A DNA stretch of 64,000 nt, taken from the NCBI GenBank assembly GCA_001858525.1, contig LAPX01000004.1, forward strand, positions 248,001-312,000. Reading direction: 5' to 3'. Shown piece after piece: positions 1-64,000 of the stretch. A program made the translations under genes and the position numbers. The notes under the pieces were generated by a model. It had not been told where the DNA came from, ran no database searches, and worked only from the letters and a program-made list of their open reading frames with translations. Each line of letters starts with the position of its first letter. The first letter of the stretch is position 1. This stretch comes from Vampirovibrio chlorellavorus. GTDB taxonomy: Bacteria > Cyanobacteriota > Vampirovibrionia > Vampirovibrionales > Vampirovibrionaceae.

Positions 1-2
1 TT

Positions 3-1424
3 TCAGCCCGCTTTTTCAGTGCCGTCACCGCCAGCGCCACCGTGGGCATGATTTACGCCTTTGGCCGCCATTTTATTTCTCGTCAGTTTGGGCTTTATGC
101 AGCGTTAATTTTGGCCTCCAGCGTTCTGTTCATTGGCATTGCCCGCATGTCCATTACTGATATGACCCTGGCCTGCTTTATGACCGGCACCACCTTGTGC
201 TTATTTGTGGCCGCCCATCGCAATTTAAAATGGTGGCTGGCAGCGGGAGTCATTGCCGGGTTGGGCATTTTAACCAAAGGCCCGGTAGCCCTGATTATCC
301 CCGGCGCCATTTTCACGCTCTATACACTAGTCATTGGGCAATTCAAGCGCTGCCTCCTCAACCGGTGGATGCCTCTGGCTATTCTAATCGCCCTCTTCAT
401 TGCGGCGCCATGGTACTGGGCCATTTACCAAGAGAATGGCCCTATCTTTATTGAATCTCAGTTCATGAACAACGTGACACGTTACTCCGACGTGGTTTCC
501 GGGCACAAACAACCGCCCTATTTTTATACACTGGTTTTGCTCGCCGGATTTTTACCCTGGACGGCCTACTTGCCCGCCGCCCTCCGCAATCTGTGGCAGT
601 CATTCCGAACCAATCATCAACAATTAGTTGACCAACAAGCCTTTCACTACCTGATCCCCTTGTACGGTCTGGTGTGGACCTGCTTTGTCTTTGGATTCTT
701 CAGCCTGGGCAGCACCAAATTGCTGACCTACATTCTGCCCCTGTTCCCCGCATTGGCCCTGATGACAGCCAGCGTTTGGCACCCACTTTCCCAAAGCAGC
801 ACGCAAAAATCAAACACTAGCTGGCGCTGGATGCTGATTCCAAGCCTGATTTTACCCCTCAGCACTTTGATTGGAGGCTCGGTTTTTATAAGCAATATGG
901 AAAAACTCCTCCCCCGGGAAGCGGCTGGTATTGAGGCCAATGGCTACAATGTGGCCGCAGTATTGGTACTCCTCGGCGGGTCGGTGGCCACCAGTTGGTT
1001 ACTGAGCCGGAAAAAAGCAAAACAGGCGCTTTTCGTGCAAACTTCCACTATTTTTCTGCTGGTAATGGTTGCCCTACAGGGCATTGTCCCCAATATCAGC
1101 CAGGCTGCCCAAAGTGTTATGATGAACTACCTGCAAAAAACCAATGGCCAACCGCTGATACTCTATGAAATTCAACGGACCAGCCTGACGTTTTACGGAA
1201 AGCGCCGCATTCCCCGCTTCGTGGAAGAACAAGCCCCCGCCCTGCTGGCCGAGCTCCAGCAACACCCACAAAGCTTTATCATTACTAAAAATGAGCACTT
1301 GAACACCCTTCGCCCCTTAATCCCCCACGCCTTAGAATTAACGGTTGTTGAAAATGACCGTGTTTATAGTTTACTTTCTGTACGCAAACGGCAAAATGCC
1401 ACACCACAGGAAACCCGACCATGA
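3..1424 (+). CDS. ArnT-like lipid-linked glycosyltransferase (PMT/GT83 family), 5' partial
   Basis: The reading frame is open to the left edge, so the N-terminus, which should carry the catalytic Asp/Glu loop, lies outside the window. The visible part has many hydrophobic segments and the family pattern of a loop reading ARMSITDMTLACF, matching the 'ARMATTDMPL' region of ArnT-like enzymes, followed by a soluble C-terminal tail from about residue 370. Family members move a sugar from a polyprenyl-phosphate carrier to lipid A or another envelope acceptor on the periplasmic face. Its stop overlaps the start of the next gene (ATGA), so it is co-translated with the GT2 enzyme that probably makes the lipid-linked donor. 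The substrate cannot be told from sequence. Family is fairly sure, specificity is not. Confidence 0.82.
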   Translation, partial: SARFFSAVTASATVGMIYAFGRHFISRQFGLYAALILASSVLFIGIARMSITDMTLACFMTGTTLCLFVAAHRNLKWWLAAGVIAGLGILTKGPVALIIPGAIFTLYTLVIGQFKRCLLNRWMPLAILIALFIAAPWYWAIYQENGPIFIESQFMNNVTRYSDVVSGHKQPPYFYTLVLLAGFLPWTAYLPAALRNLWQSFRTNHQQLVDQQAFHYLIPLYGLVWTCFVFGFFSLGSTKLLTYILPLFPALALMTASVWHPLSQSSTQKSNTSWRWMLIPSLILPLSTLIGGSVFISNMEKLLPREAAGIEANGYNVAAVLVLLGGSVATSWLLSRKKAKQALFVQTSTIFLLVMVALQGIVPNISQAAQSVMMNYLQKTNGQPLILYEIQRTSLTFYGKRRIPRFVEEQAPALLAELQQHPQSFIITKNEHLNTLRPLIPHALELTVVENDRVYSLLSVRKRQNATPQETRP

Positions 1425-2467
1425 CCGCAGCGAACACCCTCTCCAGCCTTCCCCACCGACAATTTTCCCACACGGTGGATGTTTCCTTCATTATTCCGGT
1501 TTACAACGAAGTGGACAACGTGGACGCCCTGATTCGAGAGGTGGCCCAGACTGGCTACCGGCTGAATCGCTCCTTTGAAATGGTTCTGGTCGACGATGGT
1601 TCCAAGGATGGCACGGTGCAAGCACTGCGCCATTTAAGCGATGAATTTCCCCAATTGCGAGTGGTTTGCCTGAAACGCAACTTTGGACAAACGGCCGCCA
1701 CCGCTGCGGGTTTTCGTTACGCCCAAGGCAAGTATTTTGTGACGCTGGATGGCGATTTGCAGAACGATCCGGCTCAGGTGCCTGAAATTGTGGACATGCT
1801 GGAAGCAGAGAACCTGGATATCGTTTGTGGCTGGCGCAAACACCGCCAAGACAAGGCCTTGACCCGCAAGTTACCTTCCATGATTGCCAATCGCATTATT
1901 GGGGCTTCCACTGGGGTTAAAATCCACGACTATGGCTGCTCCTTAAAAGTATATCGGGCCGAAGTGGCTAAAGAAGTTCCACTATATGGCGAAATGCACC
2001 GCTTTATTCCGGCCCTGGCTAGCATTGATGGAGCCGTCATCAAGGAAGTACCGGTCAACCACCGTCCCCGAGTGGCGGGAACCAGCAAATACGGTCTGTC
2101 CAGAACCTTTAAAGTCATTCTGGACTTACTCACCGTACTGTTCCTCAAGCGTTTCCTGACCCGTCCTCTGCACATGTTTGGCCGAGCTGGCTTCGCCTTT
2201 TTCTTTGTGGGCGCTCTCATTTTAGGCTCGTTGGTCGTGGATAAACTATTCTTTGGCCACGATATCGGCACCCGCCCCCTGTTATTGCTGGGTGTGCTGA
2301 TGTTTTTAACCGGCATTCAGCTAATCAGCACCGGTATGATTGCCGAAATTCAGGCCCGCACCTACTTCGAATCGCAGGACAAGCCCATTTACAAGGTCCG
2401 CGAAGTTATTCAGCACGAAACGCTTCAAAATGAACACTCGCACCTTGGCCAGTCCATCGCACGCTAA
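1421..2467 (+). CDS. Polyprenyl-phosphate glycosyltransferase, GT2 family (ArnC/GtrB-like)
   Basis: A 348-residue protein with an N-terminal GT-A fold: VSFIIPVYNEVDNV, then VLVDDGSKDGT and the metal-binding LDGDLQNDP. Two hydrophobic segments near residues 245-270 and 285-310 would anchor it in the inner membrane, as in DPM1/GtrB/ArnC enzymes. These enzymes transfer a sugar from a nucleotide donor to undecaprenyl phosphate on the cytoplasmic face. It overlaps the upstream ArnT-like gene by 4 bases and the downstream membrane gene by 38 bases, giving a tight three-gene operon: make the lipid-linked sugar, move it, transfer it. Whether the sugar is an aminoarabinose derivative is not shown, because no other arn genes are present in the window. 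Confidence 0.87.
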   Translation: MTAANTLSSLPHRQFSHTVDVSFIIPVYNEVDNVDALIREVAQTGYRLNRSFEMVLVDDGSKDGTVQALRHLSDEFPQLRVVCLKRNFGQTAATAAGFRYAQGKYFVTLDGDLQNDPAQVPEIVDMLEAENLDIVCGWRKHRQDKALTRKLPSMIANRIIGASTGVKIHDYGCSLKVYRAEVAKEVPLYGEMHRFIPALASIDGAVIKEVPVNHRPRVAGTSKYGLSRTFKVILDLLTVLFLKRFLTRPLHMFGRAGFAFFFVGALILGSLVVDKLFFGHDIGTRPLLLLGVLMFLTGIQLISTGMIAEIQARTYFESQDKPIYKVREVIQHETLQNEHSHLGQSIAR

Positions 2468-3473
2468 ACCAAAGCCTTCGTTCTCGCCCAAACAGGCCTT
2501 AAAAATCCTGATTAGCGTGGTATTGCTAGGCTTTTTACTGCAACACATCGGGCTGGAGAATATCCTGCACAAGTTATCCAAGGCCAACCTGTGGTTTATT
2601 CCGGTGGGTGTGGTAGTTTACCTGGTGGGTCAACTGATCAGCGCTTATCGCTGGAAGTTTTTAAGCGCCGCCCTGGACTTCAAACTGGCCCTCCGGGAGT
2701 TTTACGACTACTACCTGATTGGCATGTTTTTTAACCTGTTTTTACCCGGCGCCATTGGGGGCGATGTTTTACGCCTTTACTATCTGGCCAAAAGCACGGG
2801 TCGCCGCAAACGGGAAGCGCTACTCACCCTGCTGGCCGAGCGAGGCGTTGGACTGGTGGCACTTTTACTGCTGACCAGCGCCGTTTGTCTCAGCCCAGCC
2901 CTGCACGGCACTCACTTGGCTATTCCGGTAAAACTGCCCTTCCTGCAACAGCCACTGAACTTTGACTTGAGTGTGTTGCTGGTCGGTTTCTCCAGCCTGC
3001 TGCTACTGGGCTACTTTTGTTTGTGGCTGGTGCCTTTGCAAGCGTTGACCCAACGATTCCCCAAGCTGGCCTTGCTGGAGCAGGCCAAGGTGTACTGGGC
3101 CAATGTGGGCTTATTGGCAAAATCCGTATCGATCTCTTTGTTTGTGCACGGCATGATGATTGTGATGCATTTGCTCATTGCTCAAGCCCTGCACACTTCG
3201 GTCAACCCCTTTTACATGACCGTGGTTTACGGCGTGGTTTCACTGGCCAGTGTTTTGCCAATTGCTTTTAACGGCTTTGGGGTGCGAGAGGGCGCTTATT
3301 TACTGCTGCTCACCAAGGCAGGCCTTCAACCGGATACCGCCTTGGCTTTTGCTGTGTATTGGGACATTATTTCCACCTGCACATCGCTGATAGGTGGTCT
3401 AGTTCTGCTGAAAGGACACTATAAAACCCCTACAGCTGAAGAACAGGCCGATTTGAGTGACGAATTGGTCTAA
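2430..3473 (+). CDS. LPG synthase-like integral membrane protein (UPF0104/AglD family)
   Basis: A 347-residue polytopic protein. The start at 2430 (MNTRTLASPSHAK) is chosen because it gives a short overlap with the upstream gene and the normal family N-terminus, a first membrane span ISVVLLGFLLQHIGLENIL; a longer frame from 2340 would lie wholly inside the GT2 gene. The family marker region LPGAIGGDVLRLYYLAK is present, as is a later NGFGVREGAYLLLL segment. This is the flippase-like membrane domain seen in MprF and in many stand-alone proteins linked to lipid-carrier glycosyltransferases. The C-terminal synthetase domain of MprF is absent, so it should not aminoacylate lipids. A role in moving or presenting the lipid-linked sugar is inferred from the operon. 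Confidence 0.82.
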   Translation: MNTRTLASPSHAKPKPSFSPKQALKILISVVLLGFLLQHIGLENILHKLSKANLWFIPVGVVVYLVGQLISAYRWKFLSAALDFKLALREFYDYYLIGMFFNLFLPGAIGGDVLRLYYLAKSTGRRKREALLTLLAERGVGLVALLLLTSAVCLSPALHGTHLAIPVKLPFLQQPLNFDLSVLLVGFSSLLLLGYFCLWLVPLQALTQRFPKLALLEQAKVYWANVGLLAKSVSISLFVHGMMIVMHLLIAQALHTSVNPFYMTVVYGVVSLASVLPIAFNGFGVREGAYLLLLTKAGLQPDTALAFAVYWDIISTCTSLIGGLVLLKGHYKTPTAEEQADLSDELV

Positions 3474-3701
3474 TGTTTTTTCAACGCAAAAGTGCTGACC
3501 CTTCTGTTTTTAATAGCTCAACCTGCGGAATCACCAAAGGCAGCTCTGAGTAATCAGGCCCTGCACATGGCTTTTACCAAGATGCTGTTTCCCAAAATGA
3601 TCTGCTTGTGGGACAATTTTGGTATCTGTAGGAAAATGCCCAGATATTGATTTCTTTTTTTAGTTCTCTAACTTTCAGACCACAATGATGAGGTTTACGT
3701 T

Positions 3702-5645
3702 TTGAAAAGCCGTTTGCTCCCCATACATCAGCCGCCCCTAATGCTGGCATTGTTGGCCCTTTCCATCGGCGTTTCCACTTCTGTAAGCCAGGCTTGGGCA
3801 CAAGATGCCTTGGCCCCAGCCGGGGACGTCACTTCCACCGAGGAAAATACCCCCACCCCGCTCAGCGAGTTCGCCCCCGATGAAGTTCGGGCCGCCCGCG
3901 ATCAGCGCTATGACCAAGGTCTGACCGTCAACAAAATCAGTATTGAAGGCAATCGACTGGTTCAGTCGGACAAAATTAAAGATTCCATGATCATGCGCCC
4001 TGGCAGCTTGTACAGCAAAAACACGCTGAAAGATGACTTGCGCCGCATCTATGACATGGGCTACTTCACGGAAAAAATCAAAGCCGTGCCCGTTTCCACC
4101 AGTGAAGGCATTGTGTTGCGCATTGTGGTGCAAGAGAACGCGCCCGTGACCGGCGTTCACATTGAAGGCAACTCCATTATCGAAGACAGCGAACTTCAGG
4201 CCATTTTCGCCAAGCAAACCGGCATGCCCCAGAACATCGGGCAGCTGAATGAAAGCATTGAGAAGGTGGAAAAGCTATACGCTGACAAAGGCTACGTGCT
4301 GGCCCGTGTTTCCAACATTGAAGACGATCCGGATGGGGTCATTAACCTTAAAATCAATGAGGGCACCATTGATAAGGTGCAATTTGTGGGCAACCGCAAA
4401 ACCAAAGATTTCGTCATTAAGCGCCTAATGACCACCAAAGTTGGCGATGTTTACAACGAAAAAGCGCTGGCGGACGACCTGAAACGTGTTTTCGGCACCC
4501 AGGCCTTCTCCGATGTGCGCCGCGTCATTACCGCATCACCAGACAACCCGGACAAATACAACCTGACGGTTGAGGTGGATGAAAAACGCACCGGCTCCAT
4601 TTCTGTGGGCGGTGGCGTGGACACCAACACCGGTCTGTTTGGCTCGCTCGGCTATAGCGACCCCAATTTCCTGGGACGCGGACAAAACGTCAACTCTATT
4701 TTCGCGGTGGGTAGCGGTATTATTGGCCGGGATCGCAACACCCAGGCCAGCGCCCGCACCTATCAGTTCGATGTAGGCTGGAGCGATCCCAGCTTCATGA
4801 ACACGCCCAACTCACTCAGTGCCAACCTCTATGGCCGTGACTACTCCAGCTTCAACATCCCCTTGGGTATTGAGCGCCGGATTGGTACCGAAGTGGCCTG
4901 GGGCGCGCCGCTGATGAAATACAAAAATACTTCTGTGGGCTTGAGCCTGCGGGGTGAAAACGTCCGGATTCGGGACTTTGCCGATAATAACGACTTAAAA
5001 GAATTCGGTATTTCCAGCTCTGATCGCAAAGACCAGCTCAAAGGCGGTACCTTTGTGTCGCTGTCACCCACGCTGGCGTTCGACACCCGGAATAACCGCT
5101 TCAATCCTACTTCCGGCTGGCTGAACACCGTGTCCCTGACCGGTGCTTATGGCTTAAGCAACAACTCCTACGGCATGGTCAGCGCCAACCTGAGAAAGTA
5201 CATCAAAATCCGGGAAGGCATCACCCTGGCCTTAAACGCACAAGGCGGCAATTCGCTATTGGGTGATATCCCGGAATTCAACATGTTCCGCATGGGCGGC
5301 GCTTACTCGGTTCGGGGCTTCCAGGAAGGCGGTCTGGGGATTGGGAACGGCTACCTGTTAAGTTCTGCTGAATTACGGGCCAAAGTGCCCATGATTGGCA
5401 GAATGAAAAACATTCCGGTACTCAACAGCCTCAGTCTGGCTACATTCCTGGATGCTGGTACTGTCATAGGCGAGTCCAACTTCAACAATGTGTTTAATCG
5501 CACCGGCCGCGGCATGTCCACCGGTCTGGGGATTCGCCTGAATATGCCGGGCGTTGGCCCCATTCGAATTGACTATGCCATTCCCATTGCGGGGGGTGGC
5601 AAATACAACCGGGCCTGGAACTTTGGGGTCGGCGAGAAATTCTAG
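3702..5645 (+). CDS. bamA: BamA/Omp85 outer membrane assembly protein, three POTRA domains
   Basis: A 647-residue Omp85 protein. TTG at 3702 is taken as the start because GAGG lies about 9 bases upstream and the ATGs at 3685 and 3688 are out of frame. A signal peptide ends near AWAQ/DAL. Three POTRA repeats follow at roughly residues 54-130, 131-210 and 211-295 (VNKISIEGNRLV, VTGVHIEGNSII, IDKVQFVGNRKT), then a 16-strand-type barrel with the lid-lock motif VRGF near residue 535 and a C-terminal Phe. Three POTRAs instead of the proteobacterial five resembles cyanobacterial Omp85. It inserts outer membrane proteins and sits just upstream of its usual partner, a Skp/OmpH chaperone. Confidence 0.93.
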   Translation: MKSRLLPIHQPPLMLALLALSIGVSTSVSQAWAQDALAPAGDVTSTEENTPTPLSEFAPDEVRAARDQRYDQGLTVNKISIEGNRLVQSDKIKDSMIMRPGSLYSKNTLKDDLRRIYDMGYFTEKIKAVPVSTSEGIVLRIVVQENAPVTGVHIEGNSIIEDSELQAIFAKQTGMPQNIGQLNESIEKVEKLYADKGYVLARVSNIEDDPDGVINLKINEGTIDKVQFVGNRKTKDFVIKRLMTTKVGDVYNEKALADDLKRVFGTQAFSDVRRVITASPDNPDKYNLTVEVDEKRTGSISVGGGVDTNTGLFGSLGYSDPNFLGRGQNVNSIFAVGSGIIGRDRNTQASARTYQFDVGWSDPSFMNTPNSLSANLYGRDYSSFNIPLGIERRIGTEVAWGAPLMKYKNTSVGLSLRGENVRIRDFADNNDLKEFGISSSDRKDQLKGGTFVSLSPTLAFDTRNNRFNPTSGWLNTVSLTGAYGLSNNSYGMVSANLRKYIKIREGITLALNAQGGNSLLGDIPEFNMFRMGGAYSVRGFQEGGLGIGNGYLLSSAELRAKVPMIGRMKNIPVLNSLSLATFLDAGTVIGESNFNNVFNRTGRGMSTGLGIRLNMPGVGPIRIDYAIPIAGGGKYNRAWNFGVGEKF

Positions 5646-5768
5646 CCCGTGCTGACGAAAAATTGCTCAGGAACAAGACTCTGCCTTTTGCATCTTGTTC
5701 AATATAGCAATTTCTGAAATAATCGACAGCATTGCTTGTCTGTTTGTCCAAAGGAGTTTTTATTATCC

Positions 5769-6251
5769 ATGAGACGTATCCTGACGATTGTCCTCTCCGT
5801 TCTGGTCATTGGGTTGGGTAGCCTACGGGCAGCTCAGGCGGCTGATACCATTGGCACCATCGACTACGAAAAATTGATCCGCTCTTACAACAAGGCCCAA
5901 ATGTTTAACGATGATATGAAGGCCAAAGAAGCTGATCTGGAAAAAATGCAGGCCGAATTCGTAAAGCAAATTCGGGAAGCCAAAACCAAACAGCCCAACA
6001 ACCCGGTGGCTGTGGATCAATTACAGAAAAGCCTGGAAGACAAGCTGGCTGCCAAGGTTAATGAATACCGCGACACTCAGGCTGCCAAAGCCAAAAGCCT
6101 GGAAACTTCTATGACCACTACCATTGAAGAAGTGGCTCGCAGCAAGAACCTGTCCGTCATTATTGCCAAACAATCCGTGTTTGTGGGCGGTACCGACATT
6201 ACCAATGAGGTGCTCTCCAAATTGAACGCAGGCACCCCAGACGTTAAATAG
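5769..6251 (+). CDS. skp: Skp/OmpH family periplasmic chaperone
   Basis: A 160-residue precursor with a clear signal peptide (MRRILTIVLSVLVIGLGSL, cleavage after AAQA). The mature protein is mostly charged helix, as expected for the long coiled-coil arms of Skp, between a short N-terminal strand (IGTIDYEKLI) and a C-terminal strand with LSVIIAKQSVFVGGTDIT, the usual OmpH ending. The ATG at 5769 is preferred over an in-frame TTG at 5736, because the longer form would put a polar stretch before the signal peptide; AAGGAG lies 12 bases upstream. It holds unfolded outer membrane proteins for the BamA encoded immediately upstream. A terminator follows. Confidence 0.9.
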   Translation: MRRILTIVLSVLVIGLGSLRAAQAADTIGTIDYEKLIRSYNKAQMFNDDMKAKEADLEKMQAEFVKQIREAKTKQPNNPVAVDQLQKSLEDKLAAKVNEYRDTQAAKAKSLETSMTTTIEEVARSKNLSVIIAKQSVFVGGTDITNEVLSKLNAGTPDVK

Positions 6252-6279
6252 GCACTGCATTCAAAACCAAAACATCATC

Positions 6280-6312
6280 AAAAAGCCAGGCTGCCCGCAG
6301 TCTGGCTTTTTA
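6280..6312 (+). terminator. Rho-independent terminator after skp
   Basis: A 10-bp perfect stem (AAAAAGCCAG at 6280-6289 with CTGGCTTTTT at 6302-6311) with a 12-base loop and a T-run. It ends the bamA-skp unit before mutS. Confidence 0.85.
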
Positions 6313-6377
6313 CATGTGAGACTTACCCAAGGGCATATTTACAGTGTTTAACCTGGCCAGACTTTGGCCCCTAATCT

Positions 6378-6392
6378 TGCTAGAATCAAAAC
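6378..6392 (+). promoter_or_regulatory. Extended -10 promoter abutting the mutS start
   Basis: TGCTAGAAT at 6378-6386 is an extended -10 element. Only 6 bases separate it from the mutS ATG at 6393, so transcription should begin at or next to the start codon and give a leaderless mRNA. No Shine-Dalgarno sequence is present. A -35 box is not evident. Confidence 0.45.
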
Positions 6393-9008
6393 ATGAGAGA
6401 GCTCGCTTCCCCTGAAAACACCCCCAAAGTGCCCACTGGCAAACAGGGCCACTACGACACCCTTCATTCCATGTCGGTGGATCCGAATGGGGCCACACCC
6501 ATGGTCAGTCAATTTTTGACGGTTAAATCCGAGTATCCGGGAATTATACTGTTTTACCGCATGGGAGATTTTTACGAAACTTTTTTTGAGGATGCTCTGA
6601 TTACGGCGCGGGTGCTGGAAATTACCCTGACCGGACGTGACGCGGGGAAAGCAGGCCGCATTCCCATGGCCGGTATTCCGGTCAAAGCAGCAGAAGCCTA
6701 TTTAACCAAGCTGTTGTCTCAAAATTTAAAAGTGGCCATTTGTGAGCAAATGGAAGATCCCAGTCAAGCCAAGGGCTTGGTCAAACGGCAAGTGGTACGG
6801 GTCCTTTCCAGCGGAACCATTACCGAACAATCTTTGCTCCGCCCAGAGGAAAATAACTTTCTGGCGGCCCTCCACATTCAATCCCAGCAAACTTGCGGGC
6901 TGGCCTACTGCGATGTCACCACCGGAGAATTCCGAGTCACTGAATTGAGCTTTCTGGAACTGCTGTCCGAACTGGATCGCATCCGTCCCGTGGAGATTTT
7001 GGTGAAAGGCCGCAAACGCAAGGCCACTTCCATTCACGAACTGGATAGCTTTATCGCCGATGTGCCGCCGGAAATCAGTGAGAACTACCGCTGCACCCCG
7101 CTGCCAGAAGGCGCTTTTCAGGTTTCCGATACCCGACGTGGTCTACTGGATCTTTTTCAAGTGGCCTCACTGGAAGGCTTTGGCCTGGAAGATCGCCCCT
7201 GCGCTTTACAGGCCGCTGGCACCATTGGCTATTACATCAGCCGGAACTTTCTGGATCAACTGCCCGTATTCAACGGCATTCGGCTCTATTCGCTTCAGCA
7301 AACCGTGACCATGAACACCACGGCCCGCCGCAATCTGGAGTTACTCTCCACAGCCAAAAACGGCCAAGTGGAAGGCAGCCTGTTGTGGGTACTCAACCAG
7401 ACCTGCACCAGTATGGGCGCCCGCTTGTTACGCCAGTGGATCAGCCAGCCCCTAACCCACTTACCAGAGATTGAATCTCGACTGGACGGAGTGGAAGAAC
7501 TGGTACGACATGCGGACATTCGAGAATCGGTGCGCCACTTGCTGCCCGATATTTACGACATCGAGCGCCTTAGCACCAAGGTGGCCAATTTTAGCGCCAG
7601 TCCTCGGGATTTAATTGCCCTCAAGCATTCCATAGCTCGCTTGCCAGATTTATCCAACCTGCTCAAGCCTTTGGAAAGCTTTTATTTAAACCGCATGCAG
7701 GACTTTCCCCCGGAACTCTTCAAGATGATGGCCCTGATCGAGCAGGCCATTGATGATTCTCCCAGCCTGAATTTGAAGGAGGGCGGCATCATTAAGACCG
7801 GTTTCCACGCCCAACTGGATCAGATGCGGGAATTGGTGCGCAATCATGAGACCTGGCTGGCTCAGTACGAACAGGAACAACGGGATCGAACCGGCATTAA
7901 GACACTGAAGGTGTCGTTCAACAGCGCTTTTGGTTATTTTATTGAGGTCACCCGGGCCAACAGTGGGGCCGTGCCCGCCGATTACCACCGGAAGCAAACC
8001 TTAACCAACGCTGAGCGCTACACCACCGACATTTTAAAGACCCACGAAGCTCAGGTGCTAGACGCTCAGAGCAACCAGTACGAGCTGGAATACAACCTGT
8101 TTATGGATTTGCGGCAAAAGCTGCTGGCCTACGCCCATATCGTGGCCGACTCCGCCCAACGGGTAGCCGTACTGGATGTATTGCAATCGTTAGCCACCGT
8201 GGCCGTCGAACAAAATTACGTGCGCCCGCACGTGGATGACTCTCTGGAAATCAACTTGCAGCAAAGCCGCCACCCGGTGGTGGAAAAAATCCTGCCATTG
8301 GGACGCTTTGTGCCCAACAACGTGGCCTTGTCCGCCGATCCTGAGGCACTGCAAATCCCGCAAATGATGATTATTACCGGTCCCAACATGGCCGGGAAAT
8401 CAACTTATATGCGACAGGTGGCTCAAATCATTTTAATGGCCCAGATGGGGTCGTTTGTACCAGCCAGTTATGCCCGCATTGGCCTAGTGGATGGCATTTA
8501 CACCCGGGTGGGCGCAGTGGACGATCTCTCCAGCGGGCAATCCACGTTTATGGTGGAAATGAACGAAACGGCGCAAATACTGCACGGGGCCACCCGCCGC
8601 AGTCTGGTATTACTGGATGAAGTGGGTCGGGGCACCAGCACCTACGACGGGGTTTCCATCGCCTGGGCCGTATCCGAGTATATGACCCAGCGTATGGGCT
8701 GCCGCACCCTGTTTGCCACCCATTACCATGAGCTGAACACGCTGGAGCAGAATTATCCCAAAATCGTCAATTACCGGGTTTGTGTGGCTGAAGCGGACGG
8801 GGAAATTGAATTTTTACACACGGTGGAACCGGGAGCGGCCCAAAAGAGCTACGGCATTCAGGTGGCCAAAATGGCCGGATTGCCGGTGGAAATTATCCAC
8901 AAAGCAGAAGCCATATTGAGCCAGATGCAACGAAAAGAGCTGGCAGCGGTCAGCACAAAAGCTTCCCGCGAGGAGGTTTTGGAAACCCCACAGCTGAGCT
9001 TGTTTTAG
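6393..9008 (+). CDS. mutS: DNA mismatch repair protein MutS
   Basis: An 871-residue MutS of normal length. The mismatch-binding domain carries YPGIILFYRMGDFYETFFEDA with the conserved F-x-E type Phe/Glu pair, followed by connector, lever and clamp regions. The ATPase has Walker A GPNMAGKS at residues 663-670, and later LVLLDEVGRGTSTYDG (Walker B and signature) and FATHYHEL. It binds mispaired bases and recruits MutL. The start at 6393 is not fixed by a ribosome site; in-frame ATGs at 6471 and 6501 would give a start closer to the usual MutS N-terminus. The promoter just upstream supports 6393. Confidence 0.96.
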   Translation: MRELASPENTPKVPTGKQGHYDTLHSMSVDPNGATPMVSQFLTVKSEYPGIILFYRMGDFYETFFEDALITARVLEITLTGRDAGKAGRIPMAGIPVKAAEAYLTKLLSQNLKVAICEQMEDPSQAKGLVKRQVVRVLSSGTITEQSLLRPEENNFLAALHIQSQQTCGLAYCDVTTGEFRVTELSFLELLSELDRIRPVEILVKGRKRKATSIHELDSFIADVPPEISENYRCTPLPEGAFQVSDTRRGLLDLFQVASLEGFGLEDRPCALQAAGTIGYYISRNFLDQLPVFNGIRLYSLQQTVTMNTTARRNLELLSTAKNGQVEGSLLWVLNQTCTSMGARLLRQWISQPLTHLPEIESRLDGVEELVRHADIRESVRHLLPDIYDIERLSTKVANFSASPRDLIALKHSIARLPDLSNLLKPLESFYLNRMQDFPPELFKMMALIEQAIDDSPSLNLKEGGIIKTGFHAQLDQMRELVRNHETWLAQYEQEQRDRTGIKTLKVSFNSAFGYFIEVTRANSGAVPADYHRKQTLTNAERYTTDILKTHEAQVLDAQSNQYELEYNLFMDLRQKLLAYAHIVADSAQRVAVLDVLQSLATVAVEQNYVRPHVDDSLEINLQQSRHPVVEKILPLGRFVPNNVALSADPEALQIPQMMIITGPNMAGKSTYMRQVAQIILMAQMGSFVPASYARIGLVDGIYTRVGAVDDLSSGQSTFMVEMNETAQILHGATRRSLVLLDEVGRGTSTYDGVSIAWAVSEYMTQRMGCRTLFATHYHELNTLEQNYPKIVNYRVCVAEADGEIEFLHTVEPGAAQKSYGIQVAKMAGLPVEIIHKAEAILSQMQRKELAAVSTKASREEVLETPQLSLF

Positions 9009-9133
9009 CGAGGCAGAGTTGCCGTAGCAGCCGCCATTACAGTACACTGGTGAGAACCCAAAATAGGACCCCGGTCTGTTTTCATTCCCAACGACCCGAT
9101 AATGCCATCAATCGAGAAAGCCACACACCGATC

Positions 9134-10483
9134 ATGATCAGCACTGACAGTACTATCGCCGCCATTGCCACCGCCCGAGGCCAAGGCAGTGTGGCCGTCA
9201 TTCGTATTAGCGGCAAAGAAGCCTGGAGTATCGCCTATGAGCTATTCTCCAAGAAAAATTTAAAGTTCCAGCAGGGTCGTTTTTACCACGGCTGGATTGC
9301 CGATGAAGGCGATATCATTGATGAAGTGCTGCTATTGTCCTTCAAAGGCCCCCATAGCTACACCGGAGAAGATGTCATCGAAATCCACTGTCACGGCGGC
9401 GATGTCATTTCCCATAAAATTCTGAACCTGTGCGTCAAAAACGGAGCGCGTATGGCCATGCCCGGCGAGTTCACCATGCGGGCTTATCTCAATGGCAAAA
9501 TGGACTTGACCCAGGCCGAATCGGTCATGGACCTGATCTCTTCTCGCAGCGAACGCCTGATTTCGCAAGCCTCCAACAATTTGAAAAACCGCTCTTTGGG
9601 TAATTACATTGATGAGATGAGCCTGGGCCTGTTGACTCTGCAAGCCCAGATTGTTGCCAGCATTGATTTTCCCGATGAAGTGGACGAACCCGATCGGCAA
9701 GTCCTGGCCCATCAACTGGACGAATGTCTGGCAGGCATTTCCCGCCTTAAGGAAAGCGCTCAGCGCAACCGCATGGTTCGGGAAGGCTTAAAAGTAGCCT
9801 TGCTGGGCATGCCCAATTCCGGCAAATCCTCGCTATTCAATGCGCTGCTGGCTCGGGATCGCTCCATTGTCACCGATCAGGCAGGCACCACCCGCGATGT
9901 GGTCACCGAAGTTCTGGATATCGATGGCATTGCCATCACCCTGATTGATACAGCGGGTATTCGGGAAACCCACCACAGCATTGAGATGATGGGCATTCAG
10001 CGTAGCTGGCAAGCCGCTTCCGAAGCGCAGATCGTGATTTATCTAATCGATTGCTCGGTGGGCTTACTGCGTTACGACATGCAGATTTTAACCAAGCTGG
10101 AAGCCAGCAACACTATTGTAGTGGGCAACAAGAAGGATTTATTACGAGCCGGTCAAAAGACCTTCCCCAACTGGATTTACGTCTCAGTAAAATCACGAGA
10201 AGGCATGGATGAAATCTATGCGGCCTTGCAAGAAAAAATTCGGGCGTTTTCCCATGAGGATACCGGCTTGACCTTGTCACTCAACCAGCGCCAGATTAAA
10301 TGCTGCATTGAAGTAGAAGAGTGCCTGAAACAGGCTCAAACGGCCATTCAGTCCACCCTACCGCTGGATGTGGTGACCATGCCCATGACAGAAGCCTTGC
10401 GCAAGCTTGATGAACTGATGGGACGCGACACCACCGAAGAAGTTCTGACCAGCGTGTTTCAGCAGTTCTGCGTGGGCAAATAG
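9134..10483 (+). CDS. mnmE: tRNA uridine-5-carboxymethylaminomethyl GTPase MnmE (TrmE)
   Basis: A 449-residue MnmE. With MnmG it modifies U34 of tRNAs that read split codon boxes. The N-terminal folate-binding domain begins STIAAIATARGQGSVAVIRISG; the central helical domain is interrupted by a G domain with G1 GMPNSGKSS near residues 225-233, GTTRD, DTAGI and NKKD. It ends in FCVGK, the conserved C-terminal Cys motif. The ATG at 9134 gives the normal N-terminus; a GTG at 9050 would add 28 residues with no family counterpart. It ends 6 bases before nagZ, so the two are probably co-transcribed. Confidence 0.95.
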   Translation: MISTDSTIAAIATARGQGSVAVIRISGKEAWSIAYELFSKKNLKFQQGRFYHGWIADEGDIIDEVLLLSFKGPHSYTGEDVIEIHCHGGDVISHKILNLCVKNGARMAMPGEFTMRAYLNGKMDLTQAESVMDLISSRSERLISQASNNLKNRSLGNYIDEMSLGLLTLQAQIVASIDFPDEVDEPDRQVLAHQLDECLAGISRLKESAQRNRMVREGLKVALLGMPNSGKSSLFNALLARDRSIVTDQAGTTRDVVTEVLDIDGIAITLIDTAGIRETHHSIEMMGIQRSWQAASEAQIVIYLIDCSVGLLRYDMQILTKLEASNTIVVGNKKDLLRAGQKTFPNWIYVSVKSREGMDEIYAALQEKIRAFSHEDTGLTLSLNQRQIKCCIEVEECLKQAQTAIQSTLPLDVVTMPMTEALRKLDELMGRDTTEEVLTSVFQQFCVGK

Positions 10484-10489
10484 GCCTTT

Positions 10490-12106
10490 ATGACTATATC
10501 GAACGGGTTTGAGCACTTAACCTTGGCTGAGCAAGTGGCCCAACTGTTTATGGTGGGTTACGAAGGCTTGAACCCCAACCCCATCACCCACCGCTTTTTG
10601 GAGCGCGGGGTGGGTGGCCTGATTTTTTTTCGGGATAATTTTGACGCCTTACCCCAGCAAACCCCACAGGCGGTGGCGGACTTGACCGCCAAACTGCAAG
10701 CCAGTGTCCCGGCTCATCTCCCGCGCATGCTGATGGGCATTGATCAGGAAGGCGGACAGGTGGAGCGCTTGCCCCACACCTTGTTCCCCACCGCATTATC
10801 CCCCAGGGCGGTGGCCTTGGCCCCAGCACCGGAGCAATTGGCTCAGCCAATGTATCAAGCCATGGCCCAACACTTGCGGGCACTGGGCTTTAACCTGAAT
10901 TTTTTCCCCACCCTGGATGTGAATTTACAGGCTGAAAACCCTATTATCGGGGTGCGCAGCTTTGGGGATGATCCCGAAACAGTGTGGCGCTTTTCAGAAA
11001 TTGCGTTGAAAGCTTTTGAAGCTGAAAACCTGATTTCAGTGGGCAAGCACTTCCCCGGCCACGGCAACGGCACCGTGGATTCCCACCTAGATTTGCCCAC
11101 CCTCCACTTCACCGAAGAGGAACTCAAACCCTTTCAGCAGGCCATAGATGCCGGTTTACCGGTCATGCTGGTGGCCCACGGCTATTACCCAGCTTTGCAA
11201 ACCACGGAAGTCGAGCAACAGCTGCCCTCCTCAGCCTCGCCCGCCATTATTCAAGGCTTGCTCAGAGAGCGATGTGGCTTCCAAGGCGTCATTATCACTG
11301 ATGATATGTGCATGGGGGCCATCACCAAGCACCGCAATCCGGTGGAAGCCGCTTTGGCCTCTCTCAAAGCGGGTGTAGATATTCTGCTCTACAAGCAGAG
11401 CACCGAGGCGGAATGGGCGGTTTACGAAGCGGTGCTTCAGGCCTTTGAAAGCGGGGTGCTTCCCCTCAGCCAATTGCAGGCATCACTCACCCGGATTGCC
11501 CGCTTAAAAGACCAATATCTGGCGGAACTACCAGCGAACAACATCACGCTAACCGCAACCAGCTGTGCCCAACAGGCCCGAGACTGGGCCGAGCAAGGCA
11601 TTACCCTACTGGCAGGGTCCACCGCTGCGCTGCCCTTGTCCTTAGAGGCTCCCTTGATACTGGTGCATCCCGATCGCACCGGCATGGGCAACTACGCCTT
11701 TGATGTGCCCACCTCCCCACCGCTGGAGCATTATTTTCAGGCGGCAGGCTTTACCCAAGTAGAAAGCCTGACCTACCCCGCCAAGCAAGCCTTTGAGGCC
11801 CAAGCGCTATGTGGCACACTGGCGACCTCCTGCCCGGAGACTATCCTGTTTGTCAGCTTCAACCCCTTGATTTACACCAGTCAAGCCGACTTGTACGCGC
11901 TGTTAAAAGCGCAATTCCCCCAAGCCCGTTTCCTACTGGCCTCAGCGGGAACGCCTTACGATTTGCAAAAACTGGCGGCGCCCCAGGCGCACCTGAACCT
12001 CTGCACGTATCGGCCTGCCAATATGGAGGCCCTGGCTAACTTATTTGCAAATGGTTTTTCAACAGAGGCAACATCTGCAAAATTGCAGCCCGCAAGGCCT
12101 GTCTAG
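10490..12106 (+). CDS. nagZ: Beta-N-acetylhexosaminidase, glycoside hydrolase family 3 (NagZ-like)
   Basis: A 538-residue protein. The first 345 residues form a GH3 TIM barrel: MGIDQEGGQVERL, the NagZ signature KHFPGHG at residues 186-192 followed by DSHLDLP, and the nucleophile region IITDDMCMGAI. The His in KHFPGHG...DSH is the acid/base loop particular to NagZ-type enzymes, which cleave GlcNAc from muropeptides. The extra C-terminal domain of about 190 residues resembles the second GH3 domain found in many non-proteobacterial NagZ homologues. No signal peptide is visible, so cytosolic recycling is likely; murQ and a nanE-like gene elsewhere in the window fit this. The 3' end overlaps the convergent glycerate kinase by 71 bases. 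Confidence 0.88.
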   Translation: MTISNGFEHLTLAEQVAQLFMVGYEGLNPNPITHRFLERGVGGLIFFRDNFDALPQQTPQAVADLTAKLQASVPAHLPRMLMGIDQEGGQVERLPHTLFPTALSPRAVALAPAPEQLAQPMYQAMAQHLRALGFNLNFFPTLDVNLQAENPIIGVRSFGDDPETVWRFSEIALKAFEAENLISVGKHFPGHGNGTVDSHLDLPTLHFTEEELKPFQQAIDAGLPVMLVAHGYYPALQTTEVEQQLPSSASPAIIQGLLRERCGFQGVIITDDMCMGAITKHRNPVEAALASLKAGVDILLYKQSTEAEWAVYEAVLQAFESGVLPLSQLQASLTRIARLKDQYLAELPANNITLTATSCAQQARDWAEQGITLLAGSTAALPLSLEAPLILVHPDRTGMGNYAFDVPTSPPLEHYFQAAGFTQVESLTYPAKQAFEAQALCGTLATSCPETILFVSFNPLIYTSQADLYALLKAQFPQARFLLASAGTPYDLQKLAAPQAHLNLCTYRPANMEALANLFANGFSTEATSAKLQPARPV

Positions 12107-13211
12107 GGTTCGCCATGGCCGCACGAGCGCTGAATTCATCCTGTGCCAGCGGTTGACAATAGAGATTATCTGACAATTGCAAACCCGGCTGGCACTGCCC
12201 GGGAACCAGAAAGACCGGTTTGTTTCCTACCAGCGCCAATAAATTACCCACCGCTTTCCCGCCCAGTGATGTCGCGTCAAAGCGGCCCTCCCCAGTCAGA
12301 ATAATATCCGCGGCCGCCACTGTTTCAGGCAAGCCCAAGACTTGCGCTATCCACTGGCTGCCTGCAATCAATTGGGCATTATCTGAGCAATGCAGCAAAC
12401 CAAAGGCCAAACCGCCCGCAGCCCCGGCACCGGGAAGGTCGGCGTAATCCACTTTTAAACAGTCTTTGAGTAGGGAGATCACATGGGTTAACCCGTGTTC
12501 CAGCTGTTGGCACTGTTCAGTGCTAGCCCCTTTTTGAGGCCCGAAAACAGTCGCCGCACCCTGTGGACCCAGCAGCGGATTGTGCACGTCCGTGGCAATG
12601 CGCAAGGCAGGCATTTGCACATTGCCAGAAACCAATCCGGCAGAAAGCAGTGAGCCATCCAGCCGACGGATACGGCATAAATCACCGCCACTCAGGGGCG
12701 CTTGAATTTCGTGATTCTGGTCATCCCAGCAGCGCAGGCCCAAAGCCTGCAAAGCCCCCAAGCCACCATCGGTGGAAGCACTCCCACCCACGGTAACCAC
12801 CACTGTGTCTGGCTGACATTGACGCACCGCCTCACGAATCAATTCCCCCACCCCATAGGACGTGGACTCCATAGGGTGTCGTTCAGCGCCTAAAAGCTTC
12901 AAGCCATGGGCCTGCGCGGATTCAATAATCACCGTTTTGGTGGCGGGTTCCCACAAATACTGGGCCTGTACCTGCATGCCGGCCACTGGGCCAGTCACCA
13001 TTGCGCTTTTCAGGCTCGCCTGAGGCAAGTTTTGTTTTAGCACCATCAAGGTATCATCCCCGCCATCGGCAATGGGGCATAGCTGTATATTCATAGTATC
13101 CCCCAAGCCTTCTATGAGGGCGGATTGCATGATCTCAGCAGCCTCCCAAGCGGTAAGGGTGCCTTTATAACAAGCAGGAGCTATCAAAATACTGGGTTTC
13201 AGTGCGTTCAT
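12036..13211 (-). CDS. Glycerate kinase (GlxK/GarK family)
   Basis: A 391-residue protein that phosphorylates D-glycerate with ATP. Family motifs in order: SILIAPACYKGTLTAWEAAE at the N-terminus, PIADGGDDTL, VVTVGGSASTDGGLGAL and ILTGEGRFDATSLGGKA. The ATG at 13211 is preferred over a longer frame from 13265 because it starts right before the family's first strand and lies 6 bases after an extended -10 sequence. Whether the product is 2- or 3-phosphoglycerate is not settled by these motifs; most members of this family make 2-phosphoglycerate. It overlaps the convergent nagZ 3' end by 71 bases, an unusually long convergent coding overlap. Confidence 0.88.
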   Translation of the reverse strand: MNALKPSILIAPACYKGTLTAWEAAEIMQSALIEGLGDTMNIQLCPIADGGDDTLMVLKQNLPQASLKSAMVTGPVAGMQVQAQYLWEPATKTVIIESAQAHGLKLLGAERHPMESTSYGVGELIREAVRQCQPDTVVVTVGGSASTDGGLGALQALGLRCWDDQNHEIQAPLSGGDLCRIRRLDGSLLSAGLVSGNVQMPALRIATDVHNPLLGPQGAATVFGPQKGASTEQCQQLEHGLTHVISLLKDCLKVDYADLPGAGAAGGLAFGLLHCSDNAQLIAGSQWIAQVLGLPETVAAADIILTGEGRFDATSLGGKAVGNLLALVGNKPVFLVPGQCQPGLQLSDNLYCQPLAQDEFSARAAMANPRQALRAAILQMLPLLKNHLQIS

Positions 13212-13226
13212 GGCAGCATCATACCA
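13212..13226 (-). promoter_or_regulatory. Extended -10 promoter abutting the glycerate kinase start
   Basis: On the minus strand TGGTATGAT (13226-13218) is followed by 6 bases and then the ATG at 13211. This predicts a leaderless or nearly leaderless transcript. No ribosome site is seen. Confidence 0.45.
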
Positions 13227-13282
13227 CCCCTCGGCCCTATGGAATGGTTCTTCCGCCAACCCCACAGACAGCGCTGAAAACT

Positions 13283-13291
13283 TGCTACAAT
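13283..13291 (+). promoter_or_regulatory. Extended -10 promoter of the second ArnT-like gene
   Basis: TGCTACAAT at 13283-13291 is an extended -10 element 23 bases before the GTG at 13315. GGGGAG at 13310 supplies a ribosome site, so this mRNA should have a normal short leader. Confidence 0.4.
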
Positions 13292-13314
13292 AACAGTATC
13301 CTGAATTTCGGGGA

Positions 13315-15015
13315 GTGAGCGTGTTCTTTAAACGATGCGATATTAAAATCGCTGGCTTGTGGCTGGGCCTGTTGGCAGGGTTTGCGGCTTTGGCATACTA
13401 CCTGATGCGCCCGGAGGTAGTGGGGTTTCTCTACGACGATGGCATGTACCTGATGGTGGCCAAAGCCCTGGCCCAAGGGCATGGTTATCGCTTAATGGAA
13501 ATCGTGGATCAACCGTACTTTTACAAATATCCACCTTTGTTTCCCTTGCTGTTGGCGGCGGGTTGGCTGATTAACCCTCACTTTCCGCAAAATATCGTGT
13601 GGTTAAAAAGCATCAATATTTTGCTAGCTACCGGTACCTTGGCCCTGTGGGGCTATTATTTCCGTCAAATCCGCCAGTTTCCTCACTGGGCTTGCCTGTT
13701 ATTAGTCGCTATCCTGGGCACCCACTGGCGCTTTCTGGAAGTCAGCATTGATCTGATGTCTGAGCCCTTATTCATGCTGCTCAGCACCCTCACCCTCATT
13801 CTGTGTCATCGGTTTCAGGAGAAAAATCAACCGTTCACGCCTGCCAAAGTGGCCTTACTGGTGGTTGTAAGTGTGGCCGCATTTTATACCCGCACGATGG
13901 CCCTACCCCTGATTATGGCCATTGGCCTGTGGCTGTGGCTAACCGGGCAGCGAAAGCAAGCCGGGGCTTACTGGCTCAGTAGCGCCTTACTCTCGCTACC
14001 ATGGTTCCTGTGGTCCGGCTCCCGGAAAGAGACCACCTACGTCTTGGGCGATTTTTTAGTACGCACCTTCCAGGAGACTTACTTTCAATCCTTCCGCATG
14101 GATTTAAAGTATGAATACACCCTACCTGAGTTGATGAGCAAGGGGATTGGTGAGCTACTGGGCAATTTTTCCGTACAGTTTTCCCCCCTGCTGGAGCGAT
14201 TTTTTCTAAACAAGCCCACCCTGCTCTCCGAAAGCGTCATCCTCGGCCTGAGTTTTACCCTGATTTTGCTACTAGGCCGCTACGCCTATCATCAACTAAA
14301 AGCCAAAAATTTTTCACCTGAAGGCCTTTATGTTTTGGTCTATCTGGCGATTTTGCCGTTCTGGAGTTTCTACAACGTCTATCCACGGTTTTTAATGCCC
14401 CTACTGCCCATCCTGTGGGCTTTGCTGTTGTCAGCGTTCTCTGTCCACTGGATGAAAAGTGAGCGAAAGCAATACATCCTGCCCCTAGTGCTACTGGCTG
14501 GCTTGGCCTTGAACAGCATTCATCTACAGCCCTACCTCAACAAACAAAACCCCAATCAAATGACCGTTAACAGCAAACTGAATGTTTGGCAGGACTACGC
14601 GGAAGCACTGCGCTTTTTAAACACCCAAACCCCGCCACACAGCAGCATTTATATTGAAAATCTGGATGAAGCCTACTTCTATGCGCTGAATACTACCCAC
14701 CAAACCCTCGATGCCTTTTTATTTCTACCCATGACCAAACTAGAGCAGCTTTGCCCCAATCAAAATTCAGCCTGTCTATTCACAGTATTCCAATCCCAAA
14801 TAACAACCCACCTGACCTTGGCGAAAAAGAAACACATTCAGTACCTTTTAATCAGTTCTTTGCAAATCAACACAAAGCTTCTAAAAAATAACTGGCACTT
14901 CACCATCAAGCAGAGCCCTCTGGCACAAACAGTAAAAGAAAACCCCTCACTTTATAACCCTGTGTTTCAATCAACAAATGGGTTAATAACAATTTATCAA
15001 GTACTTTCAAATTAA
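13315..15015 (+). CDS. ArnT-like membrane glycosyltransferase (GT39/PMT_2 family)
   Basis: A 566-residue polytopic protein. After the first membrane span comes the periplasmic loop VGFLYDDGMYLMVAKALAQG, whose acidic pair is the catalytic feature of PMT/ArnT enzymes, then PYFYKYPPLFPLLL, the usual 'KPPL' region. About ten further hydrophobic spans follow, then a soluble C-terminal part from about residue 415. GTG at 13315 or GTG at 13321 could start it; GGGGAG serves either. The last 150 codons are distinctly more A+T-rich than the rest. It stands alone between a divergent glycerate kinase and a pilin gene; pilin glycosylation is possible but only inferred from that position. Confidence 0.82.
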   Translation: MSVFFKRCDIKIAGLWLGLLAGFAALAYYLMRPEVVGFLYDDGMYLMVAKALAQGHGYRLMEIVDQPYFYKYPPLFPLLLAAGWLINPHFPQNIVWLKSINILLATGTLALWGYYFRQIRQFPHWACLLLVAILGTHWRFLEVSIDLMSEPLFMLLSTLTLILCHRFQEKNQPFTPAKVALLVVVSVAAFYTRTMALPLIMAIGLWLWLTGQRKQAGAYWLSSALLSLPWFLWSGSRKETTYVLGDFLVRTFQETYFQSFRMDLKYEYTLPELMSKGIGELLGNFSVQFSPLLERFFLNKPTLLSESVILGLSFTLILLLGRYAYHQLKAKNFSPEGLYVLVYLAILPFWSFYNVYPRFLMPLLPILWALLLSAFSVHWMKSERKQYILPLVLLAGLALNSIHLQPYLNKQNPNQMTVNSKLNVWQDYAEALRFLNTQTPPHSSIYIENLDEAYFYALNTTHQTLDAFLFLPMTKLEQLCPNQNSACLFTVFQSQITTHLTLAKKKHIQYLLISSLQINTKLLKNNWHFTIKQSPLAQTVKENPSLYNPVFQSTNGLITIYQVLSN

Positions 15016-15159
15016 AAAGATCAGTAATTTTACCGATATAGCTCCCGGAGAAAAATCCGAAACCCTAAACAGAGCTATAATAATTTATAAAACAATCATT
15101 ATTTTATTATGACACTAAAATCCACTCAAACTGTGTATGGTGAGGAAAAGGAGCCCCCT

Positions 15160-15585
15160 ATGACAACTCAAAAAGGTTTCACCCTAATCGAATTAGCCGT
15201 GGTAATTGCCATCATCGCCATTTTAGCCGCAGTAGCCCTGCCCCGCTTTGGCGATACCACTGCCAAGGCTGAAGAATCATTGATTAGAGATTTAAAAGCC
15301 CAGCTGGCCAGTGCCGCAGCCATTTATACCGCAGAACAAGCGGCCACTCCCAACGATTTTGCTAGTTTTGTCTCCGATACCACCACTGCGGCATCACCAA
15401 AAACCATTGCCATTGGCGGTTTTGGCAAAGCCAATGCTTGTACAACAAAAGCAAGCACTATCACCTGCAATGCAACTGCCTTTTCTAAATGGAACAACGT
15501 TAGTTACACTTTCACTAATGGTATTGTGACCGGTACGGCCACTCCAACCGGTGGAAACTCTCAGAAGAACAAATTAAACTTTTAA
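15160..15585 (+). CDS. Type IV pilin-like prepilin
   Basis: A 141-residue prepilin. The short leader MTTQKG ends in Gly before FTLIELAVVIAIIAILAAVALPRF, the standard class III signal with Glu at +5. ATG at 15160 is chosen over 15109 because AAGGAG lies about 7 bases upstream and the leader length is then normal. The C-terminal head has two Cys residues within CTTKASTITC and an ending rich in Thr, Gly and Asn. It would be cleaved and N-methylated by a prepilin peptidase (not in the window) and assembled by the PilB/PilC/PilQ system encoded at 31.5-37.8 kb. Whether it is the major pilin is unknown. Strong terminator downstream. Confidence 0.9.
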   Translation: MTTQKGFTLIELAVVIAIIAILAAVALPRFGDTTAKAEESLIRDLKAQLASAAAIYTAEQAATPNDFASFVSDTTTAASPKTIAIGGFGKANACTTKASTITCNATAFSKWNNVSYTFTNGIVTGTATPTGGNSQKNKLNF

Positions 15586-15597
15586 AGAGTTTAACGA

Positions 15598-15632
15598 GAA
15601 GGAAGGCCAAAAATATTTGGCCTTCCTTCTTC
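15598..15632 (+). terminator. Rho-independent terminator after the pilin gene
   Basis: A perfect 14-bp stem (15598-15611 with 15616-15629) with the 4-base loop AATA, followed by a T/C-rich run. It separates the pilin from the sensor kinase that starts 15 bases later. Its length suits a highly expressed single-gene transcript. Confidence 0.85.
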
Positions 15633-15643
15633 ATTAACGCTTA

Positions 15644-16780
15644 TTGAGCATCCATCGCGTGTATACCCGACATTCAATTCTGGCACCACTGCTTGTAATG
15701 GTGCTTTTAACGTTTTTAGTGGGAGGCACCGCCTACCAGCAAACCTTGGGCTGGAAACAGGAAGTCAGTCGGGTCACCAATAATGTCAGCCAGCTGGTCA
15801 TCCTCAGCAACATCCGCTGGGGCATTAAAAAAATACAACGGGAGTTACCCAAAGCCCCAGAGCAGGCCCAAGCCGACTGGAACGAAATCTACCGGCAAGC
15901 CTTACTGCTGGCAGACATTGAACAAAAAACAGAACCCGCCAAAACAGAATCGTCCTCGCCACTGGTGCAAACCATTCTCCAGAACCCTCGGCCCACCCAG
16001 ACATTGGTCAACGAGCTCTCCCAAAACGAATTTTTTACCCTGAACCTGGAACCGCTAAACGATTTGAGCGATCTCCAGACTCAGGCCCAACAGGTGACCC
16101 AGTGGGTCACCCTCAGCATGATTGTGCTTGGGCTGATTTTGACCGGCATAACGGCCTTTGACCTGGAACGGCTGATCCAGCAACTGGCCAACTCCAGAGA
16201 TTTAAATATCCGACTGCAGGAAGACGAACGCAAGCGCATTGCCCAGGAACTCCACGACGGGGTGGTGCAGGAGCTGGTCGATCTGAAACGAGGTTACTCT
16301 GCGGACAAAGTGGATTCGGTCATTCATAACCTCCGCCGGGTTTGTCACAACCTGAAGCCTCAAATACTGGAAGATCTGGGCCTAGTAGCCGCACTGGAGT
16401 TTTTAGCAGACGATTTGCGGCAATCTGGCGTTACACAAGTCACCCTAAACACGTCCAACGAAGAGTTAAAGCAACTCCCCCCACACTACGAACTGCCACT
16501 GTTTCGAGTATTTCAGGAACTTTGCTCCAACATCAAACACCACGCCCAAGCCAGTCAGGTACAAATCACCCTGGCTTATGCCCCAAAGGAAGGGCCAATT
16601 TTAAGCGGCACAGTCAGCGATAATGGCCGGGGATTTGACCCCAAGCAAACCAATCACCACAAACTGGGCCTGACCGGCGTTCAGGAGCGACTTCAACAAC
16701 TGGGCGGGCAACTTCACATCCGAAGCGCCCCACAGCAAGGAAGCCGTTTTCAGTTAATTGTCCCGGTGAAGCAGCCATGA
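15644..16780 (+). CDS. Sensor histidine kinase, NarX/DegS type (HisKA_3)
   Basis: A 378-residue kinase. Two hydrophobic spans (about residues 11-31 and 153-175) flank a periplasmic domain of about 120 residues without a recognisable ligand fold. The phospho-acceptor box reads ERKRIAQELHDGVVQE with His204, typical of HisKA_3 kinases. The ATPase has ELCSNIKHHAQA (N box), VSDNGRGFDP (G1) and LGLTGVQERLQQLGG (G2). The TTG at 15644 has no ribosome site; GTG at 15659 is an alternative. Its stop overlaps the response regulator start (ATGA). Signal unknown; the place next to a pilin gene hints at surface-related control. Confidence 0.88.
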   Translation: MSIHRVYTRHSILAPLLVMVLLTFLVGGTAYQQTLGWKQEVSRVTNNVSQLVILSNIRWGIKKIQRELPKAPEQAQADWNEIYRQALLLADIEQKTEPAKTESSSPLVQTILQNPRPTQTLVNELSQNEFFTLNLEPLNDLSDLQTQAQQVTQWVTLSMIVLGLILTGITAFDLERLIQQLANSRDLNIRLQEDERKRIAQELHDGVVQELVDLKRGYSADKVDSVIHNLRRVCHNLKPQILEDLGLVAALEFLADDLRQSGVTQVTLNTSNEELKQLPPHYELPLFRVFQELCSNIKHHAQASQVQITLAYAPKEGPILSGTVSDNGRGFDPKQTNHHKLGLTGVQERLQQLGGQLHIRSAPQQGSRFQLIVPVKQP

Positions 16781-17430
16781 GCGGCAACGTGAGCAAAACC
16801 AAGAAAACCATCACCCTGATTCTGGTGGATGATCACGATGTGGTTCGTCAAGGAACTCGAGAAATGCTGAACCGGGCCCCCAATTTTTCAGTGGTCGGCG
16901 AAGCCGCCAATGGCGAGGAATTACTTGGCCTCATCAAACTCAAGCAACCCGATATGCTCTTACTGGATATCAACTTGCCCGGCAAAAATGGCCTCCAGCT
17001 GGCCGAAGAGATTCAACCCAGCTTTCCACAACTGAAAATTGTTCTGTTTTCAGCCCATTCCGACCTGCAATACATTCGTAAGGCCCAAAGCCTTGGAGTA
17101 GCCGGCTTTCTGAGTAAAACGGTCGATGAACAGACCCTGCAACAGAAATTGCTGGAGGCCTTTGCGGGAAATCAGCTTACTGTGTTATCGCCCGATGTGG
17201 CCGAAAAGCTGACTAGCGCTGAAGGGCAGAGACCCGACAATCCCTTTACCGCCCGGGAACAGGAAATTCTGTTTCAGGTGGCCCAAGGCCTGAGCAATCA
17301 GGATATCGCCAAACTGTTATGCCTGTCGGTCAAAACCGTGGACAGCCATATTGCCAACCTGATGAAAAAAACCGGCCTGAATAAGCGAACCTTGCTGGTA
17401 GCCTATGCGTTTGAACACGGCCTGGTTTAA
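16777..17430 (+). CDS. Response regulator, NarL/FixJ family
   Basis: A 217-residue protein with a receiver domain (LILVDDHDVVRQG, phospho-acceptor Asp64 in LLLDINLPG, conserved Ser/Ala and Lys in LFSAHSD and FLSKTVDE) and a C-terminal LuxR-type helix-turn-helix (FTAREQEILFQVAQGLSNQD, then LCLSVKTVDSHIANLMKK). It overlaps the kinase gene by 4 bases, which is strong evidence for a cognate pair. It should bind DNA as a phosphorylated dimer; targets cannot be named. Confidence 0.93.
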   Translation: MSGNVSKTKKTITLILVDDHDVVRQGTREMLNRAPNFSVVGEAANGEELLGLIKLKQPDMLLLDINLPGKNGLQLAEEIQPSFPQLKIVLFSAHSDLQYIRKAQSLGVAGFLSKTVDEQTLQQKLLEAFAGNQLTVLSPDVAEKLTSAEGQRPDNPFTAREQEILFQVAQGLSNQDIAKLLCLSVKTVDSHIANLMKKTGLNKRTLLVAYAFEHGLV

Positions 17431-17543
17431 ATGGCTTCAACCGCAATATTGAGCATGATTTACGCCCATTGAGATTGACCCCATGGTCTATTCCTCCAAT
17501 ACGCAACAATCAGTTACAATACAACCAGTATTAGATCAGATGA

Positions 17544-18899
17544 GTGGTTGACGTGGCGTTGAGACATCCAATAGTTAATGGCATGATGCTGGCCTTTGGG
17601 CTTGGCCTTCTGACACCCAATCTATCCCTGGCTGCCGAGTTGAATGGCTTTGCCATCAACACCCAGGATAAAAACGTCACCGTGACTTTGTTCACCGATC
17701 AACGCGTCAGCTACAGCACCGAACACCAGGGCAAACAATTCGCCATTATTCTGCCGGAAACCCAACTCTCTCAAGAACAAATCGACAATGGCCTTCCGGT
17801 GGTACTGGATAATAAAAATCGCTTTATCGGGCGAGCAGTTCCCCATGGCGACGGCAAAGTTAAAATTATTTTGCCCAACCTGACGGCCAATGAGTATTCG
17901 GTTTCCGTTCAACAACAACACGGCAAGCAGCCTCAAAAGGTGGCGGTCAGCACCCCGGAAAAACTGAAGCCCCGGCCAGCGGTGACCAAAGAGCCTGCCA
18001 GCCACTTTGAGCAAGTGGCCGCTCATTTCCCCAAGCCCAGCCCCAAAAAAGAAGTGGGCACTGCCAGCATCAACAACAACCGACTGAAGCTGAATCCTGC
18101 GCCAGTTCGGGCCACTCAGGGAGGGGTCTGGAATCCCTATGTCTATCGCCCCACAGATTTCCAGCAGGAGCAGCAGCCGGTGCGTAAGGCCAGCAAGCCA
18201 GTCCAATCCTATACCACCCCCCGGACAGAACCTGTCAATACCATCTCGGTGGCGGAATCTATACCTGAGCCTCAACCGGAGGCCAGCGCCAAATCCGATC
18301 CGCTGTGGTATTTGCACGCGCTACCGCCAGCGCAATCTGTCCCCGCCGATGCACTGCAAGGCCCGGCTAACTCGATTGAGGCCCAAGCCAATCCGCAAGG
18401 TGCCACTCACACTGTCCAGCCGGTTAAAGTGGGCCTCAGTGACATCAAGGAACTTACCAGTGAAGTCCGCAAAGGCTTCCAATCGATTCCCCCCTGGCTG
18501 GTAATTACGGTGGCTGTTTTCTTTGGGGGTATCGGCCTGTTCTGTGTCATCGGTGGGCTGGTGCTTTTAAAGGTGCTGTTTACTCAGGCCCGCCAATCCT
18601 TGGGCAATGGGGTATTCCCGGCCAATATGGGCTTAGTCCAACTATATCCCCACCCTGCAGCAACCGAGAGTGGCGTGACTGGTGAATCGGAAACTCCGGA
18701 AAAGTCCACACACGGCACACGGCCCAGCTACGGACAAACCTCGCTTAAATTTGAGGACAAAAGCGCCATTAAAGCGCTGGATTACCTGAAAGAATCCCCG
18801 GTTAACGTGACTCAGGCCATCCACAACACTCGGATTACCCGGCTGCAAAATAGAAGAAGGACAGGGTTCAGGGATTTTCCCAAGGTTTCCAATCGCTAA
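17544..18899 (+). CDS. AMIN-domain-like secreted/membrane protein, function unknown
   Basis: A 451-residue protein. A signal peptide (NGMMLAFGLGLLTPNLSLAAE) is followed by a beta-rich region of about 100 residues (LNGFAINTQDKNVTVTLFTD...FAIILPETQL) that looks like an AMIN domain, found in periplasmic proteins of type IV pilus and cell-wall systems. A long Pro/Gln-rich linker follows, then one membrane span near residues 316-342 (LVITVAVFFGGIGLFCVIGG) and a basic cytoplasmic tail ending in NRRRTGFRDFPKVSNR. The start may be GTG at 17544 or 17553. Its stop codon TAA is the target duplication of the MITE that follows, so the original 3' end may have differed. Assignment of the AMIN fold is by eye. 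Confidence 0.6.
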   Translation: MVDVALRHPIVNGMMLAFGLGLLTPNLSLAAELNGFAINTQDKNVTVTLFTDQRVSYSTEHQGKQFAIILPETQLSQEQIDNGLPVVLDNKNRFIGRAVPHGDGKVKIILPNLTANEYSVSVQQQHGKQPQKVAVSTPEKLKPRPAVTKEPASHFEQVAAHFPKPSPKKEVGTASINNNRLKLNPAPVRATQGGVWNPYVYRPTDFQQEQQPVRKASKPVQSYTTPRTEPVNTISVAESIPEPQPEASAKSDPLWYLHALPPAQSVPADALQGPANSIEAQANPQGATHTVQPVKVGLSDIKELTSEVRKGFQSIPPWLVITVAVFFGGIGLFCVIGGLVLLKVLFTQARQSLGNGVFPANMGLVQLYPHPAATESGVTGESETPEKSTHGTRPSYGQTSLKFEDKSAIKALDYLKESPVNVTQAIHNTRITRLQNRRRTGFRDFPKVSNR

Positions 18900-19040
18900 G
18901 AGACTATCCGAAAAGTTTTCAGTCAGGTGAGGCTGCAAGGCCGAAGCAGCGCAAGCAAGACGCTTATACTGATAAGTAACGCATCTGAGCAGCACACAAA
19001 TGCAGTAGACACCCGGAATGGAAGCTTTTCGGATAGTCTC
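18900..19040. mobile_element. MITE with 16-bp terminal inverted repeats and TAA target duplication
   Basis: A 141-bp element bounded by perfect 16-bp inverted repeats, GAGACTATCCGAAAAG at 18900-18915 and its complement at 19025-19040. It is flanked by the direct repeat TAA (18897-18899 and 19041-19043). A short palindrome CTTAT-ACTG-ATAAG lies exactly at the centre (18963-18976), so either strand folds into one long hairpin. It has no room for a transposase, so it is a non-autonomous element; the 3-bp T-A-A duplication fits mobilisation by an IS5-family transposase. The left TAA is the stop codon of the preceding gene. Confidence 0.85.
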
Positions 19041-19155
19041 TAAGGCCTACCTATCAGGTGTCGAATAAACCCCATCAAGACCTGCAGGCAAAACAAACAC
19101 GCTTTCGTCAACAAGCGCCGGAGACTCCCCTGACCACACGTTTGCACTTTGCTTG

Positions 19156-19164
19156 TGTTATATT
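19156..19164 (+). promoter_or_regulatory. Probable extended -10 promoter of gap
   Basis: TGTTATATT at 19156-19164 is an extended -10 element about 60 bases before the gap start. No clear -35 is seen. The 18900-19225 interval otherwise holds only the MITE. Confidence 0.4.
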
Positions 19165-19207
19165 GAACTGGCAGTTATCTTGGCTGTAACAGCCGTATGA
19201 ACTTTAG

Positions 19208-20248
<1,041 letters not shown>

Positions 20249-20260
20249 TCGCAACTTTAC

Positions 20261-20284
20261 AGAGGGGAGCGCTTGCTCCCCTCT
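20261..20284 (+). terminator. Perfect hairpin between gap and tpiA without a T-run
   Basis: AGAGGGGAGC and its complement form a 10-bp perfect stem with a GCTT loop 13 bases after the gap stop. There is no T-tract, so it is more likely an mRNA-stabilising element or a partial terminator that lowers tpiA relative to gap than a full terminator. Confidence 0.55.
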
Positions 20285-20362
20285 CGCTATATCCCCCTTT
20301 GCTACATACAAACAGTTTGACAGACCATTTGAGTCGAGACCTATTTCGCAGGAGAGAGATTG

Positions 20363-21145
20363 ATGGCTACCCCCCGCCGCCCCATTATTGCAGGCAACTG
20401 GAAAATGTTTAAAACCACTCAGGAAGCCACCGCCTTTGTAGAGGCCCTTTGGCAAAAAGTGCAGTCCCGGGCAACCGCTGAACTGCCCGAAATTGTTGTC
20501 TGTCCGCCCTTCACCGCTTTGAGCACCGTAAAGCAACAAGTGGAAAAATTGGGCGCACCTTTTATTGTCGCCGCTCAAACCATGGAAAGCCGGGATAACG
20601 GCGCTTACACCGGCGAAATCTCCCCACTGATGCTGGCTGATCTGGGCATTCGCTGGGTCGTCCTGGGCCACAGCGAACGTCGTCAATACTTTAACGAAAC
20701 CGATGAAACCGTCACCGCCAAAACCTTGGCCGCCCTCAAGCACGGCATGACCCCCATCGTTTGTGTGGGTGAGGAATTGCAGGAACGGGAAAACGGCTTA
20801 ACCGATGCGGTCATTGAACAACAGATCCGGGCCGTTTGCAGTCAGCTACAAACCAGTGATTTGCCCAAGATCGTCATTGCCTATGAGCCCGTTTGGGCCA
20901 TCGGTACCGGCAAAGTCTGTGAAGCCGCTGAAGCCAACCGGGTTTGCGCCCTAATTCGGCATTTTGTAGGCGAATACGGCCCTGCGGAACAAACACGCAT
21001 TTTATACGGCGGCAGCGTGAAAGCGGATAACACCCAAGCCCTGATGAGCCAAAGTGACATTGATGGCGGACTGGTCGGTGGCGCCAGCCTGGAAGCGGAA
21101 AGCTTTTTCGGCATCATCCAGCACGCCAGCCCAGTCACCGCTTAG
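20363..21145 (+). CDS. tpiA: Triosephosphate isomerase
   Basis: A 260-residue TIM barrel interconverting dihydroxyacetone phosphate and glyceraldehyde 3-phosphate. PIIAGNWKM carries the active-site Asn and Lys; His103 is in LGHSERR; the catalytic Glu175 is in AYEPVWAIGTGK, followed by the phosphate-binding YGGSVKADN and GGLVGGASL. The ATG at 20363 follows GGAGAG by 6 bases; an adjoining TTG adds one residue at most. It is followed after 10 bases by dut. Confidence 0.97.
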   Translation: MATPRRPIIAGNWKMFKTTQEATAFVEALWQKVQSRATAELPEIVVCPPFTALSTVKQQVEKLGAPFIVAAQTMESRDNGAYTGEISPLMLADLGIRWVVLGHSERRQYFNETDETVTAKTLAALKHGMTPIVCVGEELQERENGLTDAVIEQQIRAVCSQLQTSDLPKIVIAYEPVWAIGTGKVCEAAEANRVCALIRHFVGEYGPAEQTRILYGGSVKADNTQALMSQSDIDGGLVGGASLEAESFFGIIQHASPVTA

Positions 21146-21155
21146 GAGTAGCGCC

Positions 21156-21632
21156 ATGCAGACCATCTCTCCCACCATTCAGGTGGCCATTCATCGGCTG
21201 GCCCACGCTCCCAAGCATTTGCCCGCTTACGCCACCCCCGGTTCCGCCGGGATGGACGTGCAGGCGGCCATTGGGGTTCCCCTGACCTTGCAGCCGCTGG
21301 AACGGGCCTTGGTGCCCACCGGCTTCATCATGATGCTGCCAGAAGGCTACGAGTGCCAAGTGAGGGCCCGCAGCGGCCTGGCCATTAAGCACGGCATTTG
21401 CCTGGCCAATGGCGTTGGCACCATTGACAGCGACTACCGCCACGAAGTCAAAGTGGCCCTCATCAACCTGTCCAATGAGGCATTCACCATCCAACCCGGC
21501 GATCGCATCGCCCAGTTGGTCATTGCCCCGGTCACCCAGGTGCAGTGGACGGAAGCCGAGGAAGTGGTCATGGTGGAGGGCCGTCAGGGCGGATTCGGCT
21601 CCACTGGCATTGCCGCCCCAGAAACGGCTTAA
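21156..21632 (+). CDS. dut: dUTP pyrophosphatase (trimeric dUTPase)
   Basis: A 158-residue trimeric dUTPase that hydrolyses dUTP to dUMP and pyrophosphate. All five motifs are visible: GSAGMDVQA, RARSGLAIKHGI, GTIDSDYRHEV with the catalytic Asp, GDRIAQLV and the C-terminal arm GRQGGFGSTG. The ATG at 21156 has TAGGAG about 7 bases upstream, which overlaps the tpiA stop region, so translation is probably coupled. The broken dtd gene starts 21 bases downstream. Confidence 0.95.
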   Translation: MQTISPTIQVAIHRLAHAPKHLPAYATPGSAGMDVQAAIGVPLTLQPLERALVPTGFIMMLPEGYECQVRARSGLAIKHGICLANGVGTIDSDYRHEVKVALINLSNEAFTIQPGDRIAQLVIAPVTQVQWTEAEEVVMVEGRQGGFGSTGIAAPETA

Positions 21633-21653
21633 AACGCAGGAACCAATTTTGCC

Positions 21654-22096
21654 GTGAAATGCGTGATTCAACGGGTCTCTCAGGCCAGCGTAATGGTAGA
21701 TCATGCCATTACGCTGGCCATATTGATTGTGGATTGCTGGTGCTGTTTGGCGTGGAAAAAGACGATGACGCCAGCAAGCTGGATTATCACGTGGGTAAAC
21801 TACTCAAACTGCGGATTTTTCCAGATGAGCAGGGCAAAATGAACCGATCCGTGCAAGACATTCACGGCGGCATCCTGGTCGTGTCCCAATTCACCTTGGC
21901 TGCAGACTGCCGCAAAGGCAATCGCCCAGGGTTTGACAACGCCAAAGCACCCCAAGAGGCCGAACAGCTGTACTTGCAACTGGTTGAAAAACTCCGTCAA
22001 TCCAGCAATCTAACCGTGGAAACCGGGGTCTTTGGCGCTGATATGCAAGTCTCACTGGTCAACGATGGCCCGGTGACTTTCATTCTGGAAAATTAG
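21654..22096 (+). pseudogene. dtd: D-aminoacyl-tRNA deacylase with internal frameshift
   Basis: The first part (GTG at 21654, MKCVIQRVSQASVMVD) matches the DTD N-terminus. From about 21713 the homology continues in the -1 frame (AGHIDCGLLVLFGVEKDDDA, then VVSQFTLAADC, and the C-terminal VSLVNDGPVTF with the Gly-x-Pro active-site loop). Together they make one normal-length DTD, so a single base is missing, or two are added, between about 21701 and 21713. That interval lies in the 3' arm of a perfect 14-bp inverted repeat (21683-21696 with 21706-21719). Everything else looks intact, so the lesion is recent, or is a sequence error. DTD removes D-amino acids from tRNA. Confidence 0.85.
21683..21719. 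repeat. 14-bp perfect inverted repeat at the dtd frameshift
   Basis: GGCCAGCGTAATGG (21683-21696) and CCATTACGCTGGCC (21706-21719) are exact complements around the 9-base loop TAGATCATG. The repeat lies inside coding sequence and its right arm spans the point where dtd changes frame. Confidence 0.95.
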
Positions 22097-22115
22097 AAAG
22101 TCGGCAGCCGACTTT
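22097..22115. terminator. Bidirectional terminator between dtd and hemC
   Basis: AAAGTCGG and CCGACTTT form an 8-bp perfect stem around CAG, immediately after the dtd stop and 20 bases from the convergent hemC stop. The T-run is short on both sides. Confidence 0.6.
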
Positions 22116-22134
22116 AGACGCATTAAGGGATGCC

Positions 22135-23070
22135 TCAGGCGGGCCGGATGGCCTCTAATATGGCTTGTCCACCTTGCTGTAAAAGATCATGAGCGAGACG
22201 CTGCCCGGCAATCACCGCATCCGGCGCTTCAAACATGGTGTAGGCATAAACGGCCTCAGTACCATCCAGAGATAACACCACGCCCTTCATCTCGTAGCCC
22301 TGATCGCAAGGGCGACAATAAGCGCCCAACGGCAACTGACAGCCCCCGGCCAAGGTGGTCAAAACCGATCGCTCCGCCAGACGAATCACTTCCACGGAAG
22401 GCTGCTGCAAAGGCTGAATGAGGTTGCGAATCCGACCATCAGCCACCCGGAACTCAATGCCCAAAATCCCTTGGGCTACAGCCGGAACACTCTGCTCCCA
22501 GGCATCAAACGCTTGGGTGATTCGATCCTGCCAGCCCAGTCGCCTCACGCCAGCGGCAGCCAGTACAATGGCATCATAGGGGCCTTCTTCCAGCTTGCGG
22601 TAGCGGGTTTGCAAGTTCCCCCGAATCACCTGATAGGTCAAATCTGGCCGTAGTCGGCGCAGCTGGGCTTCTCGCCGAAGGGAGGAAGTACCCACCACGG
22701 CGCCCACCGGGAGAGCCTCAAAAGGCACCTGATTTTTACTCAGCAAAACATCACGGGCGTCTTCCCGCTCCCCAAAGGAAACCAAGGCCAAGCCATCCGG
22801 CAGTTCACCCGGCATATCCTTCATGCTGTGAACGGCCAAGTCAATGCGATTCTCCAGCAGGGCGACTTCCAGTTCCTTGACGAACAAACCCTTGTCCCCA
22901 GCCTTGGACAGGGCCGTGTCCAGGATAATATCCCCCTGGGTCTTGAAGGTGTGAATCTCCACCTCAACATCGGGCCATTGCTGACGCAGGGCCTCCGCCA
23001 CCTGATGGGTCTGGGCCAAAGCCAGAGGACTTTCCCGGCTACCCAGCCGCACCAATTTTTCAGTCATCAT
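22135..23070 (-). CDS. hemC: Porphobilinogen deaminase (hydroxymethylbilane synthase)
   Basis: A 311-residue enzyme that joins four porphobilinogens into hydroxymethylbilane. It opens VRLGSRESPLALAQT and has the substrate-binding SLRREAQLRR. The dipyrromethane cofactor Cys lies in LAGGCQLPLGAY, residue 243 if the second of two adjacent ATGs (23067) is the start. Only 12 bases separate it from hemA upstream, so the two form a heme operon. The later pathway genes are not in the window. Confidence 0.96.
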   Translation of the reverse strand: MMTEKLVRLGSRESPLALAQTHQVAEALRQQWPDVEVEIHTFKTQGDIILDTALSKAGDKGLFVKELEVALLENRIDLAVHSMKDMPGELPDGLALVSFGEREDARDVLLSKNQVPFEALPVGAVVGTSSLRREAQLRRLRPDLTYQVIRGNLQTRYRKLEEGPYDAIVLAAAGVRRLGWQDRITQAFDAWEQSVPAVAQGILGIEFRVADGRIRNLIQPLQQPSVEVIRLAERSVLTTLAGGCQLPLGAYCRPCDQGYEMKGVVLSLDGTEAVYAYTMFEAPDAVIAGQRLAHDLLQQGGQAILEAIRPA

Positions 23071-23082
23071 CAGTTAAACCCT

Positions 23083-24396
23083 TTAGGCCGACGCCGTATT
23101 ATCCCACAAGGCGGAAGGCTCCACCGAGCCAGTGTCTGCATCGACACTCAAATCAATGTCAATATCAAACAGGTGACTCAACACGGAGGCCTGCTGGTAA
23201 ATCTCGGCCAAATTGCGAGAACTTTTCAGACGGACCGTGGGATCGTGCAAAATCTTGCGAATGAGGTTCTTGGACACCAGATCAATCAACTCATACTGCT
23301 TACCCAGAGAAGGATTGGCTGCCAGTTCGGCCTGACGGATGCTTTCCACTTTTTCCCGCAGGCGCGTGAGCGTAGGCACCACCGAAAGCGACATACGCCA
23401 CTGCTGGAAGGCCAAACATTCCTCTTCCAGAATGGCTTGGGCCTGCTGTTTGATTTGACGCTGAGCCTCCCCGGAAAAACCGTTAATTCCAGCCAGATCA
23501 TCGGTATTAAACAGCTCGATTTCATCCAATTCCGAAACACGGGCGTCCACATTTCGGGGAACCGCAATATCAATGACCAATTTGGGGCCACGTCCCTCAA
23601 AATCGGCCTTCCCCAGAACCACATGCGGGGCACCGGTGGCTACAAACAGCACTTCGGCGTGATCCAGCACCGCACCAAGCTGATCCCAGGTATAACCCTG
23701 ATACCCATAGCGGGCACACAGTTCATCCAAACGACTCTGACTGCGGTTTAACACCACCACGTTGGCCTGTTGCGCCGGGGTCATCCCCTGCTTGAACAGG
23801 GACATCATAATTTCAGCCATTTTGCCACCGCCAATCAGGGCAATCCGTCGATCCATCAGCCCCGAATCGTGCTGCTGGGCAAAATGAAAGGCGGCAAGAG
23901 AGACGCTAACATCCTTATCAGACAGACCTGTCTCCGTACGTACCCGCTTACCCACACTGAGCGCCGCTTTAAAGAGCTTGTCCAATAACAAGCCCACCGT
24001 TTTTTCACGCTGAGCCAGCGCCAGGGTCTCCTTGACCTGCCCCATAATCTGCCCCTCACCGATAATCAGACTATCCAGCCCGGATGCTACCCGGAACAAG
24101 TGGGACACAGCATCTTCATGAAGCAAATTAAAGGTGTACTGACGATAAGGGACAATATCCAAACCCTTGAAAATCTTGTAAAACTGCTGGATCGACTGCA
24201 GACCCAACTCAGTATCCCGCACCACGGCATAAATTTCGGTACGATTGCAGGTCGTCAGAATGGCACATTCTTCAATTCCGGCACAGGCTCTCAGCACTTT
24301 CAGGGCAGCAGCGACTTCACCTTCCAGCAAGGCAAATTTTTCGCGCACCTCAATGGGGGCTGTACGATGTCTGACGCCGCTAACCAGAATGTGCAT
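23083..24396 (-). CDS. hemA: Glutamyl-tRNA reductase
   Basis: A 437-residue HemA, first committed enzyme of the C5 pathway: it reduces glutamyl-tRNA to glutamate-1-semialdehyde. The nucleophile Cys50 is in ILTTCNRTEIYA; SLIIGEGQIMGQVK and the NADPH-binding ALIGGGKMAEIM are present, followed by a C-terminal dimerisation domain. Using the C5 route fits cyanobacteria and many other bacteria. It is translated from ATG at 24396 and followed by hemC. No strong ribosome site is seen; a GAGGT lies 13-14 bases upstream. Confidence 0.96.
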   Translation of the reverse strand: MHILVSGVRHRTAPIEVREKFALLEGEVAAALKVLRACAGIEECAILTTCNRTEIYAVVRDTELGLQSIQQFYKIFKGLDIVPYRQYTFNLLHEDAVSHLFRVASGLDSLIIGEGQIMGQVKETLALAQREKTVGLLLDKLFKAALSVGKRVRTETGLSDKDVSVSLAAFHFAQQHDSGLMDRRIALIGGGKMAEIMMSLFKQGMTPAQQANVVVLNRSQSRLDELCARYGYQGYTWDQLGAVLDHAEVLFVATGAPHVVLGKADFEGRGPKLVIDIAVPRNVDARVSELDEIELFNTDDLAGINGFSGEAQRQIKQQAQAILEEECLAFQQWRMSLSVVPTLTRLREKVESIRQAELAANPSLGKQYELIDLVSKNLIRKILHDPTVRLKSSRNLAEIYQQASVLSHLFDIDIDLSVDADTGSVEPSALWDNTASA

Positions 24397-24572
24397 TGAC
24401 TGTTTAACACCTCAAAACGGGGAAAAGGCTGATTCAGTTGAGTTGGACAGTGAAAACGACTGAGTGTGAACGAGTAATAAACCACAGTGCGCTGAAGACA
24501 ATATTACAATGCTAACACATAGCACTACTTCATTGTATCGCTCTCTCTTGATCAAAGTATATGAGCAAAATT

Positions 24573-24614
24573 AAAAACACTCAATCCGCGAGAGCAGCGG
24601 GATTGAGTGTTTTT
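24573..24614 (-). terminator. Rho-independent terminator after metK
   Basis: A 15-bp perfect stem (24573-24587 with 24600-24614) with a 12-base loop. Read on the minus strand it lies 47 bases after the metK stop and ends in T's. It is symmetric enough to act in both directions, but no + gene reads into it. Confidence 0.85.
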
Positions 24615-24660
24615 TACAATTAGAATTCCGGTCATTTCCAAAAAACCAAGTTGGAAACCG

Positions 24661-25941
24661 CTATACGGCAGCCACCACAGGCTTTTCAGACACCTTGGAG
24701 GCAGTGGCCTGACGCAAGGCATCCACTTTATCCAAGCGCTCCCAGGGCAGATCCAGATCCGGGCGACCTAAGTGGCCATAGGCAGCTACGTTGTGGTAGA
24801 AGCGGCCATTGTGCTTGGCGGGCAACCCTTGCAGATCAAAGTTCTGGATAATGGCCGCCGGGCGCAGATCAAAGTGCTGATCCACCAAAGTAGCCAGCTC
24901 GCTGTCGCTCAGTTTGCCGGTGCCCCAGGTGTTCACGTTGATGGACATGGGACGAGCCACCCCAATGGCATAACCAATCTGGATTTCGCATTTTTCAGCC
25001 AAGCCAGCGGCCACAATGTTTTTAGCCACGTGGCGAGCGGCATAAGCAGCGGAGCGATCCACTTTTGTGGGATCTTTACCGGAGAAAGCGCCACCACCGT
25101 GACGAGCGTAACCGCCGTAGGTATCGACAATGATTTTACGGCCAGTCAAACCAGCATCGCCCTGAGGACCACCAATGACAAAGCGGCCACTTGGGTTGAT
25201 AAAGTACTTGGTATCGGCATCCGGCTTCACATCAAAGTGCTTGAACACTTCATCAATGACGAATTTGCGCAAGTCAGCATCAATGCGCTGCTGAATCTTG
25301 GTGTTATCGGTCTCGTTATCAATGGCCGGGTCATGCTGGGTGCTGATAACCACGGTATCAATGCGGTGCGGCTTATCGTTGACGTACTCGACAGTGACTT
25401 GAGACTTGCCATCGGGACGCAAGTAAGACAAAGTCCCGTTTTTGCGCACCGTCATCAACTGACGGGCCAAGGCATGAGCCACTTGAATGGGCAAAGGCAT
25501 CAGTTCCTTGGTTTCGTTGCAGGCAAAACCAAACATAATGCCCTGATCACCAGCGCCAATCTTGTCAATCTCATCATCAGAGAGCTTGCCACGCACTTCA
25601 TGAGCCTGATCCACGCCACCAGCGATATCTACAGACTGCTCATCAATGCTCAGCAAAACGGCGCAGGTTTTACCATCAAAGCCACCGGAGGATTCTCCCA
25701 CGTAGCCAATGTCCTGAACGGTTTTACGCACCACGGAAGCAATATCCACATAACAATTCGCCGTAATCTCCCCGCTAACCAGCACCAAGCCAGTGGTGAC
25801 AGATGTTTCAGCGGCAACACGGGCCTTGGGGTCCTGGGTCAAAAAAGCGTCCAGAATGGAATCAGAAATCTGATCGCAAATTTTATCGGGATGCCCTTCG
25901 GTCACGGACTCGGAGGTAAATAAATAGCGAGAAGTGGACAT
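24661..25941 (-). CDS. metK: S-adenosylmethionine synthetase
   Basis: A 426-residue MetK making S-adenosylmethionine from methionine and ATP. It begins [20 protein letters not shown] and contains [12 protein letters not shown] and the P-loop-like [18 protein letters not shown]. The ATG at 25941 has AAGGAGT about 10 bases upstream. It is somewhat longer than the 380-400 residues common in bacteria, which fits the form found in cyanobacteria. A leader hairpin lies just upstream of the ribosome site. It is transcribed alone. Confidence 0.97.
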
Positions 25942-25965
25942 GCCTGGGTGACTCCTTGATTATGC

Positions 25966-25987
25966 GGATTTAGCCGTTACTAAATCC
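25966..25987 (-). promoter_or_regulatory. Stem-loop in the metK leader
   Basis: On the metK mRNA GGATTTAG and CTAAATCC pair (8 bp, hexaloop TAACGG) 8 bases before the Shine-Dalgarno sequence. I could not match it to SAM-I, SAM-II or SAM/SAH riboswitch consensus sequences from memory. It may affect translation start or be chance. Confidence 0.4.
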
Positions 25988-26125
25988 TGGCAACATGTGT
26001 CTTTTGGACTATTTAAAAAATCACACTTTAGAGAAAGCATGAATTAATAGCGCTTTATTTTAGGGCAGGGGCAATCCAGATGCAAATTTTGCCAGCTACA
26101 AATTTTGAATGCGCGCAGCCAGCCG

Positions 26126-26836
26126 TTACGACTGAAGCGAGGGTACGGCCTGCACGAAACGGCGGGTAATTTCATGAGGACGGGTCACCGCCGATCCAAT
26201 GACCACAGCAAAAGCACCCAGAGCAAACGCCTTGGCTGCTTCAGAAGGCTCCCACAAACGGCCTTCCATGATCACCGGAATCTCCACGGCGGCCACCAAG
26301 CCCTGCAGCAAATCAAAGTCCGGTCCCTGATCTTTTCGCGGCAAAGTCTCTGCGGTATAGCCGGACAACGTGGTGCCTATCAAATCAAAGCCCAGTGCTT
26401 GAGCGTTCAAACCTTCTTCCAGCGTTGCGACATCCGCCATCAGCAATAAATCTGGATAAGCGGCACGGGTCTGAGTGACAATCTCCAGCAAGGTTTCGCC
26501 AGAAGGCCTTGGCCGCAGAGTGGCATCCAGGGCCACAATGTCGCAGCACCCAGCGATGCTTTGCACATCGGCAAACCCCGGCGTGATATACACCAGCTCC
26601 TGGGCATTTTTAGGAATACGATGCGGCTTGGTAATGCCAATCACCGGTACTTTTGGGTGCTGCCGCTTGAAGAGCTGCATATTATCCGGCTGGGCCATCC
26701 GCACGGCGCAAGCCCCGCCATTTAAAGCGGATTCAGCCAGTGCGCACAAGATCTCGGGCCGATCCAGCGGCTCCCCTTGAGAGGCCTGAACCGAGACCAC
26801 CACGCCACCCCTCAACGATTCCAGACTGATAACCAT
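26126..26836 (-). CDS. nanE: N-acylglucosamine-6-phosphate 2-epimerase-like (NanE family)
   Basis: A 236-residue TIM-barrel protein. NanE converts ManNAc-6-phosphate to GlcNAc-6-phosphate. Family features: GGVVVSVQASQGEPLDRPEI at the N-terminus, DIVALDATLRPRP, LLMADVATLEEG, LIGTTLSGYT and the C-terminal phosphate site MEGRLWEPSEAAKA...VIGSAVTRP. The ATG at 26836 is preferred to a TTG at 26857. It has no other sialic-acid genes beside it; it may feed amino sugars into the same pool as NagZ and MurQ, or act in another amino-sugar route. Confidence 0.86.
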   Translation of the reverse strand: MVISLESLRGGVVVSVQASQGEPLDRPEILCALAESALNGGACAVRMAQPDNMQLFKRQHPKVPVIGITKPHRIPKNAQELVYITPGFADVQSIAGCCDIVALDATLRPRPSGETLLEIVTQTRAAYPDLLLMADVATLEEGLNAQALGFDLIGTTLSGYTAETLPRKDQGPDFDLLQGLVAAVEIPVIMEGRLWEPSEAAKAFALGAFAVVIGSAVTRPHEITRRFVQAVPSLQS

Positions 26837-26994
26837 CTCCTGCAACCCCTTCCTCAAACCAAGCGCTTGCCAAAGCCGATACAGGCATCAGTCTAACACC
26901 CAAACCCCTTGGCGAAAATGGCCGGGCCATTATATCGCTTCATAAAGGTGGATGATGAAGCCCCTTCTGTGCTAGTCTATTCATTCCAATTATT

Positions 26995-27027
26995 GATGAA
27001 ACGATCCTGTTGACGGCCTGTTTCATC
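26995..27027. repeat. Inverted repeat upstream of the dgt-dnaG-rpoD operon
   Basis: GATGAAAC (26995-27002) and GTTTCATC (27020-27027) are perfect complements around 17 bases, in the intergenic leader of the operon. This could be an operator or an RNA hairpin; nothing further identifies it. Confidence 0.4.
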
Positions 27028-27163
27028 GGTTCACGCCTCGACTTCTGGGTAATAACCTCCACCCACTCCGGGGAATGACCTTGGAACAGCTTCACCAATC
27101 ACACAACCAGTGGCAGCCCTTTATGAGAGACAAGGCAGGCACAAGGAACAGGTAAGGAAGATC

Positions 27164-28213
27164 GTGACAGCGGGTGTTTTGGAGATTCGGGAATCCACAG
27201 AAGCGTTAGAGGCCCAATGGCTTCATCCGCTGGCGGCCCGTAGTGCGGCCAGCTTGGGGCGCCTGAAAGTGGAAAACGCCTGCCAAATCCGTACCGACTT
27301 TCAGCGGGATCGGGATCGCATTCTGCACGCCAAAGCCTTCCGACGACTCAAGCACAAAACCCAAATGTTCATTGCCCCCATGGGCGATCATTACCGCACC
27401 CGCCTCACCCACACACTGGAAGTGGCCCAGGTCTCCCGCACCATTGCCCGAGCACTGCGCCTGAATGAAGATTTAACTGAGAGCATCGCCCTGGCCCATG
27501 ATCTGGGCCATCCGCCTTTTGGCCATACTGGCGAGCATGTGCTCAACGACCTTTCCCCCCTGGGCTATCACCACCAGGAACAAGGCTTGCGTATTGTGAC
27601 CCTGCTGGAACCCCTGAACCTGACCCGGGAAGTGCTGGATGGCATGGAAGGTCTAACAAAAGAAAAACCTTCTTTTCTGACCCTGGAAGCCCAGATTGTA
27701 GACATTGCAGACCGCATGGCCTACCTGCACCACGATGTGGAAGATGCCCGACGGGCCGGTATTATGCAGGATAACGATCTCCCTCAGGCGATTCGAACCG
27801 CGTTAGGCGCCAATCGGCTGGAACGACTGGATTGCATGGTGACCGATATGGTCAGCACCAGCGCCAAAAATTTAAGCGAAGGAAACCCCACCATCGCCCT
27901 GTCTGCTGAAACCTGGGAGGCCATGATGGCCCTGCGACAGTGGATGTTCGACAATATCTATCTGGCCCCGCAGCGCATGGAGCAAACCGAGAACGTGCGC
28001 CGCATGCTGTTGGCCCTGTACGAGTTTTACATCAAGCACCCGGAAGCCCTCAGCCCCAATCTGCCGGCAACCGATCCTTTGGAACGACGCATTCTGGATT
28101 ATATCTCCGGCATGACCGACCGTTTTGCCATAGAAGCCTACAAAAATTACCTGCTCCCACAAGCCTACCGGGCCTTTAGCGTCAATATGTTTTCCGGAGA
28201 GTTGACCCAATGA
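27164..28213 (+). CDS. dgt: Deoxyguanosinetriphosphate triphosphohydrolase-like protein (HD superfamily)
   Basis: A 349-residue dNTPase that splits dNTP into nucleoside and triphosphate. Metal-binding HD residues are in RLTHTLEVAQ (near residue 82) and ALAHDLGHPPFGHTGE (near 110), with RDRDRILHAKAFRRLKHKTQ upstream. GTG at 27164 is chosen because AAGGA lies 5-6 bases before it and the protein then starts at the family's normal place; GTG at 27110 is weaker. It overlaps dnaG by 4 bases. The order dgt-dnaG-rpoD is a known macromolecular synthesis operon arrangement outside Proteobacteria. Confidence 0.93.
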   Translation: MTAGVLEIRESTEALEAQWLHPLAARSAASLGRLKVENACQIRTDFQRDRDRILHAKAFRRLKHKTQMFIAPMGDHYRTRLTHTLEVAQVSRTIARALRLNEDLTESIALAHDLGHPPFGHTGEHVLNDLSPLGYHHQEQGLRIVTLLEPLNLTREVLDGMEGLTKEKPSFLTLEAQIVDIADRMAYLHHDVEDARRAGIMQDNDLPQAIRTALGANRLERLDCMVTDMVSTSAKNLSEGNPTIALSAETWEAMMALRQWMFDNIYLAPQRMEQTENVRRMLLALYEFYIKHPEALSPNLPATDPLERRILDYISGMTDRFAIEAYKNYLLPQAYRAFSVNMFSGELTQ

Positions 28214-30228
28214 GCCGTCTTTCCTTTGCGGAAGCCGCTGAGCGGGTCAAAGGCGGACTGGACATTGTGGATGTCATCCAGCGTCACGTGGTTCTGAAAA
28301 AAACCGGACGCAGCTACACGGGGAAATGCCCCTTTCACAACGATAAAAGCCCCTCCATGAACGTCAGCCGGGAAAAAGGCATTTTTAAGTGCTTTTCCTG
28401 CGGGGTGGGCGGCGATTCCCTAACCTTTTTAATGAAAATTGAAAACAAAACCTTTGGGGAACTCATCCGGGATTTGGCCCAGGAACAGGGCATTGACATT
28501 CAGTACGAAGGCCAGCAAGCCGAAACGGTACAAATCCAGCGAGATGCCCGGCAAAAGATTCTGGCCCTCAATGAATCGGCCAGTCAGTGGTTTGCCCTGC
28601 AACTCCAAACCGGCGCCGCTCAAGAGGTGCGCCAGTATCTGAGCAAGCGATACACTGACAAGCAACAGTGTCAGCAAGCCATTCAGGCCTTCCATCTGGG
28701 CTATGCCCTGCCAGGCTGGGAAAATCTAACCCCTTACCTCAAAAGCCAGTTTGATTTTGTGCAAGCCAACCCGGATCTGCTCAATACAGCCGGTCTGGCC
28801 AGTACCCGCGATCACGGGCAAGGCCAATACGACCGGTTTCGGCATCGTCTCATCATTCCCATCCACGATGAAAAGGGACAGGTGGTGGCCTTTGGGGGGC
28901 GTGCCCTCAGCGATGAGGACAAGCCCAAATACCTGAACTCCCCGGAAACGCTGCTGTATAAAAAAAGCCAGATTCTCTACGGCTTCCATCAGGCCAAAGA
29001 TAGCATCCGGCAAAGTCGAACAGCCATCATTATGGAAGGCTACTTCGACGTCATTACCGCACATCTCCACGGCATCACGGAAGCGGTGGGCTCCTGCGGC
29101 ACCGCCATGACCGACAGCCATCTGAAGTTGCTGACCCGCTTTGGGGCGCAAACGGTTTATCTGGCCTTTGACTCGGATGAAGCAGGCCTAAAGGCGGCTT
29201 TAAGCGCCATCCAGCTCATTGAACCCTACGCCGAAAGCGGGGATGTACAAATTAAGGTGCTAATTGTACCCGACGGCAAAGATCCGGATGACTTTATTCG
29301 TCAACACGGCGGGGACGCCTTCCGAGCCTTAATAGACGCGGCTCAGCATTTTTTAACGTTCAAGCTGGGCATGGCCATTCGGGGCATCGACTTCCACAGC
29401 CCGGAAGGGCGTATTCAGGCTGCCAATCGCCTGACCCCTCTATTGGCAGCCATTCATCGGCCCACCATGCGGGCAGAATATTTAAAACTCTTCTCCGAGC
29501 AAATCGGCCTTGACGAAGAGTCCCTGGCCCTGGAAGTAAAACGCTACGAGTCTGCCAGAAATCCACAGGCCAACAGAACCTTTGGCAATTTTCAAAAATC
29601 CGATCGAAAAAAAGCAATTTCAAAAGGGGGTTCGACTTCATTCAGGAGAAGCGATGTTGCTCCCACCGAGAACGTCACCGTCCTTCGCGCCCAGTTGTCC
29701 TCCCGGCAAGTTGCCGTGGAAAAAAATCTGCTCAAACTTGCCCTCTACTCGACTGAAAGTTTCTCCACCATGATGCGTCTCCTCCATGCGCAAGCGGCTT
29801 TGACTTTTGATGAACCCGTTCATCAAGAGATTCTGATGGGCTTGGAAAATCTGGATACCGCCCAGTTTGAAACAAAGACTGATCCATCGGATAATGGATT
29901 CGTGGGAACTTTGATTGACAAAATGAATCACTTATATTTTGACAAACCGGACGTGATTCATACATTCGCCGAACTGGCCTTTACGGCAGAGTCGTTTTGC
30001 GAGTCTATCGGCTTGGGTGACATCAAGGGTTCATTATTTAAGGACAAAGTTACGAATCTGGCGCAAGAACAGCTCGCCTTGCTTGCTAACTGTCAACGAC
30101 TCAGGCATCTTCAAGCCCTGAAAGCAGACGCTTTACGCAACGACGGCAACCAAGTCGAGCTCACCTACCAGTTTCAGGACCGGCTGCTGGCCAATACAGG
30201 GCCTCCGGGGAATCAAACACCCGGCTAG
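28210..30228 (+). CDS. dnaG: DNA primase
   Basis: A 672-residue DnaG. The zinc-binding domain has Cys40, His43, Cys61 and Cys64 (CPFHNDKSPS and CFSC). The catalytic TOPRIM region has IIMEGYFDVI followed by YLAFDSDEAGLKA. The C-terminal part after residue 440, which normally binds the helicase, starts with a low-complexity linker rich in Ser, Lys and Asn. It makes RNA primers for replication. ATG overlaps the dgt stop (ATGA) and the gene leads into rpoD 66 bases later. Confidence 0.96.
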   Translation: MSRLSFAEAAERVKGGLDIVDVIQRHVVLKKTGRSYTGKCPFHNDKSPSMNVSREKGIFKCFSCGVGGDSLTFLMKIENKTFGELIRDLAQEQGIDIQYEGQQAETVQIQRDARQKILALNESASQWFALQLQTGAAQEVRQYLSKRYTDKQQCQQAIQAFHLGYALPGWENLTPYLKSQFDFVQANPDLLNTAGLASTRDHGQGQYDRFRHRLIIPIHDEKGQVVAFGGRALSDEDKPKYLNSPETLLYKKSQILYGFHQAKDSIRQSRTAIIMEGYFDVITAHLHGITEAVGSCGTAMTDSHLKLLTRFGAQTVYLAFDSDEAGLKAALSAIQLIEPYAESGDVQIKVLIVPDGKDPDDFIRQHGGDAFRALIDAAQHFLTFKLGMAIRGIDFHSPEGRIQAANRLTPLLAAIHRPTMRAEYLKLFSEQIGLDEESLALEVKRYESARNPQANRTFGNFQKSDRKKAISKGGSTSFRRSDVAPTENVTVLRAQLSSRQVAVEKNLLKLALYSTESFSTMMRLLHAQAALTFDEPVHQEILMGLENLDTAQFETKTDPSDNGFVGTLIDKMNHLYFDKPDVIHTFAELAFTAESFCESIGLGDIKGSLFKDKVTNLAQEQLALLANCQRLRHLQALKADALRNDGNQVELTYQFQDRLLANTGPPGNQTPG

Positions 30229-30294
30229 GCACCTCACCGTAGTCAGCACCAACATCAACTGTATTATCAACGCAATAAGGGATGGATACCAACC

Positions 30295-31368
30295 ATGACC
30301 AAACGTAGATCCTCAAAAAAGAGCGAAGACTCCTTGTTGGCCATGATCAACAAGAGCGAACGCGGACGTGATGAGCGCAGCGGCGTCGATGAAATCTTGT
30401 CCGTTGATGATGGGGATTCCGATCAGATTGGTTCTCTGTTTAACGATGCTGCCAGTAGCAGCAGTGTGGCCCTGCTGACCAACGATGACGAGCAGGAAGA
30501 AGTAACCTACAACGTGGAAACCCGGGGTCTCACCCTGGATGACCCGGTGCGTATGTACTTGCGGGAAATTGGCCGTATTCCGCTGTTGACCGGTGATGAA
30601 GAAATTGAGCTGGCCCGTCAAATCGTGGCTGGCGGCGAGTCCGGCGCCCGGGCCAAACAAAAGCTGGTTCAGGCCAACCTGCGTTTGGTGGTCAGTATCG
30701 CTAAAAAATATGTAGGCCGTGGCATGTTGTTCCTGGATCTCATTCAGGAAGGGAACCTGGGCTTGATTCGGGCCGCTGAGAAGTTTGACCACGAGCGTGG
30801 TTACAAATTTTCCACCTATGCCACCTGGTGGATTCGTCAGGCCATCACCCGGGCTATCGCCGATCAGGCTCGCACCATCCGGATCCCGGTGCACATGGTG
30901 GAAACCATCAACAAGCTGAAGAAGATCACCCGTAAGCTGGCTCAGGAACTCAGCCGCAAACCCACGGAAGAAGAGTTGGCCGCTGCCATGATGATCACTG
31001 TGCCCAAATTGCGCGACATCATCAAAGTGGCTCAGGAGCCTCTGTCTCTGGAAACCCCCATCGGGAAAGAAGAAGACTCTCGTCTGGGTGATTTCATTGA
31101 AGACCGGGAAGCCAAAGCCCCTGCCACCACGGTTGCGCATGAATTGCTGCGGGAAGATCTCACCGAAGTGCTCAGCAGCCTGTCTCCTCGGGAGCGGGAT
31201 GTGTTGCGTCTTCGCTTCGGTCTGGATGATGGTCGTCAGCGCACCCTGGAAGAAGTGGGTCAGCTGTTCGGGGTTACCCGGGAGCGCATCCGGCAAATTG
31301 AAGCCAAGGCTCTGCGCAAACTGCGTCACCCCAACCGCAGCCGCCGCCTGAAAGAATACATCGAATAA
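30295..31368 (+). CDS. rpoD: Primary RNA polymerase sigma factor (sigma-70, SigA/RpoD)
   Basis: A 357-residue group 1 sigma factor. A short acidic N-terminus replaces the long region 1.1 of proteobacterial RpoD. Region 1.2 begins [17 protein letters not shown]; region 2 has [33 protein letters not shown] for -10 recognition; region 4 has [30 protein letters not shown] for -35 recognition. The ending [10 protein letters not shown] resembles cyanobacterial SigA. It is the last gene of the dgt-dnaG-rpoD set and is followed by a terminator. No clear ribosome site precedes the ATG. Confidence 0.96.
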
Positions 31369-31398
31369 GATCGATTCTTAATTAAGACTCATTCTGAT

Positions 31399-31432
31399 AA
31401 AAAGCCTTCTGAATTTTCAGAGGGCTTTTTAG
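31399..31432. terminator. Bidirectional terminator between rpoD and pilC
   Basis: AAAAAGCCTTCTGA pairs with TCAGAGGGCTTTTT (one G-T pair) around ATTT. A-runs before and T-runs after the stem let it stop both rpoD transcription and the convergent pil operon. Confidence 0.85.
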
Positions 31433-31467
31433 TGCAGAACGGTGTGAAGATCGGTGGAGCCTGTCCT

Positions 31468-32706
31468 TTAACCAATACCGTCGTAAATACTGAACAACGG
31501 CATATAAATCGATAGAGCCACAAAACCAACCACGCCACCAATCACCAGTAGCATTATCGGCTCCATCATGGTGGTTAAAATGCCCACCCGGTGATTGACT
31601 TCCTCTTCTAGATAATCATAGGAGGCTTCCAGCATTTTTTCCAAATCCCCGGACTCTTCACCCGTTGAGATCATCAACATCACGATATCGGGTACATAGC
31701 CCGTATTGGCCAAGGCCAGGGCTAGCCGCTGGCCGCTTTGAATTTGAAAGTTAACCTGCTTAAAAGCGGCTTTAATTTGGGTATGGGTCAAGGTCTCTGT
31801 GGATAAAGCCAGGGCATCGGTAATGGGCAACCCAGCACCAAACGCAATAAACAGGGTGGACACAAAGTGAGAGCTTTGAATATGCTTCACCAAATCCCCC
31901 AAAACCGGAATTTTCAATGAAATCCGATCCGTCAGCTCCTTACCCACCGGGCTGACCAAAAACTTGTAAAAGCCAAACAGGACACTGCCCAATAAGGGAA
32001 ACGAAACAAACCAGTAACTCCTTAAAGCAAAGCTAATACCCATCATAATCTGGGTAATCAACGGGAGTTCTATGTTCATTTGCTTGTAAATATCGGCAAA
32101 CGTTGGCAATACCAGCAAAAACATAACCAATAAAACCAGAGACAAAATAAACACCACAATAATGGGATATATGGCAGCGGAAATAATCTTCATTTTAAGT
32201 TGTTCGGCTTTGGTCAACATCTCGGTTAACCGGGTCATGGTTTGATCCAGCTCCCCACTGCGTTCACCCGCTTTCGTCACGCTGACATAGACCTCATCAA
32301 ACACTTTTTTATGCTTGGCCAGTGCCTGACTAAGGGTATAACCCGCCAAAATATCCTGACGAACCCTGCCCACAATTTTGCGAAACTTGGGATTGGCCGC
32401 AAAGTTTTCGTAGTACATCAAGGCTTCCGTCACCGGAATACCGGCACGAACCATCATCCCCATATTTCGCGTAAAGGCGATTTTATCCTTTGCACTGACC
32501 CCCATGACATTCTGGACGAACTCTGCCAGAGGATTTTTTTTATTACCGCCCCCTTTACTCTCACTGGAAATAATGGAGATTTTGGTAGGTATTAAGTTCT
32601 GTTCCCGTAATAACTCTCGCGCTTCTTTCTCACTGACCGCAGAAATCACCCCGTTCGCACGGGTGCGATCACTAATCTTCATGGCTTCATACTGAAAAGA
32701 CGCCAT
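31468..32706 (-). CDS. pilC: Type IV pilus inner-membrane platform protein PilC (GspF family)
   Basis: A 412-residue GspF/PilC protein with two T2SSF cytoplasmic domains, each followed by membrane spans. The N-terminus ASFQYEAMKISDRTRANGVI is typical; the first domain has FTRNMGMMVRAGIPVTEALM and the second FVSTLFIAFGAGLPITDAL, with the conserved STGEESGDLEKML near the C-terminus. It forms the rotor platform on which PilB works. It starts 3 bases after the pilB stop. Confidence 0.95.
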   Translation of the reverse strand: MASFQYEAMKISDRTRANGVISAVSEKEARELLREQNLIPTKISIISSESKGGGNKKNPLAEFVQNVMGVSAKDKIAFTRNMGMMVRAGIPVTEALMYYENFAANPKFRKIVGRVRQDILAGYTLSQALAKHKKVFDEVYVSVTKAGERSGELDQTMTRLTEMLTKAEQLKMKIISAAIYPIIVVFILSLVLLVMFLLVLPTFADIYKQMNIELPLITQIMMGISFALRSYWFVSFPLLGSVLFGFYKFLVSPVGKELTDRISLKIPVLGDLVKHIQSSHFVSTLFIAFGAGLPITDALALSTETLTHTQIKAAFKQVNFQIQSGQRLALALANTGYVPDIVMLMISTGEESGDLEKMLEASYDYLEEEVNHRVGILTTMMEPIMLLVIGGVVGFVALSIYMPLFSIYDGIG

Positions 32707-32709
32707 AAA

Positions 32710-34485
32710 TTACTGCCCCCCCAGGTTTACGCCCAAGACGCGGGTCACTTCCTCAACGGTAGTGGTGCCATTCAAGACTTTGGCCCGACCGCTCATTCCT
32801 AAATTTTTCATGCCCGCAGCAATAGCAGCGTCTTCAATTTCCAGGTCCGAATGACTGTCATTGATTAATTGTCGAATTTCCCGATCCACAATCAGGATTT
32901 CATACACCCCACTTCGGCCAGAGTAGCCCGAGTTCATGCATAACTCGCAGCCTTTGCCTTTATACAAAATCAGTTTATCCAGGCGTTTAGCTTCAGAATA
33001 CGGGAAAAGTAGAGCCTTCTCAGCATCACTGGCCTCATAAGGAACCTTGCAATACGAACAAATATTCCGAACCAGACGTTGTGCCAACACACCAACCAAA
33101 GCAGAACCAATCAAGTTGGAAGCTGCCCCCATCTCAATCATCCGGGTAATGGTGGCAGCAGTAGTGTTACTGTGAATGGTACTAAAGACCAAGTGGCCGG
33201 TTAAAGCCGCGTGAACGGCGGCTTCCAAAGTCTCATAATCCCGAATTTCACCGACCATAATCACATCCGGATCCTGACGCAACAGGGCTCGCATACTGCT
33301 GGCAAAGGTGTAATCGGCCTTGGGATTTACCTGGGACTGGTTTAAGCCTTCAATCTGCAATTCCACCGGATCTTCCACGGTACAAATATTTCGAATGTCG
33401 TCGTTAATCCGCTGAAGTACGGTGTACAGCGTGGTGGTTTTACCGGAACCAGTGGGGCCACACACCAAAATAATGCCATACGGGGACTTGTACAAATATT
33501 CCAGTTTACGAACGTCTTCCTCATCAAAGCCCAAAGCCTGAAAGTCACTGATATTTTTGGAAGGACGCAAAATACGAATTACAATTTTCTCTCGGTTATC
33601 ACTAACCGGCAGGGTGTTAACCCGCAAGTTATAATCGGTTCCTTTGTACTTAATGGTAATACGGCCATCCTGAGGGCGCCGGTGCTCGGCAATGTCCATC
33701 TTGGCCATAACTTTAATCCGGGTGACAAAACTGGATTCCATATTTTGAGGAACATCCAGAATGGTGCGCAAAATGCCATCCACCCGGAAGCGAACCAGGT
33801 ACTTTTTGGGGCGGGGCTCAATGTGAATATCACTGGCGTTCCGCTCAATGCCTTCCTCGATAATTGAATTAACCAGCTTGACCAAAGGGTTACTGGGATC
33901 GGAGACTTCGGCATCATTTTGCTGACGAAAATCCAGCTCTTGTGCTTGTTCCAGCAACTGCCCCGAAAAACTGGAAATTTCCTGCTTCAGAAAGGTCGTC
34001 GCTGATTCTGTCAGATTTTTATTACAGAATTCAATAAATTCAATGCTGGTACAAACGGTCACCAACGGCCGCATACCCGTGATGAAGGTAATCTCGTCAA
34101 CCACTTCCCGGTTGGCCGGATTCACCATGGCCACTACCAAACGGCCCCGCTCTTTGGCGAGCGGAATGACCTGCTTATCCCGGATAAACTCATCCGGAAG
34201 CAACGCCATCAGTTCTGGATTAATGGGAATTTTGGCAATACTGACATACTTTAGGCCGTATTGAATCGCCAGTGCTTGTCCCAGTTGCTCTGTGGTAATT
34301 TTGCCCAATTTAACCAAAACCAGACCAATAAATTGGCCGGTCTTTTTGGATTCAAGCAGCGCTTTCTCCAGCTCCTCGTCATTAATCAGACCCGCTTCCT
34401 GCAAAATTTCGCCAATTCGCTTGCGAGCGGGTCGACTTATAGGAACGGGAGCACCGCTATTAAGATTTTTCTCTTCAAGGCTCAT
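32710..34485 (-). CDS. pilB: Type IV pilus assembly ATPase PilB (GspE family)
   Basis: A 591-residue extension ATPase. An N-terminal MshEN/GspE-N domain (IGEILQEAGLINDEELEKAL, FIGLVLVKLGKITTEQLGQA) leads to the motor: Walker A GPTGSGKTTT near residues 343-352, Asp box, Walker B PDVIMVGEIRD, and His box TGHLVFSTIHSN. Two CxxC pairs (CSYC and CELC) form the zinc site of PilB/GspE. It drives pilus extension from the inner membrane with PilC. No retraction ATPase PilT is in the window. Confidence 0.95.
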   Translation of the reverse strand: MSLEEKNLNSGAPVPISRPARKRIGEILQEAGLINDEELEKALLESKKTGQFIGLVLVKLGKITTEQLGQALAIQYGLKYVSIAKIPINPELMALLPDEFIRDKQVIPLAKERGRLVVAMVNPANREVVDEITFITGMRPLVTVCTSIEFIEFCNKNLTESATTFLKQEISSFSGQLLEQAQELDFRQQNDAEVSDPSNPLVKLVNSIIEEGIERNASDIHIEPRPKKYLVRFRVDGILRTILDVPQNMESSFVTRIKVMAKMDIAEHRRPQDGRITIKYKGTDYNLRVNTLPVSDNREKIVIRILRPSKNISDFQALGFDEEDVRKLEYLYKSPYGIILVCGPTGSGKTTTLYTVLQRINDDIRNICTVEDPVELQIEGLNQSQVNPKADYTFASSMRALLRQDPDVIMVGEIRDYETLEAAVHAALTGHLVFSTIHSNTTAATITRMIEMGAASNLIGSALVGVLAQRLVRNICSYCKVPYEASDAEKALLFPYSEAKRLDKLILYKGKGCELCMNSGYSGRSGVYEILIVDREIRQLINDSHSDLEIEDAAIAAGMKNLGMSGRAKVLNGTTTVEEVTRVLGVNLGGQ

Positions 34486-34546
34486 TGAACAAATTTACCA
34501 ACACTGTCCTCATCAAATTTATCTGGAGAAAGTCACTGTCCTGACT

Positions 34547-36793
34547 TTAGTTTTTCAGAATTTCATCCAGGCTATCCAGCACTTCGGTCTGGGGAGTCGA
34601 TTTTTGATAGACCCGATCCATCTTTGTTTTCCGTGACTCCTTGCCGGACTTTAATGCCGGACCGGCCTCGGACTTTAAAGCGTCTACAGTCGTTACCTCT
34701 TTTACCGGATCCGCAAATACTTTTTTAGGATCTTGCAGCACCTGCCCTACTTTCGGCAGGGATTGCCCCGAACCCGTTGCAAGAGGCAAGGTTTTTGACT
34801 GTGAAGTAGACTTGGCATCCGGTATCGGCTGCAATGGTTGTAGTCCACTATTTGAATTGGCAGGGGGCTCCGGTGCCGGGGCAGAACCCATAAATTTAGG
34901 CAACGATACCGGCTGCATGCCACCCTGCCCATGATTCAGGTTCAGGGGTTTGCTTGTCCCGCCCTGAGGCTGAGTAAAGTAACTGACCGCTTCTTCCTTC
35001 AGAATATGCGGTGTAACCATCAGCACCAGCTCGGTCTTTTCCTTGTTGTTGCTGTTGGTCGCCCGAAACATGGCGCTGACAATGGGCAGCTTATCCAAAC
35101 CTGGCACTCTGCTGATATCGGTTTGAGCCGTTTCTCTCAGCAAGCCACCAATCACCAGTGTTTCACCGTCCTGAACCCGAACACCCGAAATATCCATACT
35201 ACGAGTGGCCAATAAAACGGTAGAAGTGGTGGTGGCCGATGCACCACTGCCACTGGTTGCGGTAACCGTTCGCACCGGCTGTGAGACTTCTGGCTGTAAA
35301 CTCAGCACCACCGAACCATCGTTAAAAATTTGAGGCGTTAAATCTACAGTGACTCCGGCCTCTTGTGTCGTAATGGTGGTGGTAATGGTTTGGGTACCAT
35401 TCACAATGGTGTTGGACTGACTGATGGTAGGAACCTGGTCAGTAATGCTAATGCTGGCCGCTGTATTGTCCAGGGTGACAATAGTGGGATTGGCCAGGAT
35501 TTTACCTCTCAAATTCTGACTGGTGTAACTGAAAGAAACCGTGTTGGTAAAAGTTTCCGGGCGTGATAACTGTAATTTTTGCTTGGTAAAGGGACTGGCC
35601 AATTCAAATAAATTGGCTCCCCCTGAGCCCAATGGGCTTAAGCGGGCAATTCGCCCAAAGTTGAAGGAATCCCAAGTCGGAATCATATTTTTCAGGTTGG
35701 AATCCTGAATCTCAACCAGGGAAACCTCGATGGCCACCTGCGGACGACGCACATCCACCTGATCAATAATCGAGTCGATCAGGCCCAACTGCTCATCAGT
35801 TGCCAACACAGTTAGCGTGGCAGAAATCGACTCTGGAATAAAGGTAACACCACCGGCGGTAAAGGTATTGAGACCCCCTGCGGCACCACCCGCAGCACCG
35901 CCACCCGCGGCACCACCACCCGCAGCACCGCCACCCGCAGCACCGCCACCCGCAGCACCACCACCCGCAGCACCGCCCGCAGCAGCACCGCCCGCAGCAC
36001 CACCGCCCGCAGCACCGCCATTGGCGTTCGCATTGTTACTGGTGAAAAAATTTGCGGCAAGCACCTGAGCCACATGAACGGGTGAATTATGCTTAATGTG
36101 ATAAACCTTGCGGTTACGAGGCACGTCCAGCTCACGCAGGGCATCTCCTATCAACCGGATATCAGAGTCCGTCCCCAAAACCAGCAGGGAATTCGTATCC
36201 ATATCGGCGGAAACCAAAGCCGCTCTGTTACCACTAGGACGCTGCACCCTCAAAATAGTATTATTTAATTGTCCGGCTATGGTACCGGCATCTTTGTATA
36301 AAACCGGAATGGCTTTAAAAGTCTTGGCCGTTAAATTACGATCCAACGCCGTTTGCTCAGAAGCAACAATAACCGTATTGCCATCTTTGGTATAAGACAA
36401 TTGCCCTAGGGTAAAAATGTATTCCAAAGCCTTGTTGATGGGGATATCTTTGATATCAACCGTCAGCGTCCCTTCTACGGACGAATCCAGAATAATATTG
36501 AAATTACCCTGCTTGGCCAGCATATTCAGCAAATCCCGAATATTGGCATCCCGTAAATTTAAGCTAATTTTTTCCTTGGAGGATGAGATAGCAACCTCTC
36601 TGGAAATGGAAACTTGTCCTTGCACTGGCTTTACCGTAGTCGCACTAACCGCTTCCGCCAAAGCCACCAACTGCAATCCCGGCAGAAAAAGACTCAGAGC
36701 AAGCACCACATTAAAGGTCTTTTTAAACAGCTGGAAGCCAGATTTCAAAGAATAATCTGGCTTGAGGAATTGTTTCTGCCGAGGCTTTAACAT
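34547..36793 (-). CDS. pilQ: Type IV pilus secretin PilQ with a long Ala/Gly tract
   Basis: A 748-residue outer-membrane secretin. After a signal segment (VVLALSLFLPGLQLVALAEA) come secretin N domains (ISLNLRDANIRDLLNMLAKQ, VYHIKHNSPVHVAQVLAANF). The second N domain is interrupted at about residues 257-305 by an almost pure Ala-Gly tract of repeated GGGAA and GGAA units. The C-terminal gate follows: LRGKILANPTIVTLDNTAAS, VTVDLTPQI, and VIGGLLRETAQTDISRVPGL, with a Pro/Ser-rich tail of about 130 residues. It forms the pilus exit pore. The tract sits where other secretins have a variable loop between the fold's strands. Confidence 0.93.
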   Translation of the reverse strand: MLKPRQKQFLKPDYSLKSGFQLFKKTFNVVLALSLFLPGLQLVALAEAVSATTVKPVQGQVSISREVAISSSKEKISLNLRDANIRDLLNMLAKQGNFNIILDSSVEGTLTVDIKDIPINKALEYIFTLGQLSYTKDGNTVIVASEQTALDRNLTAKTFKAIPVLYKDAGTIAGQLNNTILRVQRPSGNRAALVSADMDTNSLLVLGTDSDIRLIGDALRELDVPRNRKVYHIKHNSPVHVAQVLAANFFTSNNANANGGAAGGGAAGGAAAGGAAGGGAAGGGAAGGGAAGGGAAGGGAAGGAAGGLNTFTAGGVTFIPESISATLTVLATDEQLGLIDSIIDQVDVRRPQVAIEVSLVEIQDSNLKNMIPTWDSFNFGRIARLSPLGSGGANLFELASPFTKQKLQLSRPETFTNTVSFSYTSQNLRGKILANPTIVTLDNTAASISITDQVPTISQSNTIVNGTQTITTTITTQEAGVTVDLTPQIFNDGSVVLSLQPEVSQPVRTVTATSGSGASATTTSTVLLATRSMDISGVRVQDGETLVIGGLLRETAQTDISRVPGLDKLPIVSAMFRATNSNNKEKTELVLMVTPHILKEEAVSYFTQPQGGTSKPLNLNHGQGGMQPVSLPKFMGSAPAPEPPANSNSGLQPLQPIPDAKSTSQSKTLPLATGSGQSLPKVGQVLQDPKKVFADPVKEVTTVDALKSEAGPALKSGKESRKTKMDRVYQKSTPQTEVLDSLDEILKN
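35880..36022 (-). repeat. Ala/Gly codon repeat tract in pilQ
   Basis: Roughly 140 bases of tandem GCN/GGN codons, with units of about 15-18 bases (on the + strand CACCACCCGCAGCAC and close variants). It keeps the pilQ frame. Such a tract is prone to slippage and length change. Confidence 0.85.
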
Positions 36794-36805
36794 GGCTATT
36801 TCCCT

Positions 36806-37822
36806 TTAACGTTCCTGCAAATTCACTTGAGTGCTGGCGCCAGGTGGGGAAGCGGATCTCCCCCCTGATGATTGCTCGAATAATTTTTTTAAGTTTTCTA
36901 ATGCCGAACTGGTTTTATCACTGGAGGAACCACCCGATGCACCCAAAGAAGGCATAGACTGCGAGGCGGCAGGTTCACCCTGACCATTTGCCCCTGAACT
37001 AGCGGCTGAACTGTAGCCAATAATATCGGGCAAACTGAATGTTCGGGTCTGGGCTTCTTTACCCAAAAGCTGTAAATCCACCCCGTCCGAACGCACCGCT
37101 ATCACTTTCGCCATACCTGCCCCCAAGGTAATCACACTGCCCTTTTCAGCAAACTGACTCTGACCATCACCGACGCCAATCAAGGCCATGGCCTTTTTTC
37201 CATGCGACATCACACCCAATAACGTGACACCGTCAAACGGGTCGGTGGGTGTCACAGTCGATGAAGCCGCAGATGAACTGTCACCTGATGACTCAGTACT
37301 CACCAAAGCCTTTGGCAACCAGTCCAGAAATGGATTGGCCTTGGCCGCAATAATGGAAGAGGCCAATTCAACAGTATTGCCAGCCTGCTCTACTTTGGCA
37401 ATCGGACCCAATGCATTCACGGCCGAAGCGTTAGGATTAGATGCTGTGCCTTCCGGGAGCGTTTTCTCTGCGCTCAGCGGGCTTGGGGAATCCGGACTTA
37501 GGGAACCCGGCTTCGCAGGAAGTAGGGCCGATGCCGTCTGCACGACTGGCGTTTGATCCCCTCCCGGTTTTAAGGCAACATTGGCCGGAGATTTAACACC
37601 CGGAGTGCCCGCCGGAGTTCCCAGAGACTGACCAGGCACTTTGGGAGTACCCACACCACCGGGACGGCCTGGAACAGCCCCACCCGGTCGCGAGCCGGGC
37701 GTGCTTGAAGGCGCTTCGCACCCAGAAAGTAACAGCACAAAAAGCAGTGACACCAACAATGCCAAAGAAACACCACTGGGGCGTTTCGCTTTTTGAATAC
37801 TGCTATCCAAGGGCACTGTCAT
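36806..37822 (-). CDS. PilP-like type IV pilus lipoprotein
   Basis: A 338-residue lipoprotein precursor. The ATG at 37822 has AAGGA 7 bases upstream; an extension to 37954 has no support. A signal span (SLALLVSLLFVLLLSGC) ends in the lipobox LLSGC. A long Pro/Gly/Ser-rich linker precedes a beta domain from about residue 195 (VTLLGVMSHGKKAMALIGVG, FAEKGSVITLGAGMAKVIAV) that looks like the PilP/GspC HR domain. PilP normally links the inner-membrane PilMNO to the secretin. It is first in the operon, 12 bases before pilQ. The PilP assignment rests on position and the short beta pattern. Confidence 0.72.
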   Translation of the reverse strand: MTVPLDSSIQKAKRPSGVSLALLVSLLFVLLLSGCEAPSSTPGSRPGGAVPGRPGGVGTPKVPGQSLGTPAGTPGVKSPANVALKPGGDQTPVVQTASALLPAKPGSLSPDSPSPLSAEKTLPEGTASNPNASAVNALGPIAKVEQAGNTVELASSIIAAKANPFLDWLPKALVSTESSGDSSSAASSTVTPTDPFDGVTLLGVMSHGKKAMALIGVGDGQSQFAEKGSVITLGAGMAKVIAVRSDGVDLQLLGKEAQTRTFSLPDIIGYSSAASSGANGQGEPAASQSMPSLGASGGSSSDKTSSALENLKKLFEQSSGGRSASPPGASTQVNLQER

Positions 37823-38023
37823 TGTATTTCCTTCACAAGAACCAAGGTGTTCAAGGGCTGGTTTGTCCCAACTTTCACTTATCCAAGTCCAAGTTATTTT
37901 TCGCGCTGTTCGGATCATACCGTGTGTCCTCATCAGGTCGGCTCCTCCAAGCAATGGAACTGTAGTCCGCTTTTCTCCTTTGAACAGTGTGTCTTGGTAA
38001 TTATTAATTTTTCCTTAACCGGA

Positions 38024-38052
38024 TAGACACGGCTTTTGGTCTTGCCTACTAT
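38024..38052 (+). promoter_or_regulatory. Sigma-70 promoter of groES-groEL
   Basis: TAGACA at 38024-38029 and TACTAT at 38047-38052 with a 17-base spacer. This is the best -35/-10 pair in the window and lies 62 bases before groES. No CIRCE repeat is seen in the leader, so HrcA control is not indicated. Confidence 0.6.
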
Positions 38053-38114
38053 AGAAATACTCAAAAACTACCTAATTCGTAGTATTAACACCTGTTTAGA
38101 TTGTGGAGGTTCTT

Positions 38115-38426
38115 ATGCCTACAACTGAAACCAAAGTCGCAATTAAACCGCTCGGCGATCGGGTCGTGCTGGAAGTCCTGGAAGAAACTGAACAAACTTC
38201 CGGTGGCATTTACTTACCTGAAACCGCTCGTGAGAAGCCCCAAAAAGGCAAAATCCTGGCCGTGGGTCCTGGCAAACTCAATGACAGCGGCAAACGTGAG
38301 GAAATGCAGGTGCAAGTTGGCGATGTCGTATTGTTCGCCAAATACAGCGGCACTGATGTGAAACTTACCGGCAAGGAAGTTAAAATCCTCTCCGAGAAGG
38401 ATATTTTGGGCATTATTGAAGGCTAA
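38115..38426 (+). CDS. groES: Co-chaperonin GroES
   Basis: A 103-residue GroES, lid of the GroEL folding chamber. It has [20 protein letters not shown], the mobile-loop region [27 protein letters not shown] and [16 protein letters not shown]. The ATG at 38115 has GGAGG 6 bases upstream; an earlier in-frame ATG at 38103 lies before that ribosome site and is rejected. groEL follows after 64 bases. Confidence 0.97.
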
Positions 38427-38448
38427 TTCCTTCAAAGCCCACAGTTGA

Positions 38449-40119
<1,671 letters not shown>

Positions 40120-40142
40120 ACTGTAGTTTTCCAACTAAACTC

Positions 40143-40178
40143 AAAAGCGACGGGCCTCAAAAACCCGTCGCTTTTTTT
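40143..40178. terminator. Bidirectional terminator after groEL
   Basis: AAAAGCGACGGG (40143-40154) and CCCGTCGCTTTT (40164-40175) form a 12-bp perfect stem followed by T's. The A-run on the other side lets it also stop the convergent gene ending at 40205. Confidence 0.9.
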
Positions 40179-40204
40179 ATAGAACTGAGAACGGCTAAAA
40201 AACC

Positions 40205-41362
40205 CTACTGCAAGGGACGATTGTTATTAATCCCCGGCCAGAAAATAGCCGGTTGAGCATTCCCGGTGTTAACCAGAGTAGGTCCCACATTAATTTCCGG
40301 ATTCGGATCTTTTACCCAGGAATCACCGGCGTAATGACGCCCTCCGCCACTCCATATACGGTGCTCCGAAGGCAGGATCGATTTTTTCAATTGCTTTTGC
40401 TTAAGCTCGGGATGCCGTTTCTCAATCACACGGTTGATCAGAGCGGCCACAGGGGCGCCAATCATCAAACCGGAAATGACGTATCCCAAAATGGGATTGA
40501 CGGCCCGTAGCCCTTTCACAAAACCACTTTGAGAATACTGAATATTGCTCATCAGGTTTTTGGCAATACGACGATTGGTTTCTCCCTGTAAGGGCTTCAG
40601 GGCATCCTGTTCCAATTGGGCAAACTGCTGATAAGCCTGTCCCTTGAGATTTTTCAATTGTTCCAGAACACCGCGAGAATCCTGCAAGACCGCATCAGTA
40701 CGTCCCTCTGATTTTAAACGGTCCAGCACATCCACGTTTTTATCCAGTTCCTGGGCCAGATCTTTCAAGGTGGCACCAAAGCCACGCAGGTTCTCATCTT
40801 CATGACTTGAGAGTTTTTCAAGCCAATCCTGAATGACCTGACGTTCAGCCGTGGACTCTTCTCGGCGGCCCAGCGATTTATAGAGAATCTCGTTATCGAT
40901 TCGACCATCCACCTTGGCCATCAGCTTAAATAATTTAACCCCGGCATAGCCCAGCGTTAAAGTCGTGGCTGTATTGACCAGTGCCTTGACCTGCCCCAGG
41001 CCCGTTTCTTCCTTACCGGCCCGGTAAGCGGCCAGTGCAATACCCAGCAACGGATATAAGCCCGTGGTATTGGCCAGCACCAGATAGGCCAGAGACGATT
41101 CACCCAGAACCCGCAACCAGGCGTTGCTTTCCTGACCACTACCCTTTAAACTTTCCCGGCCCTGATTATAAAGCAGACCGGAACCAGCCACGATCAAGGG
41201 CATTAAGGGTCGAAAGCTGATCTCAATGGCTTTGCTGGTCGCCGGTGAAGGCTGTCCACGAATAATGCGTTGCAACCCAGACGCCAGCCCCTGAACAACG
41301 GTGGAGCTGTTATTGCCAAAACGCAATTTGGAGAATGCCGGGCTTGAGCCAACAGGCTGCAT
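40205..41362 (-). CDS. Hypothetical membrane protein with F-G N-terminal motif
   Basis: A 385-residue protein that I do not recognise. The N-terminus has SKLRFGNN at residues 11-18, then a Ser/Ala-rich stretch. Hydrophobic segments lie at about residues 52-62, 87-110 and 128-145, and again near 291-312 (NPILGYVISGLMIGAPVAAL). Between them is a charged helical region of about 130 residues (coiled-coil-like, many Glu/Gln/Lys). A Pro/Gly-rich tail ends the protein. GAGGG lies about 9 bases before the ATG. It could be a two-part membrane anchor with a cytoplasmic or periplasmic coiled coil. Similar F-G motifs appear in two other unknown proteins of this window. Confidence 0.72.
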   Translation of the reverse strand: MQPVGSSPAFSKLRFGNNSSTVVQGLASGLQRIIRGQPSPATSKAIEISFRPLMPLIVAGSGLLYNQGRESLKGSGQESNAWLRVLGESSLAYLVLANTTGLYPLLGIALAAYRAGKEETGLGQVKALVNTATTLTLGYAGVKLFKLMAKVDGRIDNEILYKSLGRREESTAERQVIQDWLEKLSSHEDENLRGFGATLKDLAQELDKNVDVLDRLKSEGRTDAVLQDSRGVLEQLKNLKGQAYQQFAQLEQDALKPLQGETNRRIAKNLMSNIQYSQSGFVKGLRAVNPILGYVISGLMIGAPVAALINRVIEKRHPELKQKQLKKSILPSEHRIWSGGGRHYAGDSWVKDPNPEINVGPTLVNTGNAQPAIFWPGINNNRPLQ

Positions 41363-41457
41363 ACCATCGTGCCCTCAGTTGGGTAATCTGAGAAAGAAAA
41401 CCAGCTAAAAGGCAAAGGGTGTTAAAATCACAAGGTTTTATTGCAAAAAGTTTACAA

Positions 41458-42126
41458 CTAAAGCAGAGAGCCCAGCGCCCGGTTGATCTTTTGCAGGTAG
41501 GGCATGCATACGGAACTGACCCCATTGCGATCCACATAACCCGGCCCCTGATAGTAAGCGGACAAGGCATATTCCAGATTGCCGTTGTACTTTTGCACCA
41601 GCCAGCCCAAAAAGCGGGCTGTGCCAGCAATGTTATCCACCGGATCGTAGGGGTTTAAAACGCCCAGCCATTTGGCCGTAGCCGGCTTTAACTGCCCCAT
41701 GCCAATGGCCCCGGATGAAGAGACCGCATCCGAGCGAAATGAGGATTCAATGGCAATCAGGCTGGTCAGCAGACGGTAATCCACCCCATAGCGCTCGCTG
41801 TAGCGCACAATGGCATCAGCAATGCTGCCAATCTGACCGGCAGGCAGATTTCGATTGTAACTTTGCACGTAATTACTGACCGCCACCACTTTCTGACGCA
41901 GTAAGGCCGTATTTTCAGCAGCCATAAACGGAGAAGCCATGGCCGCAGCTTCGCTAATCTGCAAAGGCGTTTCACCCAGTGACTCCACCTTGGCCGCCTC
42001 CAGTTCTACACTGGATTCCTCCGGCACCGTGGCCATTACAGGACTGACTTGCCCTAAAAAGAAACCCAAACTCACTGCTAAAACCAATTGGGTGCTTAAC
42101 ATCCAAGAATAAGAATTCAGACGCAT
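41458..42126 (-). CDS. Lytic transglycosylase, SLT domain
   Basis: A 222-residue exported protein. A signal segment (LNSYSWMLSTQLVLAVSLGFFLGQVSPVMA) precedes a linker and a soluble lytic transglycosylase domain: LIAIESSFRSDAVSSSGAIGMGQLKPATA contains the catalytic Glu of the E-S-x-F motif and the GxMQL-type motif, and YALSAYYQGPGYV the substrate-site Tyr-Asn-like segment. It cuts the glycan strand to 1,6-anhydro-MurNAc products, the kind of fragment that NagZ and MurQ, also encoded here, help recycle. The anchoring Cys of lipoprotein forms is absent. Confidence 0.9.
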   Translation of the reverse strand: MRLNSYSWMLSTQLVLAVSLGFFLGQVSPVMATVPEESSVELEAAKVESLGETPLQISEAAAMASPFMAAENTALLRQKVVAVSNYVQSYNRNLPAGQIGSIADAIVRYSERYGVDYRLLTSLIAIESSFRSDAVSSSGAIGMGQLKPATAKWLGVLNPYDPVDNIAGTARFLGWLVQKYNGNLEYALSAYYQGPGYVDRNGVSSVCMPYLQKINRALGSLL

Positions 42127-42187
42127 TCAAACGCTTCCATGCTACTTAACTCAACTGCCACAGAGAAGCCCGGCCCAAAGGCGCTTG

Positions 42188-42203
42188 CTTTCTTTAAAGA
42201 AAG
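42188..42203. promoter_or_regulatory. 16-bp perfect palindrome upstream of the transglycosylase
   Basis: CTTTCTTTAAAGAAAG is a perfect palindrome without a spacer, about 60 bases before the transglycosylase start. It is operator-like, but A+T-rich palindromes also arise by chance. The surrounding 42127-42338 gap holds nothing else I can name. Confidence 0.3.
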
Positions 42204-42338
42204 GGACTCACTGTGTTGCTCACTGCCATTATGCTTTCTACGCTTTTGGTTTTAAGACAGAACCCGCATAGCCCTAGCTGAGCGGGACGCTTAAAAGTAG
42301 ACCTCATTATACCGTCATCATTTTAAAATCGGGAAGCC

Positions 42339-43109
42339 CTAAACCAAAGAATCCAGAATACGGATGAGATCCGCAGGGGTGTCCACACCCACCGGTGCTT
42401 CGGAAACCACCGCAGCGTAAATGGCCATCCCCGCCTCCAGGGCTCTCAATTGCTCCAGCTTTTCCAGCTGCTCCAAAGGAGAGGGCGGCAACTGGGTAAA
42501 ACGCTCCAGGGCAATGCGACGGTAAAGGTAGATTCCAATGTGCCGATAGGCGCCTTGAGGCAAAGCAAAGGCATCCTCCGGCGCATCCCGATGGTAGGGC
42601 ACTGGCGCGCGAGAAAAATAAAGCGCCTGTCCCTGAGCGGTCAGCACCGCCTTCACCAGATTGGGCTCCTGCCAATCGTCCACCGTATGAATGGGTGTGA
42701 CCAGGGTAATGATATCAGCGGCCGGAAATCGCTGAATCCCATCAAGGGCCGCCTGCAAATGAGAGGGGTTGATAAAGGGCTCATCGCCTTGCACGTTCAA
42801 TACCCATTCAAACTCAGGCAAGGTCTGGGCCACTTCCCACATCCGATCGGTTCCAGAGGGGTGGGCCGGAGAGGTCATCATAACCTCGGCCCCAAAACCT
42901 TGGGCTGCCTGGGCAATGCGCGGGTCATCAGTGGCGATCAGAACCCGTTCAATGGCTGGCACTCCCCGCACCCGCTCCCAAACGTGCTGGATCATGGGCT
43001 TGCCCTGAATATCCACCAGCGGTTTCCCCGGAAAGCGAGTTGAAGCGTAGCGAGCCGGAATGACCGCCAATACTTTTGGGTGCTCAGAAGCAGAATGACT
43101 GGGGCTCAC
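42339..43109 (-). CDS. kdsB: 3-deoxy-manno-octulosonate cytidylyltransferase
   Basis: A 256-residue KdsB that activates Kdo as CMP-Kdo for the LPS inner core. It has VLAVIPARYASTRFPGKPLVDI, VLIATDDPRIAQA, VLNVQGDEPFI and HIGIYLYRRIALERF, the standard family motifs. A GTG start at 43109 is preceded by GGGGAGAG at a suitable distance. The ending adds a short GVDTPADLIRI motif that is normal. Its presence is direct evidence for Kdo-containing LPS and so for a true outer membrane. Confidence 0.95.
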   Translation of the reverse strand: MSPSHSASEHPKVLAVIPARYASTRFPGKPLVDIQGKPMIQHVWERVRGVPAIERVLIATDDPRIAQAAQGFGAEVMMTSPAHPSGTDRMWEVAQTLPEFEWVLNVQGDEPFINPSHLQAALDGIQRFPAADIITLVTPIHTVDDWQEPNLVKAVLTAQGQALYFSRAPVPYHRDAPEDAFALPQGAYRHIGIYLYRRIALERFTQLPPSPLEQLEKLEQLRALEAGMAIYAAVVSEAPVGVDTPADLIRILDSLV

Positions 43110-43247
43110 TGGCTCTCTCCCCTAACAGAACCGACAAAATGCTTTACACTAATAGTTAATCACGAATAGTCATATACAGTCGCCCCCGGTAACCCAAGCC
43201 CACGCCTTCAGGTCATCCGTTTACCGTTAGTACAGGACCAACACCCC

Positions 43248-44195
43248 ATGCCCGATTCTGCCCTTGGTTCCAATGCGTTTGAACAGGCGCTCCATTCGGT
43301 CATCCCCACCGAGCAGGTGAATCCCCGCACCATGGATATCGATTTACTCTCGACCGAAGCAGTGCTGCGCAAAATTAACGCGGAAGACCAGTTGGTAGCC
43401 TTGGCTGTAGAAAAAGCAATTCCCCAAATCGCCATCACCGTGGACGCCATCAAGACGGCCTTTAACAATGGCGGCCGACTGTTCTACTTTGGGGCGGGCA
43501 CCAGTGGCCGACTGGGCGTGCTGGATGCCTCCGAATGTCCACCCACCTTCGGGGCACCGCCGGAGCTGGTGCAAGGCATTATCGCCGGAGGGGAGATTGC
43601 CCTGCGCAATGCCGTGGAAGGGGCTGAGGATTCCGCCGAACAAGGCACACAGGATGTCCAAACAGCAGGCCTAAAAGCGAATGATGTGGCGGTGGGCATT
43701 TCCGCCAGTGGACAAGCCCCTTACGTGGTAGCTGCCATGCAAGCCGCTGAAGCCCTGGGTTGCTTCACTGCCGGATTAACCTGTGATCCCAATTCCAAAC
43801 TGGCTCAGGCAGTCCGTCAGCCCATCGTGGTGGACGTAGGGCCGGAAGTGGTAGCCGGGTCCACCCGCATGAAAGCAGGCACCGCCCAAAAACTAGTGCT
43901 CAACATGCTGACCACTGGGGCCATGATCCAGACGGGCAAGACCTTTCAAAATTTAATGGTGGATGTGCAACCCACCAACCTCAAGCTAAAAGCCAGAGCC
44001 CGACGCATTGTGGCCGCCTTGGGCCAGGTAAGCGCCGACGAGGCCGCGGCCATTTTGGAGCAAACCCACTATCAGGTAAAACCAGCTATTTTAATGGCCC
44101 GTGATAAAATGACTCAGTCGGAAGCCTTGCACAGACTGAACGCAGTTTCGGGAAAGCTCCGGTTGGCCCTTCAGAATGATGGCCAAAAGACTTAA
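43248..44195 (+). CDS. murQ: N-acetylmuramic acid 6-phosphate etherase
   Basis: A 315-residue MurQ with one SIS domain. It removes lactate from MurNAc-6-phosphate to give GlcNAc-6-phosphate. Family motifs: MDIDLLSTEAVLRKINAED, RLFYFGAGTSGRLGVLDASECPPTFG, GISASGQAPYVV and STRMKAGTAQKLVLNM. The usual partners (AnmK or MurK, MurP) are not beside it. It complements NagZ and the NanE-like enzyme encoded elsewhere in the window. A 68-base gap leads to the acyl-CoA ligase, so the two may share a transcript. Confidence 0.95.
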   Translation: MPDSALGSNAFEQALHSVIPTEQVNPRTMDIDLLSTEAVLRKINAEDQLVALAVEKAIPQIAITVDAIKTAFNNGGRLFYFGAGTSGRLGVLDASECPPTFGAPPELVQGIIAGGEIALRNAVEGAEDSAEQGTQDVQTAGLKANDVAVGISASGQAPYVVAAMQAAEALGCFTAGLTCDPNSKLAQAVRQPIVVDVGPEVVAGSTRMKAGTAQKLVLNMLTTGAMIQTGKTFQNLMVDVQPTNLKLKARARRIVAALGQVSADEAAAILEQTHYQVKPAILMARDKMTQSEALHRLNAVSGKLRLALQNDGQKT

Positions 44196-44263
44196 TTGGG
44201 GAATAACACAATCATCGATTCCCTAATCTGCAACCCATTAAAAGTACTGAAAGAGGGAACCCC

Positions 44264-45805
44264 ATGAGTTTGCTATTTGATCGTCTCCTGCAAAAGCCCG
44301 ATGCCAGCCTGTTGGCCCTGATCGAAGATGAAACGCAATGGACACTGGCCGAATTTCGGGAAAAAGCCATCCGGCTGGCCTCGGTGCTGCAAGCCAAGGG
44401 CATTCAACCCGGGGATCGGGTGGCCCTGATGTTTATGAACCAGAAAGAGTATCTGGTGGGCTTTTTCGCCGTTTTATACGCTGGAGCCATTGTGGTACCC
44501 ATTAACGTGTCCATCCCATCGGACGACATTATTTATGTTGTGCTGAACTCCGGCAGCAAACTGATTTTAACCACCTACGCCTTCAAACACTGCTTTGAAG
44601 GACGACCCATTCCGGTCATGATGGCCAACCAACCGGCTGAAGATACCACCTATCCCAGCCTGGAAGAAGCGATCGAGCAGGGGAATCCCCAATTCCCGCA
44701 AGTACCCTTTGGCGATGCCAACAGCATGCGCATTTTAATGTACACCTCTGGCACCACTGGCAAGCCCAAAGGCGTTATGCTGAGCGAAAATAACCTCATC
44801 GCCAACCTGGAAGGCATTCACCCCATCTTCAAATTCTCCCATTTGGAGCGCCTGTTGCTGGCTTTGCCCCTCTTCCATGCCTACGGTTTGATTATCGGTC
44901 TGTATGCCCTGGATGCCCAAGCGCCGATTTACCTGGTGCCCAACTTTGCCCCCAAGAAAATTCTGCAAACCCTGGTGGAAGGCAAAATTACAGTTCTGCC
45001 TCTGGTGCCTACCATGTTCAGCGTCCTGCTGCACAGCATCCAGAAAGTGGGTGCCGAGAAACTGGCCCACTTAAAAGCCTGTATCTCCGGCGGGGCCTCT
45101 CTGCCGGAAAAACTGCTGCGCCAAATTGAAAACAGCCTGGATTTGGTGGTGCTGGAAGGCTACGGCCTGACTGAAACCGCCCCGGTGCTGGCCGTCAATC
45201 GCCCATCCGTCGGCTCAGTGCCAAAGTCCGTCGGCCCAGCCTTGCCCAATGTGCAACTCAAACTGGTGGATGCCCAGGGAAAAACCATCGACTGGCAACC
45301 CGGCCAAACATCGGCAGAAGGTGAAATTATGGCCAAGGGCCCCAACGTCATGCTGGGCTATTACAATCTACCCGAGGAAACCAGTCAGGTGTTTGACGCC
45401 GAAGGCTATTTCCGCACCGGGGATTTGGGGCATTTCGACGCTCAGGGCAACCTGTTTATTTCCGGCGGGCGTATTAAAGATTTAATTATTAAAGCGGGCG
45501 AAAACATTGCCCCCGTGCGCATTGAAGATGTATTTTACCAACACCCGGCCATCCTGCATGCAGCAGTCATCGGCATCCCCGATGAAAAACTGGGCGAAGA
45601 TATTGTGGCCTGCATCGAACTCAAAGAAAGCGAAACTGTCACGGAAACAGAACTCAAAAAATTCTGTCAGGAGCATCTGCCCCCGTTCATGGTGCCCACT
45701 GTTATTCGCTTCTACGATGAACTGCCTAAAAACCAGACCGGTAAGGTCATCAAAAAGCAGCTGCGGGAAGAAAATCTAAACCTGCTGCAAAAAGCGGGCA
45801 GTTAA
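44264..45805 (+). CDS. Long-chain acyl-CoA synthetase-like AMP-forming ligase
   Basis: A 513-residue ANL-superfamily enzyme. The P-loop LMYTSGTTGKPKGVMLS lies near residues 158-174; then LPLFHAYGLIIG, EGYGLTETAPV, YFRTGDLGHFD, GGRIKDLIIKAGENIAP, and the C-terminal catalytic Lys in PKNQTGKVIKK. The pattern fits medium- or long-chain fatty acyl-CoA ligases, which activate a carboxylate through an acyl-AMP. The exact acid cannot be read from these motifs. GAGGGAACCCC before the ATG supplies the ribosome site. Confidence 0.88.
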   Translation: MSLLFDRLLQKPDASLLALIEDETQWTLAEFREKAIRLASVLQAKGIQPGDRVALMFMNQKEYLVGFFAVLYAGAIVVPINVSIPSDDIIYVVLNSGSKLILTTYAFKHCFEGRPIPVMMANQPAEDTTYPSLEEAIEQGNPQFPQVPFGDANSMRILMYTSGTTGKPKGVMLSENNLIANLEGIHPIFKFSHLERLLLALPLFHAYGLIIGLYALDAQAPIYLVPNFAPKKILQTLVEGKITVLPLVPTMFSVLLHSIQKVGAEKLAHLKACISGGASLPEKLLRQIENSLDLVVLEGYGLTETAPVLAVNRPSVGSVPKSVGPALPNVQLKLVDAQGKTIDWQPGQTSAEGEIMAKGPNVMLGYYNLPEETSQVFDAEGYFRTGDLGHFDAQGNLFISGGRIKDLIIKAGENIAPVRIEDVFYQHPAILHAAVIGIPDEKLGEDIVACIELKESETVTETELKKFCQEHLPPFMVPTVIRFYDELPKNQTGKVIKKQLREENLNLLQKAGS

Positions 45806-45827
45806 ACTCGCTTCTGCTTGAAAACGC

Positions 45828-46880
45828 TTATTTTTTAGCGTTGGCCTTAAAGGTTAATCCGCCGCCCAACAAGGCGTCCAAATCAGCCTCAGTCATGCCG
45901 TCATCTAAACTGATAGGCGGTTTCGGCTTGCTGCGCAAATTGGCGAACGCATCTTCCAGTGCCAAGCCTGCGTCATTTGGCTTTTGCTTGCGATTCAGAG
46001 GCCAGCTAGATTGCGCCTTCTGCCATAACTGATCTTTGGTGTTCTTGACTTTGTCTTTCCAATTGGCCGGTTTTTCATCCAAAAAGGCATCGCCAAACGG
46101 ATCGGCTTCAGCAAAGGGATCAGCCGCAGCGCCCCCGTTATTAGCGGTCAAACCGGGCCGCTGGGTTTTGGCGGCCTCTTGACGGGCCTTCAGGCGTTCT
46201 TCCTGAGCCATGTCCGCCAATAAAGACGGATCGGGCTCTTTCCGCAACCACTGATCAAATTCCGTGGCCAACTCTCTGGTTCCCGGGTCCAGCATGCGAA
46301 TCAATCGGTTATCCACCGCCTGCGGCATTTTCTTGATGGCCTGCTGAATCTGGGCACGGGCCTTTTCCACTTTAGGCCCAATATCCTGAGCCAAAGCGTC
46401 CATATCCACCCCGTTCAGCTTTTCCAGCAAGGCGGGGTTTTCTTTCATAAAACTGGCCACCACCGTGCCAACCTTCTGCCCCATAGCATCGGCGGTCAAG
46501 GGCTGGCTGTTATCCGTCAGGCTGGACAAGGCAGACGCCAAGCCCGGTGAATTCAACGTAGAAGCGGTACTGAAGGGATTCTGAGACAGAGATTGGGGAG
46601 TCGAAAATGACCCATAGGGGACAGACGACGATTGAACATTAGAGGACAGGTTATTCACAGCGGGAAAAGCCGCAGGCAAGCCAGAAAGGCCAGACGGATT
46701 ATAGGGTGCCGACCACTGCGAACGGCCCGTAGTCACCAAGGTAGGGGAGGCCACCGGCGCCGAGAATCCAGTCGCTGACATGGGGCGATTGGCCATGGGA
46801 TAGGACGGTCGCTGCGGCATAGAAGAGGTCAACTGGGGAGCGCTTGGATATGGATAGAGAGATGGTCCGGTCAAAGTCAT
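45828..46880 (-). CDS. Hypothetical protein, disordered N-terminus, FliM-like C-terminal tag
   Basis: A 350-residue protein without a recognised domain. The first 130 residues are Pro/Ser/Tyr-rich and look disordered. A helical region at about 130-230 (MGQKVGTVVASFMKENPALLEKL, IGPKVEKARAQIQQAIKKMP) is followed by a charged low-complexity part (DPFAEADPFGDAFLDE). Near the end, DDGMTEADLDALLGGG resembles the short LSQxEIDALL motif at the N-terminus of the flagellar switch protein FliM, which binds CheY-type receivers. No signal peptide or membrane span is seen, so it is likely cytosolic. The next gene upstream on the same strand encodes a MerR-like protein. Confidence 0.65.
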   Translation of the reverse strand: MTLTGPSLYPYPSAPQLTSSMPQRPSYPMANRPMSATGFSAPVASPTLVTTGRSQWSAPYNPSGLSGLPAAFPAVNNLSSNVQSSSVPYGSFSTPQSLSQNPFSTASTLNSPGLASALSSLTDNSQPLTADAMGQKVGTVVASFMKENPALLEKLNGVDMDALAQDIGPKVEKARAQIQQAIKKMPQAVDNRLIRMLDPGTRELATEFDQWLRKEPDPSLLADMAQEERLKARQEAAKTQRPGLTANNGGAAADPFAEADPFGDAFLDEKPANWKDKVKNTKDQLWQKAQSSWPLNRKQKPNDAGLALEDAFANLRSKPKPPISLDDGMTEADLDALLGGGLTFKANAKK

Positions 46881-47103
46881 TGCGATTCACCCTGTTGTGC
46901 AGTTGTAAATGGAGCCCCAAACTTGGGGAAACGAGTTAAACAGCCTATCTGGTTATTATTTGTTGCAATAAAACCCAGCTATTTTTATAAAATCTCATTC
47001 ACCTAAAACCTGGTCAAGAAAAAAAGTTGCCACTGCACTTAGAAACCCCTCCCTCTCCTCAATAGCGGTCAGGCTCAATTTAACAGTAGGTGCGTCTCCC
47101 GGC

Positions 47104-47961
47104 CTAATTGTTTTTTCTGAAAGTATGCGCGTCCTGACTGGTGGTGGCCCGCTCCCGCAATAAAGCCGCCGCGCTTTTCAGGTGACTGTTCAGCACCCGG
47201 GGCTGCTGGACGGCCTGCTTCAGCAATTGCTCCCAGGAAGATTCCACCGAAGCCGTTTCCAGAGAGGTATGAGCGGAGTGTGTTGAAGCCTTACCCATAG
47301 ATCCTTTGTCCACAAGCGGTGCAGACGAGTCGACCGGGGGTCGCTCCGGCTCTGGCGGCAGAAACGGAGAGAATCGCCCTGTTCTGGGCTTGGTCCCAGC
47401 CATTTTAACAGCATTGTCCTTCTGAGCCTGCGTGCCGCTTTGAGCCGATGAGGTGGCACCCTCCGAGGCGGTGGCCCCGACCTCTTTCAGCATACTTTCA
47501 AACACTCGCCCCAGACCGGTACGATGCACACTTTTATAGCGTTCAAAGCTAACTTCCGCCGCTTTTTCGTAAGGCTGACGATCCTGAATCTCTCGCATCG
47601 GGGCATCGAGCATTTTGGAGGGCATCGCAGGAACCCCGGCGTTGGCTGTGGCTTGCGCCCCTGAATCCCCAGCTGCATTCCCTGGCACGACAGAAGCCAT
47701 CGATTGCCCCACCGCCCCTAAACTATCCACATGGCGCTTGACCATTTCCAGGGTATCACCCATCAACAAGCGTTCTTTCACCCGGACGAAAAACTGCAGA
47801 TCGGGCTCGGCAAAGGCGAGATCCCCTTTAAATGACAAATAGCCGGACGCCTCATAAGCAGACCGGGGCATTTTAAAATACTGCGATAAGCGAACCAGAA
47901 CCGTTTCGGTCAATTTCAGCTTATCAGCCGCTTCTTGCAAGGAATAGCATACATGCGTCAT
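47104..47961 (-). CDS. MerR-like DNA-binding domain protein with disordered tail
   Basis: A 285-residue protein. The first 80 residues read YSLQEAADKLKLTETVLVRL and DLAFAEPDLQFFVRVKERLLMGDTLEMVKRHV, the helix-turn-helix plus wing and the 'll..G.s...i' helix typical of MerR-type domains. The remaining 200 residues are low-complexity, rich in Ala, Ser, Thr and Gln, with no effector domain or metal-binding Cys cluster. Similar proteins with only a MerR-like head occur as phage or developmental regulators. The function here is unknown; binding to its own or neighbouring promoters is a guess. Domain call by eye. Confidence 0.65.
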   Translation of the reverse strand: MTHVCYSLQEAADKLKLTETVLVRLSQYFKMPRSAYEASGYLSFKGDLAFAEPDLQFFVRVKERLLMGDTLEMVKRHVDSLGAVGQSMASVVPGNAAGDSGAQATANAGVPAMPSKMLDAPMREIQDRQPYEKAAEVSFERYKSVHRTGLGRVFESMLKEVGATASEGATSSAQSGTQAQKDNAVKMAGTKPRTGRFSPFLPPEPERPPVDSSAPLVDKGSMGKASTHSAHTSLETASVESSWEQLLKQAVQQPRVLNSHLKSAAALLRERATTSQDAHTFRKNN

Positions 47962-48086
47962 TTAAAAGCACCCGACTTGGTGTGTCCCTACCGGTTTATC
48001 CATTCATTATAGGTCAAACCGCCAAGATTGTGTCCCGACCCGCAAATGGGCGACCCAAAGAAAAAGCTTTCCAGTTGACTTTACCC

Positions 48087-48284
48087 TTACAGGGCAAACG
48101 CGGAAATAGCGTATTGAAAGGTACTGACGGGCTGAGCCTGCGCTTGCAACGCATAACAAGCCAGCTGAACCAAGCAGGCAATCAGTACCAGACTGAATAA
48201 ACCCGGTAATAATAATTCCCAAACCCAGTGTTCAGCAACTTCCGATTGAGGAAGCCGTCGCTTACTCTCACTGTCCATGCCCAT
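48087..48284 (-). CDS. Small single-span membrane protein, hypothetical
   Basis: A 65-residue frame starting MGMDSESKRRLPQSEVAEHW with one strong membrane span (WELLLPGLFSLVLIACLVQL). AAAGGGG lies 5 bases before the ATG at 48284, a good ribosome site, which makes the frame more credible than its size suggests. It could be first in an operon with the MerR-like gene, 125 bases downstream. No family recognised. Confidence 0.45.
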   Translation of the reverse strand: MGMDSESKRRLPQSEVAEHWVWELLLPGLFSLVLIACLVQLACYALQAQAQPVSTFQYAISAFAL

Positions 48285-48529
48285 TTTCCCCTTTAAATCA
48301 ATACCCTTCATTCGTAAAAATGCTTCAAGCCCAGGGCAAGTAACATCATAGACACAACGATTCTTCTCCTCGTAGCGCTTTCAATGGCAGTGAAACCCAA
48401 ACGCCTTCTGAATTAATGCTCTGTTTCAACCCGGCTTCAGAAGGGCACCCACAATTGGCCCATAAACCATTTCAAGCTCTCCAGTAGCATAAAAACAGTA
48501 TATCCATATTTCTTGCTACAGACTTAACA

Positions 48530-48675
48530 AGTTCGTAACACGCTCTTAAAATCCTCCATCCGGAGTATCAAGTATCGACGACAACTTTCGATACATAAAA
48601 CATAAATCCACATCTCTCTCTTTCTTTCCCTGATGAACCACACGGTGCCCCTAAAAAAGGCACCTTTTCTTTTTC
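48530..48675 (+). ncRNA. Candidate small structured RNA ending in an orphan terminator
   Basis: The 48312-48700 interval has no gene. On the + strand it contains three successive hairpins: CTCC-ATCC-GGAG (48554-48565), GTATCGA...TCGATAC (48572-48594) and GGTGCC...GGCACC (48644-48664), the last followed by TTTTCTTTTTC. That is a terminator orientation with no + gene upstream to use it. The start is a guess; TTGCTA near 48520 is a weak -35. The RNA is inferred, not shown. Confidence 0.35.
48644..48675 (+). terminator. Orphan + strand terminator
   Basis: GGTGCC and GGCACC pair around a 9-base A-rich loop and are followed by a T-rich run. On the minus strand no T-run follows, so it does not serve the metallophosphatase gene ending at 48701. 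Confidence 0.6.
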
Positions 48676-48700
48676 TTCGGGGGATCAGTGATCGGCGTCT

Positions 48701-50266
48701 CTAAAACTCAGCGTACAGGCTGCACTCCTGGTGATTCTCCACAGAATGCAAGGTCTTTCGCGTATCCTGATCCAGATTGACCACGCTATACGGTGCCTTT
48801 CCAGCGGGCGCGGACCATTGATGATGCACCGAGAAGGGCGAATCAACCGAACCCCGGTCATGCCCATGAACCAGCATTTGCACGCCATTGTTGAAAAAGG
48901 GCAGGCTGGCCTCCTCTTTCAAAGCATCGCGCCGCCACAAAAAGCCCTGTTCTGGCTCCATACTTTCCAGTAGTTCTTCCACGGGCGTTTTTAAGGAATT
49001 TTCCTCAAAAGCCTTTCCGGCATAAGTTTGCCAGAAACGATTGGCCCAGGACTGCCAAAAACCGATATCACTCAATCGGGCACGTCCGGATTTGCTATCG
49101 GATTGAGGGACTGGTGCACACTCCAGATATCGCTGAGATAGAACGTCATTCAACCGGGAGACTTCCACCGGGTTAATGGGAGCGTGTGTAAACAAGGTTT
49201 TGGATTCCGGCCGATAGTGCACCAACTGAGACGCTTGTACATAACGATGGTAACGATCCCGCAGATCGAAGATGGAGCCTGGGCTCCAGGCAGGGCGTAA
49301 TGACATCTGAACCGCTTCCCCCTCAGGATGAATCGCCACCCGCACCTGACGCTCACTATCTGTGGCCATCAGCAGCGAACGTCCCAGAGAAGCCGCCGTG
49401 TTCCAACCCATCGGAAACATGGCATAAATCAGGGTCTGCATGCCCGCATGATCGTGATTGGAGGCCAGCGTAATAAGGCGCTTAGGGTTGTCTTGGGTGA
49501 TTTGATCAATGACATCCAGGGTTAAAAAATCCAAGGCTCCCCGATCAGACAAGACGTCTCCTATCAGCAGCAACTGCTGCCCTTCCGCCCCTGTCCACCG
49601 AAGTTGTTGAATGAGCGGCCTTAATTGCTGATAGAAGCCCTGATACCGTTTCTGGCGCTGGTTAATATCATCAATGGCCTCCTTAGAAAAAGCAGCCATT
49701 TTCAAAAGCCGTTCCGACCGTTGTGGAGAATTACCGTTAATGCGCGATGTCACATAACGCCGGAAGGGATTGGCCCCCGGTGGGTAATTGGGTTCCGTTA
49801 AAATATCCTGGGCCAATGCGTCAGAAATTTCCCGGAAAGACTTGGCGCTATCCGGAGGCATGGTGGCCAACCCAGTGGCCAGTAGTGTTTCTACCAGTTT
49901 TTGATAAGAGCCATGCAAATCGCCCAGGGCGATTAATTTAGCGCCCTGCAGGTGACTGGACAAATTTTCCGGTTTAAGGGTACGGGGCATGTAGTTACGA
50001 AGCGCGTCTTGCTCATGATCTTTTTGCCGCCGGTACACTTTAAACGGATAAGGAATTTTTAATTGCACAACCGCTTGCCGTTCCAGCGATACGGGCGCTT
50101 TTTCAGACGAGCCGCTGAAATAAACGACATCCCCAGACTTGGCGGCAACTTGCGTCCCCAAGGCAGGCTGAGCAGGCTGAAACCTGTCCGCCTTTTTATG
50201 GGGTAACGCTGGCTCCAAGCCCGATTTGCTGGATGAATGGGGCCAAGCCCCGGATAAAATTCGCAT
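48701..50266 (-). CDS. Calcineurin-like metallophosphoesterase
   Basis: A 521-residue protein. ATG at 50266 has AGGA 6 bases upstream; an extension to 50362 is unlikely. The first 90 residues are unlike known phosphatases and contain VVYFSGSSE. From about residue 110 come the binuclear-metal motifs: LIALGDLHGSY, then LLLIGDVLSDRG, ITLASNHDHAG, and the C-terminal LVHGHDRGS. This spacing fits protein- or Ap4A-type phosphoesterases (PPP-like), with long inserts between motifs. No signal peptide is evident. The substrate is unknown. The F-S-G element near residue 50 resembles short motifs in two other unknown proteins here. Confidence 0.78.
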   Translation of the reverse strand: MRILSGAWPHSSSKSGLEPALPHKKADRFQPAQPALGTQVAAKSGDVVYFSGSSEKAPVSLERQAVVQLKIPYPFKVYRRQKDHEQDALRNYMPRTLKPENLSSHLQGAKLIALGDLHGSYQKLVETLLATGLATMPPDSAKSFREISDALAQDILTEPNYPPGANPFRRYVTSRINGNSPQRSERLLKMAAFSKEAIDDINQRQKRYQGFYQQLRPLIQQLRWTGAEGQQLLLIGDVLSDRGALDFLTLDVIDQITQDNPKRLITLASNHDHAGMQTLIYAMFPMGWNTAASLGRSLLMATDSERQVRVAIHPEGEAVQMSLRPAWSPGSIFDLRDRYHRYVQASQLVHYRPESKTLFTHAPINPVEVSRLNDVLSQRYLECAPVPQSDSKSGRARLSDIGFWQSWANRFWQTYAGKAFEENSLKTPVEELLESMEPEQGFLWRRDALKEEASLPFFNNGVQMLVHGHDRGSVDSPFSVHHQWSAPAGKAPYSVVNLDQDTRKTLHSVENHQECSLYAEF

Positions 50267-50451
50267 TGGATATCCTGATGAGTGATCGACGAGAAACTTC
50301 AGAGAATACGATATTGAACAACAAGCTTCAATCAAAATTGTCCAGCAATTGACTTCCCCCAAACATGCCTAATGCAGAACTGTACCGGATGAGGTGCGTG
50401 GATTTCTCGATTTTCAATCGGCCCCAATACCCATCAGGACAAAGCATACGC

Positions 50452-50464
50452 TATAATAACGCTT
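50452..50464 (+). promoter_or_regulatory. -10 promoter element abutting the ribD start
   Basis: A consensus TATAAT at 50452-50457 ends 7 bases before the ribD ATG, so transcription should begin at the start codon. No Shine-Dalgarno sequence is present. No FMN riboswitch fits in this 102-base gap. Confidence 0.5.
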
Positions 50465-51640
50465 ATGCCTGTACACGCTCCTTTACTGTATCAAAATATT
50501 GATGAGGCTTATATTGCCCGCTGCTTGGCTTTGGCTGAACTGGGTGCCTGCACGGTCAGCCCCAACCCCATGGTGGGGGCCATTGTGCTGGATGCCGCAG
50601 GGCGCAAGGTGGGCGAAGGGTACCATCAACGGGCCGGAGAAGCCCACGCCGAAGTCATCGCCCTAGAGCAGGCAGGAGACAAAGCCAAAGGCGGGACGTT
50701 ATACGTCAATCTGGAGCCCTGCAACCATTACGGCCGAACGCCTCCCTGCACCCAAAAAATTATTGAGTCCGGCATCCAGCGGGTCGTGTGCGGCACCCTG
50801 GATCCCAATCCACTGGTGGCTGGCGCTGGGCGGGACATGCTGCAAAACGCCCGCATTTCTGTACGATACGGCTTTTTAGAAGCCGAATGCAGGCGGCTGA
50901 ACGAATTCTTTTTTCACGCCATTGTGCACAAAACCCCCTTTGTCACCTTAAAGCTGGGACTCAGTCTGGACGGTAAAATTGCCAACCGTCACGGGGAAAG
51001 CCAATGGCTGACCGGAGCCTTTTCCCGGCAATACGTGCACCATCTGCGCCAGCATTACGATGCCATTTTAACCACCTCGGAAACGGTGATTGCCGATGAT
51101 CCGCAACTAACCGTGCGGGATATTCCCAACATTAAAAAGCAACCCATCAAAATTATTCTGGATCGCCAGTTCCGACTCAATCCGGATAAGTACCAAATCT
51201 TCAAAGGCGAAGCCCCCACCTGGGTGGTTACTTCTAAAACCAGCCACAATACTGCCAATGCTCAAAAAGCCAGAGCACAAGGCATTAAAATTATTGAGCT
51301 GGATGAAGCAGGAACCGGCTTAAACCTGAAAAGCCTGATGCCGCAATTGGGCGAACTGGAAATCAACAGCCTGTTTGTGGAAGCCGGTGGTCGACTGGCC
51401 TCCTCCCTGCTGGCGGAGAATTTGGTGAACAAGTTTTACCTGTTCTACGCCCCCAAAATACTGAAAGATCAAATGGCCAAAGCCGCCTTCGGCCCCTCGT
51501 TCCAACTGGATTTGCCCGACGCCCCGCAGCTGGAAATCATTCAAACCCGCCAACTGGATCAGGATTGGGTGGTGGAAGCGCAACCTTATAAAAAGGTGAA
51601 ACACTACCCCGGCCTCATCAATACAGCCACCGGGCTTTGA
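50465..51640 (+). CDS. ribD: Bifunctional riboflavin deaminase/reductase RibD
   Basis: A 391-residue two-domain enzyme. The N-terminal deaminase has the zinc motif GEAHAEVIALEQAG (His near residue 61) and NLEPCNHYGRTPPC (about 83-96). The C-terminal reductase begins FVTLKLGLSLDGKIANRHGESQWLTG and has SLFVEAGGRLASSLL for NADPH. It performs the second and third steps of riboflavin synthesis. It is not accompanied by ribBA, ribE or ribH, so the pathway is scattered in this genome. The gene converges with the FmdB-like gene, 8 bases apart. Confidence 0.96.
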   Translation: MPVHAPLLYQNIDEAYIARCLALAELGACTVSPNPMVGAIVLDAAGRKVGEGYHQRAGEAHAEVIALEQAGDKAKGGTLYVNLEPCNHYGRTPPCTQKIIESGIQRVVCGTLDPNPLVAGAGRDMLQNARISVRYGFLEAECRRLNEFFFHAIVHKTPFVTLKLGLSLDGKIANRHGESQWLTGAFSRQYVHHLRQHYDAILTTSETVIADDPQLTVRDIPNIKKQPIKIILDRQFRLNPDKYQIFKGEAPTWVVTSKTSHNTANAQKARAQGIKIIELDEAGTGLNLKSLMPQLGELEINSLFVEAGGRLASSLLAENLVNKFYLFYAPKILKDQMAKAAFGPSFQLDLPDAPQLEIIQTRQLDQDWVVEAQPYKKVKHYPGLINTATGL

Positions 51641-51648
51641 TGATTGGG

Positions 51649-51918
51649 TTACCCTTCTTCAAGATCTCTGGCAGGCCCTTGGGAAGAATGACGGTGCAAG
51701 ACGCAACCACTCCCACAGTGATGCCCATCCGTCACGGGATGAGTCTCTGCCGGAGTCGACTCTGTCGCTTTGCCGTCCATGACCATTGGGGCAGATAAGA
51801 CCACCTTGGTGCAAAAATGCCCACAAGCCTCACAGACCAAGGTTAGAGTTTCCAGCATGCCATGCGTTTGTGTAAACACCTGCTGACACTGGGAACACCG
51901 ATAGTGATAGGTGGGCAT
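51649..51918 (-). CDS. FmdB-family zinc ribbon protein
   Basis: An 89-residue protein. MPTYHYRCSQCQQVF with a second pair CEACGHFC is the FmdB-type zinc ribbon (CxxC...CxxC). The second half is a short disordered tail with an additional CxxC-like and His-rich piece (HHCGSGCVLHRH). FmdB proteins are called putative regulators, but their role is not known. It lies 21 bases downstream of the glycosyltransferase gene and is likely co-transcribed with it. Confidence 0.8.
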   Translation of the reverse strand: MPTYHYRCSQCQQVFTQTHGMLETLTLVCEACGHFCTKVVLSAPMVMDGKATESTPAETHPVTDGHHCGSGCVLHRHSSQGPARDLEEG

Positions 51919-51939
51919 GGCAAAGGGCCTTTCGCCAAA

Positions 51940-52716
51940 TCAGGAGCGAACCGTAAGCGCCCGCACTTTGGCGTATTTCAGAAAAACCTGCAAGGTATTG
52001 GCCATGGCCATGGTTTGCCCGGTAATGCCCTTAAACAAACCACCCAGCAAGAAAAACTGCTTCCAGGCGGCCAGCTTGGTTTTAAATATTAAATTGGCAG
52101 GCTTTTGCGCCCCATTGGCCGTGCCATGCACTTCCAGATATTGATAAGCGGCCAAGGTGGAGAGCTTGTTAATAGTCGCGAACAAGCTTTCCACGGTGGT
52201 AAAAGGCTCGTACCCCAAGGGGCGATCCAGCTTACCCACATCACCATTGACCGCCAAACTGCACTCCCAGTTATCCCGAATCAGCCATTGCTTTTTGCGC
52301 ACCAGCCGAAGCACCCGTTTGGGCTCATCGCCCAGGGGCACAGAAATCCACTGGTTTTGAAACTTGAGTTGCCGGGGGATGGTAAACCCATTGAGATGGG
52401 CCGGCGTATTTAACAACACCCCATCCACTTCGTGCCGCAGCATTTCTTCTACCCATTCATCGGGCTCTACCAGCAATAACCAGTCACACTTGGCCATGGA
52501 TAGAGCATCCCGGCGAACCACATTGAGATTTTGAGAAGGATGAAACAAAACCTTGTCGGTAAAACCACGGGCAATGCTTAACGTGGCGTCCGTACTACCC
52601 CGATCAAACACCACCAATTCATCCACCCAGTGCAGGGAAGACAAACATCGTTCCAAGGTTGCAGCATTATTTTCGGTGATCACAATCGCCGAAATGGTTT
52701 GGGATTTGTAGGTCAT
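51940..52716 (-). CDS. Glycosyltransferase family 2, LPS core WaaE/KdtX-like
   Basis: A 258-residue GT2 enzyme. It starts ISAIVITENNAATLERCLSS, followed by WVDELVVFDRGSTDATLSIA and CDWLLLVEPDEWV, where an acidic pair near residue 98 replaces the usual DxD. WaaE-type enzymes add beta-glucose to the LPS inner core. The central NRPHRIPRYLKF-like stretch seen in many WaaE proteins is replaced by LNGFTIPRQLKFQN. LPS is expected from kdsB. Specific sugar not determinable. Confidence 0.82.
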   Translation of the reverse strand: MTYKSQTISAIVITENNAATLERCLSSLHWVDELVVFDRGSTDATLSIARGFTDKVLFHPSQNLNVVRRDALSMAKCDWLLLVEPDEWVEEMLRHEVDGVLLNTPAHLNGFTIPRQLKFQNQWISVPLGDEPKRVLRLVRKKQWLIRDNWECSLAVNGDVGKLDRPLGYEPFTTVESLFATINKLSTLAAYQYLEVHGTANGAQKPANLIFKTKLAAWKQFFLLGGLFKGITGQTMAMANTLQVFLKYAKVRALTVRS

Positions 52717-52842
52717 CTAACGCTCACATCACTTCTTAACTCTAGAATACCAATAAATTTACAATTTGGAACATTTGATCTTCCATTAAATTTTTTAAAA
52801 CAATCAAAAGACTGCGATGAGTTGAGCATGTCTCATCCTTCG

Positions 52843-52859
52843 TGATAGCATTTTTCATT
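52843..52859 (+). promoter_or_regulatory. Extended -10 promoter abutting the yebC start
   Basis: TGATAGCAT (52843-52851) follows TTGAGC (52822-52827) with an 18-base spacer and ends 8 bases before the yebC ATG. No ribosome site is seen, so a leaderless mRNA is predicted. Confidence 0.45.
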
Positions 52860-53621
52860 ATGGCTGGACATTCTAAATGGGCTCAAATCAAGCGCAGTAA
52901 AGCGGTTAAAGACGCCAAACGAGGCGCCAATTTCGCCCAATGCTCCCGAGAAATTATTATGGCCGCCAAACTGGGCGGGGGTGACCCAGAGGGCAATTTT
53001 CGGCTGAGAACGGCCATTACCAGAGCCAAAACGGCGGGGGTGCCCAACGACAACATCAAGCGGGCCATAGAAAAAGGCATCGGCGCAGGCGGGGCGGACC
53101 AACTGGAAGACCTGTCCTACGAAGGTTATGGGCCGGGCGGGGTGGCCATTTTTATTGAGGCCATGACCGACAATCGCAACCGTACCGCCGGGGATATTCG
53201 CAGTTACTTTAACAAGTACCAGGGCAATTTAGGATCAGATGGTTGTGTGGCCTGGATTTTTGAGCAAAAGGGCCTCATTCGGGTGACCCAAACCAGCCAC
53301 GCTGAAGAAGCGCTGTTTGAGCATGCCTTGGAAGCCGGTGCTACGGATTTTTCCGCTAACCCGGATGAAGAGGGTTTTGATATTTTTACGGAACCACTGG
53401 CCTTGAACGCAGTGGCCCAAGCCTTAACGGAAGCTGGAATTACAGTGGATTCGGCGGAAGTCACCCGCATTCCCCAGAACACGGCCAAGGTGGGCAGCGA
53501 AGCGATTGCCAAACCGCTGCTGAAGTTGATGGATGCCATTGAATCCCACGATGATGTGCAGCACGTTTACGCCAATTTTGAAATGGACGAGGCCCTGCTA
53601 GCCAAACTGGAGCAGCAATAA
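52860..53621 (+). CDS. YebC/PmpR family transcriptional/translational regulator
   Basis: A 253-residue YebC protein. It begins AGHSKWAQIKRSKAVKDAKRG and has the conserved GVPNDNIKRAIEKG, YEGYGPGGVAIFIEAMTDNRNRTA and FGSDGCVAWIFEQKG-like segments, then two further alpha-beta domains. YebC proteins have been described as DNA-binding regulators and, more recently, as ribosome-associated factors that help translate proline stretches. The ATG at 52860 is the family start. The gene is followed after 3 bases by the chorismate-using enzyme. Confidence 0.95.
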   Translation: MAGHSKWAQIKRSKAVKDAKRGANFAQCSREIIMAAKLGGGDPEGNFRLRTAITRAKTAGVPNDNIKRAIEKGIGAGGADQLEDLSYEGYGPGGVAIFIEAMTDNRNRTAGDIRSYFNKYQGNLGSDGCVAWIFEQKGLIRVTQTSHAEEALFEHALEAGATDFSANPDEEGFDIFTEPLALNAVAQALTEAGITVDSAEVTRIPQNTAKVGSEAIAKPLLKLMDAIESHDDVQHVYANFEMDEALLAKLEQQ

Positions 53622-53624
53622 GGC

Positions 53625-55112
53625 ATGGTGGCTCTGGCTACCCATCACCTGCACCGCTTTTTCCGGCAGGTGAGCGAATCCGCAGGGGAAGCCCTCATGC
53701 TGGGCGGATCGGCAGACGTAACCCCCTTAAACCAATGGGTCATTGTGGGGCTTCATGCCCGGCAATCCCTGCACCTACAAGGAAAAACCCTCGACTGGAC
53801 GGGTCCACAGAATAGTCAACACATTGACTTAACCGGCCAGAATGCCCGGCAACGCTTGTTTGAAACATTGGAACTGGCCCGACAACAGTGTCAACCCTGG
53901 CCCACCGAAAAGCAGACATTGGGCTTGCCCATGGCCGGTGGACTGGCTGGTGTGTTGGGCTATGAGTTTTACCGTTGGTGCGATTCCGGCTGGCAACAGG
54001 CCGCCCCGCCCAAAACCATCGATTGGCCGGAATTGCAGTTGTTCGAATTTGAGGACTGGTTGTTCATCAACCTGAAAACCGCAGCGCTCACCGTTTTAAG
54101 CAAAGATGCCCAGCGCACAGCTAATTATCATGATCTATGGCATACGGGCTCGCAATCATCCGCTACCCCCGAAGCGAATGCTGACCGCCCTGACCTGAAT
54201 TTAAACGCCACGGCCATGGCCGATTATCTGGAAAGCTTTCAGGTATCGTTTCAACCGGAAGACTTTACGCATGCAGTGGAACAACTGAAGCAGGATATTT
54301 TTAACGGGGAAATTTATCAGGCCAATTTATCGCTGCAACTGCAAAAAGAATTGAGCCTCGATCCCTACGCCCTGTTTGAACGGTTGTGCCTGAAGAATCC
54401 TTCCCCTTTTGCCGGTTTTTTGAAATCAGCACAAGGCGTTTTAGTCTGCAATTCCCCGGAACGACTGGGCCAACTGAATGAGCAGGGACGGGCCCAAACC
54501 CGCCCCATTGCCGGTACCCGTGGACGGGGCCAAACCCCCGCAGAAGACGAGGCCATTGGCCAAACCTTGCTCAATAACGAAAAAGAACAGGCCGAACACT
54601 TGATGCTGGTGGACTTGGCCCGCAATGATCTGGGGCGAGTCTGTCAGCCCGGTTCCGTACAAGTGGATGAATTTCTGGTGCTGGAGCGGTACTCGCATGT
54701 CACCCATGTGGTCAGCAACGTGGCCGGGCAGCTTAAGACACAGGCCAGCGGCTGGGATCTGCTTCAATCCTTATTTCCGGGCGGCACCATTACCGGCTGC
54801 CCCAAAATCCGCTGCGTGGAACTATTAAGCCAATTAGAGCCGGTATCCCGAGGGCTGTATACCGGCAGCCTAGGGTATGTGGATGCCAGCAGTTCGGCCA
54901 TGGATTTTAACATCCTCATTCGCAGCGTTTACCTGCGGCCGCTGACCAACACGGAGCACGATTTACCGATGCGGTATAATGTGGCTGTTCATGTGGGTGC
55001 GGGAATCGTGCATGATGCCATTGGCTCGCACGAATACCGGGAATGCCTGCGCAAAGCCAACGCCATTCTCAATGAACTGTACCGGTTAGAAGCCCAGCCA
55101 ATGAAAGCCTGA
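53625..55112 (+). CDS. Anthranilate/aminodeoxychorismate synthase component I family enzyme
   Basis: A 495-residue chorismate-binding enzyme. The catalytic half has [51 protein letters not shown] and the C-terminal [21 protein letters not shown]. These fit both TrpE and PabB. The Ala in PIAGT is the TrpE form; E. coli PabB has Lys there. But the N-terminal half lacks a clear tryptophan-binding LLES motif, and the neighbours (yebC, pyrR) are not trp genes. No glutamine amidotransferase partner (TrpG/PabA) is adjacent. PabB-type function is slightly favoured; I leave the symbol blank. Confidence 0.82.
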
Positions 55113-55128
55113 CAAGGAGTTCTCCAAG

Positions 55129-55668
55129 ATGCCAGCCAGCCAGCAAAACGAAGTGGTTATTTTCAACGCCAGCGATATTGAACGCAGCTTAAAGCGTCTG
55201 GCCCACGAGCTGATTGAGCACAATCAGGGCATTGAGGACATTGTATTACTGGGCATTGTCACCCGCGGCAAGCCACTGGCCGAGCGGGTGGCCAAACTGC
55301 TGCAAGCACTGGAAGGCAAAACCGTCCCGGTGGGCTACCTGGATATTACCCTTTACCGGGATGATACCAGCCAAACCTTCAAGCCCGCTTCGGAAAGTTA
55401 TGTGCCCGTGGAGCTGACCGGCAAAAAAGTGGTGCTGGTGGATGACGTGCTTTACAGCGGACGCAGCGTGCGCGCGGCGCTGGATGCCTTAAACGGCTAC
55501 GGACGACCCGCCGGGGTCCAGTTACTGGTCTTGCTGGATCGGGGACACCGAGAACTGCCCATTCGGGCCGATTACGTGGGCAAAAACATCCCCACCGCCA
55601 AGCAGGAACGGGTCAACGTGCAACTGCAAGAAGTGGATGGACTGGATCAGGTCATTCTGCGGAAGTAG
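55129..55668 (+). CDS. pyrR: PyrR bifunctional regulator/uracil phosphoribosyltransferase
   Basis: A 179-residue PRTase-fold protein. The PRPP motif [20 protein letters not shown] lies near residues 101-120, with [14 protein letters not shown] and the conserved DITLYRDD before it. PyrR binds pyr mRNA leaders in Gram-positive bacteria and makes UMP from uracil. AAGGAG precedes the ATG. No PyrR-binding leader or pyr operon lies in the window, so here it may act mainly as the transferase. GGAAGT...ACTTCC at 55661-55680 forms a weak hairpin over its stop codon. Confidence 0.94.
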
Positions 55669-55683
55669 GATAACACTTCCCCG

Positions 55684-56952
55684 TTAAGTTACAGGCTGCA
55701 ATTGGGCTTCTAATTGCTGGCGAGAACTGTGCTGACCAGCCACATAAACATCGGTCAGCAAATTACTGCCCACCCGATACAACAGCTCGTTGTAACTATG
55801 GATATCAAACAGCACCGCATCAGCCCGTTTACCCACCGTCAAACTCCCCCGATCGTGCTGTAAGTCCAGCGCTTGAGCCGCATGGATTGTCACCGCCTTA
55901 ATGACTTCAACAGGCGGCATGTTCATTTGCAGACAAGCCAAGGCCATAATCAGTTGCAGGTTATCAATCACGCAGCTACCGGGGTTAAAATCGGTGGCCA
56001 GCGCCACGGGCACCCCAGCGGCTATCAGCTTCAGGGCCGGGGCGTACTCTTTAATGCGCAGGTAAAACGCTGTCCCCGGAAGCAAGGTGGCCACAGTGCC
56101 TCCAGCCTTCAGTGCGGCAATTCCGTCATCGGACACGTGCAATAAATGATCGGCTGAGGTGGCCTGTAATTCCCCGGCCAGCTTAGCCCCGCCCAAATCG
56201 CAAAATTCTTCCGCATGCAATTTCAACTTCAGCCCATGCTGACGAGCGGTCTCCAAAATGCGCCGGGACTGGGCCACATCGAAATACCCTTTTTCGCAAA
56301 ACACATCGCAAAAGTCGGCCAGTTTTTGCTCAGCCACAACGGGAATTTGCACCTCACACACCTGATCCACATAAGCGTCCGTTCGCCCCTGATATTCCGG
56401 CGGAATGTCATGCGCCCCCATGTAGGTTGGCACCAGGCTGACCGGGGCTTGGGCACGCAGGGCCTGAAGCACCCGCAGGCATTTCAACTCACTCTCAAAA
56501 TCCAGCCCGTAGCCACTTTTAACTTCCACGGTGGTCACCCCCAAGGCCAACATGCGCTTCAGCCGCTGCAAGGTGAGGGCGCTGAGTTCCTCTGGGGTGG
56601 CCTGTCGGGTGGCTTGCACGGTTTTCAGAATGCCACCCCCGGCTTGGGCGATTTCCAGATAGCTTTTACCTTGCAGGCGCATTTCAAACTCGTTGGCCCG
56701 ATCGCCAGCGAAGATAGTGTGTGTGTGGGAATCAATCAGGCCGGGTAGCAGAACCCGCCCATGGGCATCCATCCATTGGGAGTTGGGGTAGTCGACCCGG
56801 TTGATTTCTATGGCCGATCCGACCCAGGCAATGGTTCCGTTTTCAAACCGAATGGCCCCGTTCTCGATCATCCCCAAGGGATTATCCGCCGTCATGCGGG
56901 CTGGATCCACGGTGACTAATTGCCCGATATTTTGAATGAATAAGGCGTTCAT
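55684..56952 (-). CDS. hutI: Imidazolonepropionase
   Basis: A 422-residue amidohydrolase, third step of histidine degradation: imidazolone propionate to formiminoglutamate. The metal site is in LLPGLIDSHTHTIFAGDRANEFEMRL; GVTTVEVKSGYGLDFESELKCL, KLHAEEFCDLGGAKLA and ALATDFNPGSC are standard HutI features. GAGG lies about 11 bases before the ATG. It is the last hut gene in transcription order; a gene on the opposite strand separates it from hutU, so it has its own promoter. Confidence 0.96.
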   Translation of the reverse strand: MNALFIQNIGQLVTVDPARMTADNPLGMIENGAIRFENGTIAWVGSAIEINRVDYPNSQWMDAHGRVLLPGLIDSHTHTIFAGDRANEFEMRLQGKSYLEIAQAGGGILKTVQATRQATPEELSALTLQRLKRMLALGVTTVEVKSGYGLDFESELKCLRVLQALRAQAPVSLVPTYMGAHDIPPEYQGRTDAYVDQVCEVQIPVVAEQKLADFCDVFCEKGYFDVAQSRRILETARQHGLKLKLHAEEFCDLGGAKLAGELQATSADHLLHVSDDGIAALKAGGTVATLLPGTAFYLRIKEYAPALKLIAAGVPVALATDFNPGSCVIDNLQLIMALACLQMNMPPVEVIKAVTIHAAQALDLQHDRGSLTVGKRADAVLFDIHSYNELLYRVGSNLLTDVYVAGQHSSRQQLEAQLQPVT

Positions 56953-57151
56953 GGAATAAAGCCTCTTGATACCCCAGTGTCGATACTCCTGCCAAGCCCG
57001 GTCATCATCTCGTTAAAGCGCATTGGCAACAGAATCATTATAGTCGGTTTAATATGGAAAATTGCCACGATACAAGGTTTCTTTTTTTCATAAAGTAAGC
57101 ATCTATTGCGCAATCGTTGTCAGCCTTGAACCCAGCAGGAGTATTTCCACC

Positions 57152-57751
57152 GTGCCTACCATTTCCGCCGCCAAACCCATATTTACCACGCCTGCAAAGG
57201 GCCTACCCACCCCACGCAATTTTCGGTTCGCTGGCGGGGAAACACCGGGAATCCCAGCCCAAGGCGCTGCTGGACAGGCCAATCAGTCAGAAGTGAAAGA
57301 AAGCCCTCTAAGCAAAAAGAGCAAAGAAGTATTAGAGAAGAATTTAGAACGACTTGAAAAGATCTCGCCCGGCTTTATAACCAGAGTAGGTCAACGCCTT
57401 CAAGCATTCTTTAAAGGCCTCTGGAACAGCATCCGATTATTATTTATCAACAAATCAAATTTCGCCCTTGAAAAAGCTCAAAATGAACTCAAAAACACCC
57501 AAATAAGAGCCTTAAAAGACGATAAATATATAAAAGCAACAGGACTCGATGCAAAGCCTAGTGAATTAAAGTCCATTTTGAAAGATCTTTTAGAAATCCC
57601 CGAATTTCAATCAACAACCAAAGAACGCGCCCAGCATCTTTTAAATGGCATTGAAGAGCGTGAAAAGTCAGGCCAGATTAGTGCTTACATAGGCGCATTT
57701 CAAACGGAGATAACAAATGAAGTTGTAAAAAAGAGTATCAAAGAGGCGTGA
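57152..57751 (+). CDS. Hypothetical charged helical protein with F-x-G N-terminal motif
   Basis: A 199-residue frame from GTG at 57152 (AGGAG 10 bases upstream). The N-terminus is Pro/Thr-rich and contains RNFRFAGGETP at about residues 23-33. From residue 55 the protein is Lys/Glu/Gln-rich helix with one hydrophobic patch (FFKGLWNSIRLLFINKSNFA). The coding sequence is clearly more A+T-rich and Lys-rich than its neighbours. It lies on the opposite strand between hutI and hutU, as an insertion into a catabolic cluster. No domain recognised; recent acquisition or lineage-specific effector are both possible. Confidence 0.55.
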   Translation: MPTISAAKPIFTTPAKGLPTPRNFRFAGGETPGIPAQGAAGQANQSEVKESPLSKKSKEVLEKNLERLEKISPGFITRVGQRLQAFFKGLWNSIRLLFINKSNFALEKAQNELKNTQIRALKDDKYIKATGLDAKPSELKSILKDLLEIPEFQSTTKERAQHLLNGIEEREKSGQISAYIGAFQTEITNEVVKKSIKEA

Positions 57752-57773
57752 GAAAATCACAAAGTTGATTCAA

Positions 57774-59447
57774 TCAGTCCAAAAATGGCACTTGCACGCC
57801 TTTGGCACGGGCTACCACCTTGGCCTCCTCGTATCCGGCATCCACGTGACGGATCACCCCCATACCCGGATCGGAAGTCAGCACCCGCTGCAAGCGAGCC
57901 TCAGCCTCTGGAGTACCATCGGCCACAATGACCATCCCGGCATGCAGAGAATACCCAATGCCCACCCCGCCCCCGTGGTGATAGGAAATCCAGGTGGCCC
58001 CGTTCACGGCGTTAATCAGGGCGTTTAAAACGGGCCAGTCGGCAATGGCATCAGAACCATCCTTCATGCCTTCCGTTTCCCGGTTGGGAGAAGCCACGCT
58101 ACCGCAATCCAGATGATCCCGCCCGATGACGATGGGCGCCTTCACTTTGCCGGACGCCACCAAATCGTTGAAGATCTTGCCGGCCTTGGCCCGCTCACCG
58201 TAATTCAACCAACAAATGCGGGCCGGTAGACCCTGGAATTGAATGTGTTTTTGGGCCAAAGTCAGCCAGTTGATCAACAACTTGTTATCGGGAAACGCGG
58301 CCATCAAGGCTTCATCGGTCACCCGAATGTCTTCCGGATCGCCAGACAGTGCCACCCAACGGAAGGGGCCAGACCCTTCGCAGAACAAAGGCCGAATATA
58401 TTCTGGGATAAAGCCGGGGATGTTAAAGGCGTTCTCCACCCCTTCCCCTTTGGCCTGCTGACGGATGTTATTGCCGTAATCGAACACCACGGCGCCCCGT
58501 TGCTGAAAGGCCAACATGGCTTTGACCTGCTTGGCCATGGCCGCTTTGGATTGATGCACATAGGCCTCGGGGTCTCGCTGACGCAGGACTGCCCCTTCCG
58601 CCAAGCTCAAGCCTTCCGGCAAGTAGCCCACCAGCGGATCGTGGGCCGAGGTTTGATCCGTCACCATATCGGGTATGATATTGCGCTGCACCAGCTCGTG
58701 GTAAATGGTGGCAGCATTGCCCACCAAACCGATGGACACGGCCTCTTTTTGGGCCACGGCCGCTTGCACCCAGTGCAGGGCTTCATCCAGAGAGCTGGCC
58801 AGTTTGTCCATATAACCCGTGTCCAAACGCTTTTGGATGCGGGTGGCATCCACATCAATCCCCAAAAAGACGCCATTGTTCATCTTGACCGATAGGGGCT
58901 GAGCGCCGCCCATGCCACCCATTCCGGCGGACAGTACAAATTTTCCACTTAAATCGCTGTTGTAGTGCTTGCGGGCCGCTTCAGCAAAGGTCAGATACGT
59001 CCCTTGCACAATGCCTTGGCTGCCAATGTAAATCCAGCTGCCTGCGGTCATTTGACCGTACATGGTCAGGCCCATGCGCTCATATTCCCGAAACTGCTCC
59101 CAGTTGGCCCAGGCAGGCACCAGATTGGAGTTGGCAATCAGCACTCGCGGGGCATCGGGGTGAGACTTCATCACGCCCACGGGTTTACCGGATTGCACCA
59201 GCAGGGTTTCATCGTTTTCCAGCGTTTTCAGGGTCTCCAGAATTTTAGCCAGACAAGCCGGGTTGCGGGCCGCTTTGCCCGTACCGCCATACACCACCAG
59301 CGCTTGGGGATCTTCGGCCACCGCCGGGTCCAGATTGTTCAGCAGCATGCGATAGGCCGCTTCCGTCAGCCAGGATTTGCACACTTTTTGCGTGCCGGTG
59401 GGCGCTCCGGTTAAGGCTACTGTATGCGTTGCTTCGGTCATGGCCAT
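57774..59447 (-). CDS. hutU: Urocanate hydratase
   Basis: A 557-residue urocanase, converting urocanate to imidazolone propionate with NAD+. [52 protein letters not shown] and the Cys-containing [18 protein letters not shown] are classical motifs. ATG at 59447 has GAGGGG 7 bases upstream; a few residues upstream in frame are less likely. It reads in the same direction as hutH upstream (147-base gap) and hutI downstream. Confidence 0.97.
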
Positions 59448-59551
59448 GGCAAGTCCCCTCATTCTCCGGTTAAAACGATACCTTTAGTTTAACCAAATCA
59501 ACGGGATTTATCATAGACAGGATTTATCTCGCCTGATTTCCCATGCTTTGT

Positions 59552-59572
59552 CATTCCCGCCACAGGGGAATG
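59552..59572 (-). repeat. Hairpin between hutH and hutU
   Basis: CATTCCC and GGGAATG pair around GCCACAG in the gap between the two genes. There is no T-run on the minus strand. It may stabilise a processed hut mRNA; otherwise nothing is seen in this gap. Confidence 0.35.
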
Positions 59573-59594
59573 TCCAGTCAGAATAACTAAGCAG

Positions 59595-61139
59595 TCAGGA
59601 CAAAAGATCCTGAACGACGGCCAGCAGACTGCCATCTTCAATGTGCTGCACCAAGTGGGCCACATCCCCGGCCAGGGTGCGATCCACGGTTAAGGGCGGA
59701 ACGGTTTCCCGAATTTTTTGGTAGATCCGCCACACCCCGTGACCGGGCTGAAGATCGCCCCGATACTCCAAGCCTTCGGCGGCGGCCAGCAATTCGGCGG
59801 CCAGCACCCAGCGGGTATGCTCCAGAATTTTAGCGGCCTTGCGAGCGGCAATGGCCCCCATGCTCACATGATCCTCTTTATCGTTGGAGGTGGGAATGGT
59901 ATCCACCACGGCCGGATGGGCCAAAATTTTATTTTCCGAAACCAAAGAAGCCGCCGTGTAGTGAATGATCATCAGGCCCGAGTTCAAACCCTCTTGCTGC
60001 TTGCCAGCCAAAAAGGCAGGCAGCTCACTGAAAGCCGGATTCATCAGTTTATCAATGCGTCGCTCACTGATACTGCCCAATTCACACAAAGCCAAGGCCA
60101 GCTGCTCCATGGCCATGGCCACCGGCTCCCCATGAAAATTACCCTGAGAAATAATATCGCCATTGGGAAAAACCAGCGGGTTATCAGTGGCCGAATTGAT
60201 CTCAATTTCCAGCGTTTTACGGGCCGAGGCGATCAACTCCCGGGCCGCCCCATGCACTTGCGGAATACAGCGCAAGGAATAAGCATCCTGTACCTTGGCG
60301 CAATCCCGGTGCGATTCCATAATTTCACTACCGGCCAGCAAACTGCGAATCATGGCCGCCGATTGGGCATGCCCCACATGCGCCCGAACTTGGGCCACTC
60401 GGGCATCAAACGGTTTTTGGCTCCCTTTGACCGCTTCAATGGTCATGGCACCGGCCACTTCCGCCACCGCCAACAAAGATTCCGCTTGCAATAACGTTAA
60501 GGCGCCCATGGCCGTCATCATCTGGGTGCCATTCAACAAGGCCAGTCCTTCTTTGGCTTTCAGCGTTAAAGGTTTAAGATTGGCCCGTTTCAACGCCTCC
60601 GCTCCGGGCAGCCAATCGCCTTGATAAAACGCTTCCCCTTCGCCAATCAACACCAAGGTCATATGCGCCAGAGGGGCTAAATCGCCACTGGCTCCCAACG
60701 AACCTTGCGAGGGAATTTTGGGATAGACACCAGCGTTCAGCAACGCCAGCAAAGTTTCCACCACCACCGGGCGAACCCCGGAAAAGCCTTTGGCCAGCGT
60801 GTTGGCCCGCAAAAGCATCATAGCCCGCACCACCGGAAATTCCAGAATAGGACCTGTGCCAGCGGCATGACTGCGCACCAAATTGGCCTGCAACTGATCC
60901 ACCTGCTCATTGGAAATGGAGACATGGCTAAGTGCACCGAATCCGGTATTGACCCCATACACTGTCTTGCCCGACTTCAGGACATCTTCCACCACTTGCC
61001 GGGAAGCCCGAATTTTATCCAGACAACCCTCGGCCAGAGCAACCCGAATGCTTGCATGCTTGCCGGTGTCTCGGCTGATTTCCCGCACGGCCTCCAGGGT
61101 CAGACTTTCACCATCTAGAAAAATGCTGCGATCCGTCAT
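59595..61139 (-). CDS. hutH: Histidine ammonia-lyase
   Basis: A 514-residue HutH, releasing ammonia from histidine to give urocanate. The MIO-forming Ala-Ser-Gly is in GSLGASGDLAPLAHM near residue 147; YGVNTGFGALSHV and the C-terminal QEGLNSGLMIIHYTAASLVSE are typical. ATG at 61139 fits the family N-terminus and has GGGAA upstream; a longer frame to 61253 would run through a terminator. First gene of the hut set. No hutG/hutF/hutC or a histidine transporter is present here. Confidence 0.97.
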   Translation of the reverse strand: MTDRSIFLDGESLTLEAVREISRDTGKHASIRVALAEGCLDKIRASRQVVEDVLKSGKTVYGVNTGFGALSHVSISNEQVDQLQANLVRSHAAGTGPILEFPVVRAMMLLRANTLAKGFSGVRPVVVETLLALLNAGVYPKIPSQGSLGASGDLAPLAHMTLVLIGEGEAFYQGDWLPGAEALKRANLKPLTLKAKEGLALLNGTQMMTAMGALTLLQAESLLAVAEVAGAMTIEAVKGSQKPFDARVAQVRAHVGHAQSAAMIRSLLAGSEIMESHRDCAKVQDAYSLRCIPQVHGAARELIASARKTLEIEINSATDNPLVFPNGDIISQGNFHGEPVAMAMEQLALALCELGSISERRIDKLMNPAFSELPAFLAGKQQEGLNSGLMIIHYTAASLVSENKILAHPAVVDTIPTSNDKEDHVSMGAIAARKAAKILEHTRWVLAAELLAAAEGLEYRGDLQPGHGVWRIYQKIRETVPPLTVDRTLAGDVAHLVQHIEDGSLLAVVQDLLS

Positions 61140-61230
61140 ACTGATTCCCGCTTTCAAGCCCACCGGCTTTTCATACTCTTCCCTGATTGTAATACGGGGC
61201 TGTTTTTTCAGCGAGAAACCCATCACCACA

Positions 61231-61263
61231 AAAAGACTGGACACACAGTGCATCCAGTCTTTT
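61231..61263 (-). terminator. Terminator between the Gly/Ala-rich gene and hutH
   Basis: AAAAGACTGGA (61231-61241) and TCCAGTCTTTT (61253-61263) form an 11-bp perfect stem; on the minus strand it ends in T's, 22 bases after the upstream gene's stop. It makes hutH an independent transcription unit. Confidence 0.85.
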
Positions 61264-61284
61264 CAAATCAACGTACCTAACGAC

Positions 61285-62892
61285 TTAGGCGGCCGGTTTG
61301 GCCTCTTGGCTCATCATTTTGGAACCAGCGGCGATACCAGCACCCACGGCCATGGTTCCGGCCAGGAAGGGGCAAACCGCAGCGGCACCAGCCATTGCGC
61401 CTGCACCCATCGCGCTAATCACCGGGTGATCCTTCACGAAACCACCAAACTGCTTGATGGCATCATTGGCGCTCAGTTGCAGACTTTGCTGAATCTGTGC
61501 GGCACTGCGGCCATTCTGCTGGGCTTGTTGTACCGATTGAGCCTGGACTTGCTGAGCAGTGACATCCGGGCCGCCCATAAAGATTTTATCCAGAACTTTC
61601 TCGTTGGCGGAACGCAGGGCATCTCCGTTCAACTTGCCATCGATGGCCAAGTCATTTTGCAACAGGGACAAGGTTTCAGGGTCGATGTTGGTGTCCTGAT
61701 TTCCAAAGGAACGACCATCCAGCGAATTTTCGTTACCCAGGGTGATGGCTAACACATCGCCATCAATACTGCCATCGCCACTAAACAGGGTGGAGTGACC
61801 CGCCAGGCGGTAGACCGCTTGCTCATATCGGCTCAAACCGGACTGTTGTTGCAGAGTACCAATATCACTGGTAATGTTCACTTCCTGGCTGGCCTCTTTG
61901 GCTACAGCAGCCTGATCGGGGTTGTTGACCATTTTGGCCACCCGGGCATCAATGGCCTGATGATAGGCTTGTAGCTTGTCCGGTGAAATATCACCACGAG
62001 CGGCCATTTGATTGGCAAAGTCATGATCCAGGCCTTCGCCGGTGAAATAACCATATTTCGCTTTTTCGGCATCGGCATACTTCTGAATCAGGGACACTTC
62101 ATCCGGTGTGAAATTATTCGGGTTGTTTAAAACGTTGTTGTAAATACGGGCGGATCCGGATACGCCATTTTCACTGGTTCCGGCGGAAATATGGCCCCGG
62201 CCACCCAAGTGCATAATGGCCGCATCTTGCCCGGACACCCCGTTAAAAGCTTCCTTGCCACCACGAACGTTGGCGTAACTGTTGTCACCATTCGGGTTGG
62301 CTTTCAAGTCGCTATAATTCAGGGCACGACGTTGGGCAATGGTCATGCTGTCCGCAGAGCCTGCACCACCGGGTGCTGCACCACCTGCGCCATTACCACC
62401 GCCGCCATTACCATCAGCGGCACCAGCACCTTCGCCATCGCATTTATCCTGACCACCACCTACAGGTGGCGTGTTGGCACCATAACCACCACCTACAGGT
62501 GGTGTGTTAGCGCCATAACCACCAGCACCAGGTGCAGCACCGCCTGCGCCCAGAGCAGAACCAGCGCCGGGAGCAGCGCCACCTGCGCCTGGGGTAAGCC
62601 CAGCACCGGCTTGCCCGGCATCCGCACTACCCCCACCGGCCTGTGGCGGTTGGGCTAAACGCTGTCCATTACCCATCAATTGCATCAGCTGCATCAGCAT
62701 CTGCAACATGGGCATGATCATAGAAAACATATCGAACTGACCACTGCCAGCAGGGCGGGCCAAAGTAGAAGACAAATCTGCCTGAGGAACAAAAGCAGTG
62801 GGCACGCTGGCGGCCATTAAGGGCAGGCGTCCAGCCAAAGGTCTGGTTTGAAGGCTGAGGGGTTGCATCATATTGCTCGCGCTCTCTATCAT
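61285..62892 (-). CDS. Hypothetical Gly/Ala-rich repeat protein with C-terminal hydrophobic hairpin
   Basis: A 535-residue protein I do not recognise. Residues 1-80 include a Met/Gln/Leu-rich amphipathic run (IMPMLQMLMQLMQLM). Residues 85-175 are Gly/Ala/Pro-rich with tandem repeats (GAGGAAPGAG twice or more; YGANTPPVGGG twice). A folded-looking part (about 190-470) has several Asp-rich loops such as FSGDGSIDGDVLAI and AIDGKLNGDAL, which resemble EF-hand-type calcium loops. The C-terminus has a hydrophobic segment of about 35 residues (ISAMGAGAMAGAAAVCPFLA...) like a membrane hairpin. No signal peptide. A surface or secreted role is a guess. Confidence 0.65.
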   Translation of the reverse strand: MIESASNMMQPLSLQTRPLAGRLPLMAASVPTAFVPQADLSSTLARPAGSGQFDMFSMIMPMLQMLMQLMQLMGNGQRLAQPPQAGGGSADAGQAGAGLTPGAGGAAPGAGSALGAGGAAPGAGGYGANTPPVGGGYGANTPPVGGGQDKCDGEGAGAADGNGGGGNGAGGAAPGGAGSADSMTIAQRRALNYSDLKANPNGDNSYANVRGGKEAFNGVSGQDAAIMHLGGRGHISAGTSENGVSGSARIYNNVLNNPNNFTPDEVSLIQKYADAEKAKYGYFTGEGLDHDFANQMAARGDISPDKLQAYHQAIDARVAKMVNNPDQAAVAKEASQEVNITSDIGTLQQQSGLSRYEQAVYRLAGHSTLFSGDGSIDGDVLAITLGNENSLDGRSFGNQDTNIDPETLSLLQNDLAIDGKLNGDALRSANEKVLDKIFMGGPDVTAQQVQAQSVQQAQQNGRSAAQIQQSLQLSANDAIKQFGGFVKDHPVISAMGAGAMAGAAAVCPFLAGTMAVGAGIAAGSKMMSQEAKPAA

Positions 62893-63096
62893 TTGTGCAA
62901 AAAGGAGGACTGGAAATACAAAAGAAAACTTCAGAAATAAACTCTCAATTTAATAAAAACAATCAAAATGGTGCAATTGTGTTTAGACGCCAAAAGGTTA
63001 AGTTTTTTTAACACCCCAGCGCATTATAAATGACCCGAAAATACAGCCCAGGCCTATATCTCAGGGATTATTTTTGTATATCCATGTGAGTCGGAC

Positions 63097-63417
63097 TTAA
63101 CGAACCCAAAACAGGTTCAACATTTTCCAGACCGCCTTCAATCCATTAAACAAGTAGTGAATTGAAAAGCACAAACCCACATGCCCAAAACCCTCACCCA
63201 GAATTTGAGCAGGCACAATGCCCGCTGTAATCATCCATTGACTGATTCCGGTCTGATCAACCAAGTAATGCCCCAACAAGGGAAACAGGGGCACATATAA
63301 AAAACTTTTTAAGGCAATTTTGCCATACCGGGTACTCAAAGCCACCCGACGAGAGGCATTGAACGCTTCTGAGTCCGTGGTCGGGACTGATAATGAAAGA
63401 GATTTTACGTTAGCCAA
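63097..63417 (-). CDS. Small conserved-looking membrane protein, hypothetical
   Basis: A 106-residue protein with two to three hydrophobic segments (ALKSFLYVPLFPLLGHYLV, WMITAGIVPAQILGEGFGHV, GLCFSIHYLFNGL). The start is a TTG at 63417 with AGAAGG about 8 bases upstream; the nearby ATG at 63423 is in another frame and stops at once. It lies 39 bases after fur on the same strand and may be co-transcribed with it. No family recognised. An N-terminal polar stretch of about 30 residues precedes the membrane part. Confidence 0.55.
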   Translation of the reverse strand: MANVKSLSLSVPTTDSEAFNASRRVALSTRYGKIALKSFLYVPLFPLLGHYLVDQTGISQWMITAGIVPAQILGEGFGHVGLCFSIHYLFNGLKAVWKMLNLFWVR

Positions 63418-63456
63418 GGTTCATACCTTCTATAGGATAAAGCAGGGTTACAAAAT

Positions 63457-63858
63457 TTAAGGACTCTCCAGGCAACTGGCACAGAGCCCAAACACTTCAA
63501 AGTTGTGGTAATCCACCCGAAACCGGCCTTCCAGTTCACTCAGAACAGGCTGAAAAGGACAGCTGTCCAGCATCTGTACTTTTTCGCAACGGGTGCAAAT
63601 CAAGTGGTGATGGTGCATATGCTGGTTATTCAGTTCATATCGCACCTGACCATCATTAAAATTAAGCGGCTTAATGCGAGCCTCGGAAACCAATTGGTTC
63701 AAAGCCCGGTAAACACTGGTCAAACTCACTTTTTTTGAACCGGAAGCTCGATTGATCCAGTCCATGACATCGGGGGCCGTGGCATGGTTCAGTTGCTGGA
63801 GGGCTTCCAGCACTGCCTGTGTCGATTTAGCAGGACGATTGGAGGTAACTACGCTCAT
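63457..63858 (-). CDS. fur: Fur family metalloregulator
   Basis: A 133-residue regulator. The winged helix spans about residues 10-75 (APDVMDWINRASGSKKVSLTSVYRALNQLVSEARI). Metal-site elements follow: HMHHHHLICTRCEKVQ and a second CxxC at the C-terminus (LCASC), giving the structural zinc site, plus His/Glu residues for the regulatory metal. Fur, Zur and PerR cannot be told apart by motif alone; two classical Fur-box sequences next to the gene favour Fur. A near-consensus box overlaps its own start region, so autoregulation is likely. Confidence 0.88.
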   Translation of the reverse strand: MSVVTSNRPAKSTQAVLEALQQLNHATAPDVMDWINRASGSKKVSLTSVYRALNQLVSEARIKPLNFNDGQVRYELNNQHMHHHHLICTRCEKVQMLDSCPFQPVLSELEGRFRVDYHNFEVFGLCASCLESP

Positions 63859-63860
63859 GA

Positions 63861-63879
63861 AATGAAAACCATTTTTATT
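63861..63879 (-). promoter_or_regulatory. Imperfect Fur box at the fur start
   Basis: AATGAAAACCATTTTTATT differs at two positions from a perfect 9-1-9 Fur box. It lies 2 bases upstream of the fur start codon, in the leader, which fits autoregulation. Confidence 0.6.
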
Positions 63880-63931
63880 TGTGGCCGAATGGTAGCATAA
63901 ACATTTTAAACAAGCCCATAGATTTTATTCG

Positions 63932-63979
63932 TTTGACAAACGGTCGCCTCTACTTAAAAATGAAAATCATTTTCATTTT
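63932..63979 (+). promoter_or_regulatory. Strong Fur box over a + strand promoter
   Basis: A 23-base palindrome (11-1-11, half-site AAAATGAAAAT, 63957-63979) contains the 19-base Fur box with a perfect 9-1-9 symmetry. A consensus -35 TTGACA lies at 63934-63939, so the box covers the expected -10 region. It should repress, in iron-replete cells, a + strand gene that begins beyond the right edge; an iron uptake gene is expected but not visible. Confidence 0.7.
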
Positions 63980-64000
63980 GCCTGCCCATTTATACAGTTG

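Follow-up and report, generated by a model that had tools for sequence, protein, structure and literature searches.

Two short bacterial repeats are among the closest described parallels to the element reported here. MITEPsy1 of Pseudomonas syringae is 100 bp long and is listed as 'IS5?' (PMC3189936), and the RUP repeats of Streptococcus pneumoniae measure ~107 bp and have ends that match IS630-Spn1 (PMC3049150). In the 64,000-nucleotide stretch of Vampirovibrio chlorellavorus DNA analysed here (hereafter the window), we characterized a 141-bp MITE with perfect 16-bp inverted ends and TAA on both sides (Table 1). The element itself is an ordinary IS5-type MITE of a known kind; its family in Vampirovibrio-like bacteria is apparently undescribed, and empty sites document a clean duplication of a stop codon. 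Very probably, this non-autonomous element was inserted in trans into the native stop of the upstream gene.

Table 1 Coordinates of the MITE and its surroundings within the window
Feature	Position	Strand	Remark
451-aa ORF ending in left TAA (in frame), no recognised domain	17544–18899	+	congeners have TAG at same codon
Left target-site duplication TAA, also stop codon	18897–18899		empty sites in G002 and G004
MITE, 141 bp	18900–19040		other host copies 69–94% identical to window copy
Left terminal inverted repeat GAGACTATCCGAAAAG	18900–18915	+	perfect match to right end
Central palindrome CTTAT-ACTG-ATAAG	18963–18976		from sequence and consensus fold
Right terminal inverted repeat CTTTTCGGATAGTCTC	19025–19040	-	perfect match to left end
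Right target-site duplication TAA	19041–19043
Glyceraldehyde-3-phosphate dehydrogenase (GAPDH) gene, downstream	19220–20248	+

The first-pass annotation had drawn the element, its ends and its TAA repeat to the exact base, and had rightly placed a palindrome at the midpoint, from which the centre CTTAT-ACTG-ATAAG deviates by no more than 0.5 bp. The predicted fold is stable on both strands (–60.1 kcal/mol, z –7.7 on the + strand; –58.3 kcal/mol, z –6.8 on the other). Across the 64-kb window, no sequence other than the two ends of the MITE matches the 16-mer end with ≤3 mismatches (0.23 expected). The element is short, non-coding and without a transposase, is bounded by terminal inverted repeats and a TAA/TAA target-site duplication, and has empty sites in relatives (G002 and G004). 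The further genomic copies that had been predicted were also found: there are nine dispersed copies in the host genome (a 28-contig draft of 3.03 Mb) and more in three of the four congeners (G001, G002 and G004), with none in G003 among the congeners searched. An Rfam search returned no match inside the MITE, the single hit being GlmZ at 15.8 bits (gathering 60) outside the element, and DNA similar to the MITE was not found in the plasmid records searched.

Copies measure 141 bp or 156–157 bp, the longer ones forming a subfamily with an insertion of ~15 bp, and are mostly 74–96% identical to one another, with two outliers at 57–77%. Two of them (L002 and L003) occupy different sites and share an identical sequence, indicating a fairly recent transposition (or copying) for this pair. 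Nearly all are flanked by a 3-bp repeat of TNA type (TAA, TTA or TCA); the duplication is exact in 10 of the 18 congeneric copies, with the other 8 showing an imperfect one, and the preferred target context has a pyrimidine before and G after (YTNAR). Six host copies, that of the window included, have empty sites in G002 and/or G004. A class-wide pattern search (382 genomes) revealed no paired ends outside the genus, apart from one weak pair (L038/L100) and scattered single ends; viral contigs with exact-end matches contained no paired element. A 20-bp micro-element, TAA-GAGACTGTCCGAAAAGCCTC-TAA, was also observed in the host directly past the stop of a 201-aa ORF (L025:1498–1523; contig C26, ~411942) and looks like two fused MITE ends. 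Similar 20-bp palindromes, such as TAA-GAGGCTATCTGAAAAGTCTC-TTA, occur around 1501–1525 of L062, L069 and L066 in G001, a genome with one full MITE copy.

The two arms of the MITE are paired in 94.5% of the cells of the copy alignment. Doubly changed arm pairs number 12; shuffling gave 3.2, and none of 500 shuffled sets reached 12, although the relatedness of copies can inflate such a count. In L005 and L008 the same change is present in both ends. Binding of both ends by one transposase would explain this covariation, as would correction between the palindrome arms. Because the arms change together, the ends remain matched even in diverged copies, and perfect inverted ends should therefore not serve as an age marker. 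The earlier reading of the perfect ends as a sign of a young or still mobile element thus falls; 8 internal positions of the window copy depart from the 141-bp consensus of the family.

The relationship to IS5 was investigated through the ends. An exact-match end scan of 84,980 species genomes pointed to Methanosarcina and a planctomycete, both of which carry short elements that share the ends of the MITE and have unrelated interiors, and a DUF4096 search in those genomes located intact IS5 elements, whose transposases were assigned with NF033580 (transpos_IS5_3, cut-off 110 bits). Methanosarcina sp. DH2 carries an intact IS5 of 872 bp (L285:939–1810) with TTA/TTA, GAGCCTATCCGAAAAGT at both ends and a 272-aa transposase scoring 261 bits. 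Another intact element, also 872 bp long, is flanked by TAA/TAA (L278), and one of 866 bp from an Opitutaceae bacterium (L268:915–1780) scores 202 bits and has no clear target-site duplication. The ends of these intact elements (866–872 bp; Methanosarcina, Opitutaceae) are 15/16 identical to those of the MITE, and a 477-bp deleted IS5 copy (L147) has one end that matches at 16/16; all lie outside the genus. Only the ends match: the MITE interior does not resemble any of the IS interiors tested, all of them other than intact congeneric ones, and this comparison lends no support to an origin by internal deletion.

Several observations accompany these elements. The transposase stop TAG lies inside the element's own terminal inverted repeat in L285:943–1761 and L091:304–708 (proteins ending ...FG and ...TG before the stop), an arrangement that may constrain the sequence of the repeat. 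A planctomycete MITE family of 137–141 bp with the same ends (L143 and G538 contigs C30, C4 and C70) has several copies within ~10 kb and also much shorter (~70-bp) deletion forms. Methanosarcina loci L129, L130, L140, L150 and L158 hold clustered 128–135-bp MITEs with these ends, some in longer duplicated stretches; a 2388-bp pair in L129, considered as a full IS, turned out to be several MITE copies. Host contig C5 (15.9 kb) contains two decayed IS5 copies that belong to different groups (L087 and L092) beside RHS-like repeat protein sequence and may be a mobile-element graveyard.

An autonomous IS5-family partner with the same ends had been expected in the host genome, and its IS5 affiliation agrees with the matching-end transposase elements of other taxa; its residence is unsupported. 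Searching the host (28-contig draft) for a full IS disclosed no two ends, at ≤2 mismatches, spaced as in an IS, and IS5-type transposase remnants occur on contig C5 alone. Nor was an IS with the MITE ends found in the genus, where the IS5 copies detected are decayed or truncated; the closest congeneric IS5 end, 12/16 identical to the MITE end, belongs to L091, a remnant at a G001 contig edge whose right end reads GAACCTATCCGGTAAG and adjoins TAA. Two other congeneric IS5 copies considered as partners (L088 and L090) have unrelated ends, and ISDds9, considered as a matching IS, yielded no clear ends. This absence makes a resident partner less likely and leaves the case for IS5-type ends as it was. 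It would also suit a transposase of another family as the mover of the MITE, an idea that becomes very improbable given that, in several lineages, IS5 transposases are bordered by a TNA duplication and by ends identical or very similar to those of the MITE. The second alternative concerns the upstream gene, for which Pfam and NCBIfam yield nothing at E ≤ 1, leaving the 'AMIN-like' label unsupported; the left TAA is indeed its in-frame stop, as annotated. The insertion had been thought either to duplicate the native stop or to create the gene's current ending. In the two congeners with an alignable empty site at this locus, the sequence reads ...CGT TAG CAC (G004) and ...CGC TAG CGT (G002), with the element absent and the stop at the same codon, demonstrating that this stop position is native and was duplicated, not created, by the insertion. 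An empty site lacking the TAA had been named as evidence against the proposal; literally, both sites do lack it, yet TAG is an interchangeable stop and its position is unchanged. Two further host copies lie in native stops, those of FeoB (L006) and a DegT aminotransferase (L005). The FeoB stop reads TAG in four congeners, and since two stop-codon insertions thus have empty sites reading TAG rather than TNA, we infer a TAG-to-TAA change, before or after insertion, at both loci (the window gene and FeoB). At the DegT locus, the G004 empty site is TTA on the + strand, the TAA stop of the minus-strand gene and the same as the left repeat, and the right repeat TCA leaves the gene closed with TGA. 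A truncated or re-ended upstream gene with a newly made TAA, for which the TAA here and TAG in congeners would speak, is barely credible and, as to stop position, already refuted, both by the insertion-free stops in G002 and G004 and by the native FeoB stop at that position in four congeners.

The same analysis was extended to stops across the family. Copies lie exactly in a stop at host L001, L005 and L006, at L039 in G004, at L040 and L041 in G002, and at planctomycete L235 and L238, that is, in 6/18 congeneric and 2/7 planctomycete copies. These 8 of 25 compare with 2.05 expected from same-locus intergenic TNA sites (P 7e-5; 2e-3 with the null restricted to YTNAR). In a 464-kb host sample (400 kb plus the window), stop codons make up 4.6%, 5.8% and 9.0% of intergenic TNA, YTNAR and CTNAG sites, respectively; under these nulls P is 1e-4 to 4e-3 for the 6/18 and, with the discovery copy left out (5/17), 8e-4 to 0.015, the last for the strictest class, CTNAG. 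Gene calls relied on ORF length and the first copy had already been seen when the question was posed, and we regard the excess as a lead, a modest new pattern short of proof. Chance or an ORF-calling artefact, favoured by the small numbers, by the P of 0.015 and by a domain check that left out one ORF (L040, 141 aa), is unlikely in view of seven further stop-codon copies, three single-ended remnants that also abut stops (L025, L029 and L031), an excess in the independent planctomycete family, and Pfam domains in the affected genes that are clear in five and weak in a sixth. The excess most likely reflects the YTNAR target together with selection against other landings, the latter presumably its cause. 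A different reading is co-option of the MITE as a functional RNA, be it an RNase III site, a terminator or an mRNA 3′ stabiliser, with its post-stop placement selected for function. The very stable hairpin, the strong arm covariation and the excess at stops, single-ended remnants included, would all fit, but the stem is followed by TAAGGCC in place of the U-run of an intrinsic terminator (GC stem plus U-run), and prediction called neither a promoter nor a + strand terminator, which also speaks against the suggested role of the folded RNA as a transcription stop. Moreover, sister species differ in its presence, the six stop-codon copies of the genus split 3 to 3 in their orientation to the gene, and covariation is equally expected from one transposase binding both ends or from arm-to-arm correction; co-option appears improbable, and the MITE is taken as a tolerated parasite.

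Taken together, insertion in trans into a native stop would proceed as follows. An IS5-family transposase of the NF033580 (transpos_IS5_3) type would recognise the GAGNCTATCCGAAAAG ends and duplicate a 3-bp TNA target, with YTNAR preferred; in the window this target would be the upstream gene's native stop. The protein would be unchanged because the duplication left one stop copy in frame, and the hairpin would thus begin directly past the stop; a conserved block upstream of GAPDH starts ~90 bp past the MITE and is uninterrupted. The over-representation of the family at stops, relative to random intergenic TNA sites, would be explained most simply by the fit of TAA and TGA to TNA and the harmlessness of such landings. 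Observed directly were the copies with their target-site duplications and empty sites, the covariation of the arms, and autonomous elements of other taxa that share the ends; we infer the identity of the transposase that moved the MITE. Counting against this account are the partner found in neither host nor genus, the interior unlike those of the IS tested, the two empty sites that read TAG, and the imperfect duplications of 8 of the 18 congeneric copies. Tentatively, and with some doubt, IS5_3-type transposases may, via YTNAR, turn stop codons into a safe harbour where MITEs land recurrently. If so, long hairpins would come to stand systematically right after stops and could rewrite mRNA 3′ ends genome-wide. 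The family also offers a testable reason for the harmless build-up of mini-transposons beside genes.

Compared with known systems, the MITE shares 15/16 to 16/16 terminal bases, the 3-bp TNA duplication and ends of the form GAGNCT-TCCG with IS5-family insertion sequences of the NF033580 type, and differs from them in its 141-bp length, its lack of a transposase and an interior unrelated to the IS interiors tested. MITEPsy1 is likewise short and non-coding, with inverted ends and a tentative IS5 link, whereas its duplication is 4 nt and its inverted repeats 18 nt, as against 3-bp TNA and 16-bp ends here (PMC3189936). RUP, too, is mobile, hairpin-forming and MITE-like; its ends resemble a resident IS, the end-matching IS630-Spn1, whereas the MITE described here has IS5-type ends and no partner IS found in its host (PMC3049150).
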